DNA of 64,000 bases from Tolumonas osonensis (GTDB lineage Bacteria; Pseudomonadota; Gammaproteobacteria; Enterobacterales; Aeromonadaceae), in contig NZ_JACHGR010000007.1 of assembly GCF_014202415.1 (NCBI RefSeq), positions 124,001-188,000 on the forward strand, written 5' to 3'. The notes beneath the pieces are model-generated. The model did not search any database and was not told the DNA's origin. It saw nothing but the letters and a program-made list of their open reading frames with translations. Positions 1-64,000 of this stretch are shown here, in pieces. Numbering within the stretch: position 1 is the first letter of the stretch; every line of letters begins with the position of its first letter. The translations under genes were made by a program, and so were the position numbers.

Positions 1-207
1 GTGCAGGAAACCGCTCTGGGTGCTGCGCAAATGGTGATCGCCAATCCGGATACCGAACTGGCGACATTACGCGCTCAGGTCACGTCCAAAGGCGGCACCA
101 CCGCGGCTGCCATCAACGCCTTTGAAGAAGGCAAGCTGGCAGATCTGGTCAGTGCGGCCATGCAGGCTGCGCAGCATCGTGCGGAAGAAATGGAAACTCT
201 GTTTTAA
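1..207 (+). CDS. proC: pyrroline-5-carboxylate reductase, C-terminal end (partial)
   Basis: This is the last 68 residues of a ProC-type reductase, which makes proline from pyrroline-5-carboxylate using NAD(P)H; the start lies left of the window. The visible part is the helical dimerisation domain, with the family signature around residues 24-45 (VTSKGGTTAAAINAFEEG) and a typical charged tail. The frame is open to the left edge, so the GTG at base 1 should not be read as a start. yggT follows nine bases after the stop, so the two are probably co-transcribed, as in many gammaproteobacteria. The identity rests on the signature alone but is distinctive. Confidence 0.9.
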   Translation: MQETALGAAQMVIANPDTELATLRAQVTSKGGTTAAAINAFEEGKLADLVSAAMQAAQHRAEEMETLF

Positions 208-215
208 GGATCTTC

Positions 216-767
216 ATGAATACACTGTTTTTTCTGCTGGATACTGTATTCAGCGTTTATCTGATGGTTGTCCTGTTACGCTTCTGGCTGCAATGGACCC
301 GGGCCGATTTTTACAACCCGATGAGCCAGTTCTGCGTAAAACTGACGCACCCGATCCTGACACCGCTGCGCCGGATTATTCCCGGCTTCCGCGGCATTGA
401 TTTTGCGTCGCTGCTGCTGGCCTATGTGGTCGCGGTATTAAAATTCGTGACTTTCATGCTGCTCGGGATCCTGAAAATCAACGTTACCGGTCTGCTGCTG
501 CTCAGTTTTCTGGTCGTTCTGAAACAGGCCGGCTCACTCTTGTTCTGGGTCCTGATCGCGCGGGCAATCCTGAGCTGGATCAGCCAGGGCCGCAGTTCGG
601 TGGAATATGTCCTCTATCAGCTGACCGAGCCACTGCTCAGCCCGATCCGTCGTTTTCTGCCGTCATTAGGCGGGCTGGATCTGTCTGTGCTGGTGCTGTT
701 CCTGATCCTGCAGGGTCTTAATTTCCTGATGCTGGATCTGGTCGGTCCGCTGTGGAATCAGCTCTGA
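216..767 (+). CDS. yggT: YggT family inner-membrane protein
   Basis: A 183-residue, very hydrophobic protein with two tandem YGGT repeats: roughly residues 1-90 and 95-183. Each repeat has a membrane segment, a P-x-x-P-x-R-R loop ([14 protein letters not shown] and [14 protein letters not shown]) and a second hydrophobic stretch. The molecular role is not settled in the family; it has been linked to osmotic stress and to division-site membrane organisation in other organisms. A TAAGGA Shine-Dalgarno sequence sits just before the ATG, overlapping the proC stop. The stop overlaps the start of yggU by one base (TGATG), so the pair is translationally coupled. Confidence 0.92.
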
Positions 768-1057
768 TGGCTGGTTTCAGAAAAGACGGTGATGAAATAT
801 GGCTGGATGTTTACATCCAGCCCAAAGCCAGCCGGGACCAGATCCAGGGCTGGCACGGTGAAGAGCTGAAAATTGCGATCACCGCCCCGCCGGTTGATGG
901 TCAGGCGAATGCGCACCTCATCAAGTTTCTCTCCAAACAGTTCAAAGTCGCCAAAAGCCAGATCGTGATCCACAAAGGCGAGCTCGGGCGGCATAAAACC
1001 GTCCGTATCATTTCTCCCCAGCAGCTTCCGGCCATTCTGGATCAGTCCGCAGACTGA
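767..1057 (+). CDS. yggU: DUF167/UPF0235 family protein YggU
   Basis: A 96-residue protein of the DUF167 family, function unknown. The family core is well kept: YIQPKASRD near residue 18, then [23 protein letters not shown] and KGELGRHK. I chose the ATG at 767, which overlaps the yggT stop in TGATG, over an in-frame upstream start at 752 inside yggT, because the shorter product matches the usual family length and N-terminus. It stands between yggT and rdgB as in E. coli and is likely in the same transcript. Confidence 0.92.
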
Positions 1058-1123
1058 TCCAATATGTGGTACTGAGCGGCTTCCGACGTTATCATGTCGC
1101 CGATCTGAATACGGAGTCTGAAT

Positions 1124-1714
1124 ATGGAAAAGGTAGTGCTTGCCACCGGCAATAAAAAGAAAGTTGAAGAGCTCAACGCCCTACTGGCCGGTATGGATTA
1201 CACGGTCGTCCCACAAAGTGAATTCAATGTCGAAAGCGTACCGGAAACAGGCACTACGTTTGTTGAGAATGCCATCATCAAAGCCCGTCATGCCGCCCGC
1301 ATTACCGGTCTGCCGGCGATTGCTGATGATTCAGGTATTGAAGTGGATGCGCTGTTGGGTCGTCCTGGCGTTTACTCTGCCCGTTATGCCGGGGAAGATG
1401 CATCCGACCAGGATAATCTGGAGAAACTGCTGGAAGAAATGAACGGCGTCCCGGCTGTGCTGCGTACTGCCCGTTACTGGTGTGTCCTGGTTTATATGCG
1501 CCACGCGGATGATCCGACCCCGATCATCTGTCAGGCCAGCTGGGAAGGCACACTGGCAACCGAGCCTGCAGGTGAAAACGGCTTTGGTTACGATCCGATC
1601 TTTAATGTACCAGATCTGGACTGCACCGCTGCAGAGTTAGACCCTGCCACCAAAAACAGTCTGAGCCATCGCGGTAAAGCGCTGGCGCAACTCGCCGAGG
1701 CGCTGCAAGAGTAA
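1124..1714 (+). CDS. rdgB: RdgB/HAM1 non-canonical purine NTP pyrophosphatase
   Basis: A 196-residue cytosolic pyrophosphatase that cleans the nucleotide pool by hydrolysing ITP, dITP and XTP to the monophosphates. The N-terminal substrate loop [13 protein letters not shown] (residues 4-16), the metal-binding [10 protein letters not shown] (about 68-77), [12 protein letters not shown] and the C-terminal SHRGKAL signature are all present. Length equals that of the E. coli enzyme. It follows yggU after 66 bases and is followed three bases later by hemW, so the two are probably one transcript. Confidence 0.96.
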
Positions 1715-1717
1715 TTT

Positions 1718-2863
1718 ATGCTGCAACTACCGCCACTGAGTCTGTATATCCATATTCCCTGGTGCGTACAGAAATGTCCGTACTGTGATTTCAACTCGCA
1801 TGCACTGAAACAGCAGGTGCCGGAAGCAGACTATGTGGCGGCCCTACTGGCCGACCTCGATGCTGATTTGATGTATGTGCAGGGCCGTCAACTGCAGAGC
1901 ATCTTTATCGGTGGCGGCACGCCCAGCCTGTTTTCAGCCGAAGCGATTAAATCCCTGCTGGACGGAGTGGCCGCCCGCGTCCCTTTTGCCGCTGACATCG
2001 AAATTACCATGGAAGCCAATCCCGGTACCGTAGAGGCTGGTCGCTTTGCCGGCTATCAGCAGGCCGGCGTCACCCGCATCAGCATCGGCGTACAGAGCTT
2101 CCAGCCGGAAAAACTGCAGCGTTTGGGGCGTATCCATGATCCGGCTCAGGCGATTGCCGCAGGTTTGCAGGCCAAACAAGCCGGACTGCGTAGCTTTAAT
2201 ATCGACCTGATGCACGGCTTGCCGGAACAAAGTGTCAGTGACGCTCTGTCTGATCTGCAGCAGGCCATTGATATCGCGCCGCCGCATCTTTCCTGGTATC
2301 AGCTGACCATCGAACCAAACACCGCGTTTGGTTCCCGTCCGCCGGTTCTGCCGGAAGACGAAACCCTGTGGGATATTCAGGAGCAGGGCCACCAGCTACT
2401 GTTGGCTGCCGGTTACCGCCAGTATGAGATCTCCGCCTATGCCAAACCGGGTTACGAATGCCGGCACAATCTCAATTACTGGCAATTTGGTGACTATCTC
2501 GGCATCGGCTGCGGCGCACACGGCAAAATCACGCTGCCAGCAGAAGATCGCATCATCCGCACCGCCAAAGTAAAACACCCGAAAGGTTACCTCGATCCGG
2601 CGCGGGCATTTTTAGACCGGAGCTGGGATGTGGACAATGAAGACCGTCCGTTTGAATATTTCATGAACCGGATGCGCCTGTTCCGGCCTATTCCTAAAGC
2701 CGAGTTTACTGCCCGGACCAATCTGCCTGCAGAAACGGTAGAACAGCTGTTTAAACGCGCCTATGAACAGGGATTGCTGGAGCAGACGGATACCGAGTGG
2801 CTGGTGACTGAGCTAGGGCACCGTTATCTGAATACGCTGCTGACGATGCTGATGGAAGACTGA
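1718..2863 (+). CDS. hemW: HemW-type radical SAM protein (heme chaperone)
   Basis: A 381-residue radical SAM protein related to coproporphyrinogen III oxidase HemN. The HemW branch binds heme and inserts it into client proteins rather than acting as the oxidase. The Fe-S cluster motif is C16-x3-C20-x2-C23 (PWCVQKCPYCDF), followed by GGGTPS (SAM binding), the EANPGT segment and a HemN C-terminal domain. The start is three bases after rdgB. Many databases still label this branch oxygen-independent coproporphyrinogen oxidase; the missing N-terminal HemN extension argues for HemW. A hairpin lies directly after the stop, facing trmB. Confidence 0.94.
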   Translation: MLQLPPLSLYIHIPWCVQKCPYCDFNSHALKQQVPEADYVAALLADLDADLMYVQGRQLQSIFIGGGTPSLFSAEAIKSLLDGVAARVPFAADIEITMEANPGTVEAGRFAGYQQAGVTRISIGVQSFQPEKLQRLGRIHDPAQAIAAGLQAKQAGLRSFNIDLMHGLPEQSVSDALSDLQQAIDIAPPHLSWYQLTIEPNTAFGSRPPVLPEDETLWDIQEQGHQLLLAAGYRQYEISAYAKPGYECRHNLNYWQFGDYLGIGCGAHGKITLPAEDRIIRTAKVKHPKGYLDPARAFLDRSWDVDNEDRPFEYFMNRMRLFRPIPKAEFTARTNLPAETVEQLFKRAYEQGLLEQTDTEWLVTELGHRYLNTLLTMLMED

Positions 2864-2869
2864 AACAAC

Positions 2870-2900
2870 AACGGCCTGTCTCTTCCGATAACAGGCCGTT
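2870..2900. terminator. Convergent terminator hairpin between hemW and trmB
   Basis: Perfect 10-bp inverted repeat AACGGCCTGT/ACAGGCCGTT with an 11-base loop, between the two convergent genes. On the minus strand it is followed by GTTGTTGTTTC, so it works best for trmB; the plus side has no clear U tract. Confidence 0.65.
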
Positions 2901-2927
2901 GATATCTGTGCAGGTCAGACTGGATGC

Positions 2928-3653
2928 TTAGCTTTTACGCGCAAACAGCAGATCCCACACGCCGTGGCCCAGACGATGGCCACGCTGTTCAAATTTGGTC
3001 AGCGGACGTGAATCCGGGCGCGGCGCATAGTCCCCTTCCACCGTATTCACAAACCCTTCTGCGGCGTTCATCACTTCCAGCATATGTTCCGCATAGTTTT
3101 CCCAGTCGGTTGCCATATGGAAGACGCCACCGATTTTCAGTTTCGGACGCAGCATCTGTACAAATGCCGGCTGTACGATACGGCGCTTGTGATGACGCGC
3201 TTTATGCCATGGATCCGGGAAGAACAACTGCAGCGTATCAATGCTTTCATCCGGGATCATCTGACCCAGCACTTCTACCGCATCATGGCAGAACAGACGC
3301 AGGTTGGTAATGCCGGCATCCTGCGCGGATGACAGGCAGGCGCCGACACCCGGACGATGCACTTCAATACCGATAAAGTTTTTCTCGGGCGCTGCGGCAG
3401 CCATCTCCACCAGCGATTTGCCCATGCCGAAACCGATCTCCAGAACCACCGGCGCTTCACGGCCAAACAGCTGCGCCAGATCCAGCATTTCATCGCGGAA
3501 TTCAACACCCATCACCGGCCATAATTCCTGCAATGCACGTTCCTGGCCTTTGGTCAGACGGCCTTCGCGACGGACAAAACTACGGATGCGGCGCATGAAT
3601 TTACCTTCTTCGGTAGTCTCTTCACCGACGTTCATTTCATTATGTTCGGTCAT
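2928..3653 (-). CDS. trmB: tRNA (guanine-N7-)-methyltransferase
   Basis: A 241-residue SAM-dependent enzyme that methylates G46 in the tRNA variable loop. Visible signatures are [14 protein letters not shown] near the N-terminus, the SAM-binding [24 protein letters not shown], the catalytic-region [15 protein letters not shown], and the C-terminal [18 protein letters not shown] prefer the ATG at 3653, which has GAGAGA as ribosome site, over a TTG four codons upstream. It is divergent from mutY, as in E. coli. Confidence 0.95.
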
Positions 3654-3685
3654 GGTGTCTCTCAATCAGTTAACAAGGCGTTGGC

Positions 3686-3713
3686 ATTATCCAGAGATAG
3701 CCCGAAGGCGCAA
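3686..3713 (-). promoter_or_regulatory. Probable sigma70 promoter of trmB
   Basis: On the minus strand, TTGCGC (3713-3708) and GATAAT (3691-3686) are 16 bases apart, and the -10 element is 33 bases upstream of the trmB ATG. Sequence match only. Confidence 0.4.
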
Positions 3714-3827
3714 GCACAAAGCCGTTATTCAGCACGATTTCCCCGGCTAAAGCCCTACTTTTTTTGCCGTTTACAGCCCACCCGCGCTGTGACAGCATGC
3801 AGGCTCAATCAGCAGAAGGTTTTTAGT

Positions 3828-4880
3828 TTGAATCAGGCTACTTTTTCTCAGCGTTTACTCGACTGGTATGACATCGCCGGACGCAAAACGCTGCCCTGGC
3901 AGCAAGACAAAACGCCCTACCGTGTCTGGGTGTCAGAAATCATGCTGCAACAGACCCAGGTCAGCACGGTCATCCCCTATTATGAACGCTTCATGGCGCG
4001 CTTTCCGGATGTTATTTCTCTGGCGGATGCCCCGCAGGACGAAGTGTTGCATCACTGGACTGGCCTTGGCTACTATGCCCGTGCCCGCAATCTGCACAAA
4101 GCGGCCCAAGTCATACGCGATCAATATGCCGGGCACTTTCCGGAAACGTTCGACCAGGTGGCCGAACTGCCCGGAATTGGCCGCTCGACAGCGGGTGCTA
4201 TTCTTTCACTGGCATTAAAGCAGCATCACGCCATTCTCGATGGCAACGTGAAACGGGTTCTGACCCGCTGGCTGGCGCTGGAAGGCTGGCCGGGGCAGAA
4301 ACAGATCGAAAACGAGTTATGGGACTGTGCCATCAGGCTGACACCGGCAGAACGGGTGGAGCATTACAATCAGGCGATGATGGATCTCGGCGCCAGCCTT
4401 TGCAGCCGCAGCAAACCGCAGTGCGCCATCTGCCCGATGCACGATGACTGTGGCGCCTATCTGCAAGGCACGCCTACCGCCTACCCGACGCCAAAACCGA
4501 ATAAAAAGCAGATACCGGTGAAACAGACCTGCCTGCTGATCATGCGCTGTAACGAAAGTGTCTGGCTACAGCAACGTCCGGCACAAGGCATCTGGGGCGG
4601 GTTATTCAGCTTTCCGGAGTTTACTTCCGCCAATGATGCTCAAAACTGGCTACAGCAGATTGGCTACCCCGGAACACCGATTAGCACCCTGACGGCATTC
4701 CGGCACACCTTCAGCCACTTTCATCTGGATATCACGCCATTGCTGGTAAGCCTGCCACACCCTGCTCACAGCATCATGGAGCAAACCAACGAACTTTGGT
4801 ATAACCTCAGACAACCATCCAGTGTTGGTCTGTCGGCTGTGACACTGAAATTACTGACTTATCCTGAACTGCAACAATAG
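3828..4880 (+). CDS. mutY: adenine DNA glycosylase
   Basis: A 350-residue base excision repair enzyme that removes adenine mispaired with 8-oxoguanine. It has the helix-hairpin-helix [12 protein letters not shown] followed by the catalytic-Asp segment [13 protein letters not shown], the [4Fe-4S] motif C-x6-C-x2-C-x5-C ([17 protein letters not shown]), and a C-terminal Nudix-like domain that reads 8-oxoG ([10 protein letters not shown]). The frame stays open upstream to 3642, but that extension is unlike the family. The TTG at 3828 has AGAAGG nine bases before it and gives exactly the E. coli length. yggX follows closely. Confidence 0.95.
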
Positions 4881-4891
4881 AGATGATTACT

Positions 4892-5167
4892 ATGACCCGA
4901 ATGGTTTTTTGTCAGCGCCTGAAAAAAGAAGCTCCCGGTATGGCTTTTCAACTCGTTCCGGGCGAACTGGGTAAACGCATTTTTGACAATATCTGTCAGG
5001 AAGCCTGGGCTGAATGGCAGAAAAAGCAAACCATGTTGATCAATGAAAAGAAACTCAACATGATGAACGCTGAACACCGCGCTTTATTACAGACAGAAAT
5101 GGAAAAATATCTGTTTGAAGATGGCGATGTGCAAATCGACGGTTATGTACCGCCGAGTGAAAAATAA
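4892..5167 (+). CDS. yggX: Fe(2+)-trafficking protein YggX
   Basis: A 91-residue protein of the YggX family, which protects Fe-S clusters from oxidation and is linked to iron handling. It has [12 protein letters not shown] with the conserved Cys near the N-terminus, [20 protein letters not shown], and the hallmark [19 protein letters not shown]. The start at 4892 (MTRMVFC) is preferred over the in-frame ATG at 4883 because family members begin close to the Cys; the choice is not certain. It lies about 11 bases after mutY, in the usual mutY-yggX pair; mltC, which often follows, is not present here. Confidence 0.93.
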
Positions 5168-5257
5168 GCATCGTGATTTCGAAAATCCTTCTTTTTTCTG
5201 GTTTTGTTCAGCAAAGCAGCAAACGAACTGAAAATCGGAGGGTTTCGGAAAAAAGCG

Positions 5258-5286
5258 TTGACTTGAAACCGCTTATTTTGTTTAAT
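5258..5286 (+). promoter_or_regulatory. Strong sigma70 promoter of the Phe-Thr-Phe tRNA operon
   Basis: TTGACT (5258-5263) and TTTAAT (5281-5286) are separated by exactly 17 bases. The -10 is followed by the GC-rich discriminator GCGCCCC (5287-5293), the hallmark of stable-RNA promoters under stringent (ppGpp) control. The first tRNA starts 11 bases after the -10 element. Confidence 0.85.
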
Positions 5287-5296
5287 GCGCCCCGTT

Positions 5297-5372
5297 GCCC
5301 AGATAGCTCAGTCGGTAGAGCAGCGGATTGAAAATCCGCGTGTCCGTGGTTCGATTCCGCGTCTGGGCACCA
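5297..5372 (+). tRNA. tRNA-Phe(GAA), copy 1
   Basis: 76 bases including an encoded CCA. Acceptor strands GCCCAGA/TCTGGGC pair, the D loop has AGCTCAGTCGGTAGAGC, the anticodon is GAA within GGATTGAAAATCC, and the T arm carries GGTTCGATTCC. Identical to the copy at 5506-5581. Confidence 0.98.
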
Positions 5373-5418
5373 TTATCTAAGTTAACTTGCTGCGGCGAGT
5401 TAAGTAACAAATTTGTGT

Positions 5419-5494
<76 letters not shown>

Positions 5495-5505
5495 TTCTTT
5501 TCTAA

Positions 5506-5581
5506 GCCCAGATAGCTCAGTCGGTAGAGCAGCGGATTGAAAATCCGCGTGTCCGTGGTTCGATTCCGCGTCTGGGCACCA
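5506..5581 (+). tRNA. tRNA-Phe(GAA), copy 2
   Basis: Base-for-base repeat of the first tRNA-Phe, including CCA, 11 bases after tRNA-Thr. Its 3' end is followed by the operon terminator at 5591. Confidence 0.98.
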
Positions 5582-5590
5582 TGATTACGA

Positions 5591-5619
5591 AAGCCTCACA
5601 TTACTGTGAGGCTTTTTCG
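5591..5619 (+). terminator. Rho-independent terminator of the tRNA operon
   Basis: Perfect stem AAGCCTCACA/TGTGAGGCTT with a four-base loop followed by TTTTTC. Its mirror image may also serve the sigma54 regulator gene that ends at 5649 on the other strand. Confidence 0.88.
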
Positions 5620-5648
5620 TTTCTGGCTTATGCACTTTCAGATGATGT

Positions 5649-7010
5649 TCAGGAAGGCAGCAGCTTGTACTTCTCCATCAGCCTGTACAGAGTTACCCGC
5701 GATATGCCGAGCTGACGAGCTGCAGCCATGACATTGTTACCATTGGATTGCAAGGCTCGTTGTGTCACCAGTTTATCAACTTCAGCCCTGGCTTCAGCCA
5801 GCGTAGTGCTCTGAATCAAAGGCTCAGAGCCCGGAGATTCAGAGTCCAGTTCTAAATCCTGCGGGCAAATGACCCGCTTTTCGCACATGACTAACGCTCT
5901 GGCTACCCGGTTTTTCAACTCACGGACATTGCCCGGCCAGTGATAGCTGCGCATCAGGTGTAATGCCGATGGACTGAAACTCCGCACCAGCGGATTGAGC
6001 CCAGCTCTCATGCTGCAAAGGAAATGGTTGGCCAGCAGTTCAACATCCTCTCCCCGCTCTCTGAGTGGCGGCAGTTCCAGATCCAGCACACAGAGACGAA
6101 AGAAAAGATCCTGCCGGAAACGTCCGGTCCGGATGTCTTCACGCAGATCCCGGTTGGTAGCGGAAATAACCCTGACATCGACCGGAATCACTTCAGATCC
6201 ACCAACCCGCGTTATCTTTTTCTCCTGCAGAAAACGCAGCAGATTGACCTGTAACTCCAGTGGCAAATCGCCAATTTCGTCCAGAAACAGGGTACCACCA
6301 TTAGCCTCTTCGATATGACCAATCCGGCGCCGGAAAGCACCGGTGAAAGAACCCTTCTCATGACCAAATAATTCAGACTGAATCAGGTTAGCCGGAATAG
6401 CGCCGCAATTCACCGCAATGAAAGGGCCGTTCCGGCGACATGAGCGCTGAAAAATGATGTGAGCAGCCAGTTCCTTGCCGGTGCCGCTCTCGCCCACCAG
6501 CATGACATATGAGTCAATAGACGCTATTTTTTCCAGTTGATGAAACACTCTCCGCATGGAAGGACTATTGCCAATCATACATCCCCGGCCTGTAGCGACC
6601 ATTCCGCAATGCAGAGGAGGCACAGACCGTAAACCAGCCATACCATAGGCATGCCCCAGGGAGGATAGTAACCGGGAATCATCTACTGGCAAGGTATGAT
6701 AGTCATACAGATATTTGGCCAGTAAATCGCAGACCGTTGATTGTGTCATCATGCCGGGAGGTACTAACCCAATCCATGCCATGTCACTACTGGTTTGTGC
6801 CAGCAATAACTCAATATCATGGTCAGCTTTCTCGTCTAAACCAAATTTATCGAGCAGAATAAGTCCGACAAGAGGATGCGTCCTCTTATACAGTTCCATT
6901 GCTTCATTTACAGTACACACCGGGCACGGCAGCCATCCTGCAGCAAGCGCCACTTCTGGCATATTCCACACCCCGGCGGTACGCAGACATATCAGCTCGC
7001 GTACGTCCAT
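5649..7010 (-). CDS. sigma54-dependent activator, VpsR-like
   Basis: A 453-residue enhancer-binding protein. Residues 1-120 form a degenerate receiver-like domain: no acidic pair near the N-terminus, though an Asp stands at 54 (ILLDKFG). Residues 145-380 are the AAA+ domain with Walker A GESGTGKE (173-180), the sigma54-contact loop GSFTGA (220-225) and Walker B LFLDEIG (241-247). Residues 425-453 are a Fis-type helix-turn-helix. The overall plan and N-terminal style resemble VpsR of Vibrio cholerae, a c-di-GMP-binding regulator of matrix genes. Unlike VpsR, the sigma54 loop is intact, so real sigma54 activation is expected. It is divergent from the secreted protein gene at 7597, which has a -24/-12 promoter. 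Resemblance to VpsR and c-di-GMP binding are inferences; the family call is firm. Confidence 0.85.
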
Positions 7011-7054
7011 GGGCAGCCACCTTGTTGCTACAACAGACCTTTTAATCCTCTTTA

Positions 7055-7069
7055 AGTATCGGAGATACT
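7055..7069. promoter_or_regulatory. Inverted repeat upstream of the sigma54 regulator
   Basis: Perfect AGTATC-GGA-GATACT, 45 bases upstream of the regulator's start. Possible operator for self-control; no known box matched. Confidence 0.3.
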
Positions 7070-7355
7070 CCCTTTATATGCCAGTTGTTACACGGGGGAT
7101 TTAACAAAAACCTTACACTTTCTGCTCTATCTCCCAAACAAGAGAGCACCATATAAATCCAGCCAAAATTCTTTATTTTTTATCTTTAAAATCAATTGAT
7201 TAAATTAGGCTCCGCACAGAACCAACGCGATAAAAATTCCGTGTATTACAGTGCAGATTCAAGTAACGCTATCAATTCCGGACGGTCAGGAACGATGTGT
7301 TTCATTTCTGATACAAGTCTGATTTTGGTTGTTTTATTTTTAAATTCAATAACTT

Positions 7356-7388
7356 ACAAAAAGACACCCATTAAATGTATCTTTTTGT
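7356..7388. promoter_or_regulatory. Candidate enhancer (UAS): long inverted repeat
   Basis: Twelve-base arms ACAAAAAGACAC and GTATCTTTTTGT, one mismatch, nine-base spacer. The centre lies about 110 bases upstream of the start point expected from the -24/-12 promoter at 7457, the usual distance for an enhancer bound by a sigma54 activator. No gene ends here, so it is not an obvious terminator. Confidence 0.45.
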
Positions 7389-7456
7389 TAACACACATGA
7401 AGAAAACATAGAGCTCAAAAGTAAACTTTCTCTTTATTTTCAACACCTTATCCATG

Positions 7457-7472
7457 TGGCCTGAAATTTGTA
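7457..7472 (+). promoter_or_regulatory. sigma54 (-24/-12) promoter of the secreted protein gene
   Basis: TGGCCTGAAATTTGTA compares with the consensus TGGCACG-N4-TTGCA: the GG doublet (7458-7459) and the -12 G (7470) are ten bases apart as required; the -12 C is a T. Transcription would start near 7482, giving a leader of about 115 bases. A sigma54 activator gene is divergent from it. Confidence 0.6.
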
Positions 7473-7485
7473 TAGCTATAAGGGC

Positions 7486-7558
7486 GCAAGACCCCCTGAC
7501 ATTCTCGCCGATAGGCACACAGGTAGTTGGTAGTTGATCGTGCTTCTGGCAAGACCCC
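7486..7558 (+). repeat. Ten-base direct repeat in the leader of the secreted protein gene
   Basis: GCAAGACCCC occurs at 7486-7495 and again at 7549-7558. Each copy sits in the loop and 3' arm of a small possible hairpin (GGG...CCC and CTGG...CCAG). Meaning unknown. Confidence 0.5.
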
Positions 7559-7567
7559 AGGGATTGG

Positions 7568-7583
7568 TTTCCATATATGGAAA
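7568..7583. promoter_or_regulatory. Perfect 16-base palindrome at the ribosome site
   Basis: TTTCCATATATGGAAA reads the same on both strands. It touches the AAAAAGGA ribosome site (7581-7588) of the gene at 7597, so it could be a protein operator or an RNA hairpin that hinders translation. Confidence 0.4.
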
Positions 7584-7596
7584 AAGGAATGCGATC

Positions 7597-9243
7597 ATGA
7601 AGATAAAATTTAATTACAAACCATGGCTCACGGCATTGTGTCTGGCAGGCGCAATGTTGGTGGCACCGGCATATGCCGGTGTGGCTAATAATGGTCTATT
7701 TGAACTTGATGCCAATCCTCAGGATGATAGTGGCGTGCCACTACCAGATGATTGGGCTACGCCACCCGATGCTGGCGATGCGCTGATATTCTCTGGAATT
7801 CTTGCAGATCCAGCGCCTCAAAGTATTTTTGATGGTGGTAAAAAAGACATTCAGGATGTCACTCAGTGGTCCTGGAAAAACGGTGCGGTACCAGATAAAG
7901 ATAATCTGACCAATGCCTATGCCGCCGCCTATAATGACAATGGTGATTTGGTTATCTATTTCGGTGCAGACCGATTCGCCAATACCGGTGATGCCTTCAT
8001 GGGCTTCTGGTTCTTCAAACAGAAAGTTAACGCTATGCCGGACGGTAGTTTCTCTGGTCATCACGTTGCCGGTGATACCTTGGTTCTGGTTGATTACCCC
8101 CAAGGGGCTAATGCAGTACCATACATTGCAGTTGTAGTCTGGGATACCACCTGTACCAAGGCAACGAGTAACAACCCATCACCCGGGGATTGCGCTGCAG
8201 CCAATCTGCGACTGAGAAGTGAAAGTAGCGGAGCTGTCTGTAGTTCTGGTCTTAACCAGTTGGCCTGTGCTACCACTAATCACAGTAATGTCGACTCACC
8301 ATGGCCGTATATGCCGAAATCAGGCTCAGCTAATGTCTTCCCTTATGAATCCTTCTTTGAGGGGGGCATAAACCTGACTCAACTTGTCGGCGGAAACGAT
8401 AACTGCTTCAGTAGTTTCATGGCTGAAAGCCGTTCTTCAAGTTCATTTACTGCGTCACTCAAGGACTTTGTGTTGGGTGATTTTGAACTTTGCGGTGTAT
8501 CCATCACTAAAACCTGTTCTGCTGGTGATGTAAACGCAGCTGAAAACGGTTTTGTCTATACCTTCAATGGTGTTGTCACCAATACAGGCTTCGGTACTCT
8601 GTATGACGTAACCGTGATTGATGACAACGGTACACCAGCTAATACAACTGACGATTTCACTATCCCTCTCGGGACAATATTGAAAGGAGCATCAGCTAAC
8701 TACAACGGTACATTTGAATCAACACTGAATCCGCCAACCAATGGTGTAACAGTAACAGCAGCATCTACTTCTGGTGGTGAAGCTACAATCACCGATACCG
8801 CAAGTGATCTGTGCCCAGGCGTCAATCGAGATCCGCGAATTGATGTTACCAAAGCCTGTTCAACCAGTGTGCTGAGTGAAAACGATAATCTCGTTATCAA
8901 GGTTGAATACAGTGGTCAGGTCTGTAACGGAACTGGTGGTTCATCCGGTTTACTGCCTATTTCTCTGAACAATGTGGTTGTTCAGGATGATGCAGGAACA
9001 CCTGGCGTTCCAGGTGATGACCCAGCGCCGATTTTGATTGGCACACTGGCAGCAGGAGCCTGCTCACCATACAGTGGTTCTTACTACCCAGCCAGTGCTA
9101 ACAGCCAGGTACCAGCTGAAATCAGCTTCAGTGATACTGTTACAGCAACAGGTGTTGCAGCACTTGGTTTCGGTACACCGGAAGATACGGCTACCGCGAC
9201 CTGCAGATTGTGCCCAACTTGCCCTGACTGCCCTACCCCTTAA
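7597..9243 (+). CDS. secreted DUF11-like repeat protein, function unknown
   Basis: A 548-residue exported protein. Residues 1-27 are a clear Sec signal peptide ending in APAYA. The next 280 residues are Gly/Asp/Asn-rich with several Cys. From about 305 to 535 there are two Ig-like, DUF11-type repeats, each opening with a V/I-T-K-x-C-S motif (ITKTCSAGD and VTKACSTSV) and containing acidic 'V.DDNGTP..TTDD' loops. It ends in a Cys/Pro tail (CRLCPTCPDCPTP) with no sorting tail, LPXTG or membrane anchor. The ATG at 7597 has AAAAAGGA as ribosome site and starts the signal peptide; the frame is open further upstream but that part is leader. I do not recognise a function: a surface or matrix protein is plausible given its sigma54 promoter and its neighbours. 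Confidence 0.7.
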   Translation: MKIKFNYKPWLTALCLAGAMLVAPAYAGVANNGLFELDANPQDDSGVPLPDDWATPPDAGDALIFSGILADPAPQSIFDGGKKDIQDVTQWSWKNGAVPDKDNLTNAYAAAYNDNGDLVIYFGADRFANTGDAFMGFWFFKQKVNAMPDGSFSGHHVAGDTLVLVDYPQGANAVPYIAVVVWDTTCTKATSNNPSPGDCAAANLRLRSESSGAVCSSGLNQLACATTNHSNVDSPWPYMPKSGSANVFPYESFFEGGINLTQLVGGNDNCFSSFMAESRSSSSFTASLKDFVLGDFELCGVSITKTCSAGDVNAAENGFVYTFNGVVTNTGFGTLYDVTVIDDNGTPANTTDDFTIPLGTILKGASANYNGTFESTLNPPTNGVTVTAASTSGGEATITDTASDLCPGVNRDPRIDVTKACSTSVLSENDNLVIKVEYSGQVCNGTGGSSGLLPISLNNVVVQDDAGTPGVPGDDPAPILIGTLAAGACSPYSGSYYPASANSQVPAEISFSDTVTATGVAALGFGTPEDTATATCRLCPTCPDCPTP

Positions 9244-9275
9244 GTCAGAGTAAGAATGAGACACGTATGAGAAGG

Positions 9276-9298
9276 CGGGCGATGTAAATCATCGCCCG
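9276..9298. terminator. Convergent terminator hairpin
   Basis: Perfect 9-bp stem CGGGCGATG/CATCGCCCG with a five-base loop between two convergent secreted-protein genes. No strong U tract on the plus side; the minus side runs into CGCCTTCTC. Confidence 0.6.
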
Positions 9299-9308
9299 TT
9301 ACCATTTG

Positions 9309-11396
9309 CTATTTACGGCCTTTGGTACTCGTAGATGAAGCCGCTACCAGACTAATATTAACAGTAGCCGTCGCTGTTGACTGACCATCTGAAATGCTAT
9401 AGCTAAAACTGTCACTCCCCTTAAAGCTCTTGGCCGGTACATAGTTGATTGAGCCATCAGTATTCAGACTCACACTTCCCTTGCTTCCCTGGCTAAATGA
9501 AACCACCCTGATAACACTGCCCTCAGGATCGTAGTCATTAGACAGCACAGGAATAGTGACTGCGCCTAGCGTTGTCATAGAGACATTGTCATTTATAGCA
9601 ACAGGAGCCAGATTAGCCTTGGCAACGGAGTAGCTGGTACTGGTTGTTGTAAGAGCACTGCCATTAGCTGCAGAAATATTAATTGTGTAACCACCTTCTA
9701 TAGCTGTAGATGCTGAAGTTACCGTCAAACGTGCCTTACCGGTAGTACCAGGACTGAGTTGCAGCGAAGCTGTATCAAAACTACCTGTCCAGCCACTTGG
9801 CACAACTGAAGATAAATCGATGGAAGCTGCAGGACATTGACTGCTATCCTGGTTGCTGACAGTTATGTCATAGCTAACACTGGTACCCGCAGCAACACTG
9901 CCACTCTGCAGCGGAGCAATACTCACAGCAGGTTTAGCCGGAATACATGTCTGTGAGCCGAAATTAACACTTATGCCGGCTGCAGAACCATCAGTCCAGT
10001 CAGCGGAGATAGTGACACCAGAAACAGGGTCGGTATAACTGCTACCCACAGGTAAAGCCGGATCTAACCAGTCGGTAAAACCATAAAGATCTCTGAACGG
10101 TGTAGCCAGGTTCATATGCAGCAAATTACTGCTGTTAGGTACATTGTCTTCAACCAGATGAATAACAACGCCGTTGGTCACATCCTTACGGTAAAGACGG
10201 TATGACCGTTTACTGAGAAAGCTATCGAAACCAACGGATTGACGGTACTCCACATAGAACCAGGTTTGGTTGCCTGTCAGCGGATTGATACCCCGGGGAA
10301 CCTTGATAGCCTTGGCTGCGTTGTCTGCGGTTTCATAAACGCCCACGACATAGTTACCATCTGCCGATACTGTTGTCACCGGAGTGGCGGCATTTTGTCC
10401 GAGCCAGCCTAATCGTGATTTCTGAAAGGCATTGAAATGCCCAAAATCCGGGTTTCCCATGGTGTCATAGCTATCACCATATTCAACCGTTGAACAAGTA
10501 TTGCCTAAAGTTTCTCCCTGGCAATCCAGCGCATGGGCATGATAAAGGCCGAAATTATGTCCCATTTCATGCGCAATATTGTCTGCTGTAAATTGACCAT
10601 TAATATAACTACGTGACGGCAGACCGCCGACAGTCGCCATACCGGAAACATTACAGGATGTCTGGGTGAACAGATAGACAATACGCGTATAAGAGGAAAG
10701 GTTGATGCCGGCAGCAGTCGCCGCCTGATCAGCCGCATTACCTGCCGCATACATATCGCAGACTGTGTTAGATAATGGTAGTGTAAACCACCCCTGTACA
10801 TCGCCAGCCAATGTGGTTTTCTGGTAGGAGTTTTCATAGAAGAAGTCACTGACCTGGCCAAAGATCAGCGAACGGGCCTGCTCAGTAGTCAGCGGTTGCT
10901 CCGTCGGGTTTTCCTGGAAGTTCGCCATCAATACCAGCGTGCGCTGTTCACCGGTGGTATTAGCCAGCACACCGGGTGTGCCACCATTACTTCCACCATC
11001 GGTAGTAGCCCCAGCAGCCAGAGTCAGGATACTGCCAGCATCCTGGTCGATACTGCCATCATCCTTTTGCGAGCCATGAACGCGAACTCTGGCGCCCGTA
11101 GCGATGGACGATGATACATTTTTTTGATTCAGATGCAGCTCATGGCGCTGGCCGTCATCAGTTACCAGAAAATGGCGTAACCGGGCGTGTTTATCAGCCC
11201 CGTCTTCATAAATCGCTTCATAGGTACCGTCTGTGACACTGTTCGCTACAGCGACATCATTACGAGACTCAGGCGCAGTCTGAGCAGAAACACTACCGAC
11301 ACTCAGCGCAATAGCAGACATCGCGGTCAGAATAAACCGAATGGCCCGTGCGGACAGGCCTGGGCTCTTGGCCGTAGAAGCCGGAACAGATCTCAT
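9309..11396 (-). CDS. secreted M11-type (gametolysin-like) metalloprotease
   Basis: A 695-residue exported protease. An N-terminal signal peptide ends near residue 39 (VGSVSA-Q), then a possible propeptide to about 150. The catalytic domain (about 150-460) has the metzincin zinc site HEMGHNFGLYH (276-286) and a Met-turn candidate YDTMGN. Residues about 485-600 form a NEW3-like Ig domain, and about 600-690 a cadherin-like 'APVAINDNVSM...VLSNDYDPEG' domain common in surface proteins of gammaproteobacteria. The tail is short and basic. It has no type I secretion repeats. The mRNA leader carries a c-di-GMP-I riboswitch, so the protease is tied to the sessile/motile switch. The substrate is unknown; the neighbouring secreted protein is one candidate. 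Confidence 0.85.
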   Translation of the reverse strand: MRSVPASTAKSPGLSARAIRFILTAMSAIALSVGSVSAQTAPESRNDVAVANSVTDGTYEAIYEDGADKHARLRHFLVTDDGQRHELHLNQKNVSSSIATGARVRVHGSQKDDGSIDQDAGSILTLAAGATTDGGSNGGTPGVLANTTGEQRTLVLMANFQENPTEQPLTTEQARSLIFGQVSDFFYENSYQKTTLAGDVQGWFTLPLSNTVCDMYAAGNAADQAATAAGINLSSYTRIVYLFTQTSCNVSGMATVGGLPSRSYINGQFTADNIAHEMGHNFGLYHAHALDCQGETLGNTCSTVEYGDSYDTMGNPDFGHFNAFQKSRLGWLGQNAATPVTTVSADGNYVVGVYETADNAAKAIKVPRGINPLTGNQTWFYVEYRQSVGFDSFLSKRSYRLYRKDVTNGVVIHLVEDNVPNSSNLLHMNLATPFRDLYGFTDWLDPALPVGSSYTDPVSGVTISADWTDGSAAGISVNFGSQTCIPAKPAVSIAPLQSGSVAAGTSVSYDITVSNQDSSQCPAASIDLSSVVPSGWTGSFDTASLQLSPGTTGKARLTVTSASTAIEGGYTINISAANGSALTTTSTSYSVAKANLAPVAINDNVSMTTLGAVTIPVLSNDYDPEGSVIRVVSFSQGSKGSVSLNTDGSINYVPAKSFKGSDSFSYSISDGQSTATATVNISLVAASSTSTKGRK

Positions 11397-11420
11397 TTTT
11401 TAGGTACCTTCAAGTAAAAA

Positions 11421-11557
11421 ATCTCGAAAGCGCCCAAAAAAGACGTCAGTACACAGCTCCTTCGGTAGCCCAGCTGTCCTGATGAGAATTCAAAAGGACC
11501 TGTGGCTTTGCGTACATCCGGTTACCCGGAGTTTGCCGTTTCGGGAGCGCTTTCGAT
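11421..11557 (-). ncRNA. cyclic di-GMP-I (GEMM) riboswitch
   Basis: Read on the minus strand, this leader holds the GEMM core in order: CGGCAAAC, a 5-bp stem UCCGG/CCGGA capped by the GNRA loop GUAA, then ACGCAAAGCC, a second hairpin (GGUCC...GGAC) and CAGCUGGGCUACCG. These are the conserved ligand-pocket segments of the c-di-GMP-I family. Flanking strands (11557-11543 and 11435-11421) form a closing helix of ten perfect pairs (TCGAAAGCGC/GCGCTTTCGA), directly followed by a run of U before the protease ribosome site. The closing helix plus U run could act as a terminator, which would make it an off switch; direction is inferred. Confidence 0.9.
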
Positions 11558-11700
11558 GGTGAACGGATCAAAATGCGACCCTCTCAGTTAGCATGACACC
11601 GCATCAAATGTGACCAACACAAACAACATGAGTGGCCATTCATGACGTCCGTATCATGCGAAATTGTGACGATGCTAACAAAGCTTTTGGGAAAGGGTAA

Positions 11701-11736
11701 AGGCAAAAAACGATCTTTTTTTAACCTGTTTTTGCC
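11701..11736 (-). terminator. Terminator of the YdjM-like gene
   Basis: On the minus strand AGGCAAAAAC pairs with GTTTTTTGCCT (one bulged base), seven bases after the stop of the gene at 11743. The stem is A/T-rich, so strength is uncertain. Confidence 0.5.
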
Positions 11737-11742
11737 TGAATT

Positions 11743-12354
11743 TTATAACTTATTGAATAATGAACTATACTTAAAAGTTAAGCTTCCGATAACCGGACCA
11801 ATTGTTTTTGCGTACAGTTCAACACAAATAGTGAATATAGGACCTGCCCGGCTCATCAGGTCGAACGAGGGGTAAAAATGAGTCAGGCCCTGTATGACGA
11901 TTGCGCCAACAAGCAGGTTAAATACCAGGTACTCACCCGCTCCCGCCACCTGCATACGTAACGGATTCAGACTGATCTTTTGTTTTAACGGCCAGAACAG
12001 GGCAACACCGTTAGTACCTATCAGCATATCTCCGATAATGTGACTGAAATAGCCAATACAGATTGCATCAGCCCAGGTATGCCATTGCGGAGAAGATGTC
12101 AGGACAGAATACAGCAGAATAACCGCGAGCAGACTGTGTGTAATAGTCCGGTGCCCCAGCATTGAATGTAATGGTTTACTTAGCAGCGGGATTAAACGAC
12201 CAAACGAGCTTTGGGGAGAGTCAAGATCGGGCTGTAACGCCCCCAGCATACTCAGAACACTCGCCGTAACTATGTTATCAACAGAACCTGGCACATAGGT
12301 ATCGACCATCAGCACACTGAATACTGCAAACGCCTGATGCGTCTTTGCCATCAT
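11743..12354 (-). CDS. YdjM/DUF457-like membrane-bound metal-dependent hydrolase
   Basis: A 203-residue inner-membrane protein of the YdjM (DUF457) family. Conserved polar residues lie in the expected order: H6 near the start, LQPDLDSP, GHRTITHS and GYFSHIIGDML, between several hydrophobic segments, followed by FWPL. The biochemical activity of the family is not established. In E. coli ydjM belongs to the SOS regulon; here a good LexA box lies about 20 bases upstream. The first two codons are both ATG and neither has a clear ribosome site. It stands alone between the riboswitch leader and a small unknown gene. Confidence 0.8.
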   Translation of the reverse strand: MMAKTHQAFAVFSVLMVDTYVPGSVDNIVTASVLSMLGALQPDLDSPQSSFGRLIPLLSKPLHSMLGHRTITHSLLAVILLYSVLTSSPQWHTWADAICIGYFSHIIGDMLIGTNGVALFWPLKQKISLNPLRMQVAGAGEYLVFNLLVGAIVIQGLTHFYPSFDLMSRAGPIFTICVELYAKTIGPVIGSLTFKYSSLFNKL

Positions 12355-12373
12355 AACAACTACAACTTAAATA

Positions 12374-12389
12374 ATGTATTTATATACAG
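12374..12389 (-). promoter_or_regulatory. LexA (SOS) box upstream of the YdjM-like gene
   Basis: On the minus strand CTGTATATAAATACAT matches CTGT-N8-ACAG with one change in the last base; the flanks also fit the extended E. coli consensus (17 of 20 positions by hand). It lies 20 bases upstream of a homologue of SOS gene ydjM, which supports it. Confidence 0.7.
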
Positions 12390-12456
12390 TTGTTTATAAT
12401 AACATTACTTCATCTCTGCGTCAGCTACCGCATTCTGAATGTGTTTCACCACGGTT

Positions 12457-12678
12457 TTAATCTTCCGGCTTTTGAATATCCTCGTTCCCGGACAGAACAC
12501 TTGCTTCTATTTCTTTAAAAATAATCCGGTATAACGCGCCGAAAGTATCCGGATCCGCTCCTTTCTCCGCCTCAGCTTCAAGACGTCGCAAAGCGTGTGT
12601 CGCATTTTCAGAGGTCTGGATAGAAATAAGATAATCAAGAGCGAGTCTTGCGATTTCCAGTTTGTCCAGATTAGACAT
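12457..12678 (-). CDS. small acidic protein, unknown
   Basis: A 73-residue, soluble, acidic, largely helical protein; I do not recognise a family. It has no signal peptide, membrane segment or Cys. The ATG at 12678 has GGGAG at good distance, better than an in-frame TTG two codons upstream. The size, helical pattern (LEIARLALDYL, THALRRLEAEAE) and the good ribosome site support a real gene. It is upstream of, and in the same direction as, the YdjM-like gene, but about 100 bases and a LexA box separate them. Confidence 0.5.
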   Translation of the reverse strand: MSNLDKLEIARLALDYLISIQTSENATHALRRLEAEAEKGADPDTFGALYRIIFKEIEASVLSGNEDIQKPED

Positions 12679-12877
12679 AACCAACTCCCGGATTACGAAT
12701 GATATCTATCCAAACTTTAGTCTTATCTGGTTAATAAATCACTATTTTTACTATTTCCGGATCTTTCCCCTCAGCCTGGATAGCTGCCATTCTGAAATAA
12801 CGTCAAATAAATCGTTTTTGTAACATTTATCAGATGAATTGACACACTTATGACAAATATCTCGTTATAAATTGCAG

Positions 12878-12886
12878 TGCTATAAT
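12878..12886 (+). promoter_or_regulatory. Extended -10 promoter of the lipoprotein gene
   Basis: TGC-TATAAT, a perfect -10 with the TG extension, about 105 bases upstream of the ATG at 12991. No good -35 at 17 bases. The rest of the 312-base gap 12679-12990 is A/T-rich and holds nothing else I can name. Confidence 0.5.
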
Positions 12887-12990
12887 TTGTAAGTCTCTGT
12901 CTTTTGTTTCTCTGATTACCACAGAAACGTAAAGTCAGGTTAAAATGAATCCTCTATTTATTAAAAAACCTCATACGGGAGTTATCAATA

Positions 12991-14034
12991 ATGAAATATC
13001 AATCTGGTTATGCATTTACTCTGCTGCTGTTGCTGGCTGGTTGCGGCGGTGGCGGCGGCTCATCCTCTGATTCAGGAACAACCCAGTTGAATCTGGCTGT
13101 TTCTGATGCGCCGGTTGATTCGGCACAGCAGGTTTGTATCGCTGTCAGTGGTCTGAGTCTGAAACAGGAAGGTGTGACCGATGAAAAAACATGGGGTCCA
13201 CTGAGCTTAATCGACACGGACGACAACGATGGATGTTTACCTGACGGCTATACCATTCCGACTGACGAAAATGGTCATCCGACGTTTTTCTATCTTGACC
13301 TGCTGCAATACCAGAACGGCGCTAAACATGCGCTGCTGAGCGGTGCGGTGATTCCTAGCGGTCACTATGAGCAGTTACGCTTACAGGTTGAAGATGGCCG
13401 CACCTCTTATCTCGACGTAACAACAGGGGCAGATCCTAAGTATCCTGCTTCATACGTTAAAGATGCAGACGGTAATATCCTGCCTTTAGAAGTACCTAGC
13501 AGCGAAGTTAAACTTCACTCCTTTACTGCACCGGTCGCAGGTGTACTGGATTATCAGGTGGAATTTAACCTGCGTCATGCCATGGTGTTGCCTGGTCATG
13601 AAACATATTACAAGCTGAAACCGAATGGTGTAGACCTGATTGATGTGGACGTACTGAGCACCATTTCAGGTACTGTCGATGCCACTAATACCGCCAACTG
13701 TAATGGCGACCTGAGCAAGGCGGGTGTGTATGCTTATAACAGCACCGCAGATGTCACAGCTCTTCAGGGCATTGATTACGACACAGACCATAACGGCCCT
13801 GTTCTCTCCACCCTGGTATCTCATGATGTGACAACCGACGTCTACAGCTATCAGATCAACTACGTTGAGGCTGGTTCTTATAAGCTGGCGTTAGTCTGTA
13901 ATGCGTCAGATGACTTCCTGACAGAAGCTGGCAATGCAAGCGGATATGCGCTTGTAGTGGCAGATCCGGTTAAAGATGTTCAGGTTCAGGATCCTGCAGT
14001 CAGCGGAACAACAACCGTCACTGAAAACTTCTAA
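12991..14034 (+). CDS. DUF4382-type lipoprotein
   Basis: A 347-residue lipoprotein. The signal peptide ends in the lipobox LLAG-C18, followed by a flexible Gly/Ser stretch (GGGGGSSSDSG) and no Asp at +2, so outer-membrane sorting is expected. Residues 32-220 match the DUF4382 pattern: LNLAVSDAPVDSAQQVCIAVSGLSL, then PSGHYEQLRLQV and a Leu-rich VEFNLRHAMVL segment. The rest is a carboxypeptidase-regulatory-like Ig fold (SGTVDATN...AGVYAY...YQINYVEAGSYKLALVC). The function of the family is unknown. GGGAG precedes the ATG, and a strong terminator follows the stop. Confidence 0.78.
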   Translation: MKYQSGYAFTLLLLLAGCGGGGGSSSDSGTTQLNLAVSDAPVDSAQQVCIAVSGLSLKQEGVTDEKTWGPLSLIDTDDNDGCLPDGYTIPTDENGHPTFFYLDLLQYQNGAKHALLSGAVIPSGHYEQLRLQVEDGRTSYLDVTTGADPKYPASYVKDADGNILPLEVPSSEVKLHSFTAPVAGVLDYQVEFNLRHAMVLPGHETYYKLKPNGVDLIDVDVLSTISGTVDATNTANCNGDLSKAGVYAYNSTADVTALQGIDYDTDHNGPVLSTLVSHDVTTDVYSYQINYVEAGSYKLALVCNASDDFLTEAGNASGYALVVADPVKDVQVQDPAVSGTTTVTENF

Positions 14035-14065
14035 TCTGAATCGCAATTAGTTAGTTTCATAGACA

Positions 14066-14095
14066 CAGACCAGCTTTAAAGCTGGTCTGTTTTTT
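14066..14095 (+). terminator. Rho-independent terminator of the lipoprotein gene
   Basis: Stem CAGACCAGC/GCTGGTCTG with loop TTTAAA, followed by six T. The stop of msrC on the other strand lies in the T run. Confidence 0.9.
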
Positions 14096-14546
14096 ACCAG
14101 TTCAGGCCTTCCAGCACTTTTACAACTGCTTCCATTTCCTGCTGCACCTCAACAGTAAATCGGGCATGTTTCGGGCTGTCGATATCCAGCACAGCCACCA
14201 CGTTATCGTTGACGATAACCGGCACCACCAATTCCGAATTACTCGCACTATCACAGGCGATATGCCCCGGGAAGGCATGCACATCGTCAATCCGCTGCGT
14301 AGCCTTCGTTGCTGCCGCAGTGCCGCAAACACCGCGACCAACCGGAATGCGGATACAGGCTACTTTGCCCTGAAACGGGCCGAGTACCAGTTCGCCGTCA
14401 CGCATGATGTAAAAACCAACCCAGTTGATATCTGCCAGATAGTCATTCAGCAGCGCACTGACATTCGATAAATTGGCGATCAGATCCGGTTCACCACTCA
14501 CTAATCCCGCGACTTGCTGAACAATTTCGCCTTCTAATTGCTGCAT
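14094..14546 (-). CDS. msrC: free methionine-(R)-sulfoxide reductase (GAF domain)
   Basis: A 150-residue single GAF-domain enzyme that reduces free methionine-R-sulfoxide with thioredoxin. It is very close to E. coli MsrC/YebR: INWVGFYI, LGPFQGKVAC, IRIPVGRGVCGTA and HIACDSASNSELVVPV. The three redox-active Cys are at about 63, 73 and 97. It is not clearly in an operon: an ERIC element and the queC terminator lie upstream of its start. Confidence 0.93.
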   Translation of the reverse strand: MQQLEGEIVQQVAGLVSGEPDLIANLSNVSALLNDYLADINWVGFYIMRDGELVLGPFQGKVACIRIPVGRGVCGTAAATKATQRIDDVHAFPGHIACDSASNSELVVPVIVNDNVVAVLDIDSPKHARFTVEVQQEMEAVVKVLEGLNW

Positions 14547-14582
14547 AATGTATCTACCTTAAGAAAAAACGACGACAAATCA

Positions 14583-14710
14583 TATACCCAAACAGCTTGG
14601 AGTTGCAGGTAGGCGGCAAGCGAATGAGACCCCATGAACATAGATAAACTATGTGATTGGGGCGAGTGAACGCAGCCAACACCGCTGCAACTTCAAGCGG
14701 GAAGGGTATA
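14583..14710 (-). repeat. ERIC (IRU) intergenic repeat, full length
   Basis: A 128-base imperfect palindrome bounded by TATACCC (14583-14589) and GGGTATA (14704-14710). The interior matches the ERIC consensus: GGAGTTGCAGGTAGGCGGCA at one end, and GGCGAGTGAACGCAGCCAAC and GCTGCAACTTCAAGC at the other. It fills the gap between msrC and the queC terminator and would fold into a long hairpin in either transcript. Confidence 0.92.
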
Positions 14711-14713
14711 ACG

Positions 14714-14760
14714 TCTGAAAAAGAAGAAGCCAGCCCTCTTCTGCAGAGAACTGGCTTCTT
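14714..14760 (-). terminator. Terminator of the rnm-yciO-rluB-queC operon
   Basis: On the minus strand AAGAAGCCAG and CTGGCTTCTT form a perfect 10-bp stem followed by CTTTTTC, about 20 bases after the queC stop. Confidence 0.82.
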
Positions 14761-14782
14761 TAATCTGATTTCCAACGAAATA

Positions 14783-15481
14783 TCAGTTTAATTTACTGTT
14801 TAATGCGGCCATCACAGCATCAGGTGCCTGCTGATAATCATGCAACCCTTTCGCACGCAGTTTGCAGGACGGACACTCGCCACAGCCATCACCGATAATG
14901 CCGTTATAGCAGGTCAGGGTTTTCTGGCGCACATAATCCAGACGGCCGATCTTATCCGCCAGCGCCCAGGTTTCCGCTTTGTTCAGCCACATCAGCGGCG
15001 TATCAAAACGGATGTTTTTCTCCATCCCCAGCACGCAGGCTTTATTCAGCGCTTTGACGAACTCGTCGCGGCAATCCGGATAACCGGAGAAATCCGTCTC
15101 GCAGACACCGGTGATCACCGTCTCGGCACCCACCTGATAGGCATAAATTGCAGCCAGAGTCAGGAACAGTATATTACGGCCCGGCACAAAGGTATTCGGC
15201 AAGCCATTTTCCTGCAGCTCATTGCTGACCGGAATGGCATCGCGTGTCAGTGCCGACACCGCCAGCTCATTCAGCAGACCGACATCCAGCACCTTATGCG
15301 CAGCCAGATTCAGATCAGTGGCGATTTGTTTCGCCACCTCAATCTCCAGCGCATGACGCTGACCATAATCAAAGGTAATCGCGTGCACTTCATCGTACTG
15401 CTGCACGGCATACAGCAGGCAGGTAGTGCTATCCTGCCCACCACTGAATACCACGACCGCTTTACGTTTAGTCTGACTCAT
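14783..15481 (-). CDS. queC: 7-cyano-7-deazaguanine (preQ0) synthase
   Basis: A 232-residue ATP-dependent enzyme that turns 7-carboxy-7-deazaguanine and ammonia into preQ0, on the way to queuosine in tRNA. It has the PP-loop SGGQDSTT (residues 14-21), the FDYGQRH motif, NTFVPGRN and the zinc-binding Cys cluster near the C-terminus (C-x8-C-x2-C-x2-[11 protein letters not shown]). It starts three bases after the rluB stop and is the last gene of a four-gene operon. No preQ1 riboswitch was seen upstream of the operon. Confidence 0.96.
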
Positions 15482-15484
15482 GGC

Positions 15485-16549
15485 TTAACGACCTGCTTTG
15501 TTGCCCTGGCGGCTACCAACACGCTGACGATTACCGGCCGGACGCGCCTTTTTACGCGGTGCATCGTCATGCAGACGCTGACGGGCATTTTCCCAGCCTT
15601 TGGCATCATCACGCTCACGGGTGATTGCCGGGGCTGCGCGTTGCACTTTTGGCCGAGCAGTCGCTGGTGCTGACACGGCGGTTTCTGCATCGGCATTATC
15701 GCCCTGCAACACCACCCGCTCACGGTGACGACGTACCGCACGGCGGATCTGCGCAGCCTGTTTGAACTGGCTCTTACGATCATCCACCGCAAACACTTTA
15801 CTGCGTTCTTCCGGCGGCAGACCCACCAGCTTACGCAGATAGTTAACCTGCGGCAGTTGCAGTTCTACCCAACCACCGCGTGGCAGCGTTTTTTCCAGCT
15901 TGATGTCACCGTAACGGACACGCATCAGACGGCTGACCTGCACATCCAGTGATTCCCATAAACGGCGCACTTCGCGGTTACGACCTTCACACAGGGTCAC
16001 GTTGAACCACTGGTTCAGACCTTCACCACCCATGGCGACGATCTTGTCAAACTTCGCCGGACCATCTTCCAGCTGCACACCATGACGCAGTTTCTGCAAC
16101 ATGCCTTCGGTCACTTCACCGAACACACGCACCGCGTATTCACGTTCCACCTCATGGCTTGGATGCATCAGACGGTTCGCCAGTTCACCATCGGTCGTGA
16201 ACAGCAGCAGACCGGAGGTGTTCACGTCCAGACGACCGACCGCCACCCAGCGAGAATCCTTGATCCGTGGCAGACGTTCGAACACCGTCGGACGACCTTC
16301 CGGATCGTGACGGGTACACATTTCGCCTTCCGGCTTGTGATACGCCAGCACACGGCAAATGACATCATTGACCGTTGGAACGGCGATCTGGTGGCCATCC
16401 ACCCGGATAATATCTTTTGCTTCAACACGATCACCCAGTGTGGCGACTTTGCCGTTCACACTGACACGACCTTCACTAATCACTGTCTCCATCTCACGAC
16501 GGGAACCAACACCCGCTCGAGCCAGTACTTTTTGCAGTTTTTCGCTCAT
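15485..16549 (-). CDS. rluB: 23S rRNA pseudouridine(2605) synthase
   Basis: A 354-residue RsuA/RluB-type enzyme. It has an N-terminal S4 RNA-binding domain ([31 protein letters not shown]), the catalytic domain with [18 protein letters not shown] (Asp is the nucleophile) and [12 protein letters not shown], and a long basic, disordered tail typical of RluB. The ATG at 16549 (MSEKLQ) has GAGG seven bases before it and is better than a TTG four codons upstream. The length and tail favour RluB over RluE/RluF. Confidence 0.93.
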
Positions 16550-16561
16550 GCTTTGCCTCAA

Positions 16562-17182
16562 TCATTCAAACGGTACCGGATCACCGGCACCGAAGCGTAC
16601 TACTTTAGGCTCATCTTCTGAAAAATCGATCACGGTCGTCGGCTGTTCGCCTTGCGTACCGCCATCGATGATCAGATCAACGACTTTTTCCAGCTGTTCA
16701 CGGATCACTTCCGGATCAGCTTCTGCCAGCGCCTGACCGGGCAGGATCAGGGTGCTGGACATTAATGGTTCACCCAGCTCTTCAATCAGAGCCCGGGCAA
16801 TCTTATTGGTCGGAACACGGATACCAATGGTTTTCTTTTTCTCGTTCATCAGGCGACGCGGCACTTCTTTGGTCGCTTTCAGAATAAAAGTATAGGCGCC
16901 CGGCGTATTATTTTTGATTAACCGGAATGCGGCATTATCTACCCGGGCATATTCCGACAATTCGGAAAGATCGCTGCACAGCAAGGTGAAGTTATGTTCC
17001 CCTTCCAGATGACGGATACGGCAGATCCGTTCCAGCGCATTTTTCTCGCCAATCATGCAGCCCAGCGCATAACCGGAATCAGTCGGGTAAACGATAACCC
17101 CACCCTGACGCAGAATACCGACCGCCTGATTAATCAGACGTGTTTGTGGATTAACCGGATGAACAACAAAATACTGACTCAT
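16562..17182 (-). CDS. yciO: YciO/Sua5/YrdC family protein
   Basis: A 206-residue protein of the YrdC fold. YciO is the paralogue of TsaC, which makes threonylcarbamoyl-AMP for tRNA t6A; YciO's own role is less clear. It has YPTDSGYALGC near residue 33, KTIGIRVPTN, the RNA-binding-like basic patch and a C-terminal PTTVIDFS. It overlaps rnm by four bases (ATGA), showing tight coupling. The tsaC gene is not in this window. Confidence 0.9.
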   Translation of the reverse strand: MSQYFVVHPVNPQTRLINQAVGILRQGGVIVYPTDSGYALGCMIGEKNALERICRIRHLEGEHNFTLLCSDLSELSEYARVDNAAFRLIKNNTPGAYTFILKATKEVPRRLMNEKKKTIGIRVPTNKIARALIEELGEPLMSSTLILPGQALAEADPEVIREQLEKVVDLIIDGGTQGEQPTTVIDFSEDEPKVVRFGAGDPVPFE

Positions 17183-18042
17183 AATTCCTCCCCTGTTGGG
17201 ACGTCAGGAAATGCAGAAAATGCATGCCAGACGGGGTCGACATCCTTGGGTAACCATAGGTTTTTACCTAACTCGACCCAAGGTAGCGGTGCGTGAAAAT
17301 CTGAGCCAACAGATGCCATCAAACCATAATCCCGGCAATACTGACCCAAGGTTGACCGCTCGTGCGGACTTTGCTGACATAAACTCACTTCGATGGCATC
17401 GCCACCCGCTTCCTTAAATAATACCAGAAGACGTTTCAGCCACTTAGCAGAAAGTTTATATCGCTCCGGATGTGCCAGCACCGCTTTGCCACCAGCGGCA
17501 TGAATCACAGCAACAACCTCTGCGATTGAAGCCCAGTTATGCGGCACATACGCACGGGCGCCCCGCGCCAGATAACGATCAAACGCATTCTGCATCGACT
17601 TGCAGTGCTGTTGTTCCACCAGATAGCGGGCAAAGTGAGCACGGGTCAGCATGCCCTCACCCGCCAGCGCCAATGCGCCTTCATAGCAGCCAGGGATTCG
17701 GTTTTTCTCCAGACGCCGCCCCAGCTCCATGCCACGTTCAGTTCTTGCCTGTTCCTGGCAGGCCAGTAAAGCGGTCAGCACTTCATTATGAATATCAATA
17801 TCAAGCCCGACGACATGCACTTCGATGGCATCCCAGGTACAGGAAATCTCGACACCCGGCACCAGAAACAACGGCAAACTGTTTTCATGAATGGCTGTTC
17901 GTGCCAGTTCGATACCAGCCACCGTGTCATGGTCGGTCAGGGCGAGCACATCCACCTCTTTTTCAACGGCGCGGGCAACCAGCTCAGCCGGTGACAGCTT
18001 GCCATCAGAGCAGGTGGAATGGCTGTGTAAATCTATTCGCAT
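17179..18042 (-). CDS. rnm: RNase AM (PHP domain 5'-3' exoribonuclease, YciV/TrpH)
   Basis: A 287-residue PHP-domain phosphoesterase. In E. coli this protein trims 5' ends of ribosomal RNAs and also removes the 3' phosphate from 3',5'-nucleotide bisphosphates. Metal-binding motifs are DLHSHSTCSDG (residues 3-13), LTDHDT (about 35-40), VLAHPERY and SVGSDFHAP. It is the first gene of the operon, divergent from trp, as in E. coli. No Trp-related function follows from its older name. Confidence 0.92.
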   Translation of the reverse strand: MRIDLHSHSTCSDGKLSPAELVARAVEKEVDVLALTDHDTVAGIELARTAIHENSLPLFLVPGVEISCTWDAIEVHVVGLDIDIHNEVLTALLACQEQARTERGMELGRRLEKNRIPGCYEGALALAGEGMLTRAHFARYLVEQQHCKSMQNAFDRYLARGARAYVPHNWASIAEVVAVIHAAGGKAVLAHPERYKLSAKWLKRLLVLFKEAGGDAIEVSLCQQSPHERSTLGQYCRDYGLMASVGSDFHAPLPWVELGKNLWLPKDVDPVWHAFSAFPDVPTGEEL

Positions 18043-18074
18043 TCATGTTCTCGTGGTTCAATCGTAAAAGGAGC

Positions 18075-18104
18075 TTGACAACGAGTCGTCAATATAGTTT
18101 AACT
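18075..18104 (+). promoter_or_regulatory. trp operon promoter, with possible TrpR site
   Basis: TTGACA (18075-18080), 17 bases, TTTAAC (18098-18103). The -10 lies in AGTTTAACT, which resembles the AGTTAACT centre of the E. coli trp operator with one extra base; TrpR binding is only a suggestion. Confidence 0.65.
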
Positions 18105-18136
18105 GTAACCACTTTAACTGAACTTGGATTTTGAAA

Positions 18137-18187
18137 ATGACCTTCAACCAGACCCAAACCTTTCGTTGGTGGTGGCACACTCCTTAA
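18137..18187 (+). CDS. trpL: trp operon leader peptide
   Basis: A 16-codon frame reading MTFNQTQTFRWWWHTP, with three Trp codons in a row at positions 11-13. It lies about 34 bases after the trp -10 element and right before an attenuator. Segment 1 (CACACTCC) overlaps its end and can pair with segment 2 (GGGTGTGG), as attenuation needs: with tryptophan scarce, the ribosome stalls on the Trp codons, and segments 2 and 3 pair instead. Confidence 0.95.
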   Translation: MTFNQTQTFRWWWHTP

Positions 18188-18273
18188 AGCGGGTGTGGGG
18201 TTTCGGCTATTTTCAAAAAATAAAGCAGACAGAATTCCCAAAAAGGCCCGCTAGCATAGCGGGTCTTTTTTTT
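18188..18273 (+). terminator. trp attenuator
   Basis: The terminator stem is GGCCCGCTA/TAGCGGGTC (18245-18265, three-base loop) followed by eight T. The antiterminator partner AGCGGG at 18188-18193 is complementary to CCCGCT at 18247-18252 in the terminator's left arm. Together with the Trp-rich leader peptide this is a complete attenuation device. Confidence 0.92.
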
Positions 18274-18391
18274 ATACGCAAAAAATTACAGGGACGATCA
18301 AATGATTCAGCGACACAAGCAAACATGGCGATGGCAAAAGATCTGATTAACGCACGGTTAACCATGAATTTTTGTCTAAAGGAGTAATGCC

Positions 18392-18424
18392 ATGAAATTA
18401 TCAATTGCGGGAGTACAACAATGA
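18392..18424 (+). CDS. ten-codon upstream frame coupled to trpE
   Basis: ATG to TGA encodes [10 protein letters not shown]. It has a much better ribosome site (TAAAGGAG, seven bases before) than most genes here, and its stop overlaps the trpE start as ATGA. trpE itself has GGGAG inside this frame. It could load ribosomes for trpE by coupling. It is too short to be sure that it is translated. Confidence 0.4.
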   Translation: MKLSIAGVQQ

Positions 18425-20049
18425 GCCCATCTCTCCCAACCGGACAACGCATCACATTGCGTGAAAAAGCCCACTATGTCGCTGATCCATTAGAACTGTT
18501 TACCCAACTGACTGAACCCGCTGACAACAGCCTGCTGCTGGAATCTGCCGAGATCGACACCAAAACCGGTACCCAGAGCATGCTGCTGATCGATGCCTGT
18601 GTCCGCATGGTTTGCCAGGGGCATGTGGTCACCGCCACCGCGCTGAACAGTAACGGGGAAGCCGTACTGAATCTGCTGACCAACACCCTGCCTGATACCG
18701 TCACCAAACAACGCGAAGCCAACCAGTTACAACTGACATTCCCTGAAATTACCGGTATTCAGGACGAAGACAGTCGTCTGAAAGCACTCTCGGTATTAGA
18801 CAGTCTGCGCACACTGCTGACCCACAGTATTGATGCCGATGCGGTTAATCTGTTCCTCGGTGGTATCTTTGCTTACGATCTGATTGCCAATTTTGAGCGT
18901 CTGCCGGAAGTAGCTGACAGCGAAAACACCTGTCCGGATTTCTGCTTCTATGTCGCGGAAACGCTGATCCATATCGATCATATCCATAAGACCACTCATC
19001 TGCAGGCCGCCCTGTTTGGTGGTGAATCCGGCGCGCATGAGCTGCCACGTCTGCAACACCGTCTGGGCAGCCTGAAAGAGTACTGCAACCATTTCCGTCC
19101 GAGTGCGCTTTCCAAAAAAGAAGCGCTGCCATCACAGCTGAATGTGGATAAAAGCGATAAAGCCTACTGTGCCGATGTTGAAAAACTGAAAGGCAACATC
19201 CGGAAAGGTGACATCTTCCAAGTAGTGCCATCCCGCTGCTTTAGTCTGCCTTGCCCGCAACCCCTGATTGCTTACCGCGAACTGAAACGCACCAATCCAA
19301 GCCCTTATATGTTCTATATGAACGATCAGGATTTCACACTGTTCGGTGCCTCACCGGAAAGCGCGGTGAAATTCGAGCATAAGAGCCGTCAGGTAGAGAT
19401 GTACCCGATTGCCGGTACCCGTCGTCGTGGTCTGAATGCCGATGGCTCGGTTAACCTGGATCTGGATGGTCGTTTAGAGCTGGAACTGCGTCAGGATACC
19501 AAAGAAACCGCTGAACATATGATGCTGGTGGATCTGGCGCGTAATGATATTGCCCGCATCAGTGAACCAGGCAGCCGCTATGTTAAAGATCTGCTGAAAG
19601 TCGATCGCTACAGCCATGTGATGCATCTGGTTTCCCGCGTAGTCGGCACGCTGCGTCATGATCTGGATGCGCTGCACGCTTATCAGGCCTGCATGAACAT
19701 GGGTACGCTGACTGGCGCACCGAAAATCCGCGCTTCCGAGCTGATCCGCGAAGTAGAACAAAAACGCCGGGGCAGCTATGGTGGAGCCGTTGGTTATCTG
19801 AACAGCGATGGCGATATGGATACCTGTATCGTGATCCGCTCCGCTTTCGTGAAAAACGGCATTGCCTATGTGCAGGCCGGAGCCGGTGTGGTGTTTGATT
19901 CCAAACCACAGGCTGAAGCCGATGAGACCCGCGGTAAAGCGGCTGCTGTACTGAATGCGATTGCTCTGGCACACGGCACCACGCTGGCCGAAATCACCGC
20001 GCAGGCAACGCAGGCCGCACAGGTAAACAAGGAGACAGTCCATGCTTAA
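18421..20049 (+). CDS. trpE: anthranilate synthase component I
   Basis: A 542-residue enzyme that makes anthranilate from chorismate, with TrpG supplying ammonia. The N-terminal LLLESAEID segment (about residues 39-47) is the tryptophan feedback site. The chorismate-binding domain shows [44 protein letters not shown] and GAPKIRA. The start at 18421 overlaps a short upstream frame; it has GGGAG about eight bases before. It overlaps trpG by eight bases. Confidence 0.97.
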
Positions 20050-20647
20050 TACCATTTTCCTGCTGGATAACTTCGACTCGTTTACCTATAACCTGGTGGA
20101 TCAGTTCCGCAGCCTCGGCCATACCGTCAAAATTTACCGTAACAATCTCCCGGCACAGCAGATCTACGATCAAATCATGGCAAGCAGCGATAATCCGGTG
20201 CTGGTGCTCTCCCCTGGTCCGGGTGCTCCGCATGAAGCAGGCTGCATGATCGAACTGATCGGCCTATGCCGTGGCAAGGTGCCTATTATCGGTATTTGTC
20301 TCGGTCACCAGGCGATCTGCGAATATTATGGTGGAACTGTCGGTTCTGCCGGCGAATTTGTACACGGCAAGGTGTCTAAAATCGAACATAGCGGCCAGGA
20401 CATGTTTGCCGGTATGAATCAGCCGTTACCGGTGGCGCGTTATCATTCTCTGGTCGCCACCTCTGTACCGGATGAACTGGAAGTGATCGCCCGCTATCAG
20501 GAAATGCCGATGGCAGTGCTGCACCGCGCTGACCGTGTACTGGGCTTTCAGTTCCATCCCGAATCGATTATGACCACCGATGGCGCTAAACTGCTGACAC
20601 AAAGCCTGGCCTTTATTACATCTACAGACACGGAGGTTTGTAAATGA
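20042..20647 (+). CDS. trpG: anthranilate synthase component II (glutamine amidotransferase)
   Basis: A 201-residue class I amidotransferase that hydrolyses glutamine for TrpE. It has [12 protein letters not shown] at the N-terminus, [12 protein letters not shown], the nucleophile elbow GICLGHQAI and the triad segment FHPESI. Unlike in E. coli it is not fused to trpD. It overlaps both neighbours (8 and 4 bases). Confidence 0.97.
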
Positions 20648-21654
20648 CTGTTTCTCTCGAAGGTTTATACCGGGGTGAGTCGCTCACCGCTGAACAGACC
20701 GAACAACTGTTCGGGGAATTATTACGTGGCGAGATGGATCCGATCGTTCTTTCCTCACTGCTCACCGCGATGAAAGTAAAAGGCGAAAGCCCGTCGGAAA
20801 TCGAAGGGGCTGCCCGTGCCCTGATTGCGGCAGCCAAACCGTTCCCTCGCCCGGATTATGAGTTCTGCGATATCGTTGGTACCGGTGGCGACGGCCTGTA
20901 CACCATCAATATTTCCTCAACGGCCGCCATTGTTGGTGCCACCTGCGGTATTAAAGTTGCCAAGCACGGCAACCGCAGTGTTTCCTCCAAAACCGGTTCA
21001 TCCGATTTACTGGAAAAACTGGGTATCAAACTGGATATGAGCCCGGAAACAGCGCGTCGTTGTCTGGATGAAGCCAACATCTGCTTCCTTTTTGCACCGC
21101 ATTATCACAGCGGTATGCGTTTTGCGGCGCCGGTCCGCCAGGCACTGAAAACCCGTACCATTTTCAACGTACTCGGTCCGCTGATTAACCCGGCCCGTCC
21201 AACCTATCAGCTGATGGGTGTGTATTCTCCCGAGTTGCTGGAACCCATTGCTGAAACCTTGCAGGCGCTGGGTCTAAAGAAAGGGATGGTGGCATACGGT
21301 AGCGGTCTGGATGAAATCGCTGTCCATGGTGAGACACAGGTCGCCGAGATCAACGACGGGAAAATCCGCTATTACACCCTGACCCCGAATGATTTCGGTC
21401 TGAAATATTACACGCTGGAATCCATCCAGGGCGGAACTCCGGATGAAAACCGGAAAATCACCGAAGCATTACTGGCCGGGAAAGGGACCGACGCTCAGCA
21501 AACCGCGATTGCGATTAACCTGGCACCCTTGCTGATGATGGGCGGTCTGGTTGATAACCTGGAACAGGGTGCAGAAATGGCCATGGAAACCCTGCGTAGC
21601 GGCGACGCATTGGATAAAGTCCATCAGCTCGCTGCATTGAGTCACAAGGAGTAA
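20644..21654 (+). CDS. trpD: anthranilate phosphoribosyltransferase
   Basis: A 336-residue enzyme that joins anthranilate to PRPP. It carries the glycine-rich [13 protein letters not shown] loop (about residues 79-91), the [22 protein letters not shown]/anthranilate site and [13 protein letters not shown]. It is a stand-alone protein; start and trpG stop overlap in ATGA. Confidence 0.97.
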
Positions 21655-21658
21655 CAGG

Positions 21659-23041
21659 ATGTTGTTTAATCAGGCACTCGCCTCGACCGTGCTGGGTAAA
21701 ATTGTTGCTGATAAAGAGAGCTGGATTGCAGCCCGCAAAGCCGCGCAACCGCTGGACACTTTTCAGAACACGTTAGTGCCAAGTGATCGCAGCTTTGTAA
21801 ATGCGCTGCGTGGCAAAACGGCCTTTATTCTGGAGTGTAAAAAAGCATCTCCGTCCAAAGGGCTCATCCGTGAAGATTTTTCGCCATCGGCGATCGCGAA
21901 AATCTACGGCAACTATGCTTCCGCGATTTCCGTGCTGACGGATGAGAAATACTTCCAGGGCGATTTTGCTTTCCTGCCACAGGTGCGCAAAGAAGTTTCC
22001 GTTCCGGTATTGTGCAAAGATTTCATCATCGACCCTTATCAGATCTATCTGGCGCGTCATCATCAGGCCGATGCCGTTCTGCTGATGCTGTCAGTATTGA
22101 ATGATGAGCAGTACCGCGAGCTGGCCGCCGTTGCCAAATCACTGAATATGGGTGTTCTGACTGAAGCCATCAGCGAAGAGGAAATCAATCGCGCTATCGC
22201 CTTAGGCGCTGAAGTGATTGGCATCAACAACCGCGACCTGCGCGATCTGAAAATCGATCTGAACCGCACTCGCGAGCTGGCTCCATTGGTGCCGAAAGAT
22301 CGCGTGGTGATCTGCGAATCCGGCATCTATCATCATGCCCAGGTCAAAGATCTGGCACACTATGCCAATGGCTTCTTGGTCGGCAGCTCGCTGATGGAAG
22401 AGGCCGATGTTGACATGGCCTGCCGCAAACTGATCCTGGGACAGAACAAAGTCTGTGGCCTGACCCGGCCGGAAGATGCCAAAGCGGCTTACGCTGCCGG
22501 TGCTGTCTTCGGCGGATTAATCTTTGTTGAAGGCAGTCCACGCTGCGTTTCCGTGGCACAGGCCGGTGCCATTGCCGATGCCGCGCCGCTGAATTATGTT
22601 GGTGTATTCCGCAATGCCAGCAAAGAAACTATCCAGTCTGTGGTGGAAACATTGGAATTGACCGCTGTGCAATTACATGGCGATGAATCCGAAAGTTTTA
22701 TCAAGCAGTTGCGTCCACTCATCCCCGGCTGCCAGATCTGGAAAGCCGTAGCGGTGACTGATGAGCTGCCGGATCTGAATTACACCGTCGACCGTATTTT
22801 ACTCGACACTAAAGTGGGTAATCAGAGCGGTGGTACCGGACAGCGCTTTGACTGGTCTCTGCTGACTAATCTGTCCAAAGAAAAACTGATGCTGGCCGGC
22901 GGAATCAATCCGGACAATATTGCCGAAGCCGTTAAAGTTGGCTGTCTCGGTATTGATTTGAATTCAGGCGTAGAAAGTGCACCCGGCGTCAAAGACGCTG
23001 ACAAAATCCAGCGTGCTTTCGCAGCACTGCGTAATTACTGA
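21659..23041 (+). CDS. trpCF: fused indole-3-glycerol phosphate synthase / phosphoribosylanthranilate isomerase
   Basis: A 460-residue bifunctional enzyme. Residues 1 to about 255 are TrpC: ECKKASPSKGLIREDF, VLCKDFIIDPYQI, GINNRDL and GFLVGSSLM. Residues about 258-460 are TrpF, starting VCGLTRPEDA and ending LDTKVGNQSGGTGQRFDW and LAGGINPDNI. The fusion and order are those of E. coli TrpC. It starts four bases after trpD. Confidence 0.97.
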   Translation: MLFNQALASTVLGKIVADKESWIAARKAAQPLDTFQNTLVPSDRSFVNALRGKTAFILECKKASPSKGLIREDFSPSAIAKIYGNYASAISVLTDEKYFQGDFAFLPQVRKEVSVPVLCKDFIIDPYQIYLARHHQADAVLLMLSVLNDEQYRELAAVAKSLNMGVLTEAISEEEINRAIALGAEVIGINNRDLRDLKIDLNRTRELAPLVPKDRVVICESGIYHHAQVKDLAHYANGFLVGSSLMEEADVDMACRKLILGQNKVCGLTRPEDAKAAYAAGAVFGGLIFVEGSPRCVSVAQAGAIADAAPLNYVGVFRNASKETIQSVVETLELTAVQLHGDESESFIKQLRPLIPGCQIWKAVAVTDELPDLNYTVDRILLDTKVGNQSGGTGQRFDWSLLTNLSKEKLMLAGGINPDNIAEAVKVGCLGIDLNSGVESAPGVKDADKIQRAFAALRNY

Positions 23042-23062
23042 TTTTTGTAAAAAGGAATTGCA

Positions 23063-24256
23063 ATGACTTTACTTGACCCGTTTTTTGGCGAATTTGGCGG
23101 GATGTACTCCCCCCAGATCCTGATGCCAGTACTGCTGGAACTGGAAAAAGCGTTTGTTGATGCCAAGGATGACCCGGAATTTCAGGCTGAATTCCAGCAT
23201 CTGCTGAAAGAATATGCCGGCCGACCGACGCCACTGACACTGTGCCGGAACCTGACCAAAGGCACCAAGACCAAAATCTATCTGAAACGCGAAGATCTGC
23301 TGCATGGCGGCGCGCACAAAACCAACCAGGTATTAGGTCAGGCATTGCTGGCCAAACGCATGGGCAAAACCCGCATTATCGCTGAAACCGGAGCCGGTCA
23401 GCATGGTGTGGCTACCGCACTGGCCTGTGCGTTGCTGGATCTGCCTTGCCGCATTTATATGGGCGCGGTGGATTGTGAACGTCAGAAACCAAACGTCTTC
23501 CGTATGCGTCTGATGGGTGCTGAAGTGGTACCGGTTCACGCTGGATCCTCAACTCTGAAAGATGCCTGCAACGAAGCGATGCGTGACTGGACTGCCAACT
23601 ACAAGGATACTCACTACATTCTGGGTACCGCCGCCGGCCCGCATCCATTCCCGACTATCGTACGCGAATTCCAGCGCATGATCGGTGAAGAAGCCAAAGC
23701 GCAGATTCTGGAGGCCGAAGACCGTCTGCCGGATGCCGTTGTCGCCTGTGTCGGTGGTGGTTCTAATGCTATCGGCATGTTCGCGACTTTCATCGAAGAA
23801 GAAGGTGTTCGTCTGATCGGTGTTGAACCAGCCGGACATGGTATCGAAACCGGCAAACACGGTGCACCAATTGGTCATGCGCGCAAAGGGATTTATTTGG
23901 GCATGGTCTCTTTCCTGATGCAGGATGAAGACGGTCAGGTTGAAGAATCCCACTCTATTTCTGCCGGTCTGGACTTCCCGTCGGTAGGGCCTCAGCATGC
24001 CTACCTGTCCTCTATCGGTCGTGCCCAATATCCGTCAGTCACCGATCAGGAAGCGCTGGATGCGTTCCAGGAACTTTCACTCCGTGAAGGTATCATTCCG
24101 GCACTGGAATCGTCCCATGCCCTGGCGCATGCACTGAAAATGGCGCGTTCTGAACCGGAAAAAGAACAGATCCTGATCGTGAACCTGTCCGGTCGCGGAG
24201 ATAAAGACATATTTACTGTAGCCAACGCGCTGGAAGGTGAAGGAGCACTGTTATGA
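23063..24256 (+). CDS. trpB: tryptophan synthase beta chain
   Basis: A 397-residue PLP enzyme that joins indole and serine. Family signatures are [37 protein letters not shown] (Lys binds PLP) and the phosphate-binding [12 protein letters not shown]. The stop overlaps trpA by four bases, which helps balanced output of the alpha2-beta2 complex. Confidence 0.98.
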
Positions 24257-25059
24257 GCCGTTATACCGCACTGTTTGAACGCCTGAATGCGGCTAATCAG
24301 GGAGCTTTTGTCCCATTTATCACGATTGGCGATCCGAATCCTGCTCAGTCAGAACAAATCATCGAAGCGCTGATTGCCGGTGGCGCGGATGCGCTGGAAC
24401 TGGGCATTCCATTCTCCGATCCGGTCGCGGATGGTCCGACGATTCAGGATGCGGCAACGCGTGCCCTGAACTCACACACAACCACCGCGATCTGCTTTGA
24501 TATTCTGTCCCGGATCCGCGCGAAATATCCTGATTTGCCAATCGGATTATTGCTGTATGCCAATCTGGTTTACACCCATACACCAGAGGATTTCTTTAAG
24601 AAAGCCAAAGCAGCTGGTGTGGATTCAGTCCTGATTGCTGATGTACCGGTAGAGATGTCTGCACCATTCAAAGCAGCAGCCGATCAGTTCGGTATTGAGA
24701 GCATTTATATTGCGCCGCCGAATGCCGATGATGACACGCTGAAACGTGTGGCGGAACTGAGTTCCGGCTACACCTATCTGCTGAGCCGTGCCGGTGTGAC
24801 CGGCGCCGAAACACGGGCGCAGATGCCGGTGGATCATCTGCTGAAAGCGCTGAAAGAATTCGGTGCGCCACCAGCATTGCTGGGCTTTGGTATCAGTGAA
24901 CCGGAACAGGTAAAAGCGGCGATTGCTGCCGGTGCTGCCGGTGCCATCTCCGGCTCGGCAGTTGTCAAAATCATCGAACACAATCTGGCTGACCCGGCAG
25001 CAATGCTGGAAAAGCTCACCCAGTTTGTGAAGAACATGAAAGCGGCAACACTGCGCTGA
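24253..25059 (+). CDS. trpA: tryptophan synthase alpha chain
   Basis: A 268-residue TIM-barrel enzyme that cleaves indole-3-glycerol phosphate and channels indole to TrpB. It has [12 protein letters not shown], the catalytic Glu in [15 protein letters not shown], the Asp in [10 protein letters not shown] and [11 protein letters not shown]. It is the last gene of trpLEGD(CF)BA and is followed by a hairpin. Confidence 0.98.
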
Positions 25060-25068
25060 TACCCCCTT

Positions 25069-25095
25069 AAACTCCCCCTTACCACGGGGGAGTTT
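25069..25095 (+). terminator. Terminator hairpin after trpA
   Basis: Perfect 10-bp stem AAACTCCCCC/GGGGGAGTTT, seven-base loop. The T run is short (GTTTCTCC), so it may be only moderately efficient. Confidence 0.7.
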
Positions 25096-25170
25096 CTCCC
25101 CAGCGGTTTTCCTTTTCATTCACCGATACACTGGTTAAACTGTCACCGTTTGTTAACAACGAGACAAAAC

Positions 25171-25719
25171 ATGAAACAGCTGCTCGATTTCATCCCTCTC
25201 ATCATTTTCTTTACTGTATATAAATCACACGATATTTACGCGGCTACCGGTGCCCTTATGGCAACCACTTTGCTGCAAATGATCGTGGTCTGGTTTATGT
25301 ATAAAAAACTGGAACGCAGTCACTGGATCACTTTAGTGTTAGTACTGGTTTTTGGTGCTATGACACTGTTCTTCCATAACGAAGCCTTCATTAAATGGAA
25401 AGTGACCGTGCTGTATGCCGCTTTCGGCTCTGCTTTATGGATCAGTCAGTTCCTGTTCCGGAAACCCCTGATTAAAAAAATGTTAGGAAAAGAGATGTCC
25501 TTGCCGGATGCAGTCTGGAACCGGATTAACTTTTCCTGGGGTCTGTTTTTCTGGATGGTTGGTGCATTAAACGTATATATCGCATTTTATCTGCCAACCG
25601 AGATCTGGGTCGATTTCAAGGTATTCGGTGTCCTGGGCCTGATGCTGGTAAGTACTGTGCTGACCGGCATTTATATTTACCGTTACCTGCCCACCAATAA
25701 CCAACAGGATAAGGAATAA
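25171..25719 (+). CDS. yciB: inner membrane-spanning protein YciB (septation protein A family)
   Basis: A 182-residue protein with about five membrane segments. The N-terminal [15 protein letters not shown] and the later [24 protein letters not shown] are family marks. YciB is linked to cell envelope upkeep and, in some bacteria, septation. I chose the ATG at 25171, matching family N-termini, over an upstream in-frame start at 25150. yciI starts two bases after its stop. Confidence 0.93.
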
Positions 25720-25721
25720 TT

Positions 25722-26018
25722 ATGTGGTATTTGATCTACTCTGAAGATGTCGCTAATAGCCTGCCACAGCGCAAGGAAGCCCGCCCGGCGCATCTGGCTC
25801 GTTTACAGATATTGCGTGATGAAGGCAGATTGCTGACCGCTGGCCCCAACCCGGCAATCGACTGTGAAGACCCGGGCGAAGCGGGCTTTACCGGCAGTAC
25901 AGTGATTGCAGAATTCCCTTCTCTGGAAGCAGCAAAAAACTGGGCAGATGCCGATCCTTATGTAGCCGCCGGTGTTTATCAGAACGTAACGATAAAACCG
26001 TTTAAACAGGTATTCTAA
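25722..26018 (+). CDS. yciI: YciI family protein
   Basis: A 98-residue protein with a ferredoxin-like fold and the family His and Asp positions (RPAHLARLQ and [14 protein letters not shown]). It is nearly collinear with E. coli YciI, whose role is unknown. It is likely co-transcribed with yciB and followed by a strong terminator. Confidence 0.94.
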
Positions 26019-26020
26019 AA

Positions 26021-26049
26021 AACAAGGCATCTTCGGATGCCTTGTTTTT
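26021..26049 (+). terminator. Terminator with UUCG loop after yciI
   Basis: Stem AACAAGGCATC/GATGCCTTGTT with the very stable TTCG tetraloop, followed by T. Its mirror serves cysQ, ending at 26052. Confidence 0.92.
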
Positions 26050-26051
26050 GG

Positions 26052-26807
26052 CTAAACCGATGCAACAAACCACGGGTTCAGAATATCCGGCTTGCTGTAA
26101 CGAAGCGGTTGTCCGTCCAGCGTTTCAACTTTTCCACCAGCCCCTTCCAGTACCGCCTGCGCTGCCGCAGTATCCCATTCACAGGTGGGTCCCAGACGCG
26201 GATAAAGATCAGCCTTCCCCTCCGCCAGCAAACAGAACTTCAGCGAGCTGCCCACCGAGACCAATTCATGATCACCCAGGTTTTTCAGATATTCGGCTGT
26301 TTCGGCATTCACATGAGATCGGCTACCAACAACACGCAACAGCGCCGGTTTCGAAGCTGTGCCGGTCAGACGAACAGTTCCCGAGCTATCTTTTAACCAG
26401 CAACCATACTCTTTTCCACCCCAGTACAATTTGTTTTGCACCGGAACACCGACCACACCGAATACAGCACAACCATCCACAATCAGCGCGATATTGACCG
26501 TAAACTCGCCGTTGCGTTTGATAAACTCTTTCGTCCCGTCCAGCGGATCAACCAGCCAGTAGACAGAAAACCGGGGGCGCTGAGCTTTCAGACTGTCATC
26601 TGATTCCTCGGAAACAACCGGCCACTGTGGTGTTAAAGCTTGCAGACGATGTTCAATAAGCTGATGTGACGCTCTGTCGGCCTGAGTCAATGGCGATTCA
26701 TCGGCTTTAACTGTCAGCTCAACCGGCTCATCATAAACAGCCAGAATCGCCTGTCCGGCGTCATCAGCGATTTTCAGCAAAGCGGTAATCAACTCATCAT
26801 TCAGCAT
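26052..26807 (-). CDS. cysQ: 3'(2'),5'-bisphosphate nucleotidase
   Basis: A 251-residue magnesium-dependent phosphatase of the inositol monophosphatase fold. It recycles PAP, a toxic by-product of sulfate assimilation, to AMP. Metal-site motifs are ADESPLTQADRAS, EESDD, DPLDGTKEF and the C-terminal CEWDTAAAQAVLEGAGG. It stands alone, convergent with yciI. Confidence 0.93.
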   Translation of the reverse strand: MLNDELITALLKIADDAGQAILAVYDEPVELTVKADESPLTQADRASHQLIEHRLQALTPQWPVVSEESDDSLKAQRPRFSVYWLVDPLDGTKEFIKRNGEFTVNIALIVDGCAVFGVVGVPVQNKLYWGGKEYGCWLKDSSGTVRLTGTASKPALLRVVGSRSHVNAETAEYLKNLGDHELVSVGSSLKFCLLAEGKADLYPRLGPTCEWDTAAAQAVLEGAGGKVETLDGQPLRYSKPDILNPWFVASV

Positions 26808-26965
26808 AATTTTTCCTCGTTCTATCTATCGTCAGTTTACCCGATTACCGAGTCCGGATTTAGATCATTGCGTACTGACTTATAGCGAATGCTGCCATAA
26901 CTGGCAGTATTCACTCCTGCTTTTCTGGCTGATGATGCCTGCATCACCGTCTCGGGAGCGTTTAG

Positions 26966-27382
26966 ATGATCAAGAGAACTCATATGGCCAGGAAGGCCAT
27001 ATTTACATTATTACTTTCCGGATTACCGTTTATTGCCAATATGGCACTGGCAGTTGAAAACCAAATCACCGGCTTAAATAACGATTCGATTATAAGCAGT
27101 GATGAGGAACCGGTGGATCTGAACACCGCAACCGCTGAACAATTCATGACGCTGAAAGGTGTCGGCAAGAAAAAAGCGGAAGCCATCATTCATTACCGGC
27201 AGCAACACGGCGGTTTTCGCAGTATTGAAGAACTTGATGCCGTGAAAGGTATCGGGCCGAAATTACTGGCAGCCAACCTGGCCCGACTAACCATTCACTC
27301 AACACCGGCTCAATCTCTTAACAATCAGGAACCATTCGTCCCGATACCGCTTGATAAAACGCCGCTACTGACGCCGGAATAA
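26966..27382 (+). CDS. exported ComEA-like helix-hairpin-helix protein
   Basis: A 138-residue protein with an N-terminal signal peptide (to about residue 29, NMALA) and two helix-hairpin-helix motifs at about 50-105: VDLNTATAEQFMTLKGVGKKKAEAIIHYR and FRSIEELDAVKGIGPKLL. This is the ComEA pattern of periplasmic DNA binding in natural transformation, also seen in E. coli YbaV, whose role is unclear. A Pro-rich tail follows. The ATG at 26966 has GGGAG; the ATG at 26984 is an alternative. No other competence gene is nearby. Confidence 0.82.
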   Translation: MIKRTHMARKAIFTLLLSGLPFIANMALAVENQITGLNNDSIISSDEEPVDLNTATAEQFMTLKGVGKKKAEAIIHYRQQHGGFRSIEELDAVKGIGPKLLAANLARLTIHSTPAQSLNNQEPFVPIPLDKTPLLTPE

Positions 27383-27472
27383 CCTTATACCGACTACTGA
27401 AAATTGACCTGTCAAACCACCAGAAGTCGGTTATCATAGCGGCAGCTTGTCTGTATATTACAAGGACTAACA

Positions 27473-28387
27473 ATGAGCACCACCCCAGTTACAGTTCGTA
27501 AAGCGGTATTACCTGTTGCGGGTCTGGGAACCCGTATGCTGCCAGCCACCAAAGCGATTCCAAAAGAAATGCTGCCGGTTGTCGATCGTCCCCTGATCGA
27601 ATACGTTGTTCGCGAAGCGATCGCTGCAGGTATTAAAGAAATCGTTCTGGTTACTCATTCAAGTAAAAACTCCATTGAGAACCACTTCGATAAAAGCTTT
27701 GAATTAGAAGCTACACTGGAAAAACGTGTTAAACGCCAATTACTGGCTGAAATCCAGAATATCTGTCCTAAAGACGTCACCATCATGCACGTGCGTCAGG
27801 GTGAAGCCAAAGGTCTGGGTCACGCGATTCTGTGTGCGCATCCGCTGGTAGGCGATAATCCTTTTGTCGTTCTGCTGCCGGATGTACTGATTGACGATGC
27901 AGCCTGTGATCTGACAAAAGATAACCTGGCTGACATGGTGAAACAGTTTGGCGAAACCGGCGTTAGCCAGATCATGGTTGAACCGGTAGCGAAAGAAACC
28001 GTGGATCAATACGGTATCGCTGATGTTAACGGTGAAACGCTGACTCCGGGCACTTCTCAGCCAATCAGCCAGATCGTTGAAAAACCACCGGTTGACAAGG
28101 CACCATCGAACCTGGCTGTGGTTGGTCGTTATGTACTGTCAGCTGATATCTGGCCTCTGCTGGAAAAAACGCCGCTGGGTGCTGGTGACGAAATTCAGTT
28201 AACCGATGCTATCGCTATGCTGATGGAAAAACAGCCGGTTAATGCTTACCTGATGAAAGGCAAGAGCCATGACTGCGGCAGTAAACTGGGCTATATGAAG
28301 GCCAACGTAGAATACGCACTGCGCCATAAATCACTGAAAAACGACTTTAAAGCCTACCTGAAAACATTAATCAAAACGCTGGATTAA
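27473..28387 (+). CDS. galU: UTP-glucose-1-phosphate uridylyltransferase
   Basis: A 304-residue enzyme that makes UDP-glucose for LPS, capsule and galactose use. It has the nucleotide loop [28 protein letters not shown], then [32 protein letters not shown] and [10 protein letters not shown]. It is convergent with rssB; the two are also neighbours in E. coli. Confidence 0.96.
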
Positions 28388-28396
28388 TACCGTTTT

Positions 28397-29416
28397 CTAA
28401 TAAGGGGCCACGACTGATGTGGCCCTTTTACTATGCGGAATCTTCGATATCCGGAGCACTAGCTCATGTTCTATCTCACTCTGAATCTTCATTTCAAACG
28501 GAAAGTTGACCTCTTTATTAAAGTTTTGATATTCAACCTCCGGTAACAAGCCAAGTGACAAATTAGCCGCTTTCTTTAACCAGTGCGGCGAACTCAGACC
28601 AGCATTAGCAAAATGGACCATTTCCGGCTTATCTGAAAGCAGCAAAGCCGAACAGTTAATATTGCACAGGATGCCTGACTGACAGATATGCCAGTTCAGA
28701 TAGCTGAGGACGTTCCGGGGTGAATCAAACAGCTGGTTTTCATTTTGCTGATATTGCCGGTATGGCGGATCGAGTAAAAATTTAATCATGGCAGCAATAA
28801 ATGCCACATCGGCCATCCCGGCATATAACTCTACAATGACCACCATTAATGCATCATCCACCGGATAGAAGTCCACATACAGCAACGGCGTGGTCGAGGT
28901 AAAATCTATCTGCCAGTGGCCTAATTGCACCGGGGATGATTTTTGCATCATATGCATAAGCCGGGTGGCGATATAATCGTCTTTACGCAGTACCGAACGG
29001 TGTTGCTGCAATTCCCGGTAATGATTTTCAGGCCCCGAATGCAACAGGCTCTCTTCTATTGCCTCTGTGACTACATTCCAGTCCGTAATGGGTTTCAGCA
29101 GATAATCGCATGCGCCTTCGCGTAATGCCCGGGTCACATCGGCAAACCTGGCCATTCCCGAGATCACCAGCACCGGCATAAAAGGATAACGCTGATGGAT
29201 ACAGCTTATAACCTGATGTCCCTGCATCCCGGGCATATGCAAATCACACAGCACCACATCAGGATGAAACATCGCTACACCGGCTAAACCTTCTGCCCCG
29301 TTTTTGGTCTCCAGTACAAGAAATTTTTTACTGCGCAGATAAGCACCCAGCGTCATGCGAAACACAGACTCATCTTCAATGATCAATATTTTTCGCTGAG
29401 CTGTGCTATACAGCAT
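28397..29416 (-). CDS. rssB: RssB-like response regulator (RpoS adaptor)
   Basis: A 339-residue protein with an N-terminal receiver (residues 9-125): the acidic E14-D15 pair, phosphorylation site D58 in VVLCDLHMPG and K in LLKPITD. The rest is a weakly conserved PP2C-like domain. In E. coli RssB delivers RpoS to ClpXP and is adjacent to galU, as here, and D58 has the same number. This is the main basis for the name, since the C-terminal half has drifted. The ATG at 29416 has AAGG at proper distance; an upstream in-frame ATG at 29431 lacks spacing. Its 3' end overlaps the galU terminator. Confidence 0.78.
   Translation of the reverse strand: MLYSTAQRKILIIEDESVFRMTLGAYLRSKKFLVLETKNGAEGLAGVAMFHPDVVLCDLHMPGMQGHQVISCIHQRYPFMPVLVISGMARFADVTRALREGACDYLLKPITDWNVVTEAIEESLLHSGPENHYRELQQHRSVLRKDDYIATRLMHMMQKSSPVQLGHWQIDFTSTTPLLYVDFYPVDDALMVVIVELYAGMADVAFIAAMIKFLLDPPYRQYQQNENQLFDSPRNVLSYLNWHICQSGILCNINCSALLLSDKPEMVHFANAGLSSPHWLKKAANLSLGLLPEVEYQNFNKEVNFPFEMKIQSEIEHELVLRISKIPHSKRATSVVAPY
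28403..28429 (+). terminator. galU terminator inside the 3' end of rssB
   Basis: GGGCCAC/GTGGCCC stem, seven-base loop, then TTTTA. The last codons of rssB on the other strand lie in the stem. Confidence 0.8.
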
Positions 29417-29563
29417 GACTATACCTTGCATCCTGAATTTATTATTAGCGTAGACAACATCACTTAGGAGTGAAAGTTGACTTAATTTTAAATTTTTACA
29501 GTTTCACCGATTCTCTGGTTTCAGGTGCAGGATTTACATCTTTTAACGGTCTCGCATATTCTT

Positions 29564-29593
29564 TTGTATTCGGCCCTGCAGATCAGAGATAAT
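29564..29593 (+). promoter_or_regulatory. Probable promoter of dnaT-dnaC
   Basis: TTGTAT (29564-29569), 18 bases, GATAAT (29588-29593), ending 21 bases before the chosen dnaT start. Sequence match only; it argues against starting dnaT further upstream. Confidence 0.42.
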
Positions 29594-29614
29594 ACATGCA
29601 CTCTCTCAGGAACA

Positions 29615-30289
29615 ATGACGATGTCGCCACAAGAATTTTTACTGCTGAATCAGCCTCGTCTTAGTCATCCGGCCAGAACATTGTATTGTCTGCATTTACG
29701 TCGTCTGGCGGCACAACATCAGCCCGTACAAATCAATTATCCTGAGCTCGGACGCGCGCTGGCCGTGGAAGATCCGTCTGTTCCTGGTGGTTTCAGCTAC
29801 CAGGTGACAGCCCGGCAACTCACTCAATTATTTGATGAATTGAGCAATGCAGGTCTGATCCAGCTTCAGACAACAGCGTCATCATCTGAACACTATCACC
29901 AGCAATTGGTTCTGTTGCCATTACTGACATCACAGCCTGCCCCTTTGGCGCAGACGGCATTTGCCATGCATACCGAATGGCAACCGGATGAGCAGTTTAC
30001 CGGACTGTGTCAGCTCTGCGGCTTGATTGATCCTCATTACGATGAAGAGGATCGGGGAGAATTCATCGCCTACTGGCTTGGCCGGCCGGAACGGTTTGCC
30101 ACCCAGCATCAGTGGATGATGAAATTTGTTAAAATGCTCAAAAGTCGTCGTTATCAGCGCCGGCAAACCGAGAATATCGGTTACCAGCAGACTACCGTCG
30201 CACAGAATACCAGTAGTGAACCAAGTCAGCGTGCACTGGAAATGATTGCCCGGGCACAACAATTGAAGCAGGGGGAAAACCATGAGTGA
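29615..30289 (+). CDS. dnaT: DnaT-like primosomal protein
   Basis: A 224-residue protein. The N-terminal part (MSPQEFLLLNQPRLSHPARTLYCLHLRRLA, then a winged-helix-like region) and the C-terminal FIAYWLGRPERFATQHQWMMKFVKMLKSRR match the DnaT layout; the latter is the single-strand DNA-binding domain. DnaT helps PriA/PriB reload the replicative helicase at stalled forks. The frame is open to 29525, but a likely promoter lies at 29564-29593, so I start at 29615 (the ATG at 29621 is possible). It overlaps dnaC by eight bases. Confidence 0.82.
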   Translation: MTMSPQEFLLLNQPRLSHPARTLYCLHLRRLAAQHQPVQINYPELGRALAVEDPSVPGGFSYQVTARQLTQLFDELSNAGLIQLQTTASSSEHYHQQLVLLPLLTSQPAPLAQTAFAMHTEWQPDEQFTGLCQLCGLIDPHYDEEDRGEFIAYWLGRPERFATQHQWMMKFVKMLKSRRYQRRQTENIGYQQTTVAQNTSSEPSQRALEMIARAQQLKQGENHE

Positions 30290-31109
30290 GCACATTGATC
30301 CGTTTGCCGGTGAACAGGATGATATGCCGGTCGCCCCTGAAAATAATGATGAGCAAACCCGTCACCAGGTTGCCGCATTACTGAACCGGCTGCAACGGAT
30401 CAGAAAATCGCATATTCCGGTACCGGAATATGATTATCAGCAGTTACGTACCGAATATGAACAACAGGCCAATGCCGATATTCAGAGATTACAGCAGGAA
30501 ACCCGGCTGCAGCGGATACAAAAGCTGATCGCGCAGGCGGATCTCAACCCTGACTGGCTTTTTGAGCGCATGGATCACACCGATCCGGTATTGGAGCATG
30601 CCATTCAGACCGCCAATTCGTTTATCAGCGGTTTTGAGCACTGGGAACAGCACGGTGGCAGTTGTATTCTGATTTATGGCGACTATGGCAGCGGCAAATC
30701 AACACTGGCCGGCGCCATTGCGCATGAACTGATTGCCCAACGCCAGAAATCCGTCATCTTCCAGCAATGGGCGTCGATCATTGATCGCCTGTTTTTCGCT
30801 GTCATCGAGGATCAGGAAGAACGGAACCGCTACCGCCGGGCGCTGGAAGAAGTCGATCTGCTGATCATTGATGAAATCGGCGCCAATAAAACCCGCATCG
30901 TGGAAAGTCAGAGCAGTTTTCTCGGTCACCTGCTGCGCCGGCGGCGCAACTTATCCAAAAGCGTGATCCTGATAACCAACCATAGCCCGGCCTCTCTGCA
31001 TCAGGCCGTGGGCGATTTCTGCTTTGAAGCAATCAAGGCATTCAATCCGGTTGATATACACCTGACCGGCCCGAGCCGCAGGCCTCACATTGGTAATTAT
31101 GGCGGCTGA
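30282..31109 (+). CDS. dnaC: DnaC-like helicase loader
   Basis: A 275-residue AAA+ ATPase. The N-terminal 90 residues are helical and charged (helicase contact). The ATPase has Walker A YGDYGSGKST (about 128-137), Walker B DLLIIDEIG (about 190-198) and sensor I LITNHS. DnaC loads DnaB onto DNA at the origin and restart sites. Pairing with dnaT supports the call over a phage or transposon (IstB-type) ATPase, although this family entered bacterial chromosomes from phages more than once. The terminator-like GGCGGC/GCCGCC hairpin overlaps its stop. Confidence 0.82.
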   Translation: MSEHIDPFAGEQDDMPVAPENNDEQTRHQVAALLNRLQRIRKSHIPVPEYDYQQLRTEYEQQANADIQRLQQETRLQRIQKLIAQADLNPDWLFERMDHTDPVLEHAIQTANSFISGFEHWEQHGGSCILIYGDYGSGKSTLAGAIAHELIAQRQKSVIFQQWASIIDRLFFAVIEDQEERNRYRRALEEVDLLIIDEIGANKTRIVESQSSFLGHLLRRRRNLSKSVILITNHSPASLHQAVGDFCFEAIKAFNPVDIHLTGPSRRPHIGNYGG

Positions 31110-31122
31110 TGCCGCCTTCTTC
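31101..31122 (+). terminator. Terminator after dnaC
   Basis: GGCGGC-TGAT-GCCGCC followed by TTCTTCTCT; short but GC-rich stem with a U-rich tail. Confidence 0.6.
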
Positions 31123-31144
31123 TCTGGCTGAAAAATCAGACCGG

Positions 31145-32335
31145 TTACCGCGTTGATTCCGGCAACTCGCCGCTGGTACCCAGCGCTTTACTCAGCAATG
31201 GTTTCATCAGTGGCATGCTGTATTCAGCCAGCCGCATCCCGGTTCCCCGAATCAGTTTTTTGATCGGATCATCGCCACTGAACAATCGCTTGAAGCCTTC
31301 CATGGTTGCCAGCCACTGCACGGCTTCGGCTTTGCGCCAGCGCTCATAACGGCGCAGCATTCTGGCATCATCCACCGGTATACCCTGTGCCAGCATTTGC
31401 TGCAACGTGTCAGAGAGCGCTGCGGCATCCATAAAGCCGAGGTTCACACCCTGTCCGGCCAGTGGATGAATAGTATGTGCCGCATCCCCCAGCAGGATCA
31501 GCCGCGATTGCACCTGCTGCCGGGCATATCTCGCGGTCAACGGACATAATTCCCGCGCACTGACCAGTTCACATAATCCCAGTTTCATATCAAACGTCGC
31601 AGCCAGGCGATGATTGAATTCTGCCTCCTGACAGGAAGCCAGATCTTCCGCCAGCAAGGACGGCAATGACCAGACAATAGAGCAAAGGTTATCCTGCCAT
31701 AACGGCAAAAATGCCAGCGGGCCTTCGGGAGTAAACACTTGTCTGGCTACCTGCTGATGGGGTTCTGCGGTACGGATTGTTGCCACCAACGCCGTCTGCT
31801 GATAATCCCAGCTGGTGAGCGGGATTCGGAACTGTTGCCGTAACTGCGAATTGGCGCCATCGGCGGCAACCAGCAAACGGGTAAACAACATCTGCTGGTT
31901 ATCCAGCACCAGGGCTATTCCCTGTTCGTTTTCGGAAACAGACTGAATCTGCGCCGGGATCAGCAGCTCGACCGCAGAATCCTGTAGCGTGGCCAGCAAT
32001 GCCTGCTGTACCACATTGTTTTCCACGATATGGCCCAGATGTTGTTGCTCAAACTGGCTGGCATCGACATCAAAATGAGCAAAACTGTCTCTTTCCCAAA
32101 CCGACATGGCGGAAAAATATTGTTTCCGGCTTAATAATGGCCAAGCTCCGATACGACTGAGAAAGCGCTCACTGGCAAGATTAAGCGCACTGACCCGGGT
32201 GGCAGCATCCGCTGTTATGTCTGAGGGTAACTTCTTATCAACGACTGCGATACGCAACCCGCTGTTACGCAAGGCTGACGCCAGCGCGAGCCCCACCATT
32301 CCGCCACCAACAATAACCAGATCCAGCATCTTCAT
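31145..32335 (-). CDS. ubiI: FAD-dependent ubiquinone hydroxylase UbiI
   Basis: A 396-residue flavin monooxygenase that hydroxylates C5 of the ubiquinone ring. It has the FAD-binding VIVGGGMVGLALAS (residues 7-20), RVSALNLASERFL, the DG motif LLVAADGANS and GDAAHTIHPLAGQGVNLGFMDA. It is close to E. coli UbiI (VisC) along its length, including HLGHIVENNV and LVATIRT. It overlaps ubiH by four bases (ATGA). Confidence 0.94.
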   Translation of the reverse strand: MKMLDLVIVGGGMVGLALASALRNSGLRIAVVDKKLPSDITADAATRVSALNLASERFLSRIGAWPLLSRKQYFSAMSVWERDSFAHFDVDASQFEQQHLGHIVENNVVQQALLATLQDSAVELLIPAQIQSVSENEQGIALVLDNQQMLFTRLLVAADGANSQLRQQFRIPLTSWDYQQTALVATIRTAEPHQQVARQVFTPEGPLAFLPLWQDNLCSIVWSLPSLLAEDLASCQEAEFNHRLAATFDMKLGLCELVSARELCPLTARYARQQVQSRLILLGDAAHTIHPLAGQGVNLGFMDAAALSDTLQQMLAQGIPVDDARMLRRYERWRKAEAVQWLATMEGFKRLFSGDDPIKKLIRGTGMRLAEYSMPLMKPLLSKALGTSGELPESTR

Positions 32336-33522
32336 AATCGGTGTCCTAAAGCCTGTTGTACCAGTCCCTCTTTTAAGCAGGGTATATGATTCATCAGCAT
32401 AAGTCCGAGCTGACGAGTGATGACCAGCGGGAAAGCCGGCTCAGAAAACAATGATGCCAATGACGAGGTCAGCCAGATCGTCCGCTGCTGATCGGCTTCA
32501 CGTTGTTGCCGGTAATTCAGCAAGACAGAATATTCCCCGGGATCTGCTGTCTCCTGCAGAACTTGCTGTAATACCATGATATCTCTCATGGCCAGGTTAA
32601 ACCCTTGTCCAGCGACAGGATGCAGTTGATGTGCGGCATTGCCCAGCAATACGGTCCGGTGATGTGTTGCCTGTGCAAGATAACGCAGAGAAAGCGGGTA
32701 CATCGCTCTTTCCCCGGTATTCAGGAAGCAGCCGGCACGGAAACCAAACGTTTGCTGCAACTGCCGAATGAAAGCGGAAGCAGATAATTGCATTGTTTCG
32801 GCCGCCAGATCAGGAGACCGGCACCAGACCACCGAATAAGTACGCTCGCCCAGCGGTAATAAAGCCAGCGGCCCCTCTCCAGTAAATCGCTCCCAGGCAC
32901 GATATTGTACCGGCTGATCAACCTCAAGCGTGGTGATCACCGCATTCTGCGCAAAATCGTGCTGCCGGATCGGCAAATTCAGTTGTTGCTGAATAACCGA
33001 CTGTGCGCCCTCGGCACCAACCAGTAACCGGGCTGAGATCTGTTCGCCGGAAGAAAGGTTCAGCATGACGGCATCCGGTTTCTGCACAAAAGAAACCAGA
33101 CTGGCGGGACAATAATGCGTGATATTGGAAAAACGTTTCAGCCGTTGATACAGATGCTGACCGGCAACAGATAAACCGAGCACATAGCCAAGTGCCGGTA
33201 ACTCAAACTCCCCGGCATCCAGCGTAACCCGGCCTGCATGACCTTTTTCGGACACATGAATATGACGGATAGCATGAGCCACAGGTTGCCAGTCCGGCCA
33301 CAGACCTAACTGCTGCAATGCCGACACACTGCCGGCTGACAAGGCAATAGCCCGGCCATCAAACCCGGGATGAGCTTGTATCTGTGGCTGTTTGGCTTCA
33401 AGCAGCGCAATCCGGTAGGGTATACCGCCCGGTTTCAGCTGTGCCAGAGCAATAGCAAGCGTGGCACCAGTCATGCCACCGCCAGCAATCACAACATCAT
33501 ATTCCGCCATCTGAATAGTCAC
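32332..33522 (-). CDS. ubiH: 2-octaprenyl-6-methoxyphenol hydroxylase UbiH
   Basis: A 396-residue flavin monooxygenase that hydroxylates C1 of the ubiquinone precursor. It has VVIAGGGMTGATLAIAL, FDGRAIALSAGSVSALQQLGLW, LLVGAEGAQS and LLGNAAHQLHPVAGQGFNLAMRDI (Asn replaces the usual Asp of GDAAH). I keep the GTG at 33522; an ATG at 33510 is possible, and neither has a strong ribosome site. It follows ygfB after 11 bases. pepP, usually between ygfB and ubiH, is absent. Confidence 0.92.
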   Translation of the reverse strand: MTIQMAEYDVVIAGGGMTGATLAIALAQLKPGGIPYRIALLEAKQPQIQAHPGFDGRAIALSAGSVSALQQLGLWPDWQPVAHAIRHIHVSEKGHAGRVTLDAGEFELPALGYVLGLSVAGQHLYQRLKRFSNITHYCPASLVSFVQKPDAVMLNLSSGEQISARLLVGAEGAQSVIQQQLNLPIRQHDFAQNAVITTLEVDQPVQYRAWERFTGEGPLALLPLGERTYSVVWCRSPDLAAETMQLSASAFIRQLQQTFGFRAGCFLNTGERAMYPLSLRYLAQATHHRTVLLGNAAHQLHPVAGQGFNLAMRDIMVLQQVLQETADPGEYSVLLNYRQQREADQQRTIWLTSSLASLFSEPAFPLVITRQLGLMLMNHIPCLKEGLVQQALGHRL

Positions 33523-33533
33523 ATGAACCCCGC

Positions 33534-34100
33534 TTAGTGCAAGGTAGGACGCTTTTCAGCCTGGGGTGGAAACTGGCCAAATTCTTCAAATGCCAGCATG
33601 GCACCCAGTTTTACATGCTCATACAACACGAAATAAGACGCTTCATTTTCTTCGTCTTCTTCGAATTCGTCATCAAGCTGCGTGATGTTGCTGAAATCGC
33701 CGATCATTTCCTGCAACTCTTCAGAAGCGCGATTCAGATCCTGCTGCATCACGGCAAACCCGGCCAGGAATGCCTGTACCCATTCACTGATTGCCTGCAG
33801 ACGCTCATCCAGAGGACCATCTTCATCCGGCAATAGTAACTCCAGTCCGGATTGCTGGGTCAGCGCAGACTGGGTCAGTAAAAACAACTGCTCCAGCCAG
33901 CTACGCACAGCAGCAGGCATCGGCAAACTATCATTAACCAGCGAATTAAACTCCGTCAGCCACTGTTTACCTGTTGCCTGTACACCGCCACAAAGCAGAC
34001 CACAAACAATACCATGCAGCTCTGCCGGAGAAGCCATCACATCATTCTGCTCCAGCAGCTGTTCAGCCTGCACATATTCCTGAAAAATATTATTATTCAT
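33534..34100 (-). CDS. ygfB: YgfB/UPF0149 family protein
   Basis: A 188-residue acidic protein of UPF0149. It has SPAELHGIVCGLLCGG, WVQAFLAGFAV and the C-terminal YFVLYEHVKLGAMLAFEEF. In Pseudomonas a YgfB homologue acts in gene control; in most bacteria the role is unknown. It is the first gene of ygfB-ubiH-ubiI, divergent from zapA as in E. coli. Confidence 0.9.
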   Translation of the reverse strand: MNNNIFQEYVQAEQLLEQNDVMASPAELHGIVCGLLCGGVQATGKQWLTEFNSLVNDSLPMPAAVRSWLEQLFLLTQSALTQQSGLELLLPDEDGPLDERLQAISEWVQAFLAGFAVMQQDLNRASEELQEMIGDFSNITQLDDEFEEDEENEASYFVLYEHVKLGAMLAFEEFGQFPPQAEKRPTLH

Positions 34101-34270
34101 ACATTAAACCATCGAGATTGCGCAGCGGAAAAAAGGAAACCGCTACCGGATAACTGATCCTAACATTCACAGCCGACTGTCACCAGTGAGAACGCTTGCA
34201 AGTTGCAGATCGCAGTTATATAGTCGCCCGTTATTTACAGCCATAAAATGGCACAGAACGAATTATCGAC

Positions 34271-34597
34271 ATGACAGAGTCTTTGGAATCCGTAGAAATC
34301 AATGTGCTGGGGCGCGCGTACCGGGTCTCTTGTCAGCCAGATCAATATCTGCTGTTACGGCAGGCAGCACAAAGACTGAACGATGCGCTGGGAGATCTGC
34401 GTATCCGGGCCCGTGGTAGCAGCAATGAACAGCTGGCTATTATGGTAGCTTTGAACCTGAGTCACGAATTATTACTTGAAAAAAATCGCATTCAACAATA
34501 CTCTGAGAGTATGGAACAGCGCATCAGACAGCTTAACGATGTTATTCAGGAAGCACTGAAAGAACAAAGTAAGTTGTCCGTAGATGATTGTAACTGA
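34271..34597 (+). CDS. zapA: cell division protein ZapA
   Basis: A 108-residue protein that cross-links FtsZ filaments. The N-terminal domain has VEINVLGRAYRVSCQPDQYLLLRQAAQRLND and the C-terminal half is a long coiled coil (about 60-100). Position beside the 6S RNA gene supports the call. Confidence 0.94.
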   Translation: MTESLESVEINVLGRAYRVSCQPDQYLLLRQAAQRLNDALGDLRIRARGSSNEQLAIMVALNLSHELLLEKNRIQQYSESMEQRIRQLNDVIQEALKEQSKLSVDDCN

Positions 34598-34603
34598 ACG
34601 AAA

Positions 34604-34786
34604 ATTTTTCCTGGGGTGTGCGTCAGTGGGCTTATGTCCCTGAGCCGATAATTTTTTTGCCAGGAAGTCGCTCGCTAGTCAGTGTGCATGCCCGGCCCGA
34701 CCGGGAAGCCTGAGACTGGCAGTCAGATTTCCGCCTTGAACTCTCGGGTTCAAGGACCAAAGCCTGCAACGGCACCCCGGGACCTC
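34604..34786 (+). ncRNA. ssrS: 6S RNA
   Basis: About 183 bases between zapA and fau, its standard place. End strands TCCTGGGGTG (34609-34618) and CACCCCGGGA (34773-34782) pair. The conserved segments CCCTGAGCCGATA on the 5' side and the GTGCATGCCCGG / CCGGGAAGCCT hairpin are present, plus the TTGAACTCTCGGGTTCAAGG hairpin on the 3' side. 6S RNA mimics an open promoter and holds sigma70-RNA polymerase in stationary phase. Exact ends are estimates. Confidence 0.93.
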
Positions 34787-34793
34787 ACTTCCT

Positions 34794-35381
34794 ATGACTC
34801 TCATTGATCGTGATTTTCTTCGTACTACCGTCCGAACCCGCCGCCGGGAACTCAGTTCTCAGGCTCAGCAACATGCATCCCGGCAATTAGTCACGCACGT
34901 TGTACCTTTTCTGCAAAAACATCAGGCTCGTTGTATTTCCCTTTATCTGGCCTGTGATGGTGAACTGGATACCCAACCGCTGATTGAATGGTGCTGGCAA
35001 AACGAGATAAAGGTCTGTTTGCCTGTCCTGCATCCTTTTCATGAAGGCCATCTGCTGTTTCTGTCCTATACACCAGAGACCAACATGCTGCTGAACCGTT
35101 TCCGGATCCCGGAACCGGAAATGAATACCAGCAATATTGTACCGAAACATGAGATCGACATTATCTTCACGCCGTTAGTGGCTTTTGATGCTGAAGGTAA
35201 TCGCCTGGGTATGGGTGGTGGTTTTTATGATCGGACATTGGAAAACTGGCAGCACAGCGGCCGACCTTTCCCGGTCGGACTGGCGCACGATTGCCAGCAG
35301 GTTGAAGCGATTCCGACCGAGATATGGGATATACCATTGCCAGCCCTGATTACACCATCCCGCTGCTGGCAATGGGCATAG
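34794..35381 (+). CDS. fau: 5-formyltetrahydrofolate cyclo-ligase
   Basis: A 195-residue ATP-dependent enzyme that returns 5-formyl-THF to the folate pool. It has the N-terminal RTTVRTRRREL, ISLYLACDGELDT, and the signature FTPLVAFDAEGNRLGMGGGFYDRTL near residues 125-149. It lies downstream of ssrS, as in E. coli where the two share a transcript. Three bases separate its stop from the yejK stop on the other strand. Confidence 0.94.
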   Translation: MTLIDRDFLRTTVRTRRRELSSQAQQHASRQLVTHVVPFLQKHQARCISLYLACDGELDTQPLIEWCWQNEIKVCLPVLHPFHEGHLLFLSYTPETNMLLNRFRIPEPEMNTSNIVPKHEIDIIFTPLVAFDAEGNRLGMGGGFYDRTLENWQHSGRPFPVGLAHDCQQVEAIPTEIWDIPLPALITPSRCWQWA

Positions 35382-35384
35382 CCA

Positions 35385-36416
35385 TTATCGCTGCGCTTTG
35401 AGCATGCGCAATAGCTGATCCTTCAGATTCGGTGGTGTTCCCTTGATAGTCAGCGTGTCGCTTTCTGCATCGTAGGCAATCCGTTCGCCCAGCAGTTTTT
35501 CATCAAAGCTGATATTTAATCCGCCACCGGAACCCACAAATTTGGTCAGTTTACGCAGTGCCGTAGTCGCAACCGGAAACTCCTCATCCAGATCATACGA
35601 ATCACTGATAAAAGCGTAAAAATCCCCACCATCACTCTGCTTCGGCAAATACTCGGCGACCGATTTAACGGCGATATCCGCCCCCTCTTCGCTTTGCTCT
35701 TTATAGTAATCGGCAATTTGTTTCTTCGTGGCGGCTTTCTCTTCAGACGGCATTTCCACTTGCTGGCAGTATTCATTTACCGCCTGGATCAACAACTGGT
35801 TTTGCAGTTTGACATCGATCCCCTCTGCTGCACCCAGAAAATCCATAAAGAAATCAGAAACCTTACGGCCGATTCTGCCTTTGATGAACGAAATGTAACG
35901 ACGGGAGTCAGGATTGGTCTGATATTCAGTAATATCGATACGCGCAACCAGCTGCATTTTGCTGAGATCGATATATTTTATCTGCGACAGCTCCAGTTGC
36001 TCAGTCAATGTCACACTGGTTTCACAATCCAGCAATCCCAGCAAAATATAATCAACGCCGACAAACTGATATTTACAGAAAATCAGTACTCCCTCATCCG
36101 GATACTGGTAATGATTCAGCTGAGCAAGCAATACGCTTGTCGACTGATGAGTGAAATCAACAAACGCCAGGTTTTTATCCAGATATTGCTGAAATAATTG
36201 CGGGAATGGTGACGGGTTTTCCGGCTGTTCGGTATCAGCCAAAAAACAGGCGTACGACTTATTCCCTTTTTGCTGATAGATGCGGTGAAGTTGCTCCACC
36301 CATTCCTGTACTTCAGCTGTTGGCTGAATCTCCTGCGAACGGGTATCTGCTTTCAGTGCGCCATTATCGCCCTGACGCAGTGAATGAATAATAAGATGTT
36401 CAATAATCAGGCTCAT
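35385..36416 (-). CDS. yejK: nucleoid-associated protein YejK (NdpA)
   Basis: A 343-residue nucleoid protein. Signature segments are LTEYQTNPDSRRYISFIKGRIGRKVSDFFMDFLGAAEG-like (residues about 180-215; written here only in part as FIKGRIGRKVSDFFMDFLG), LRKLTKFVGSGGGLNISFD and the C-terminal IKGTPPNLKDQLLR. The ATG at 36416 (MSLIIEH) aligns with family N-termini; the frame runs 24 codons further upstream without support. Divergent from yejL. Confidence 0.93.
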   Translation of the reverse strand: MSLIIEHLIIHSLRQGDNGALKADTRSQEIQPTAEVQEWVEQLHRIYQQKGNKSYACFLADTEQPENPSPFPQLFQQYLDKNLAFVDFTHQSTSVLLAQLNHYQYPDEGVLIFCKYQFVGVDYILLGLLDCETSVTLTEQLELSQIKYIDLSKMQLVARIDITEYQTNPDSRRYISFIKGRIGRKVSDFFMDFLGAAEGIDVKLQNQLLIQAVNEYCQQVEMPSEEKAATKKQIADYYKEQSEEGADIAVKSVAEYLPKQSDGGDFYAFISDSYDLDEEFPVATTALRKLTKFVGSGGGLNISFDEKLLGERIAYDAESDTLTIKGTPPNLKDQLLRMLKAQR

Positions 36417-36503
36417 AGCTGTAGTCGTATCGTAGTGAAAAAATGCAATGTGGCGTATTATATAGCGTTCATAATCCGACATTTGCAACTTGAGATATAT
36501 TTC

Positions 36504-36737
36504 ATGCCGATCATTTCAAAATACAGCACCGAACAAATCGAATCTTTAATGCAGGACCTGCAGACAGTACTGCAATCACATAATGCATCTGTTGATCTCG
36601 GCTTGCTGGCTTTAGGTAATCTGGCTACTCACATCATCAACAAACAAGTACCGGAAGCACTGCGTGCTGATGTTGCCAGCTCATTTGCCAAAGCATTACA
36701 ACAATCTATTACCGATACCAAAAAGGTAATTCAGTAA
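36504..36737 (+). CDS. yejL: YejL/UPF0352 family protein
   Basis: A 77-residue protein matching YejL: ISKYSTEQIESLMQDL, LGLLALGNLATHIIN and SSFAKALQQSI. Function unknown. The ATG at 36504 gives the family length; the longer frame would overlap yejK on the other strand. One base separates it from yejM. Confidence 0.93.
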   Translation: MPIISKYSTEQIESLMQDLQTVLQSHNASVDLGLLALGNLATHIINKQVPEALRADVASSFAKALQQSITDTKKVIQ

Positions 36738-36738
36738 T

Positions 36739-38619
36739 ATGGCCATCCTGCGACCACAATCCGAAGCTTTCCAACGCGACCAGATCTCGCGCCTTATCAG
36801 CTGGGGACACTGGTTCACTTTTTTTAACATCCTACTGGCACTGGCTATTTCCAGCCGCTACATTCTGGCCAATCCATGGCCGGAAACCCAGTTGGGTGTG
36901 GCTTATCTGATTTTAAGCTGGCTAGGTCATTTCTCATTTGTGGGCTTTATCGCTTATCTGCTGACATTGTTCCCACTCAGTTTTCTGATCACCAATCAGA
37001 GAATGATGCGAAATTGCTCGGTTGTGATCGCAGTTTTAGTTCTTTCAGTATTGCTGCTTGATACGCAGATTTATCATGTTTTCAAGTTTCATATAAACCC
37101 CACCGTCTGGGATTTATTACTCAAGGAAGCTCAATCCAAATCCGAACTGAACTGGAACTTTCTGTTCGTGGTTATTCCTATCCTGTTCGTGCTGGAACTG
37201 GTGATATCGAATTACACCTGGAAAATGCAGTTGCGGCGGCGAAAACGTGCCTGGGGTAAATGGATCAGTGGTGTTCTGGTTTCCTGTTTCCTGCTGACAC
37301 ACCTGACGTATATCATTGCTGATGCCAAGCTGTATGAGCCGATCATTTCGCAGCGATCTAATTTCCCGCTGTCCTATCCGATGACAGCCCGCTCGTTCTT
37401 ATCAAAACATGGCTGGCTGGATCTGGAGCAATACCGTTCTAAAGCAGCACAGGTTGCAGAACTGGAGCACACGAAGCAACGTTTGAAATATCCGTTGCAA
37501 CCATTGCTGGTCACAGAACCGGATGCAAAACTGAATATCCTGCTGGTTGTGGTCAGTGGGTTGCGGGGTGATATGCTGCAACCGGCCGTGATGCCTTTTT
37601 TAAGTGATTTTGCAGGAAAAAATCAGAATTTTACACAACATATTGCCGGAGATAATGCCCATCCCGGTAGTCTGTTCAGTCTCTTTTATGGGCTGCCAGA
37701 GGCTTATCGCAGCAATTTCGATGCTGAAGGGGTTGCGCCTTTATTGATCGATGAACTGCAACGTCAGGACTATGTACTGAGCGCATTCTCCAGCTACGGT
37801 CTGAATCAGGATATTTACCGGAAGGGCATTTTTCACGGCGTCCGGCAGATCAGCCGGCGTAAAAACGAATTATCACCTCATAGTGATCAACAGACATTAA
37901 CCAGCTGGCAAAACTGGCTGATGCGCCAGACCAGTGATCGGCCATGGTTTAGTTATCTGAACATTACCATGCCATCGACCCTGGCTGTTCCAACCGATTA
38001 TCAGGGACCTTTTCAGCCGGAACTGGTGGATAGCAATCCGTTTGCGGCGTTTACACCAGAAAACCACGACCGATTCATTAACCGTTATAAAAACGCAGTC
38101 TATTACAGCGATGAACAGCTCCGGCAGATCATGAGCGTGCTGCAGGAACGCCAATTATCAGAAAAAACCATCGTCATCATTACCTCTGACCGGGGACTGG
38201 AATTTAACGAAACCAACACCAATAGCTGGGGTTCCGGTAGTAATTACTCCACCTATCAGATGTATGTGCCTTTCATCATTAGCTGGCCAGGAAAAATGGC
38301 GCAGCGCTGGGATAAGCTGAGCACGCATTATGATCTTCCACCAACACTGTTACATGATGTGCTGGGTGTGGACAACGAAGATAAATCGTATAGCAGCGGT
38401 AACAATTTATTTGGCAGCCAGTTACATGACTGGTTATTGGTTGGTAACCGGCAACACTATGTGATCTACGAACCAGGAACGATCACCGAGTTCAACCGGC
38501 AGGGCGATTTCAGTATTTACACCAGAAAAAATTATCAGTTACTGGATGACTCCCGTCCAAACATGGCTGTGTTACTGCAGGTCATGAATGAGCTGACCCG
38601 TTTCAAAGATGAACCTTGA
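36739..38619 (+). CDS. yejM: inner-membrane sulfatase-fold protein PbgA/LapC (YejM)
   Basis: A 626-residue protein with five N-terminal membrane segments (about residues 20-200, DUF3413) and a periplasmic sulfatase-like domain (about 250-600: NILLVVVSGLRGDML, DNAHPGSLFSLFYGLPEAY, IVIITSDRGLEFNE). In enterobacteria it senses periplasmic LPS and, through LapB, controls LpxC breakdown. Catalytic Thr/metal residues of true sulfatases appear not all kept, in line with a sensor. It overlaps the next gene by 11 bases. Confidence 0.92.
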   Translation: MAILRPQSEAFQRDQISRLISWGHWFTFFNILLALAISSRYILANPWPETQLGVAYLILSWLGHFSFVGFIAYLLTLFPLSFLITNQRMMRNCSVVIAVLVLSVLLLDTQIYHVFKFHINPTVWDLLLKEAQSKSELNWNFLFVVIPILFVLELVISNYTWKMQLRRRKRAWGKWISGVLVSCFLLTHLTYIIADAKLYEPIISQRSNFPLSYPMTARSFLSKHGWLDLEQYRSKAAQVAELEHTKQRLKYPLQPLLVTEPDAKLNILLVVVSGLRGDMLQPAVMPFLSDFAGKNQNFTQHIAGDNAHPGSLFSLFYGLPEAYRSNFDAEGVAPLLIDELQRQDYVLSAFSSYGLNQDIYRKGIFHGVRQISRRKNELSPHSDQQTLTSWQNWLMRQTSDRPWFSYLNITMPSTLAVPTDYQGPFQPELVDSNPFAAFTPENHDRFINRYKNAVYYSDEQLRQIMSVLQERQLSEKTIVIITSDRGLEFNETNTNSWGSGSNYSTYQMYVPFIISWPGKMAQRWDKLSTHYDLPPTLLHDVLGVDNEDKSYSSGNNLFGSQLHDWLLVGNRQHYVIYEPGTITEFNRQGDFSIYTRKNYQLLDDSRPNMAVLLQVMNELTRFKDEP

Positions 38620-39370
38620 CCAATTACGCTTCCCGGATAATCTGCAAACATTATCCGGGACCCCAGTCATATTATGTAATTTGACCATGTCGGATGTCCT
38701 GCTTCCGGCAGGCTGGTTATCAGAAACCGAATCCGACCGGTTACATAACATTTCCTCTCCCGAACAGGCTTATCTCTATCAGTTAAGCCGCTGTATTCTG
38801 CGGGCTGTGCTCGGACACTTTATTGGCATATCACCAGAAGCCGTGACCTTTGAAGTTCAGCCACATGGAAAACTGCAGCTGTCCGGAAATCAATTTCAAT
38901 TCAATATCAGCCACAGCCAGCACTGGCTGGCCATTGCCGTTTCCGGTTCACCGGTTGGTATTGATATTGAATACAGTGAAGTTCATACCCGACAACGTTC
39001 ATGGCTGTCCATCGCCAGAAGATTTTTCACAGAAGAGGAGTATCTGCATCTGAATGCACTACCCGCCTCAGATGTTCACACTGCATTTACCCGGTTCTGG
39101 ACACAAAAAGAAGCCGTACTGAAAGCGCATGGCAACGGTTTAAATGCCGGTTTGCATAAACTAGATCTGCTGTCGCAACAGCATTCGCTCGATCAGCAAA
39201 CTTACTGGCTGGAATATGGTGAGCCTGTTCCGCAAGTGCAGTGTGCCATCAGTACACAAAACCACCGTCAAGAACCGGTAATTTATTATATTCTGAATGA
39301 ACAGCTTGAAATTCATCCCCTGCAGCCTCCATATATATCTCATCTTTGTCTGAAGCCGGATTCATTATGA
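38609..39370 (+). CDS. 4'-phosphopantetheinyl transferase (Sfp/Gsp type)
   Basis: A 253-residue enzyme that attaches phosphopantetheine to carrier proteins. Motifs: FNISHSQHWLAIAVSGSPVGIDIEY (residues about 97-121) with the magnesium-binding Asp in GIDIEY, and FTRFWTQKEAVLKAHGNGL. No polyketide, NRPS or aryl polyene genes are in the window, so its carrier protein is elsewhere. It is wedged between yejM and the CnoX-like gene with overlaps on both sides (11 and 4 bases), so it is co-translated with them. Confidence 0.88.
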   Translation: MNLDQLRFPDNLQTLSGTPVILCNLTMSDVLLPAGWLSETESDRLHNISSPEQAYLYQLSRCILRAVLGHFIGISPEAVTFEVQPHGKLQLSGNQFQFNISHSQHWLAIAVSGSPVGIDIEYSEVHTRQRSWLSIARRFFTEEEYLHLNALPASDVHTAFTRFWTQKEAVLKAHGNGLNAGLHKLDLLSQQHSLDQQTYWLEYGEPVPQVQCAISTQNHRQEPVIYYILNEQLEIHPLQPPYISHLCLKPDSL

Positions 39371-40209
39371 TTGTTACTATCACTCCGCAAAATTTTCATA
39401 CCGAGTTACTCGAAGCGTCCCGGCAAAAAACGATTGCCGTATTCTTTTATGCCGATCAACTCCCTGAATGCCGGCCTGTAGGACAGCAGCTGGAGCAATT
39501 GATTGGCCCGGCAAATACCAGTATTACATTGGCAACAGTAGATGTAGCAGATCCACAGTTGCAATCACTCGCAATTCAGCTTGGACTGCAGGCATTACCT
39601 GCTATCGTGATCTTTAAGAATGGCCAGCCTGTTGACGCACTGATGGGGCCACAGGAACCATCTGCGGTAGAAAATCTGCTGATTAAATATTTGCCAAAAG
39701 AAGAAGACGTCCTTTTTGCAGAAGGACAACAGTTACTGGAACAAGGTGATGCCGGCGCAGCTTACGCTGTATTGCTGAAAGCACAACAACTTGCGCCTCA
39801 ACGTTATGAAATACAAGTGGCTTTAGCTGATGCCTGCGTTAAATCTGCCCGTCTGGATGAGGCGGAAGCATTACTGAATGCAGTTCCTAATGTCTATCAG
39901 GATTCTGCCTACCAGCAGGTCAAATCGGCACTTGATCTGGCTCAGCAGGCATCAGATAGCCCTGAAATCCGGGCGCTGGAAAATCAGTTAGCCGCTGAAC
40001 CGGACAATAAACAACTGCAGCAGGATCTGGCCATTCAATACAGCCAGGCTGGCCGTAAACAGGAAGCGCTGGATATGTTGTTTGCAATCCTGAGTAAAGA
40101 TCTGAATTTTGGTGATGCCAGAAAAACCTATCAGGATATTCTGGCTACGATGGGGGCAGACCCACTGGTATCAAAATACCGGAAAAAACTGTACACCCTG
40201 CTGTATTGA
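39367..40209 (+). CDS. cnoX: CnoX-like chaperedoxin (thioredoxin fold plus TPR)
   Basis: A 280-residue protein with a thioredoxin-like domain (1-110) and TPR-like helices (115-280), ending ASK/VSKYRKKLYTLLY as in E. coli YbbN/CnoX. CnoX holds unfolding proteins during hypochlorite stress and guards a Cys of client proteins. The CXXC is reduced to a single Cys (LPEC, about residue 36), like the SQHC of E. coli, so it is not a classic thioredoxin. The ATG at 39367 overlaps the previous stop (ATGA). Confidence 0.88.
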   Translation: MIVTITPQNFHTELLEASRQKTIAVFFYADQLPECRPVGQQLEQLIGPANTSITLATVDVADPQLQSLAIQLGLQALPAIVIFKNGQPVDALMGPQEPSAVENLLIKYLPKEEDVLFAEGQQLLEQGDAGAAYAVLLKAQQLAPQRYEIQVALADACVKSARLDEAEALLNAVPNVYQDSAYQQVKSALDLAQQASDSPEIRALENQLAAEPDNKQLQQDLAIQYSQAGRKQEALDMLFAILSKDLNFGDARKTYQDILATMGADPLVSKYRKKLYTLLY

Positions 40210-40223
40210 TGAATCGTCAAAAA

Positions 40224-40255
40224 GAAAATGGCCGAGTGTAAAACTGGCCATTTTC
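40224..40255. terminator. Convergent terminator cnoX/perM
   Basis: Perfect GAAAATGGCC/GGCCATTTTC stem with a 12-base loop; A run on one side and T run on the other make it work in both directions. Confidence 0.8.
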
Positions 40256-40277
40256 ATATTTAAATGATTCTCGGGTA

Positions 40278-41354
40278 TCAATAAGAACCGATCGACGTAC
40301 TCTCTCTGGAACTTCCCGGCCATGAATTAATAACTACTTTAACCAGTGTTGCCAGAGGAATAGCAAAAAAAACGCCCCAGAAGCCCCATAATCCCCCAAA
40401 TACAAGTACGGCCAGAATGATGGCTATCGGATGCAGATTCATGGCCTCCGAAAACAGTAATGGTGTCAGCACGTTACCATCCAGAACCTGAATAATAATA
40501 TACGCGCCTAATACATAGAGTGTTTCCGGTCTGATACCCCATTGAAAAAGAGCAACCACAATAACTGGAATAGTTACAGCGAATGCGCCAACGTAAGGAA
40601 TTAATACAGAAAATCCAACCAGAACTCCCAATAACAACGTGTAATTCAATCCCATCAAAGCAAAAACAATATAGCTGACTGAACCTACAATCAGGATATG
40701 AATGACTTTCCCCCTGATGTAGTTCGAAATCTGTTCATTCATCTCCAGCCATACACGGTTTACCAATGTGCGGTTATCCGGTAAAAAACGCTTCATAGTG
40801 ATTAGTAAGTGTTCTTTATCCTTCAACATAAAAAATATCAGTATGGGTACCAATACCGTATACACAACAATCACCGCCAGATTCATCAGTGATGAAAAAG
40901 AAACTGAAACCAGCACTGCACTGTTATTCAGGATGCGTTCCTGCATCAACGCAATAAGACTTTCAATAAGCGTTATATCAACCAGTTCAGGATACCGCTC
41001 CGGCAACTCCTTCATCAGATTTGTAGCATGAGAAAGCATTGCAGGTGCTTCTTTTATAAGTGTGATTCCTTGCCGAAATACTACCGGCAGAATACCGATG
41101 CCGATTAACAGCATAACGCCTATAAAAAATAACATAACGATAGTGGTTGAAATATTTCGTCCCAGACCAATTCTCAGCAACCGCTGAATAAACCACTCCA
41201 GCAGATAAGCGATCACCATGGCAACCAGCACTGGAGCCAGAATATCGTTATAGAAATAGATGACGGCAAAACCGCCAATTAAGAGCCAGAATAACGTTAC
41301 TGCGTTTGGATCTGAAAATCGCCGCCGGTACCAGTTTAATAAAACTTCTAACAT
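40278..41354 (-). CDS. perM: AI-2E family transporter PerM
   Basis: A 358-residue membrane protein with about eight membrane segments. It is close to E. coli PerM: LEVLLNWYRRRFSDP at the N-terminus, MLKDKEHLL, LGVLVGFSVLIPYVGAFAVTIPV and FGGLWGFWGVFFAIPLATL. The substrate is unproved. The ATG at 41354 matches the family; the longer frame would run into bepA. Divergent from bepA, as in E. coli. Confidence 0.92.
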   Translation of the reverse strand: MLEVLLNWYRRRFSDPNAVTLFWLLIGGFAVIYFYNDILAPVLVAMVIAYLLEWFIQRLLRIGLGRNISTTIVMLFFIGVMLLIGIGILPVVFRQGITLIKEAPAMLSHATNLMKELPERYPELVDITLIESLIALMQERILNNSAVLVSVSFSSLMNLAVIVVYTVLVPILIFFMLKDKEHLLITMKRFLPDNRTLVNRVWLEMNEQISNYIRGKVIHILIVGSVSYIVFALMGLNYTLLLGVLVGFSVLIPYVGAFAVTIPVIVVALFQWGIRPETLYVLGAYIIIQVLDGNVLTPLLFSEAMNLHPIAIILAVLVFGGLWGFWGVFFAIPLATLVKVVINSWPGSSRESTSIGSY

Positions 41355-41457
41355 CCTGCCGATCCCATGAAATTCGTCGTACAATTGCCTAGTGTAATCG
41401 CTTATGACGCACTTTTGGCATGTCAAAACAGATAATTATCAAAGAAAGGGGAATGTT

Positions 41458-42921
41458 GTGCTTTATTGCTATCTGAAAAAATCCCTGCTGTGCCTGGGTA
41501 CCGCTTGTTACCTTGCTTTTTCTTCTGTGGCGCAGGCCGATTCTCAGTTGCCAGATATTGGTACCGCCGGCGTTTCCGCGTTATCTGTTGAACAGGAAAT
41601 TTTATACGGAAAAGCGTTCATGCGTTTTGCCAGAGGCAGTTTACCAATAATAGATGACCCGGTTCTGGATGAATACATTAGCGATTTAGGACTCAAAATG
41701 GTTAGTCAGGCCAATGATGTCCGTTTTCCTTTTACGTTTTTTCTGGTGAAAGATGATTCTATCAATGCGGCCGCATTCCTTGGAGGCAGAATTAAAGTAC
41801 ATAGTGGCTTGTTTTTACATGCAGAAACAGAAAGTGAACTTGCCGGTGTATTAGCACATGAAATAAGTCATGTAACGCAACGTCATATCGCCCGTTATAT
41901 GGAAGATCAGGCGAAAAGCACCCCGCTTTCGGTCGCAGGTCTGATAGGCTCTATCGCTTTAGCCATGCTGAATCCGACGGCAGGCGCCGCTGCGATTAAT
42001 ACCACCATGGGATTAACGATGCAGAACTCCATCAACTTCACTCGTGATAATGAGTATGAAGCCGATCGGATCGGCATAGCACTGCTTGCAAATTCCGGTT
42101 TTGAACCCGGCGGGATGATGACTTTTTTCCAGAAGCTGGCCGCAGAAAACCGTTATTCATCTAAATTACCAGAAATGTTACTGACGCATCCAATCACCGA
42201 AAAACGGATTGCAGAAGCCAGAAACCGGGCTGATAGTTACAGAACACCTTACCGGGATTCCAGTCTGGATTTTTATCTGGCCAAAGCCCGAATCCAGGCA
42301 ATGTACACCCGTCAAAGTCCAGACAGTCTGCAGGCCTATTTCGAACAAAATATTAAAAAGAATCACCCGGATTCTTCCGCATGGCTTGCTGCTCAATACG
42401 GTAAGGCACTGACTTTGATGAAATTAAACCGGACAACAGAGGCTGGCGACACATTAAAAATGTTAGCGAAAAAGCTGCCGGACAATCTGTTTTTTCAGGA
42501 TTCTCTTACCGATCAGGAAATCGATGTGCAGCAATACAATGAAGCGATTTCTCGCTTGGAACAACGAAGCCGGAATATGCCGGACAACCCTGTCATTATC
42601 ATGAATCTGGCGAATGTTTATCTGAAAGCCAATCAGGCTGATGCATCCATACGCCTGCTAGATCAATATACCCGTAATAATCCTGAGTCTTCCGTGGCAT
42701 GGCAGCTACTGGCTGAAGGTTATCAGCAAACAGCTAATCAGGCTGGTTTTCATCAGGCACAGGCTGAATATCTGGCTTTACGCGGCAATATAGATCAGGC
42801 GACTGATCAACTTCATATGGCCCGGGCAAATACCGCAGATAGTTTAAGTCAGGCGCGAATTGATGCGCGCATTGCTGAACTGGAAGAACAGAAAAAAGTG
42901 GATGATAGTCTGAAACGTTAA
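41458..42921 (+). CDS. bepA: periplasmic metalloprotease/chaperone BepA
   Basis: A 487-residue exported protein (signal peptide to about residue 29, SVAQA). The M48 domain has the zinc site HEISHVTQRH with the downstream Glu in DNEYEADRIG; TPR repeats follow from about 300. BepA helps assemble LptD and degrades it when assembly fails. The GTG at 41458 with AAAGGGGA before it yields exactly the E. coli length; the frame extends upstream but would lengthen the signal peptide. Confidence 0.94.
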   Translation: MLYCYLKKSLLCLGTACYLAFSSVAQADSQLPDIGTAGVSALSVEQEILYGKAFMRFARGSLPIIDDPVLDEYISDLGLKMVSQANDVRFPFTFFLVKDDSINAAAFLGGRIKVHSGLFLHAETESELAGVLAHEISHVTQRHIARYMEDQAKSTPLSVAGLIGSIALAMLNPTAGAAAINTTMGLTMQNSINFTRDNEYEADRIGIALLANSGFEPGGMMTFFQKLAAENRYSSKLPEMLLTHPITEKRIAEARNRADSYRTPYRDSSLDFYLAKARIQAMYTRQSPDSLQAYFEQNIKKNHPDSSAWLAAQYGKALTLMKLNRTTEAGDTLKMLAKKLPDNLFFQDSLTDQEIDVQQYNEAISRLEQRSRNMPDNPVIIMNLANVYLKANQADASIRLLDQYTRNNPESSVAWQLLAEGYQQTANQAGFHQAQAEYLALRGNIDQATDQLHMARANTADSLSQARIDARIAELEEQKKVDDSLKR

Positions 42922-43622
42922 AGCTCCAGAACTTCCTTGATAAAGGGAATAGTCAGTTTACGCTGGGCATGTAATGAAGCTGTGTCCAGCGTATCCAGTG
43001 TTTGTAACAACATCCGCATATCACGGGACAGACGACTTAACAGAAAACGTCCGACATCAACCGGCAACTTGAAGCCTCGCAATGCAGCCCGTAACTGCAG
43101 CGCGCCCAGTTTGCCTTCATCATCCAGCTCATGCAACTGGAATGACACTCCCCAGTCAAGACGCGACGCCAGATCCGGTAAGCACAGACCCAGTTTACGG
43201 GGCGCAGTACTGGCCGATATGATCAACGATCCGCGGCTGGTCTCTTTCCAGCGGTTAAACAGGTTAAAAAGCGACTCTTCCCACACGCGGTTACCCGCAA
43301 CCGCATCCAGATTATCAAGACATAGCAACGGCATCCGATCCATGCCCTCCAGAATATCCGGAGAATACTGCTCATGCCGGTCAAGCGGGATATAGACTGC
43401 GGAATCACCATTCCCATTAATTTCTGCACAGGTTGCATGCAGCAGATGAGAACGTCCGGATCCCCGGCATCCCCAGAAATAAATTAATGGTACACCTTCT
43501 CCAATCGCCGCATTTTTCAGCGTCGTGATCAACTGGGCATTACTGCCAGGATAAAAACTGGCAAATGTTTCATCATCAGGTAGTTGAACGGCCAGAGAAA
43601 GTTGAGTTGATTGCAGCATCAT
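42918..43622 (-). CDS. hda: DnaA regulatory inactivator Hda
   Basis: A 234-residue AAA+ protein that, with the beta clamp, stimulates ATP hydrolysis by DnaA after initiation. The clamp-binding motif QLSLAV is at residues 7-12; the ATPase has GCRGSGRSHLLHA (Walker A), LLCLDNLDAV (Walker B) and sensor region ISASTAPRKL. It overlaps the bepA stop by four bases in convergent orientation. Confidence 0.94.
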   Translation of the reverse strand: MMLQSTQLSLAVQLPDDETFASFYPGSNAQLITTLKNAAIGEGVPLIYFWGCRGSGRSHLLHATCAEINGNGDSAVYIPLDRHEQYSPDILEGMDRMPLLCLDNLDAVAGNRVWEESLFNLFNRWKETSRGSLIISASTAPRKLGLCLPDLASRLDWGVSFQLHELDDEGKLGALQLRAALRGFKLPVDVGRFLLSRLSRDMRMLLQTLDTLDTASLHAQRKLTIPFIKEVLEL

Positions 43623-43726
43623 GATCGCCGGTTACTGGAACTTATGGGGGAAAATTCTGATTCAGCCATTTTTTCGCTGAAGCCTGAGATGGCAGAACCA
43701 TCCCAGACTCTGGAGTAACCAAATAA

Positions 43727-44353
43727 CTATTTGGTACCGAAAATTTTATCGCCGGCATCACCCAGACCAGGAATGATGTAGCCCTTCTCGTTCAGCCCCT
43801 GATCAATTGATGCGCAGTACACTTCAACATCATCATGTGCAGCCTGCAGCGCAGCCAGACCTTCCGGCGCAGCTACCAGCACAATTACTTTGATCTGTTT
43901 GCAACCCTTTTGTTTCAACAGATCGATAGTGGCAATCATCGAACCGCCAGTTGCCAGCATCGGATCAACAATCAGCGCCAGACGTTCATCAATGTTGCTG
44001 ACAATTTTCTGGAAATATGGGACCGGCTGGAGTGTTTCTTCATCGCGGTAAATACCCACTACACTCACACGTGCACTAGGCATGTGTTCCAGCACCCCAT
44101 CCATCATGCCTAAACCGGCACGCAGAATTGGTACTACAGTGACCTTTTTCCCTTTGATCTGATCCACTTCTACCGGACCATTCCAACCATCAATGGTTAC
44201 CTTTTCAGTTTCAAAATCAGAGGTCGCTTCGTATGTCAGCAGGCTGCCAACTTCTTTGGCTAATTCACGAAACCGCTTGGTGCTGATATCAGCTTCGCGC
44301 ATCAGACCCAGTTTATGTTTCACCAGCGGGTGTTTCACCTCGATGACCTTCAT
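43727..44353 (-). CDS. upp: uracil phosphoribosyltransferase
   Basis: A 208-residue pyrimidine salvage enzyme, UMP from uracil and PRPP. It has [29 protein letters not shown], the PRPP loop [14 protein letters not shown] and [13 protein letters not shown]. The ATG at 44353 has GGAGG six bases before it. Divergent from purMN as in E. coli; uraA, which usually follows upp, is absent and hda comes next. Confidence 0.95.
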
Positions 44354-44463
44354 TATGACCTCCGTAAATTCATTATCCGGAGAAGATTTTATCATCCGGT
44401 TATCCTGAAAATGAATGTTTTCTGCTACAAACCACAGGTTTTCTTTTTCTCTGCGTTTGTGAC

Positions 44464-44472
44464 TGCTAGAAT
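44464..44472 (+). promoter_or_regulatory. Possible extended -10 of purMN
   Basis: TGC-TAGAAT, about 50 bases upstream of purM. No convincing -35 and no PurR box that I would accept. Confidence 0.35.
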
Positions 44473-44521
44473 AGAGACTGTTTAATCTCCCCCTTAACAG
44501 CGATTACGACAAGGATCTATC

Positions 44522-45559
44522 GTGACTGACAAGACTTCACTGAGCTACAAGGACGCTGGCGTTGATATCGATGCAGGTAATGCCCTGGTTGAACGTATCA
44601 AAGGAGTAGCCAAGCGCACTCGCCGTCCTGAAGTAATGGGCGGACTAGGTGGTTTTGGTGCTCTGTGCCGTATTCCGGCTGGCTATCGCGAGCCTATTCT
44701 GGTTTCTGGAACTGATGGTGTTGGCACCAAATTACGTCTGGCGATCGATCTGAAAAAGCACGATACCGTGGGTATCGATCTGGTTGCAATGTGCGTGAAC
44801 GATTTGATCGTTCAGGGTGCAGAACCATTGTTCTTCCTGGATTACTACGCAACCGGTAAATTGGATGTAGATACAGCGGCAGCAGTAGTTACTGGTATTG
44901 GTGCAGGTTGTGAGCAATCTAACTGTGCATTAGTCGGTGGTGAAACTGCTGAAATGCCAGGCATGTACGAAGGCGAAGACTATGACATGGCCGGCTTCTG
45001 CGTGGGTGTGGTTGAAGCATCTGAAATCATTGATGGCTCTAAAGTAGCTGCGGGTGATGCACTGATTGCTCTGGCCTCTTCCGGCCCGCACTCAAACGGT
45101 TTCTCTCTGATCCGTAAAATCCTGGAAGTCAGCAAAGCTGACGTACAACAGCCACTGGGTGACACTACTCTGGCTAACGCGCTGCTGGCACCAACCCGCA
45201 TCTATGTGAAACCAGTCCTGAAACTGCTGAAAAACTGTGAAGTTCATGCACTGTCCCACATCACTGGCGGCGGTTTCTGGGAAAACATCCCGCGTGTACT
45301 GCCAGAAAACACCAAAGCAGTGATTGACGGCTCCAGCTGGCAATGGCCAGAAGTATTCAATTGGCTGCAGAAGAGTGGCAATGTTGAAACGTATGAAATG
45401 TACCGTACCTTCAACTGTGGCGTTGGCATGATCATCGCGCTGCCTCAGGATCAGGTTGATGCTGCACTGGCTCTGCTGAAAGCGGAAGGTGAAAATGCAT
45501 GGCTGATTGGTCGCATTGAAACAGCCGCTGCCGGTGAAAAACAGGTAGAAATCAACTAA
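44522..45559 (+). CDS. purM: phosphoribosylformylglycinamidine cyclo-ligase (AIR synthetase)
   Basis: A 345-residue enzyme of purine synthesis, step five. It has [50 protein letters not shown] and [15 protein letters not shown]. It starts with GTG or ATG at 44522 (the base is GTG), GGATC upstream. The stop overlaps the purN start in TAATG. Confidence 0.97.
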
Positions 45560-46218
45560 TGAATCTGGTTGTTCTGATCTCCGGAACCGGTAGTAACTTG
45601 CAGGCAGTTATTGATGCCTGCAAGGCTGGAAAAATATCGGGGCGTGTAGCTGCAGTGATTAGTAACCGGGCTGATGCCTATGGTCTACAACGCGCGCAGA
45701 CGGTGGATATTCATACCGCAGTGATTTCCCATAAGGATCACCCGGACAGAGATCAATATGATGCAGCGCTGATGGCGGAGATCGATCGTCATCAGCCTGA
45801 TTTGATCATAATGGCTGGGTTTATGCGTATCCTGACACCTGCATTTGTGAATCATTATGCAGGCCGGATGCTGAACATTCATCCATCCTTATTGCCGAAA
45901 TATCAGGGATTGCACACTCATCAGCGTGCACTTGATGCCGGTGATTCTGAACATGGTGCCAGTGTGCATTTTGTAACAGAAGAGCTGGATGGCGGACCGG
46001 TGATCCTGCAGGCTAAAGTTCCCGTTTTTGCGGACGATACTGTCGAAGAACTGGCACAGCGGGTTCACGTACAGGAACATCAGATCTACCCGTTGGTGAT
46101 TAACTGGTTTTGTCAGCAGCGTTTAGTCATGAAAGAGGGTAAAGCCTGGCTGGATGGTGAATGCCTTCCGGCATCAGGTTATGCCAGTGACGATGACGTC
46201 ATGGAACAGACAGAATAA
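45559..46218 (+). CDS. purN: phosphoribosylglycinamide formyltransferase
   Basis: A 219-residue enzyme that formylates GAR with 10-formyl-THF. It has VLISGTGSNLQAVIDA, AGFMRILTPAFV, the catalytic Asn/His in LNIHPSLLPKYQGLHTHQRAL and Asp in DGGPVILQA. Translationally coupled to purM. Confidence 0.96.
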   Translation: MNLVVLISGTGSNLQAVIDACKAGKISGRVAAVISNRADAYGLQRAQTVDIHTAVISHKDHPDRDQYDAALMAEIDRHQPDLIIMAGFMRILTPAFVNHYAGRMLNIHPSLLPKYQGLHTHQRALDAGDSEHGASVHFVTEELDGGPVILQAKVPVFADDTVEELAQRVHVQEHQIYPLVINWFCQQRLVMKEGKAWLDGECLPASGYASDDDVMEQTE

Positions 46219-46227
46219 TTAATCACA

Positions 46228-46255
46228 TCAGGGAGCTCAGGCTCCCTGATTTTTT
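46228..46255 (+). terminator. purMN terminator
   Basis: TCAGGGAGC/GCTCCCTGA with loop TCAG, followed by six T. The stop of yafJ on the minus strand lies within it. Confidence 0.92.
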
Positions 46256-47034
46256 CCGCTTACAATCGTCAGTACTTTTTCGCCCAGACGGAAAACATTC
46301 AGTTCCCCTCTCTCCATTTTCAGCCAGTTTTCGTTATGAGTCAGTGGCTGAGTCGCAATCACAGTCACTACATCATCCGGCGTTGTTTCCTGCTGAAAAT
46401 CAATCGTCACATCATCATCGATTAACTTTGCCTGGCCAAACGGTGCTCTGCGGGTAATGCTATGCAAATTGGTTGTGCAATATGTAATCAGATATTCACC
46501 ATCTGACAGCAGCATATTGAATACGCCGAGAGCCATCAGCTGATCACATAATGTTGCCAGAAACCGGAATAACGTTTCCGGCGTCTCGGGAAATACCGGG
46601 AATTGTTTCTCCAGCTGGTTTAACAGCCAGCAGAATGACTTTTCACTGTCTGTCTGGCCAACAGGTTCAAATCTGTCACAATCCAGAGATTCATAATTTG
46701 TTAACTGACCATTGTGTGCAAACGTCCAGTAACGTCCCCAGAGTTCACGCGTGAACGGATGAGTATTTTCCAGCGCGACACTGCCACGGTTGGCTTGTCG
46801 GATATGACTGACAACCGCACAGCTTTTTATCGGGTATTCCTGCACCAGCCTGGCTATTTGTGACTGCGCACAGGCAACCGGATCTTTAAATGTCCGGCAC
46901 CCCTTTCCTTCATAGAAAGTAATGCCCCAGCCATCTACGTGAGGACCTGTCCGGCCTCCACGCTGGACCAGACCAGTGAAACTGAAACAGATATCAGTAG
47001 GGACATTCGCACTCATGCCCAGTAATTCACACAC
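46237..47034 (-). CDS. yafJ: class II glutamine amidotransferase-like protein YafJ
   Basis: A 265-residue Ntn-hydrolase. The N-terminal nucleophile Cys2 (MCELLGMSAN) is kept, as are GWGITFYEG, HIRQANRGS, ENTHPF and FAHNGQLTN. The amidated substrate is unknown in this family. It follows gmhA in the same direction, as in E. coli (gmhA-yafJ). Confidence 0.92.
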   Translation of the reverse strand: MCELLGMSANVPTDICFSFTGLVQRGGRTGPHVDGWGITFYEGKGCRTFKDPVACAQSQIARLVQEYPIKSCAVVSHIRQANRGSVALENTHPFTRELWGRYWTFAHNGQLTNYESLDCDRFEPVGQTDSEKSFCWLLNQLEKQFPVFPETPETLFRFLATLCDQLMALGVFNMLLSDGEYLITYCTTNLHSITRRAPFGQAKLIDDDVTIDFQQETTPDDVVTVIATQPLTHNENWLKMERGELNVFRLGEKVLTIVSGKNQGA

Positions 47035-47052
47035 CGTCTCACCTCAGAGCAA

Positions 47053-47631
47053 TCAGTCAGCTAATTCTTTTTCGATCAGCATAATCAAAATATGAATAAT
47101 CTTGATATGAATTTCCTGAATACGATCGGCATAACCAAAATAAGGAACCCGGATCTCTACATCAGCCAATCCGGCCATTTTGCCGCCATCTTTACCGGTT
47201 AACGCGACGACCTTGATGCCTTTTACTTTCGCTGATTCAATCGCGGTAATAATATTCTGCGAATTACCACTGGTTGAGATCCCCAGCATCACATCACCTG
47301 GACGGCCAACCGCCTCCAGATAACGGGAAAAAACATACTGATAACCGTAGTCATTAGATACACAGGACAAATGACTTGGATCAGAAATAGCAATCCCCGC
47401 ATAACCCGGACGATCTTCCCGGTAACGACCCGTTAGCTCTTCCGCAAAATGCATGGCATCACAATGAGAACCACCATTGCCGCATGACATCACTTTACCG
47501 CCAGTACGCAAGGAGGCAGCAATCAGTTTCGCAGCCTGTTCTATAGCATTAATATTTTCAGCATCAGCAATAAAATCAGCCAATGCCTGCTGAGCTGTTA
47601 CCAATTCCTGCTTGATCAATTCCTGATACAT
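47053..47631 (-). CDS. gmhA: sedoheptulose 7-phosphate isomerase
   Basis: A 192-residue SIS-domain enzyme, first step of ADP-heptose synthesis for the LPS inner core. It has [27 protein letters not shown], the SIS motif [13 protein letters not shown] and ALTGKDGG. It has the LPS-isomerase length and zinc-site residues (H, E, and Q/H near the C-terminus). Confidence 0.94.
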
Positions 47632-47673
47632 ATATTCTATTTTTCCTTTCAGATAGTTATATGGAAAAACAAT

Positions 47674-48423
47674 TTATTCCTGCGTTGGTCGCCAGAGACA
47701 ACTACCACCTTTTTTGGAAACCAAATCCAGTCTTTTCTCATGTTCGGCCAATTCATCAACTGAAGCCCGGAGAATTCTGAGTTCACCATTACGTTGTAAC
47801 ATTTTAGGCTGATGTCCGGAAACAGATACGCCTGAACTATTATCATTAACGCCAGCATGTAACTCCAGCCGGGTTTGCCCACCGGTCATCAATAAATAGA
47901 CATCAGCCAGAATTTCGGCGTCAAGTAACGCGCCGTGCAAGGTGCGATGAGAATTATCGATACCGAATCGGGAACAAAGCGCATCCAGGCTGTTCCGCTT
48001 ACCAGGAAACTGACTTCGGGCTAATGCCAGCGAATCGGTAACCTGGCAGAGATCCCTGGTTCGCTCGGTCCAGCCCAGCTTTTCAAACTCATAGTCCATA
48101 AAGCCCACGTCGAACGACGCATTATGAATAACAAGTTCAGCACCTTTGATAAAATCCCGGAATTCCTGTGCGATTGCCGCAAAGGGCGGTTTATCCGCCA
48201 GAAAGGCATCGCTGATCCCATGAACACGGAATGCCTCTTCATCCACCAGACGATCAGGTTTGATATAAACATGATAGTGATTACCGGTTAATCGCCGGTT
48301 AATAACCTCTACACAGCCGATTTCGATAATACGGTGGCCTATATAATGAGGGCCACCGTTTTGATTCATACCAGTGGTTTCGGTATCCAGAACAATCTGG
48401 CGGTTGGTTTGCATTGGGTTCAT
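47674..48423 (-). CDS. dnaQ: DNA polymerase III epsilon subunit (proofreading)
   Basis: A 249-residue DEDDh 3'-5' exonuclease. Motifs: QIVLDTETTG (ExoI), HNASFDVGFMDYEFEKLG (ExoII), HRTLHGALLDAEILADVYL (ExoIII, with the catalytic His). A clamp-binding-like QTRLEL follows, then the tail that binds the alpha subunit. Divergent from rnhA with 50 bases between, the same gene pair as in E. coli. Confidence 0.96.
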   Translation of the reverse strand: MNPMQTNRQIVLDTETTGMNQNGGPHYIGHRIIEIGCVEVINRRLTGNHYHVYIKPDRLVDEEAFRVHGISDAFLADKPPFAAIAQEFRDFIKGAELVIHNASFDVGFMDYEFEKLGWTERTRDLCQVTDSLALARSQFPGKRNSLDALCSRFGIDNSHRTLHGALLDAEILADVYLLMTGGQTRLELHAGVNDNSSGVSVSGHQPKMLQRNGELRILRASVDELAEHEKRLDLVSKKGGSCLWRPTQE

Positions 48424-48473
48424 AGCACTTTTATGTCACACTTTACTCAGATGCTCAGAATACCACGACACAG

Positions 48474-48938
48474 ATGTTAAAACAGATAACTCTCTACACT
48501 GACGGTTCCTGTCTGGGAAATCCCGGACCGGGCGGTTATGCCGCAGTGCTGATTTACAAACAACACCGTAAAGAATTAGCTCAGGGTTATGAGTTAACCA
48601 CCAATAACCGTATGGAGCTGATGGCTGCGATAGCCGGCCTGCAATCATTAACCGAACCATGTCAGGTCCAACTGACCACGGATAGTCAGTACGTGCGTCA
48701 GGGGATTACGCAGTGGATCCACGGCTGGAAAAAGAAGGGTTGGAAAACAGCAAATCGGGAACCGGTAAAAAATGTGGACCTCTGGTTATTACTGGATGCC
48801 GAAATACAACGTCATGATGTTGAATGGCATTGGGTGAAAGGCCACTCGGGACATCCGGAGAATGAACGCTGTGATGAGCTTGCCCGGAATGCTGCGATGG
48901 CAGATGATCGTCGTCCTGATTCTGGTTATCAAACTTAA
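48474..48938 (+). CDS. rnhA: ribonuclease HI
   Basis: A 154-residue enzyme that cuts RNA in RNA-DNA hybrids. It has [16 protein letters not shown] (Asp10), [13 protein letters not shown] (Glu48), [12 protein letters not shown] (Asp70), [17 protein letters not shown] (His124/Asp134). It overlaps yafS stop-to-stop by four bases. Confidence 0.97.
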
Positions 48939-49690
48939 TATTTCACATTCCCGCTGTTACTGCAGGCCGGATTTTTTAGTCTGGCCATGCCACCAACCAT
49001 GACCGGGCGTCTTAGCCAGGCTGTTTCCTGAATACGGGTTAACGGAATCGTTCGCTTTCTTGCGGCCAGCATATAAGTTGACGCAAAACGGTGACCACTC
49101 CGTTTCCCGGTATTGTCCCGTAAACCATGGGTACGGTTGCGACGTTTCAGTGCAGAATAAGCAAAACCTTCAATGTGTACGATTTCAAAGCCGAGCAAAT
49201 GCAACCAATCCAGCACACGCTCTGGCGAAAACATACGAGCCGACCAGGGTAACCGACGGCGCAGATTCGGTAATAACTTGCCAAGACCAACCACGCTATA
49301 AGGGTTAAATCCACTGATAATAATCCAGCCATCCGGAGTTAAAACCCGCTCCGCCTCTCTTAATATCTGGTGCGGATCATTGCTGAAATCCAGCAAATGA
49401 GCCAGCAAACAGGCATCAACACTGCCGGAACGGATTGGCAACTCATCAACATCAGCAATAATACCGAGAGAAACGCCAGATGAAGCAATTGCACACTGAT
49501 GACGAATGGCGGACGCGGTACAGGAGAGCTGGCTGCTTAAAGTACCGAGCTTCAGAAGGTGGTAGCCAAACATAAAAGGACACCATTCATCCAGCTTGTG
49601 CTGAATTTCCATTGCCAGCCAATCGCCCATTGGCAATTCAGTCCAGGTTTCTGGTGCAATGATTTCCCGGTTTGTTTTTGCTGGTTTCAC
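48935..49690 (-). CDS. yafS: YafS-like SAM-dependent methyltransferase
   Basis: A 251-residue class I methyltransferase. It has [40 protein letters not shown]-type motifs (about residues 80-120) and FNPYSVVGL; the usual glycine-rich motif I is weak. Substrate unknown. Placement between rnhA and gloB is that of E. coli yafS. Confidence 0.88.
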
Positions 49691-49776
49691 TTCATCCCCT
49701 CAATACGGGTAAATGTTGCCTTTCTTTCTTATTCATTCTATACACAACTTCTGTCATCAGACCCGGAGCACATCAC

Positions 49777-50547
49777 ATGTTGCAGGTACAAACAATTCCA
49801 AGTCGTCAAGATAACTATATTTGGCTGATAAAACAGGGAGATCAAGCCATTGTTGTGGATCCTGGTGAATCGGCCCCCGTTATTGAACGGCTCCGTCAGC
49901 AATCATTAAATCTCCGGGCTATTTTTCTTACGCATCATCATCATGATCATGTTGACGGTGTCGCCGCATTGTCAGAGTTATACCCACAATGTGAGGTTTA
50001 TGGACCCAAGATAACATTATCCGCCGTACCTCAGTTAAAACCCATGAATGATCAGGATCTGATCAGTTTCCCGGATCTTGGACTAACATTCACTGTCTGG
50101 CATACCCCGGGGCATACTGCTGAACATATTGTGTTCCATAGTCATGGTGCCCTGTTTTGTGGCGATACACTCTTTTCCGGAGGCTGCGGTCGTTTGTTTA
50201 CCGGAACAGCAGAACAGCTGTATAACTCTCTGCAACGGCTGACCACCTTACCTGAGGATACATTGGTTTATCCTGCTCATGAATATACTTACAATAATTT
50301 AAGCTACTGCCTGCTTGTTGAACCAGATAATATGTTCACAATAAAGCGAATTAAAGAAGTGAGTAAATTGCGGCAACAAGGTTGTCCAACGCTGCCCTCC
50401 ACGATAGAAATTGAAAAACAGAGTAATGTGTTTTTACGGACGAAAATGCCCTCAGTAGCAGTTTTCGCTCAGAATTCAAGCAATCTCTATCTCGAAAATG
50501 AGATCCAGATCTTTGCTATTTTACGTGAAAAAAAGAATAATCTTTAA
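49777..50547 (+). CDS. gloB: hydroxyacylglutathione hydrolase (glyoxalase II)
   Basis: A 256-residue metallo-beta-lactamase fold enzyme that completes methylglyoxal detoxification. Metal site THHHHDHVDG (about residues 52-61), TPGHTAEH, GDTLFSGGCGRLF and PAHEYTYNNL. The ATG at 49777 with GGAG upstream fits the family; a longer frame lies opposite yafS. Divergent from yafS. Confidence 0.95.
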   Translation: MLQVQTIPSRQDNYIWLIKQGDQAIVVDPGESAPVIERLRQQSLNLRAIFLTHHHHDHVDGVAALSELYPQCEVYGPKITLSAVPQLKPMNDQDLISFPDLGLTFTVWHTPGHTAEHIVFHSHGALFCGDTLFSGGCGRLFTGTAEQLYNSLQRLTTLPEDTLVYPAHEYTYNNLSYCLLVEPDNMFTIKRIKEVSKLRQQGCPTLPSTIEIEKQSNVFLRTKMPSVAVFAQNSSNLYLENEIQIFAILREKKNNL

Positions 50548-50630
50548 CCTGTAAATGAGCATAATTTATGCAAGGCTTGATCTGAACCCCAATCACACTT
50601 ACCATCTGTCAAAATTTTAAGGATGACTGG

Positions 50631-52058
50631 ATGAACATGAAGCTACATTTGGCCCTTCTGGGCGCGTTGTTGCTGACCGGTTGCCAGGCGTTACAAACCG
50701 ACTCAGATAAAAATAATTTGGGTTCTACCGTTAACGTAATGTCGAATTACAGGTCGCATGCGACTTCGGCACTGGATCGATCGGAACGCTCACACCCGTA
50801 TATGTGGGATCGCATTGCTGACGAGATGCAACTGCCCATGCCAAACGATCCAGACGTCATCGCATTCCGAGACTGGTACATCAAACATCCTAAATACCTG
50901 CGCACAGTTACCGAACGTGCCGCCCCTTTCCTCCATCTGATCACCGAGGAAATAGATAAACGTCAGATGCCAATGGAGCTGGTGTTATTGCCCATTGTTG
51001 AAAGTGCATATAACCCTAATGCCCGCTCCCATGGCAACGCTGTTGGCTTATGGCAATTTCTTAGTGCGTCAGGCCGACGTTACGGTCTGAAACAGGATTA
51101 CTGGTATGACGGTCGTCGTGACGTTGTCGCATCAACTCAGGCTGCATTAGATTACCTTGCTCAGCTTAATGCCTACTTTGAAGGCGACTGGCTGAATGCA
51201 GTGGCTGCTTATAATGCAGGAGAAGGTCGTATTCAGAATGCGATCGAGGCTAACCGATCCCGCGGTAAAGCGACTGATTTCTTTTCTCTGAATTTGCCAC
51301 GTCAGACCATGGAATATGTACCTCGGCTGATGGCACTGGCTGACGTCATTAAAAATGCCAAAAAATATGGGATCGACCTGCCTAAAATACCTAACCGCCC
51401 ATCAGTGCGTTTAATTGATACCAATGGTCAGATCGATCTCCGGACTGCGGCAGAACAAGCCAATATGTCCTTGCCAGCATTAAAACGACTGAACCCTGGC
51501 TTCAATCGTAACGCCACGTCACCGCAAGGTCCGAATCATCTTCTGGTGCCGATTAACGTAGCTGATGAACTGGAGTTAGCGTTGGCAGACATGTCACCGC
51601 AAAAACGGATGCGCAGTGACAGTGAACGCGTTGCAGTAGCCAGCAATAATGAAAATGATTCTGCCGCTGGTGGCCGTACCACAAAAACAACGTCAGTTAT
51701 TGCCGTTCATCATAAAGTAAAACGTGGTGATACGTTATGGACTATTGCCAGCTCTTACGGTGTATCCGAGAAACAGCTGATGCAATGGAACAAGTTGAGC
51801 AAGAAGAAACTGAAGGCAGGTCAGGTGCTGTTAGTTAATGCGCCAACGAAAAAGGCGTCAGGCAAAGCATCTAAACTGTCTGTTGCAAAAGCAGCAAAAT
51901 CCAAGCGTTATGAAGTTCGCCGTGGAGATTCGCTTTCTTCCATCGCAGAGAAATTCCAAATCAAAGTAAACGATCTGGTGCGCTGGAATGGACTGGATCA
52001 TAACCGCCTTAAACCAGGTCAGACACTGACCGTCAGACTTGATGACAATGGCGTGTGA
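50631..52058 (+). CDS. mltD: membrane-bound lytic murein transglycosylase D
   Basis: A 475-residue lipoprotein (lipobox LLTG-C18). The SLT domain has the catalytic Glu in LVLLPIVESAYNPNARS and AVGLWQFLSASGRRYGL, AVAAYNAGEGRI. Two LysM peptidoglycan-binding repeats follow at about 363-405 (HKVKRGDTLWTIASSYGVS) and 427-470 (YEVRRGDSLSSIAEKFQI). Follows gloB as in E. coli. Confidence 0.95.
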   Translation: MNMKLHLALLGALLLTGCQALQTDSDKNNLGSTVNVMSNYRSHATSALDRSERSHPYMWDRIADEMQLPMPNDPDVIAFRDWYIKHPKYLRTVTERAAPFLHLITEEIDKRQMPMELVLLPIVESAYNPNARSHGNAVGLWQFLSASGRRYGLKQDYWYDGRRDVVASTQAALDYLAQLNAYFEGDWLNAVAAYNAGEGRIQNAIEANRSRGKATDFFSLNLPRQTMEYVPRLMALADVIKNAKKYGIDLPKIPNRPSVRLIDTNGQIDLRTAAEQANMSLPALKRLNPGFNRNATSPQGPNHLLVPINVADELELALADMSPQKRMRSDSERVAVASNNENDSAAGGRTTKTTSVIAVHHKVKRGDTLWTIASSYGVSEKQLMQWNKLSKKKLKAGQVLLVNAPTKKASGKASKLSVAKAAKSKRYEVRRGDSLSSIAEKFQIKVNDLVRWNGLDHNRLKPGQTLTVRLDDNGV

Positions 52059-52075
52059 TTACAGTATGTTCAAGA

Positions 52076-52103
52076 AAAATCGGGAGCCAGTGCTCCCGAT
52101 TTT
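52076..52103 (+). terminator. mltD terminator
   Basis: Perfect 12-bp stem AAAATCGGGAGC/GCTCCCGATTTT, loop CAGT, followed by GTTTTC. Confidence 0.92.
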
Positions 52104-52163
52104 GTTTTCTGCACGTCTTCATTCTAAGATAAAACCTGCTTGCTGTTATCCGGGAAAAATACC

Positions 52164-52991
52164 ATGTCCGATTTTATTCTCATTACAGGCTGCTCAACCG
52201 GTATCGGTTTACATTTAGCGCAACGGTTACAGCAGGAAGGGTTTAATGTATTGGCAACAGCCAGAAACGATGCTGATGTTAAACGTCTGAGCGAATCCGG
52301 TCTGAATGCGCATCTGTTAGATTTGGATAATGAAAAGAGTATTGAGCAGGCTGCCGGATGGGCTTTAACTCAGTCTTCTGGTCAACTATACGGACTCATA
52401 AATAATGGTGCTTATGGCCAGCCTGGTGCCATCGAGGATTTACCGACCCAGGCGCTACGGGCACAATTCAGTACCAATTTATTTGGCTGGCATCATCTTA
52501 TCCGTCAGATCCTGCCTGTCATGCTCAAAAATAACCGGGGACGAATCATTCAGGTCAGCTCGCTGCTGGGTCTGGTAGCGATGAAATATCGTGGCGCCTA
52601 TAACGCCAGCAAGTTTGCCCTGGAAGGTTATACCGATACACTTCGCCTTGAATTACGCGATACGGCGGTCCAAGTCAGCCTGATTGAGCCCGGCCCGGTA
52701 CGCAGTCAATTCCGCAGTAACGCGCTTAAAAAGTTTCTACAGAATATTGATGTCAACGGAAGCCGGCACCAGGTAATTTATCAGCTAACATTACAACGTT
52801 TACAACGGCCTGAGCCCAAAAATCCGTTTACACTGGAACCGGAGTCCTGCGTGGCACCGGCACTGCATGCGCTACGAAGTAACCGGGCCAGAGTCCGCTA
52901 TGGTGTCACCTTTCCCACTCACCTGTTTGCTGTATTAAGACGACTGCTTCCGGCCCGCTGGCTGGACAATATCCTTTGCCGCTCTGCCTGA
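52164..52991 (+). CDS. short-chain dehydrogenase/reductase
   Basis: A 275-residue classical SDR. The cofactor loop is TGCSTGIG (residues 8-15), NNGAYG the structural motif, and the active site Ser in QVSSLLG with Y-x3-K in YNASK (about 148-152). The C-terminal PTHLFAVLRRLLPARWLDNIL is seen in the oxidoreductases related to 17-beta-hydroxysteroid type enzymes. Substrate unknown. The ATG at 52164 begins right at the beta strand before the cofactor loop; an upstream start at 52140 is less likely. Confidence 0.83.
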   Translation: MSDFILITGCSTGIGLHLAQRLQQEGFNVLATARNDADVKRLSESGLNAHLLDLDNEKSIEQAAGWALTQSSGQLYGLINNGAYGQPGAIEDLPTQALRAQFSTNLFGWHHLIRQILPVMLKNNRGRIIQVSSLLGLVAMKYRGAYNASKFALEGYTDTLRLELRDTAVQVSLIEPGPVRSQFRSNALKKFLQNIDVNGSRHQVIYQLTLQRLQRPEPKNPFTLEPESCVAPALHALRSNRARVRYGVTFPTHLFAVLRRLLPARWLDNILCRSA

Positions 52992-52997
52992 CGAAAA

Positions 52998-53024
52998 AAA
53001 TGCCGCTTTGTAATAGCGGCATTT
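52998..53024. terminator. Convergent terminator after the SDR gene
   Basis: AAATGCCGCT/AGCGGCATTT stem with a seven-base loop and A/T runs on both sides; serves the SDR gene and the DUF1904 gene. Confidence 0.85.
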
Positions 53025-53033
53025 ATCTGCTGG

Positions 53034-53366
53034 TTAATAATGTTCACCGTTATCGTAATAACCACTCCGGTTCAGTGGCTGAACGACAACTGCTATTTCA
53101 GCATCATTTCCGACAACCGGCCGGACAATTGATGTAATCAGTTTCGCTGCAGCATCCTGCATTTCCTGTCCCCGATCGAACCAGAAAAGCTCAATAAATG
53201 GATATGCCTGTCCACCAAAGCGTGTCGCAATAAACTCAGTCGGAATATACTCAACAGTAAAATGAGCGGCAGGCGCTTTGGTTAAATCAGCCAGTTGTTC
53301 AACCAGCGTTTCACTGATTGCAACAACTGTTTCACGTTGCATTCCCCGGCATCGAATATGAGGCAT
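53034..53366 (-). CDS. DUF1904 (tautomerase-like) protein
   Basis: A 110-residue protein that matches the DUF1904 layout: MPHIRCRGMQRE with Pro as residue 2, as in 4-oxalocrotonate tautomerases, then HFTVEYIPTEFI, PFIELFWFDRGQEMQD and VVVQPLNRSGYYDNGEHY. Activity unproved. It starts 11 bases from the ATG of the divergent TraB/GumN gene, so control regions overlap coding sequence. Confidence 0.85.
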   Translation of the reverse strand: MPHIRCRGMQRETVVAISETLVEQLADLTKAPAAHFTVEYIPTEFIATRFGGQAYPFIELFWFDRGQEMQDAAAKLITSIVRPVVGNDAEIAVVVQPLNRSGYYDNGEHY

Positions 53367-53377
53367 TACATATCTCC

Positions 53378-54295
53378 ATGAAAAAAAGACTACGGCACTA
53401 TGGTAATTCGCTGATTTCAGGAATGAAAGAGGCTAGCTGGCTGGGGCTGTTACTGCTAAGCCTGTCACCGGGTCATATACTGGCTGCTTCCGCACCCGAT
53501 TTCTGGCTGGCAGAACGCGGATCGCAAAAATTATGGCTACTGGGTTCCATTCATGTTGGTAGTGAAGAGATGTATCCACTATCGCCGGTCATCATGCAAA
53601 GCTGGGCCAGCGCTGAAAATTTAATCGTGGAAACCGATCTGAGCAACTCGCCTGAAAATAATCAGACATTGCTCAACTATGCAATGTTACCCCCAGATAC
53701 CGCATTAATCCGGCAACTCAGTGAACCGCTTTACCGGAAAACCATGGATGTTGCTTCGCAATATCAGCTGAAAGAACCCTTACTGGCTCATTTCCGTCCC
53801 TGGTTTATCGCCATCACCTTGCAGCAGCAGGCCATTCAGCTCGCTGGTTATCAACCCGCATTCGGAATTGATCAATATTTCATCAGTCAGGCCAAAAACC
53901 GTCAGGTACCCGTTACCTGGCTGGAAACACCGGAGCAACAGCTAACCTATCTGGCAAATCTGGGAGATATTGAGGATGATTTTCTGGATGCTACGCTACA
54001 GCAAATCAGTAAAGTCCATGAAGATCTCCCGGAATTGATTAAAGCCTGGGAAAAAGGTGATCGGGAAAAAATACAGGCATTACTCGATGATGACGCCACC
54101 AGTCCTGAATTACAGCACTATCTCAAACAATATTTGATCAAGGAAAGGAACCAGCGCTGGATACCGAAAATTATGGCTCAGTCTCCGGCCAATCATTTTA
54201 TCGTCGTTGGTGCCATGCACCTTTATGGTAATGACGGGCTGTTAAAACTGCTGGAATCAAACGGATATAAACTTACCAATGTCAACACGAAATGA
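53378..54295 (+). CDS. TraB/GumN family exported protein
   Basis: A 305-residue protein with an N-terminal signal or anchor (GLLLLSLSPGHILAAS). The TraB/GumN family marks are WLLGSIHVGSEEMYPL (the first GX2H), E in LIVETDL, GIDQYF, and the second motif FIVVGAMHLYGNDGLL with its G-x-x-H. The family folds like heme-protease Tiki-type metalloproteases, but bacterial members have no settled role. The ATG at 53378 gives the signal peptide a proper N-region. Confidence 0.85.
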   Translation: MKKRLRHYGNSLISGMKEASWLGLLLLSLSPGHILAASAPDFWLAERGSQKLWLLGSIHVGSEEMYPLSPVIMQSWASAENLIVETDLSNSPENNQTLLNYAMLPPDTALIRQLSEPLYRKTMDVASQYQLKEPLLAHFRPWFIAITLQQQAIQLAGYQPAFGIDQYFISQAKNRQVPVTWLETPEQQLTYLANLGDIEDDFLDATLQQISKVHEDLPELIKAWEKGDREKIQALLDDDATSPELQHYLKQYLIKERNQRWIPKIMAQSPANHFIVVGAMHLYGNDGLLKLLESNGYKLTNVNTK

Positions 54296-54421
54296 ACTGC
54301 TAACTGCCTGTCAGTATCTCAATCGGGTCAAGAGTTAATTACTGGTCTGATAAAGACCCGGACGCTATTATGACTGCAACAACGTAATTAATTGCTGCAG
54401 AAAGAGAACAGGAAAAACAAC

Positions 54422-55909
54422 ATGTCTTATCAGTTATTAGAACAACGTTTTCAGCAATTACATCATCTGCAACACCTGCAGGCTATTTGTGGCTGGGATC
54501 AGGCAACCATGATGCCCGACGGCGGAAATCAGGCCCGGGGCGCGGCTTTAGCTGAACTGGCATTATTACAACATCAGAAACTTACTGCACTGGAAGTCGC
54601 AGACTGGCTGAACACAGCCGAAAATGAAGAATTATCAGACCACCAGAAAGCCAACCTGCATGAAATGCGTCGCCGCTGGCAAAATGCAGCTCTGCTACCG
54701 GATGATCTGGTACAGGCCAGAGCACTAGCGGGTTCCCGATGTGAACATGCCTGGCGGGAACAACGAAAAAACAATGATTGGAAAGGGTTCGAGCCAAATC
54801 TGAAGATTGTTGTGGACCTTACCCGTGAAGCGGCTCAAATCCGGGCAGAAGCATTAGAACTCTCGCCTTATGACAGTCTGATCGATCTCTATGAGCCCGG
54901 CATGACTAGTCATCAGTTACTCCGTATATTTAATGAGCTTAAAACCTGGCTGCCACAAATCATCCGTCAGGCTGGCGAACGTCAATCTCAGTTTAACCCG
55001 ATCAGACCCGAGGGTCCGTTCTCTGTTGCCAGACAGAAGTCTCTGGGCTTACATGCCATGAAAATGCTGGATTTTGATTTTAACCATGGCCGTCTGGATA
55101 TCAGCACTCACCCATTCTGCGGTGGCGTACCAGAAGATGTGCGCATTACCACCCGCTATAACGAGCAGGACTTCATGTCCAGCCTGATGGGCGTTATCCA
55201 TGAGACCGGACACGCCCGTTATGAACAGGGATTACCGGCTGAATGGCAGGGACAACCTGCAGGCGAAGCCCGTTCTATGGGTATCCATGAAAGTCAGAGC
55301 CTGTTTTTCGAAATGCAGCTGGCTCGTCATCCTGCGTTTATCCAGCGTATTGCGCCACTGATTAAACAGCATTTCGGCGATCAGCCTGCGCTGGAAGCAG
55401 AAAACCTCATTCAGCTGTACAGCCGTGTTGAACCGGGCTTTATCCGCGTGGACGCCGATGAACTGACCTATCCAGCTCATATTATTTTACGTTTTGAAAT
55501 TGAACAGGCACTGATAGAAGGGAAAATTCAGGTTCATGATCTGCCTGAAGTCTGGAATACCAAAATGCAGCAATATCTAGGGCTTAGCACCAAAGGTAAT
55601 GATGCTATTGGCTGTATGCAGGATATTCACTGGACCGACGGCTCTTTCGGCTACTTTCCAAGTTATACATTAGGTGCTCTCTATGCTGCACAGTTCGCAG
55701 GTGCCATTGAGCGGGATGTGGGCAATATTGGTGATTTGATTACAGCTCAGGATGGTTTGCCACTCATCTTCAACTGGTTAAGAACTCATGTATGGGAAAA
55801 AGCCAGCCTGCTCAGTACCGATGAACTGGTGCGTCAGGCCACGGGTGAAACATTGAATACACAATGGTTCCGGCATTATCTCGAACAACGTTACGTATCT
55901 GCGTCATAA
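54422..55909 (+). CDS. M32 family metallocarboxypeptidase (Taq type)
   Basis: A 495-residue zinc carboxypeptidase. The active site HETGH with following Glu lies in GVIHETGHARYEQG (about residue 262), and ESQSLFFE, HPFCGGVPEDVRITTRY and VRVDADELTYPAHIILR-type segments are family marks. The enzyme acts in the cytosol on peptides. The ATG at 54422 with AGGA before it removes a poor ten-residue extension. Common in Vibrio and Aeromonas, absent from E. coli. Confidence 0.92.
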   Translation: MSYQLLEQRFQQLHHLQHLQAICGWDQATMMPDGGNQARGAALAELALLQHQKLTALEVADWLNTAENEELSDHQKANLHEMRRRWQNAALLPDDLVQARALAGSRCEHAWREQRKNNDWKGFEPNLKIVVDLTREAAQIRAEALELSPYDSLIDLYEPGMTSHQLLRIFNELKTWLPQIIRQAGERQSQFNPIRPEGPFSVARQKSLGLHAMKMLDFDFNHGRLDISTHPFCGGVPEDVRITTRYNEQDFMSSLMGVIHETGHARYEQGLPAEWQGQPAGEARSMGIHESQSLFFEMQLARHPAFIQRIAPLIKQHFGDQPALEAENLIQLYSRVEPGFIRVDADELTYPAHIILRFEIEQALIEGKIQVHDLPEVWNTKMQQYLGLSTKGNDAIGCMQDIHWTDGSFGYFPSYTLGALYAAQFAGAIERDVGNIGDLITAQDGLPLIFNWLRTHVWEKASLLSTDELVRQATGETLNTQWFRHYLEQRYVSAS

Positions 55910-55921
55910 CAACTCCTGTTC

Positions 55922-55954
55922 TGGCCACAGAAAGTTGTTCTGTGGCCATTTCTT
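55922..55954 (+). terminator. Terminator of the M32 peptidase gene
   Basis: TGGCCACAGAA/TTCTGTGGCCA, five-base loop, then TTTCTTC. Confidence 0.85.
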
Positions 55955-56072
55955 CATATTTAAAATCGCACCGCCTCTGCCCAGAAAACACTCACCAACC
56001 TGATTTTTAGACACAAAAAGCCTGAAAAATAAGCACTTGAACTGATATGAGCTGTTTTTATCAGATTCGGGG

Positions 56073-56100
56073 TTCACAAACCCAAAGATTCTGGTAGTAT
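56073..56100 (+). promoter_or_regulatory. Probable promoter of the tRNA-Tyr pair
   Basis: TTCACA (56073-56078), 16 bases, TAGTAT (56095-56100), then TCGCTCCGC, a GC-rich discriminator as expected for stable RNA. tRNA-Tyr starts 15 bases further. Confidence 0.6.
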
Positions 56101-56114
56101 TCGCTCCGCACTCG

Positions 56115-56200
<86 letters not shown>

Positions 56201-56228
56201 TTCAGTGCATCAAAAACGTAAAGCTCGT

Positions 56229-56313
<85 letters not shown>

Positions 56314-56480
56314 TCTCCTTCTTAAATCCTCTTATTTTCAGCCGCCTCACACACCGAATAGAATTTATTTTATTATTCATTCATCGGTTCCTGGACTGTT
56401 TCCAGACAATCAGCATAATTTCAAAGATGATTACCAACATTTTGGCTGAACCCACAAAGCACTGAGATGAATCATATCAG

Positions 56481-57287
56481 ATGAAAATTATATCTTTTAA
56501 TATCAACGGACTTCGTGCCAGACCACATCAATTACAAGCTATTGTTGAACAGCATAATCCTGACATTATTGGTTTGCAGGAAACCAAAGTGCATGATGAT
56601 GCTTTTCCGGTAAACATCATTGAAGAGCTGGGATATCAGGTGCAGTACCATGGGCAAAAGGCACACTATGGTGTTGCATTATTGTCGCGTCAAACTCCGG
56701 ATGTTGTAATTAAAGGATTCCCTGACGATGATGAAGAATCTCAGCGACGTTTGATTATCGGCCGTTTCCGGCAGGAAAACGGACGTCAGCTGACTGTTTT
56801 CAATGGTTACTTTCCTCAGGGAGAATCGCGCGATCACCCGGTTAAATTCCCGGCCAAACAAAAGTTTTACCGGGACCTGCTGAAATATTTGCAACAAAAT
56901 CATACCCCGGATGAAGATATCGTGATCATGGGGGACATGAATATATCCTCAACAGATTTAGATATTGGCATTGGTGAGGCAAACCGGAAACGCTGGCTGC
57001 AAACCGGCAAATGCTCTTTCCTGCCGGAAGAGCGGGAGTGGCTGAATGAACTGCTCTCCTGGGGCTTGGTGGACACATGGCGTAGCCAGAATCCTGATTC
57101 CAACCAGCATTTCTCATGGTTTGATTACCGCAGCCGGGGATTTGATGATAACAGGGGACTAAGAATTGATTTGTTATTAGCTACCCCGGCCTTGCAGCAA
57201 CGCTTGCAGCAGACCGGTATAGACTATCAGATAAGAAGCATGGATAAACCATCTGACCATGCTCCGATCTGGGCTGAGTTTATTTAG
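56481..57287 (+). CDS. xthA: exodeoxyribonuclease III
   Basis: A 268-residue AP endonuclease / 3'-5' exonuclease of base excision repair. It has [26 protein letters not shown] (catalytic Glu), [19 protein letters not shown] (Asp/Asn), and the C-terminal RIDLLLAT and [12 protein letters not shown] with the catalytic Asp-His. Overlaps the 3' end of the DUF3857 gene by eight bases. Confidence 0.96.
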
Positions 57288-59235
57288 TTTTCTCTGTCTC
57301 TGTATTGGCTGTGGCTGAGCTGGCAGGCATAAGCGTAAAGTTAAATGCCAGCTCATCCCTTGCCTGCTCCACAGCTTCCCGGTAACGGGCCAGTTCACGC
57401 ACAGGGACATGATCAAGCCTGTTCTGATAGCGGTAAGTTACCCGCAGTAAACGAGGATTTATCTGCCGAACCCAGACACTGAATTTAAAGACAGCGTTAT
57501 CATATTGCTGACTGTAATCTGCGATATTCACATCATGAGGCAGATGAAAAATAAACTCTTGTCTGATCCTGACAGGGGCACTCAACGCCAGAGGCTGTTT
57601 TCTCGCACTATCAATCGTTTTCAGATACGAATCCATCAGATCTGCGTAGAGAGGCAATCCATTTTTCATTAGCTCATCAATTCCGGCAGATAATGAAAAT
57701 TGCTGACGCACAATCAGTTCATTTTTGCGCAGACTATCCTGCATATCCGGCTGAGAGGTACCCTCCAGATCCGGATAGAGCTTTGAATAATATCCCAGCA
57801 ACTGATGTGTAATTTGCTGAAGAGGAATGTCTTTCCAGGATGAGCGCTGACTTTCAGCTTCATGTCCGGAATAAATCGCCTCGACCATGAGACGACTTTG
57901 CGGTTTATCCAGCCATAGCTCCCGCCGTAATACGGCTTCTGCAATACGGTACTTATCATCCATAGCGACAAGCTCTTTACTATCCGTCGCAACAGGTAAT
58001 GCATAATGCAGATAAGGCACACCGATGGAGTTAATATCCGTTCCCTGATTCAGGTTTGTCCCATCCAGCCAATATTGCTGATCATTCAGCCGAAGCGTAA
58101 CGATCACATGATCAAAAGCATAAGGTGACGGTAGCTGGCTGGGCAATGTGGCCCCTTGTTCAAGACTCACCAGAGCAGCCTGTGGACTGAACCCCATTGC
58201 TTTCAGCAATGCCATGAGTAAAACGGTTTTATCCTTACAGTCCCCATACCGACGATAGAGGGTATCCGACGCTTTCCGCGGCAGATGGGAGCCTATACCA
58301 TCTTCAATACCGAGATAACGGATCTGTTGTTGCACAAACTGTAATGCCGCCATTACATGGTCTTCCGGTTTCTGTGATGACGACATCAGCTGATCTGCGG
58401 CTTTTTGTATTACCGGCTCAATAACTGCGGCCTGTTCATACAGAGGATACGCCCACATGGCCACATCGGCCCATGAAGAAAACTCACTGAGCGACCAGTA
58501 ATGATAAGGCGTAAACCAGGCTGGCACATCATCATCCACAGTAATAGCCCGAACAGGTGACTCCTGCCATAATAACTCCCGGTGCGTGGAAGTTTCCGTC
58601 ATGGTGAGCTTGCCATTAGGATTTTCGGGGACGGAATAATAGAGGGTCCGGCCTGAATTAACTAAAACTCTGACAGAATTCAGGGCTACGGGCATATCCC
58701 AATCAAGTTGAATTTGTTTACTGAATTTATTACCCATCACCGGATTATTACCTGTGAGGGTGTAACTGTATTCCAGAATATCGCCAACCCGGATATCCGG
58801 TAAAATCAGATACGCTGTTTTGGTACCGGAGTAGAGATAATGTTCCAAATCCGGTTCGCGCTGAAAAATCCGCAGTTCCTGAGGTTCCAGACGATCCAGG
58901 GTTATACCCTTTCGTATCACCCGTACCTGATGAATCTGGAGAGTTTCAAAACCAGGATCAAATTCAAATGAGAGCTGAGAGGCTTGTTCAAGACCCTCAG
59001 TGCTGGTTATTTCCGTCACATAACGGAAATAGCGCGAGACTTGCGGCATCTCCAGATTTAACTGGCGGTCGATCAATAAATGTCGCAACCCGCCAACGGA
59101 TGCCTGTACTGAGGACACAGGAGGCTTCACCTCCTGTACCCATTTCGGTGCTGGTAAAAACTTCACCTGTTCATCAGCAAAAACAACCAGACTACAGACC
59201 AGACAACAAAAACTGATGAACAATCGGATAAACAA
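57280..59235 (-). CDS. exported DUF3857/transglutaminase-like protein
   Basis: A 651-residue exported protein. Signal peptide about residues 1-20 ([16 protein letters not shown]). Residues about 45-240 fit DUF3857; about 285-390 are a transglutaminase core with the triad Cys in [11 protein letters not shown], His in YAFDHVIV and Asp in YWLDGT. The C-terminal part is mostly beta. Such proteins are found in many gammaproteobacteria; role unknown, a periplasmic protease or amidase is possible. I chose the TTG at 59235, which has AAGGG seven bases before it and opens a proper signal peptide; a GTG at 59280 adds an odd Cys-rich extension. Confidence 0.82.
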
Positions 59236-59305
59236 GATGGAACCCTTAACAGATATGCACGCGCAGCTGTATGGTACCACGCTATAGATCCCCGGGAATA
59301 TATGC

Positions 59306-60001
59306 TTAACCGATTCGTGGACGTAAATGTGCGTACCAGTGACGTTCCAGGCAACGGAAGCCCCAAACCAGCATCAGACTCAGCATCAGATAGAGTAAAC
59401 CAGCCGTAATAAACGCTTCAAAAGGCGTGTAATACCGGGCATTAATAATACGGGCAGCGCCCGTTAAATCGACAACCGTAATAACACCGGCCACAGAAGA
59501 ACCATGAAGCATCAGAATGACTTCATTACTATAGGCAGGCAATGCGCGACGCAGTGCACTAGGCAGAATAATATGACGCAACATCTGCCAGCCGGACATA
59601 CCAAATGACGCCGCCGCTTCCAGCTCTCCTTTCGGTATCATCTGAATCGAGCCCCGTACAATTTCGGCGGTATAAGCGCCGGTATTCAGGGCAAAGGCCA
59701 GCAGAGAGCAGAACCAGGCCTCCTGAAACCATTTCCAGGCCCATGAGTGCTGTAACCACTGCCATTGACCCGCTCCGTAATAAATGATGAACAGCTGAAC
59801 CAGTAACGGCGTTCCGCGGAAAAAATAGATATACGCCCAGGCCGGATAACGCAAGAAGGCATTGTTGCTGCTGCGAAAAATCCCCACCGGAATCGCAATA
59901 CACAACCCGACGATTAATGAGACCACCACCAGCCAGCTGGTATTTATTAATCCCTCAAGGTAAGTCGGCCATTCATCAAGAATAATGGAAAAATCAAACA
60001 T
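59306..60001 (-). CDS. artM: basic amino acid ABC transporter permease (ArtM/HisM type)
   Basis: A 231-residue permease with five membrane segments. The N-terminal YLEGLINTSWLVVVSL, FFRGTPLLVQLFIIYYG and the coupling loop EAAASFGMSGWQMLRHIILPSALRRALPAYSNE (about 140-172, only quoted in part: EAAASFGMSGWQ) are those of the HisM/ArtM family. Last gene of a four-gene operon; five bases after artQ. Confidence 0.88.
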   Translation of the reverse strand: MFDFSIILDEWPTYLEGLINTSWLVVVSLIVGLCIAIPVGIFRSSNNAFLRYPAWAYIYFFRGTPLLVQLFIIYYGAGQWQWLQHSWAWKWFQEAWFCSLLAFALNTGAYTAEIVRGSIQMIPKGELEAAASFGMSGWQMLRHIILPSALRRALPAYSNEVILMLHGSSVAGVITVVDLTGAARIINARYYTPFEAFITAGLLYLMLSLMLVWGFRCLERHWYAHLRPRIG

Positions 60002-60006
60002 CCGGC

Positions 60007-60759
60007 TTACCTCGTTTTAATTGCATAACGGACTTCTGCCCAGCGCAGCAAAGCCGTGGAAATTGCCGTGAACGCCAGAAAAATTAACGCCACAGCCATA
60101 TAGAAAGTAAATGGCAACTGTGTACTACCCGCTGCTAATCCCGCTTTTCGTACCATATCATCCAGCCCGATGACCGATACCAGTGCTGTCGTTTTTAATA
60201 AAACCAGCCAGTTATTTCCAAAGCCAGGTAAGGCATGACGCACCATCTGAGGGAACAGAACCCGATGGAAAACCTGCCACGGAGACATACCATATGCGTA
60301 TGCAGCTTCCAGTTGTCCCCGCTCAATGGCCAGAATAGCGCCACGGAATGTTTCAGCCATATAAGCGCCGAAAATAAATCCGATAGCCAAAACACCCGCA
60401 ATGAACGGGCTTATATCAATATAATCAGGAACATAAGAAACCCATTCATGCGCGGGATCACGCTCAGTGAACCAGTTATTCAGTCCTTCGTTGATTTGGG
60501 TACATAAGAAATTCAGGAAAATCTGACCACCAAAGAAAATCAGCATCATCAGAATCAAATCGGGAATACCCCGCACAATCGTGGTGTAAAAAGTCGCAAC
60601 ACTTTTTGCCACCCGATTTTTTGAAAGCTTGGCCAAAGCCCCCATCATTCCCAGAATGACAGCAACAAGCACTGACAGTAATGCTACTTCCAGCGTGATC
60701 CAGGCACCGTCAAGAATAGTGGCGCCGTAACCTTTCAAATCTAACATACCTTTATCCAT
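60007..60759 (-). CDS. artQ: basic amino acid ABC transporter permease (ArtQ/HisQ type)
   Basis: A 250-residue permease, partner of the gene downstream. It has DGAWITLEVALLSVLVAVILG, TTIVRGIPDLILMMLIFFGGQ and the EAA loop LEAAYAYGMSPWQVFHRVLFPQM. The start is the ATG at 60759, just inside a hairpin that separates it from the binding-protein gene; a TTG one codon earlier and the ATG at 60747 are alternatives. Confidence 0.88.
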   Translation of the reverse strand: MDKGMLDLKGYGATILDGAWITLEVALLSVLVAVILGMMGALAKLSKNRVAKSVATFYTTIVRGIPDLILMMLIFFGGQIFLNFLCTQINEGLNNWFTERDPAHEWVSYVPDYIDISPFIAGVLAIGFIFGAYMAETFRGAILAIERGQLEAAYAYGMSPWQVFHRVLFPQMVRHALPGFGNNWLVLLKTTALVSVIGLDDMVRKAGLAAGSTQLPFTFYMAVALIFLAFTAISTALLRWAEVRYAIKTR

Positions 60760-60762
60760 CAA

Positions 60763-60786
60763 AACGGGCCCTTAAGCGGGCCCGTT
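60763..60786 (-). terminator. Intercistronic hairpin between binding protein and permease genes
   Basis: AACGGGCCC/GGGCCCGTT, six-base loop, followed on the minus strand by TTTTGATGG, in which the artQ start lies. Such a hairpin lets the abundant binding protein be made in excess over the permeases by partial termination and 3' end protection. Confidence 0.7.
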
Positions 60787-60815
60787 GAATACCAGAGAGA
60801 TTGCACGAACGGGAA

Positions 60816-61583
60816 TTATTCGCCGTAGATGTCAAAATCAAAGTATTTGTCATTGATCTCTTTATATTTACCGTTAGCACGGATATCCAGAATGGCTTTG
60901 TTAAACATGGCCTTCAGGTCACCATCACCTTTACGCAAGGCAACACCGGCACCTTCACCAAACCATTTTTTATCTGTCAGACCAGGACCGACCAGGCTGA
61001 ATTCACCATTAGATTTTTTCACCAGACCATCAATCAGTGATGCAGTATCAGCCAGCACATAATCTACACGGCCTGCTTTCAGATCCAGATAAGCTTCATC
61101 TGCAGTACCGTAACGTTTGATGGTGGCATCCGGGAAGTTATCCGATACATAGGTATCCATGGATGTAGCGCGTTGCACACCGATTTTCTTGTCTGTCATG
61201 AAGGCACTGGTCAGCTCAAGCGCTGTGCCTTTCTTGGCAGCAAAATGGGCTGGAACATGCTGATATTTATCAGAGAAATCAATGCGTTTTTTACGTTCTG
61301 CAGTGATATCCATCGTAGCAATAATCGCATCAAATTTGCGAGCCAGCAGGCCAGGAATCATGCCATCCCAATCCTGTTTGACGATGGTACATTTCACCTT
61401 CATCTGTTCACACAGCGCATTGGTAATATCAACGTCAAAACCCTGTAACTGTCCTTTTTCGTCAACACTGGAAAACGGAGGGTAAGCCCCCTCAATCGCG
61501 ACACGAACTTCTTTCCACTGCTTTGCCTGAACACCAGTTACCATCAGGCTGGCCATGATTACCGTTAATAAAAATTTTTTCAT
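60816..61583 (-). CDS. artI: periplasmic basic amino acid-binding protein (HisJ/ArgT/ArtI type)
   Basis: A 255-residue periplasmic protein with a 20-residue signal peptide (MASLMVTGVQA). Family segments: VRVAIEGAYPPFSSVDEKGQLQGFDVD-type entry (quoted in part: GAYPPFSS), DWDGMIPGLLARKFDAIIATMDIT, and GEGAGVALRKGD. The two Cys (about 63 and 70) match the disulfide of lysine/arginine/ornithine-binding proteins. Specific ligand (Lys, Arg, Orn or His) cannot be told from sequence by eye. Confidence 0.88.
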   Translation of the reverse strand: MKKFLLTVIMASLMVTGVQAKQWKEVRVAIEGAYPPFSSVDEKGQLQGFDVDITNALCEQMKVKCTIVKQDWDGMIPGLLARKFDAIIATMDITAERKKRIDFSDKYQHVPAHFAAKKGTALELTSAFMTDKKIGVQRATSMDTYVSDNFPDATIKRYGTADEAYLDLKAGRVDYVLADTASLIDGLVKKSNGEFSLVGPGLTDKKWFGEGAGVALRKGDGDLKAMFNKAILDIRANGKYKEINDKYFDFDIYGE

Positions 61584-61613
61584 TGATTGCTCCTTGCTGG
61601 AATGGAACCAATA

Positions 61614-62384
61614 TTAATAAGTAGACGAGATAAACTGACGGAAACGGTCCGATTTAGGATTAGCGAATAACACTTTCGGATCGCCTTCTTCTTCAACACG
61701 CCCCTGATGCAAAAACAATACCTTGTTAGAAACATCACGTGCAAATGCCATTTCATGGGTAACCACCAGCATGGTGCGGCCTTCTTCCGCCAGACCACGC
61801 ATGACTGATAACACCTCACCGACCAATTCAGGATCCAATGCAGATGTGGGTTCATCAAATAACATGACTTCAGGATCAACTGCCAACGCCCGCGCAATTG
61901 CTGCCCGCTGCTGCTGACCGCCGGACAGATGTCCCGGATAGTAGTCCCGGCGTTCATATAAACCAACCCGCTGCAACAACGCCTCGGCTTTATCAATTGC
62001 TTCCTGACGCGGAACTTTCAATACATGCACCGGCACTTCAATGATGTTTTGCAGGACGGTCATGTGTGACCACAGATTAAATCCCTGAAACACCATCGCC
62101 AGGCGGGAACGTATTCTGGCCACCTGTTTTGGATCAGCCGGAACCCGCTCACCGGATTTGTCAGTTTTCATACGAATTAGCTCACCATGGACATAAACGT
62201 CACCACTGGTAGGCGTTTCCAGCAAATTAATACAGCGTAAAAATGTCGACTTACCAGACCCGGATGAGCCGATAATGGAAATAACATCACCCTTATTCGC
62301 GGTCAGACTAATACCCTTCAGCACCTCATTTGAGCCGAAGCGTTTGCATAAATTTTGCACCTCTAAGGTGGCCATCTGCTCCAT
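61614..62384 (-). CDS. artP: basic amino acid ABC transporter ATPase (ArtP/HisP type)
   Basis: A 256-residue ABC ATPase. Walker A GSSGSGKST (about 37-45), Q-loop FQGFNLWSHMT, signature HLSGGQQQRAAIARAL, Walker B VMLFDEPTSALDPEL, switch His VVTHEMAFARDV. The ATG at 62384 (MEQMATLEVQNL) has AAAGG before it. First gene of the operon: ATPase - binding protein - two permeases, the order of E. coli artPIQM rather than hisJQMP. Two ARG-box-like sequences lie upstream. Confidence 0.88.
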   Translation of the reverse strand: MEQMATLEVQNLCKRFGSNEVLKGISLTANKGDVISIIGSSGSGKSTFLRCINLLETPTSGDVYVHGELIRMKTDKSGERVPADPKQVARIRSRLAMVFQGFNLWSHMTVLQNIIEVPVHVLKVPRQEAIDKAEALLQRVGLYERRDYYPGHLSGGQQQRAAIARALAVDPEVMLFDEPTSALDPELVGEVLSVMRGLAEEGRTMLVVTHEMAFARDVSNKVLFLHQGRVEEEGDPKVLFANPKSDRFRQFISSTY

Positions 62385-62819
62385 ATCTGAGCCTTTCCCA
62401 ATCAACACCGAAGACAAAAAATCATCATAAAGATAATACCCGGAAAAATACCAGTATAAGCCCTAAATACAAAATTATTATTGATATTATTTTCACTAAC
62501 CAGCATAAATATTCAAAATATGAAATTATTATGCAGTTTATTCCTGTTAATTCTCTTTTGAAGCCAGTAAAGCAAATTCCTTTTTTACCTGATGATCATT
62601 ATGACTTTTTCAACCTTTGAACTCTGTAATAGTTTCGTCATGTCCGTATTTTAGTTTCTGAATAGCTGTGATATACGGAAAGCAGTTATCAGAATGCGGA
62701 CAGACGGATTCCGCCTGAAGCAAGCCAACGTATGCTCATTTATGCTCAGGTAATTTCTGGCCCGTAAAATGCTTTTCAAAGTTTGTACGTTCTGTAGTTT
62801 GAGACGAGGAGGTAGTTCC
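62385..62819. other. 435-base A/T-rich gap between artP and the DUF3545 gene
   Basis: Contains the candidate ArgR site (62502-62535), an inverted repeat TCCGTAT/ATACGGA near 62645-62680 and a tandem pair TATGCTCA at 62731-62738 and 62741-62748. No gene is supported here. Confidence 0.5.
62502..62535. promoter_or_regulatory. Candidate tandem ARG boxes
   Basis: AGCATAAATATTCA (62502-62515) and TGAAATTATTATGCA (62521-62535) each resemble the ArgR site TGAAT-N4-ATTCA (12 of 14 for the first, weaker for the second), and mirror each other. They lie about 120-150 bases upstream of artP; E. coli artPIQM is ArgR-controlled. Confidence 0.4.
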
Positions 62820-63008
62820 ATGGACAGGTTCTCACTGGAAACGGAAGAGCTGGTTGTCATTGATATTGATGTACGTCAACGCCAAACAAACAAAAAACGC
62901 AGATGGAGAGAAATCGAGGCATTAAAAGACAGATATCGCTTGCAACGGGAATTGCAGTCTATCGATTTAAACTATGAACTGAGTATTAATGATATTTCTC
63001 TGAATTAA
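62820..63008 (+). CDS. DUF3545 family small protein
   Basis: A 62-residue basic protein with the family heart KKRRWREIEALKDRYRLQRELQSIDL (residues about 26-50; key part RRWREIEALKDR). Function unknown; common in Aeromonas, Vibrio and Shewanella relatives. The ATG at 62820 has a strong GAGGAGG six bases before it. A terminator follows at once. Confidence 0.82.
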   Translation: MDRFSLETEELVVIDIDVRQRQTNKKRRWREIEALKDRYRLQRELQSIDLNYELSINDISLN

Positions 63009-63036
63009 AAAACGGCGCCGATGAGCGCCGTTTTTT
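63007..63036 (+). terminator. Terminator of the DUF3545 gene
   Basis: AAAAAACGGCGC / GCGCCGTTTTTT with a six-base loop; overlaps the stop codon; symmetric, so it also serves the hemerythrin gene. Confidence 0.93.
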
Positions 63037-63047
63037 ATTTTTTAACT

Positions 63048-63590
63048 TCAGACTGCTAAAAGTTGTGTGGCCAGATCCTGATAGCGTTCGGCGATTTCTC
63101 GCCCGAATAGCGGATCATCAACGGTCATATGCGCCCAATTATGCTCTAAATGCCGCCAGTCATCTTCTGTCAGGGAACGCCGTAACAACGGGAAAACGGT
63201 GCTTTCCTCATAATCCAGGTGTTTCTGCTGTAAAGCGATAAACTGTTCCAGGGCGGCAGCAACATAATCCAGCGGTATCACAGCATCCATCAGGATCATT
63301 GCGACCATCTCCCGCAATGCCTCCCCACTACTAACAATCTCTTTATGTTGTTCCTTTAATTCATTCGTAATCACAGATGGTTCATTACAACGATACGCAG
63401 AGAAATAATCGTATATCAGATCTTCCCGTGGATGATGATAAGTATCTGCGACCTCTTCCAGATAGCTGAGCGCATCTCTGAGCAAACTGAAGCGCACAGG
63501 CTTCTCACTACGAATCGCAGCCAGGATATCGCGCAACACATCCAGTAATTTGGCGATGTTGATATGTTCCTGGTGCAAAATATCCAACAT
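63048..63590 (-). CDS. hemerythrin-domain protein
   Basis: A 180-residue, all-helical protein. Iron-ligand candidates are in order: H6/H9 in LHQEHINIAKLL, HHPRED (about 52-57), EQHKEIV, and QQKHLDYEESTVFPLL. This is the hemerythrin HHE pattern (YtfE/bacterial hemerythrin side). Possible roles are oxygen or NO sensing and iron-sulfur repair. The ATG at 63590 has GGGAG; the frame upstream is short and unsupported. Convergent with the DUF3545 gene. Confidence 0.85.
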   Translation of the reverse strand: MLDILHQEHINIAKLLDVLRDILAAIRSEKPVRFSLLRDALSYLEEVADTYHHPREDLIYDYFSAYRCNEPSVITNELKEQHKEIVSSGEALREMVAMILMDAVIPLDYVAAALEQFIALQQKHLDYEESTVFPLLRRSLTEDDWRHLEHNWAHMTVDDPLFGREIAERYQDLATQLLAV

Positions 63591-63686
63591 GGCGCACACT
63601 CCCGAACTGACCAAATGATGATAGTTTACAAATTATAGTGAATTTTATTATCGATCATGAATCCATCCTGAAATGTGCCGGCAATA

Positions 63687-64000
63687 TCACGTAATCGATG
63701 GAATTTGCCAGGTAATAGGTTGCTGACCTGTTTCAGTTAAAAACTGATTGGTTTTAGAAAAGTGGCCACAACCTAAAAAACCCCGGTGGGCAGATAACGG
63801 ACTTGGATGAGGAGCCATCAGTACATGATGACGCTGACGATCAATATATTGCCCTTTTTTCTGCGCATGATTTCCCCAGAGCAGGAAAACCAATCCCTCT
63901 CTATGATCATTTAATGCGGCAATGACACGATCAGTAAATTTTTCCCAACCAAGTGATGCGTGAGAATGTGCTTTCCCCGCTTCCACGGTCAATACTGTAT
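63687..64000 (-). CDS. ung: uracil-DNA glycosylase, C-terminal part (partial)
   Basis: The last 104 or so residues of Ung, which removes uracil from DNA; the start lies right of the window. It shows [29 protein letters not shown] and the DNA-intercalating, catalytic-His loop [17 protein letters not shown]. The frame remains open to base 64000. Confidence 0.95.

Follow-up and report, generated by a model that had tools for sequence, protein, structure and literature searches.

The window analyzed here, a 64,000-nucleotide stretch of Tolumonas osonensis DNA, carries two genes that converge with 65 nt between their open reading frames (ORFs). On the minus strand, 9309..11396 encodes a secreted-looking metalloprotease of 695 amino acids, whose leader contains a c-di-GMP-I (GEMM-I) aptamer at 11461..11547 (minus strand); the ATG of the protease ORF lies 64 nt downstream of the aptamer end. 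On the plus strand, orf569 (7597..9243) encodes the convergent partner; its earliest ORF start is a TTG at 7534, and the signal-like segment begins at the ATG at 7597. A gene for a VpsR-domain sigma-54-type regulator (5649..7010, minus strand; Pfam VpsR 50.5 bits and Sigma54_activat 233.3 bits) is divergent from orf569.

A c-di-GMP-I aptamer before a metalloprotease gene

The covariance model of c-di-GMP-I, RF01051, matched the minus strand at 11547-11461 over all 87 model positions with 58.1 bits, above the gathering score of 35 (E = 9.3e-9 for 64 kb, both strands), and the leader belongs to this family by score. An earlier note, made from the letters alone, had reported a GEMM aptamer in the protease leader and proposed this search, which bore the claim out; the motifs that it quoted are found in the minus-strand sequence. 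The interval that it gave, 11421-11557, does contain the aptamer, but the aptamer takes up only 87 nt of it, and the remainder consists of flanking bases relevant to the helices P0 and P1 described below. In a permissive scan of 9000-13000, the sister family RF03167 (c-di-GMP-I-GGC) was reported at the same site in place of RF01051, with 55.3 bits. Its cut-off of 59 was reached by L020, L021 and one of two matches in L110 (L numbers denote scanned loci), and the window aptamer, being below it, is not c-di-GMP-I-GGC by score.

The ligand-contact bases of c-di-GMP-I have been named as G20, A47 and C92 (PMC4744006, in excerpt), and all three are present in the window aptamer, as is A18. In the base numbering of V. 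cholerae Vc2, which we mapped onto the aptamer ourselves, G20 is at 11537 and C92 at 11465. Among 45 protease leaders, A18, A47 and C92 occur in 45 each and G20 in 43, the two exceptions, L011 (another Tolumonas) and L095 (Geobacteraceae), having A at position 20. We take such an A to be the mark of cGAMP-selective GEMM-Ib or of relaxed selectivity; the window has G and is not of this type. The nucleotide corresponding to position 20 guides selectivity in pilM, according to an excerpt of PMC9262584. Since G20 and the other contact bases are intact, c-di-GMP is the predicted ligand of the window aptamer, and its binding by the leader is, judged from sequence, very likely.

That the aptamer has decayed and lost its ability to bind ligand is very improbable. 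Its 58 bits are indeed fewer than the 71.7 and 69.9 bits of the other two copies in the genome, and the 11-nt tetraloop receptor is missing from P3, although P2 is capped by a GUAA loop; the contact bases are nonetheless intact, and the leader is almost the same as that of T. auensis although the gene behind it differs. The GNRA loop with its receptor is a common feature that we did not take as universal: a simple receptor pattern fits 1 of the 45 protease leaders, and the P2 loop is GUAA or GCAA in 27 and GAAA in 9. As judged by its aptamer, the riboswitch is an ordinary member of its class.

The genome holds three GEMM-I aptamers over the cut-off, the window copy and two others. One (G000:C4:190676-190760) precedes a GH68 levansucrase with a GH32 enzyme behind it; if levan metabolism is indeed controlled by c-di-GMP, this would be of interest in its own right. 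The other (G000:C2:13860-13951) precedes a hemerythrin-PAS-GGDEF-EAL protein and has A at position 20.

The protease starts with a hydrophobic signal-like segment (the signal peptide was judged by eye), followed by a prodomain, the zinc site HEMGHNFGLYH, NEW3 and Big_9 domains and a basic KGRK tail. The zinc site fits HExxHxxGxxH, and Pfam M11 (PF05548) matched with 39.6 bits (cut-off 21), which places the protein in M11. The M6 model TIGR03296 gave a sequence score of 46.4 bits, under its cut-off of 110.8. A sequence search of solved structures returned mainly matches to the Ig-like tail and weak metzincin matches. The AlphaFold model (pLDDT 77.0), however, aligned with the zymogen of the M6 peptidase InhA2 with Z 22.7 (rmsd 3.0, 310 aligned residues, 17% identity, model residues 63-481), compared with Z about 10 for the other metzincins listed. 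By its predicted fold the protease thus resembles family M6 (InhA2), beside M11 by Pfam. A secreted metzincin with Ig/cadherin-like tails, as had been described, agrees with the Pfam matches to M11, NEW3 and Big_9; its designation as gametolysin-type stands as a sequence-level label, because the predicted structure fits InhA2 far better than the other listed metzincins.

The protein was matched in 48 of 100 relatives at E <= 0.001, many solely via the C-terminal domain, and a near-full-length protease match was found in 5 of 10 same-genus genomes. When 15 loci were scanned, GEMM preceded the protease in all six Tolumonas homologues (own genome included), in none of seven from genus g2 and in both from family f16, there as RF03167. 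A further scan of named genomes covered 79 loci, the best 79 of at least 553 relatives, some sharing one genome and some repeating loci of the 15-locus scan; its search model drew on 32 aptamers, of which seven came from protease leaders not among the 79 loci. GEMM was found before the protease in 38 of these best 79 loci, in several phyla, including Pseudomonas, Marinobacterium, Shewanella, Ferrimonas, Aromatoleum, Desulfobacteraceae, Geobacteraceae and two Rokubacteria. Extra matches precede a second, divergent protease (L110, 2319-2217) and, in L095, the partner gene. GEMM was not found before the protease in the other 41 of the best 79, and 14 of these, compared with all of Rfam, had no c-di-GMP riboswitch over its cut-off, class II included.

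When 84 catalytic domains were placed on a tree, 16 changes of the GEMM label were required, of which well-supported branches force 11, suggesting that the switch was gained or lost often. The tree was built without the duplicates L012, L013, L015, L017, L018 and L019 and without L119, L134, L141 and L145, in which HExxHxxGxxH was not matched. The counts are not independent, since leaders and loci share ancestry and several come from one genome. Even so, a GEMM occupies the corresponding position upstream of orthologous as well as distantly homologous proteases, an association beyond chance, and this comparative evidence makes the proposed riboswitch control of the protease gene likely.

Expression platform and direction of switching

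The closing helix P1 of RF01051 is present in the window, where GCUCC (11544..11548) pairs with GGAGC (11456..11460), as seen in sequence, enforced folding and covariation; these and the following elements are all on the minus strand. A further helix, P0, encloses the aptamer and P1. Its 5' strand, CGAAAGCGCUC (11545..11555), has bases in common with the P1 5' strand and pairs with GGGCGCUUUCG (11425..11435), and on duplex energies and pair counts we propose P0 as an antisequestor. The CUUUCG part of the P0 3' strand can alternatively pair with the ribosome-binding site: the Shine-Dalgarno sequence GAAGG is at 11407..11411, and 11414-11407 can pair with 11430-11423. A UUUUUU run (11416..11421), a possible transcription terminator, follows P0.

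The 45 protease leaders, a set without the matches L095 5233 and L110 2217 and without L012, whose aptamer is identical to that of L010, gave a mean energy of -18.0 kcal/mol for the duplex between 5' flank and downstream region, compared with -9.7 when the downstream bases were shuffled. At most 5 of 100 shuffles were as good in 38 of the 45, versus none of 30 other GEMM leaders, for which a fixed 46-nt downstream stretch was used (mean -7.9 kcal/mol; genes behind them identified for 2 of 30). Seven protease leaders (L135, L128, L096, L139, L107, L095 and L123) failed this test. When flanks were paired with the downstream regions of other leaders, energies within and across groups were -18.4 and -9.4 to -10.3 for CGAAAGC flanks, -17.7 and -11.1 to -16.8 for GAUCCUC flanks, and -17.0 and -13.8 to -15.1 for GAAAGCUCCUC flanks; eight ungrouped flanks showed no discrimination.

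In an alignment of 39 leaders (near-copies L077 and L089 removed), 77.3% of P0/P1 cells were paired versus 45.5-52.2% in slid versions. Changes on both sides were seen in 11 of 14 P0/P1 pairs, a number reached by 4 of 500 shuffles, and the covariation score was reached by 0 of 500; the cells changed on both sides number 25, fewer than in two slid versions (30 and 44). In P1, 89.3% of cells were paired, and for five of six pairs at least one leader had both bases changed. A single structure does not suit the two length groups, and P0 was therefore only 68.3% paired; once offsets were allowed for each group, paired cells numbered 375 of 420 in P0 and 209 of 234 in P1. The 5' strands of P0 and P1 overlap in 40 of 41 P0-type leaders, a set from which L135, L128, L096 and L095 were left out after their lack of P0 was seen. 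The P0 platform, common to 38 of the 45 protease leaders and not detected in the 30 control GEMM leaders, appears new within the literature searched.

Folding predicted P0 in all 41 P0-type leaders at a stage at which the ribosome-binding site has yet to be transcribed, with a mean probability of 0.93 with or without bound aptamer; at full length, this became 0.20 free and 0.10 bound. When the aptamer and P1 were enforced, 32 of the 41 leaders showed a rise of over 1 kcal/mol in the cost of opening the site and two a fall of over 1, the mean change being +2.7 kcal/mol and that of the window a small +1.3. When P1 was not enforced, 7 of 45 leaders were ON-like, 14 OFF-like and 24 neither. Because the P1-enforced folding points to OFF while the unenforced folding is undecided, we favor, as somewhat probable, a translational OFF switch at high c-di-GMP. 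At low c-di-GMP, the 5' flank would pair with the anti-Shine-Dalgarno strand to form P0, leaving the ribosome-binding site free, and the protease would be made. At high c-di-GMP, the ligand would fix P1, which takes bases needed by P0, and the anti-Shine-Dalgarno strand, thereby freed, would pair with the ribosome-binding site and turn the protease OFF.

The opposite sign is rather unlikely. Ligand-stabilized P1 could anchor the nascent P0 and slow its replacement by the ribosome-binding-site hairpin, so that the protease would be ON at high c-di-GMP and would mature a matrix protein during biofilm growth. Without ligand, the Shine-Dalgarno site is mostly buried in the predicted fold of the full-length RNA (mean unpaired 0.16, 45 leaders; exceptions include L096 and L122), which suits an ON switch or a kinetic switch, and since P0 forms first and the site is then buried, a default OFF state with a ligand-stabilized ON state is conceivable. 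The two class I switches of V. cholerae are described as responding in opposing directions (PMC6366702, in excerpt). On the other hand, nearly all P0-type leaders have P0 and P1 competing for shared bases, P1 enforcement mostly makes the site harder to open, and the class I switch over ZmpI in C. difficile is OFF (PMC6200980, in excerpt).

Control mainly by transcription termination, with P0 and the U-run forming an intrinsic terminator that encloses the aptamer, is improbable. A U-run does stand a few bases after P0 in several leaders (6 U in the window; 7 in T. auensis, L011, L071 and L118; 5 in Ferrimonas L074; UUUUAUU in L008 and L010), and because it follows P0 in the window, termination may contribute. 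Nevertheless, only 8 of 39 leaders have a run of at least five U within 14 nt after P0 and 31 have none, and an enclosed loop of more than 100 nt is, to our knowledge, unlike known terminators. The UUUUUU run was not listed by a terminator scan that considers loops of 3-8 only, and terminator and promoter scans of 9000-12500 gave no more matches than in shuffles.

The convergent partner and joint divergence of the gene pair

The orf569 protein is secreted-looking and all-beta in its AlphaFold model (pLDDT 82.9), with a C-terminal CRLCPTCPDCPTP tail and a weak DUF7507-like repeat (Pfam 18.3 bits, below the cut-off of 27). For both this model and that of the protease, the Foldseek TM-scores are too low to name a fold. 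RbmA was listed by Foldseek for orf569, yet also for the protease tail, and we discounted this similarity because a common beta-sandwich explains it. The 5' region of orf569 (7485..7596, plus strand) has two copies of GCAAGACCCC, is retained in T. auensis and occurs once in the genome. An Rfam scan of this region gave only three weak matches, to unrelated families, and it may be an undescribed structured leader.

We clustered the ORFs of 85 loci, namely the 79 named loci (the best 79 of at least 553), the window and five other Tolumonas loci. A convergent partner was present at most two genes downstream of the protease in 66 of these 85, 53 partners being of the orf569 type and 13 of a second repeat-protein family that was kept separate from orf569. 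Among the 19 loci without a partner, eight had no ORF before the locus end and two had a protease that our script did not recognize. The convergent gene order recurs across phyla. In the same set, the partner was found in 32 of 44 loci with GEMM versus 34 of 41 without; as it is as frequent without the switch as with it, switch and gene pair are separable. In two genomes of genus g4, orf569 is accompanied by the second repeat protein and the regulator, and the 18 kb read there contained neither a protease of this kind nor a GEMM. When 21 orf569-type proteins were aligned, invariant residues appeared in the N-terminal half.

A C-terminal CxLC-like cysteine motif was seen in 36 of the 67 members of the orf569 cluster, some of them truncated. 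Genes for ExeA-like ATPase, secretin-like and DsbA-like proteins (names given by eye) recur beside the module in several of the loci L067-L145, which belong to the best 79 of at least 553, and may help to export the Cys-containing partner and to form its disulphides. Homologues of the VpsR-domain regulator were found in 26 of the 85 loci, again including the best 79 of at least 553, and it is possible that the regulator controls the protease-orf569 pair; a sigma-54 activator that binds c-di-GMP, BerB, is known (PMC5552954, in excerpt). A sigma-54 promoter before the partner was considered and rejected: a relaxed -24/-12 pattern was found in 9 of 66 upstream regions, with 2.7 expected from shuffles, and was absent in the window.

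Because a convergent secreted-looking protein recurs beside the protease, orf569 is a named candidate for the surface or matrix proteins that the earlier note had supposed to be cut. We give its being the protease substrate a chance a little short of even. The secreted protease would then cut the orf569 repeat protein, a surface or matrix component, and a fall in c-di-GMP would lead to its release or remodelling. For the whole explanation, a translational OFF switch over an M6/M11-type protease acting on orf569, we see the chances as evenly balanced.

In L095, on a Geobacteraceae contig, GEMM-like aptamers precede both genes (5311-5233, minus strand, and 661-737, plus strand). The match before orf569 has 58.8 bits (E = 6.2e-12) and that before the protease 48.7 bits (E = 4.8e-9), both under the RF03167 cut-off of 59. 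In the aptamer preceding orf569, the pair adjacent to position 20 shows a compensated change, and the aptamer preceding the protease has A at position 20 itself.

Compared with T. auensis, the window has 85% DNA identity over 1066-7664 and 83% over 11347-12705, and nothing between. The block 7664..11347, which borders near the start of both coding regions, gave no blastn alignment (E 1e-8) with T. auensis or with the four other Tolumonas loci compared. Protein identity to T. auensis is 91% for the regulator, 89% for the ydjM product and 71% for a DUF4382 protein further out, and 44% for the protease and 38% for orf569. The sequences leading into the protease gene and orf569 hardly differ from those of T. 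auensis, barring a 22-nt gap upstream of the aptamer. In the tree, the window protease clusters with Vibrio and Pseudoalteromonas proteases (support 100/89), separate from four other Tolumonas proteases (100/100). Those four loci are similar among themselves (protease 69-92%, partner 61-94%, regulator 72-95% identity), and fast divergence is therefore not the rule. Taken together, these sequence comparisons suggest an apparent joint exchange of the two coding regions in the window strain, with both 5' leaders retained.

Protease and orf569 distances correlate with r 0.54 over 53 pairs (from the set that includes the best 79 of at least 553), the highest of 1000 permutations being 0.14. Given the linked regulator, the partial r is 0.49 over 18 loci, a value equalled by 1 of 2000 permutations, with relatedness controlled in part. 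Three tRNA genes lie near the window module (5297-5578), and tRNA genes were also seen within a few kb of the module in 8 of 14 GEMM-less loci scanned (L067, L068, L069, L084, L087, L091, L098 and L121, with L068 and L084 overlapping), which suggests a recurrent integration or exchange site.

These tRNA genes would suit a reading that we consider rather unlikely, namely that the protease is an ordinary secreted nutritional enzyme and orf569 a functionally unlinked neighbor kept by whole-island transfer. The two genus g4 genomes with orf569 and no such protease nearby, and the partial control of relatedness, are also consistent with it. It is at odds with the convergent order repeated across phyla, with distances of the two proteins that correlate beyond the linked regulator, and with the GEMM-like matches before both genes in L095, even though both are under the RF03167 cut-off.

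Comparison with known c-di-GMP systems

According to an excerpt of PMC6366702, c-di-GMP riboswitches have been validated only in a small subset of cases. The comparison made here yields a testable expression platform with a predicted sign and a candidate substrate adjoining the enzyme, as well as a natural experiment offered by sister species, whose protease and partner differ jointly behind two regulatory leaders that are kept. At sequence level, it suggests that c-di-GMP, the signal to settle or leave, often controls an enzyme paired with one large secreted protein, possibly its target. We tentatively suggest a widespread undescribed c-di-GMP module, in which an antisequestor riboswitch, a secreted metalloprotease and a dedicated convergent substrate would co-evolve as matched allele pairs exchanged as one cassette behind retained 5' leaders. 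If this is right, many environmental bacteria would leave biofilms through RNA control of a dedicated protease, and the module would perhaps also serve matrix self-recognition. In the titles and abstract beginnings searched, a riboswitch-controlled protease was found only in C. difficile, and an earlier mention of GEMM before such proteases is possible; within this literature the platform, the gene association and the jointly diverged pair appear new.

The aptamer shares sequence, structure, ligand-contact bases and 5' leader position with c-di-GMP-I (GEMM-I, RF01051) and its variant RF03167, and differs in its GUAA P2 loop without receptor and in the P0 that encloses it. With InhA2-type M6 peptidases the protease has the predicted catalytic fold in common, in contrast to the 17% identity, the Pfam M11 match and the NEW3 and Big_9 tail.

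In LapG/LapA-type systems, a cysteine protease is held by a c-di-GMP receptor protein. There, as proposed here, c-di-GMP decides the release of a surface protein by a protease, whereas in the window RNA would control the synthesis of a metalloprotease. A relative of these systems is described in Desulfovibrio (PMC13090378, in excerpt).

V. cholerae Vc2 would, if the OFF reading is right, share translational control and P1 as the switching element, a likeness drawn from the kind of control and not from a comparison of expression platforms. Its downstream gene differs from the protease. Vc2 is called a translational OFF switch governed by P1 in an excerpt of PMC9262584.

The closest arrangement is that of C. 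difficile, in which the protease ZmpI/PPEP-1 is under the class I switch Cdi-1-12 and cuts surface proteins under class II switches (PMC6200980 and PMC6366702, both in excerpt). In both systems, a secreted zinc protease that acts on a surface protein (a candidate target here) is preceded by a c-di-GMP-I switch, a likeness of arrangement and not one of compared protein families. C. difficile is Gram-positive, and its class I switches act by termination (PMC6366702, in excerpt), unlike the translational platform and convergent partner proposed here. Both genes are under c-di-GMP riboswitches in C. difficile; in the window an aptamer was seen before the protease only, and the GEMM-like matches before both genes in L095 are under the RF03167 cut-off. 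If the module is real, it would give Gram-negative bacteria an RNA-controlled equivalent of the protease-adhesin switch of C. difficile.
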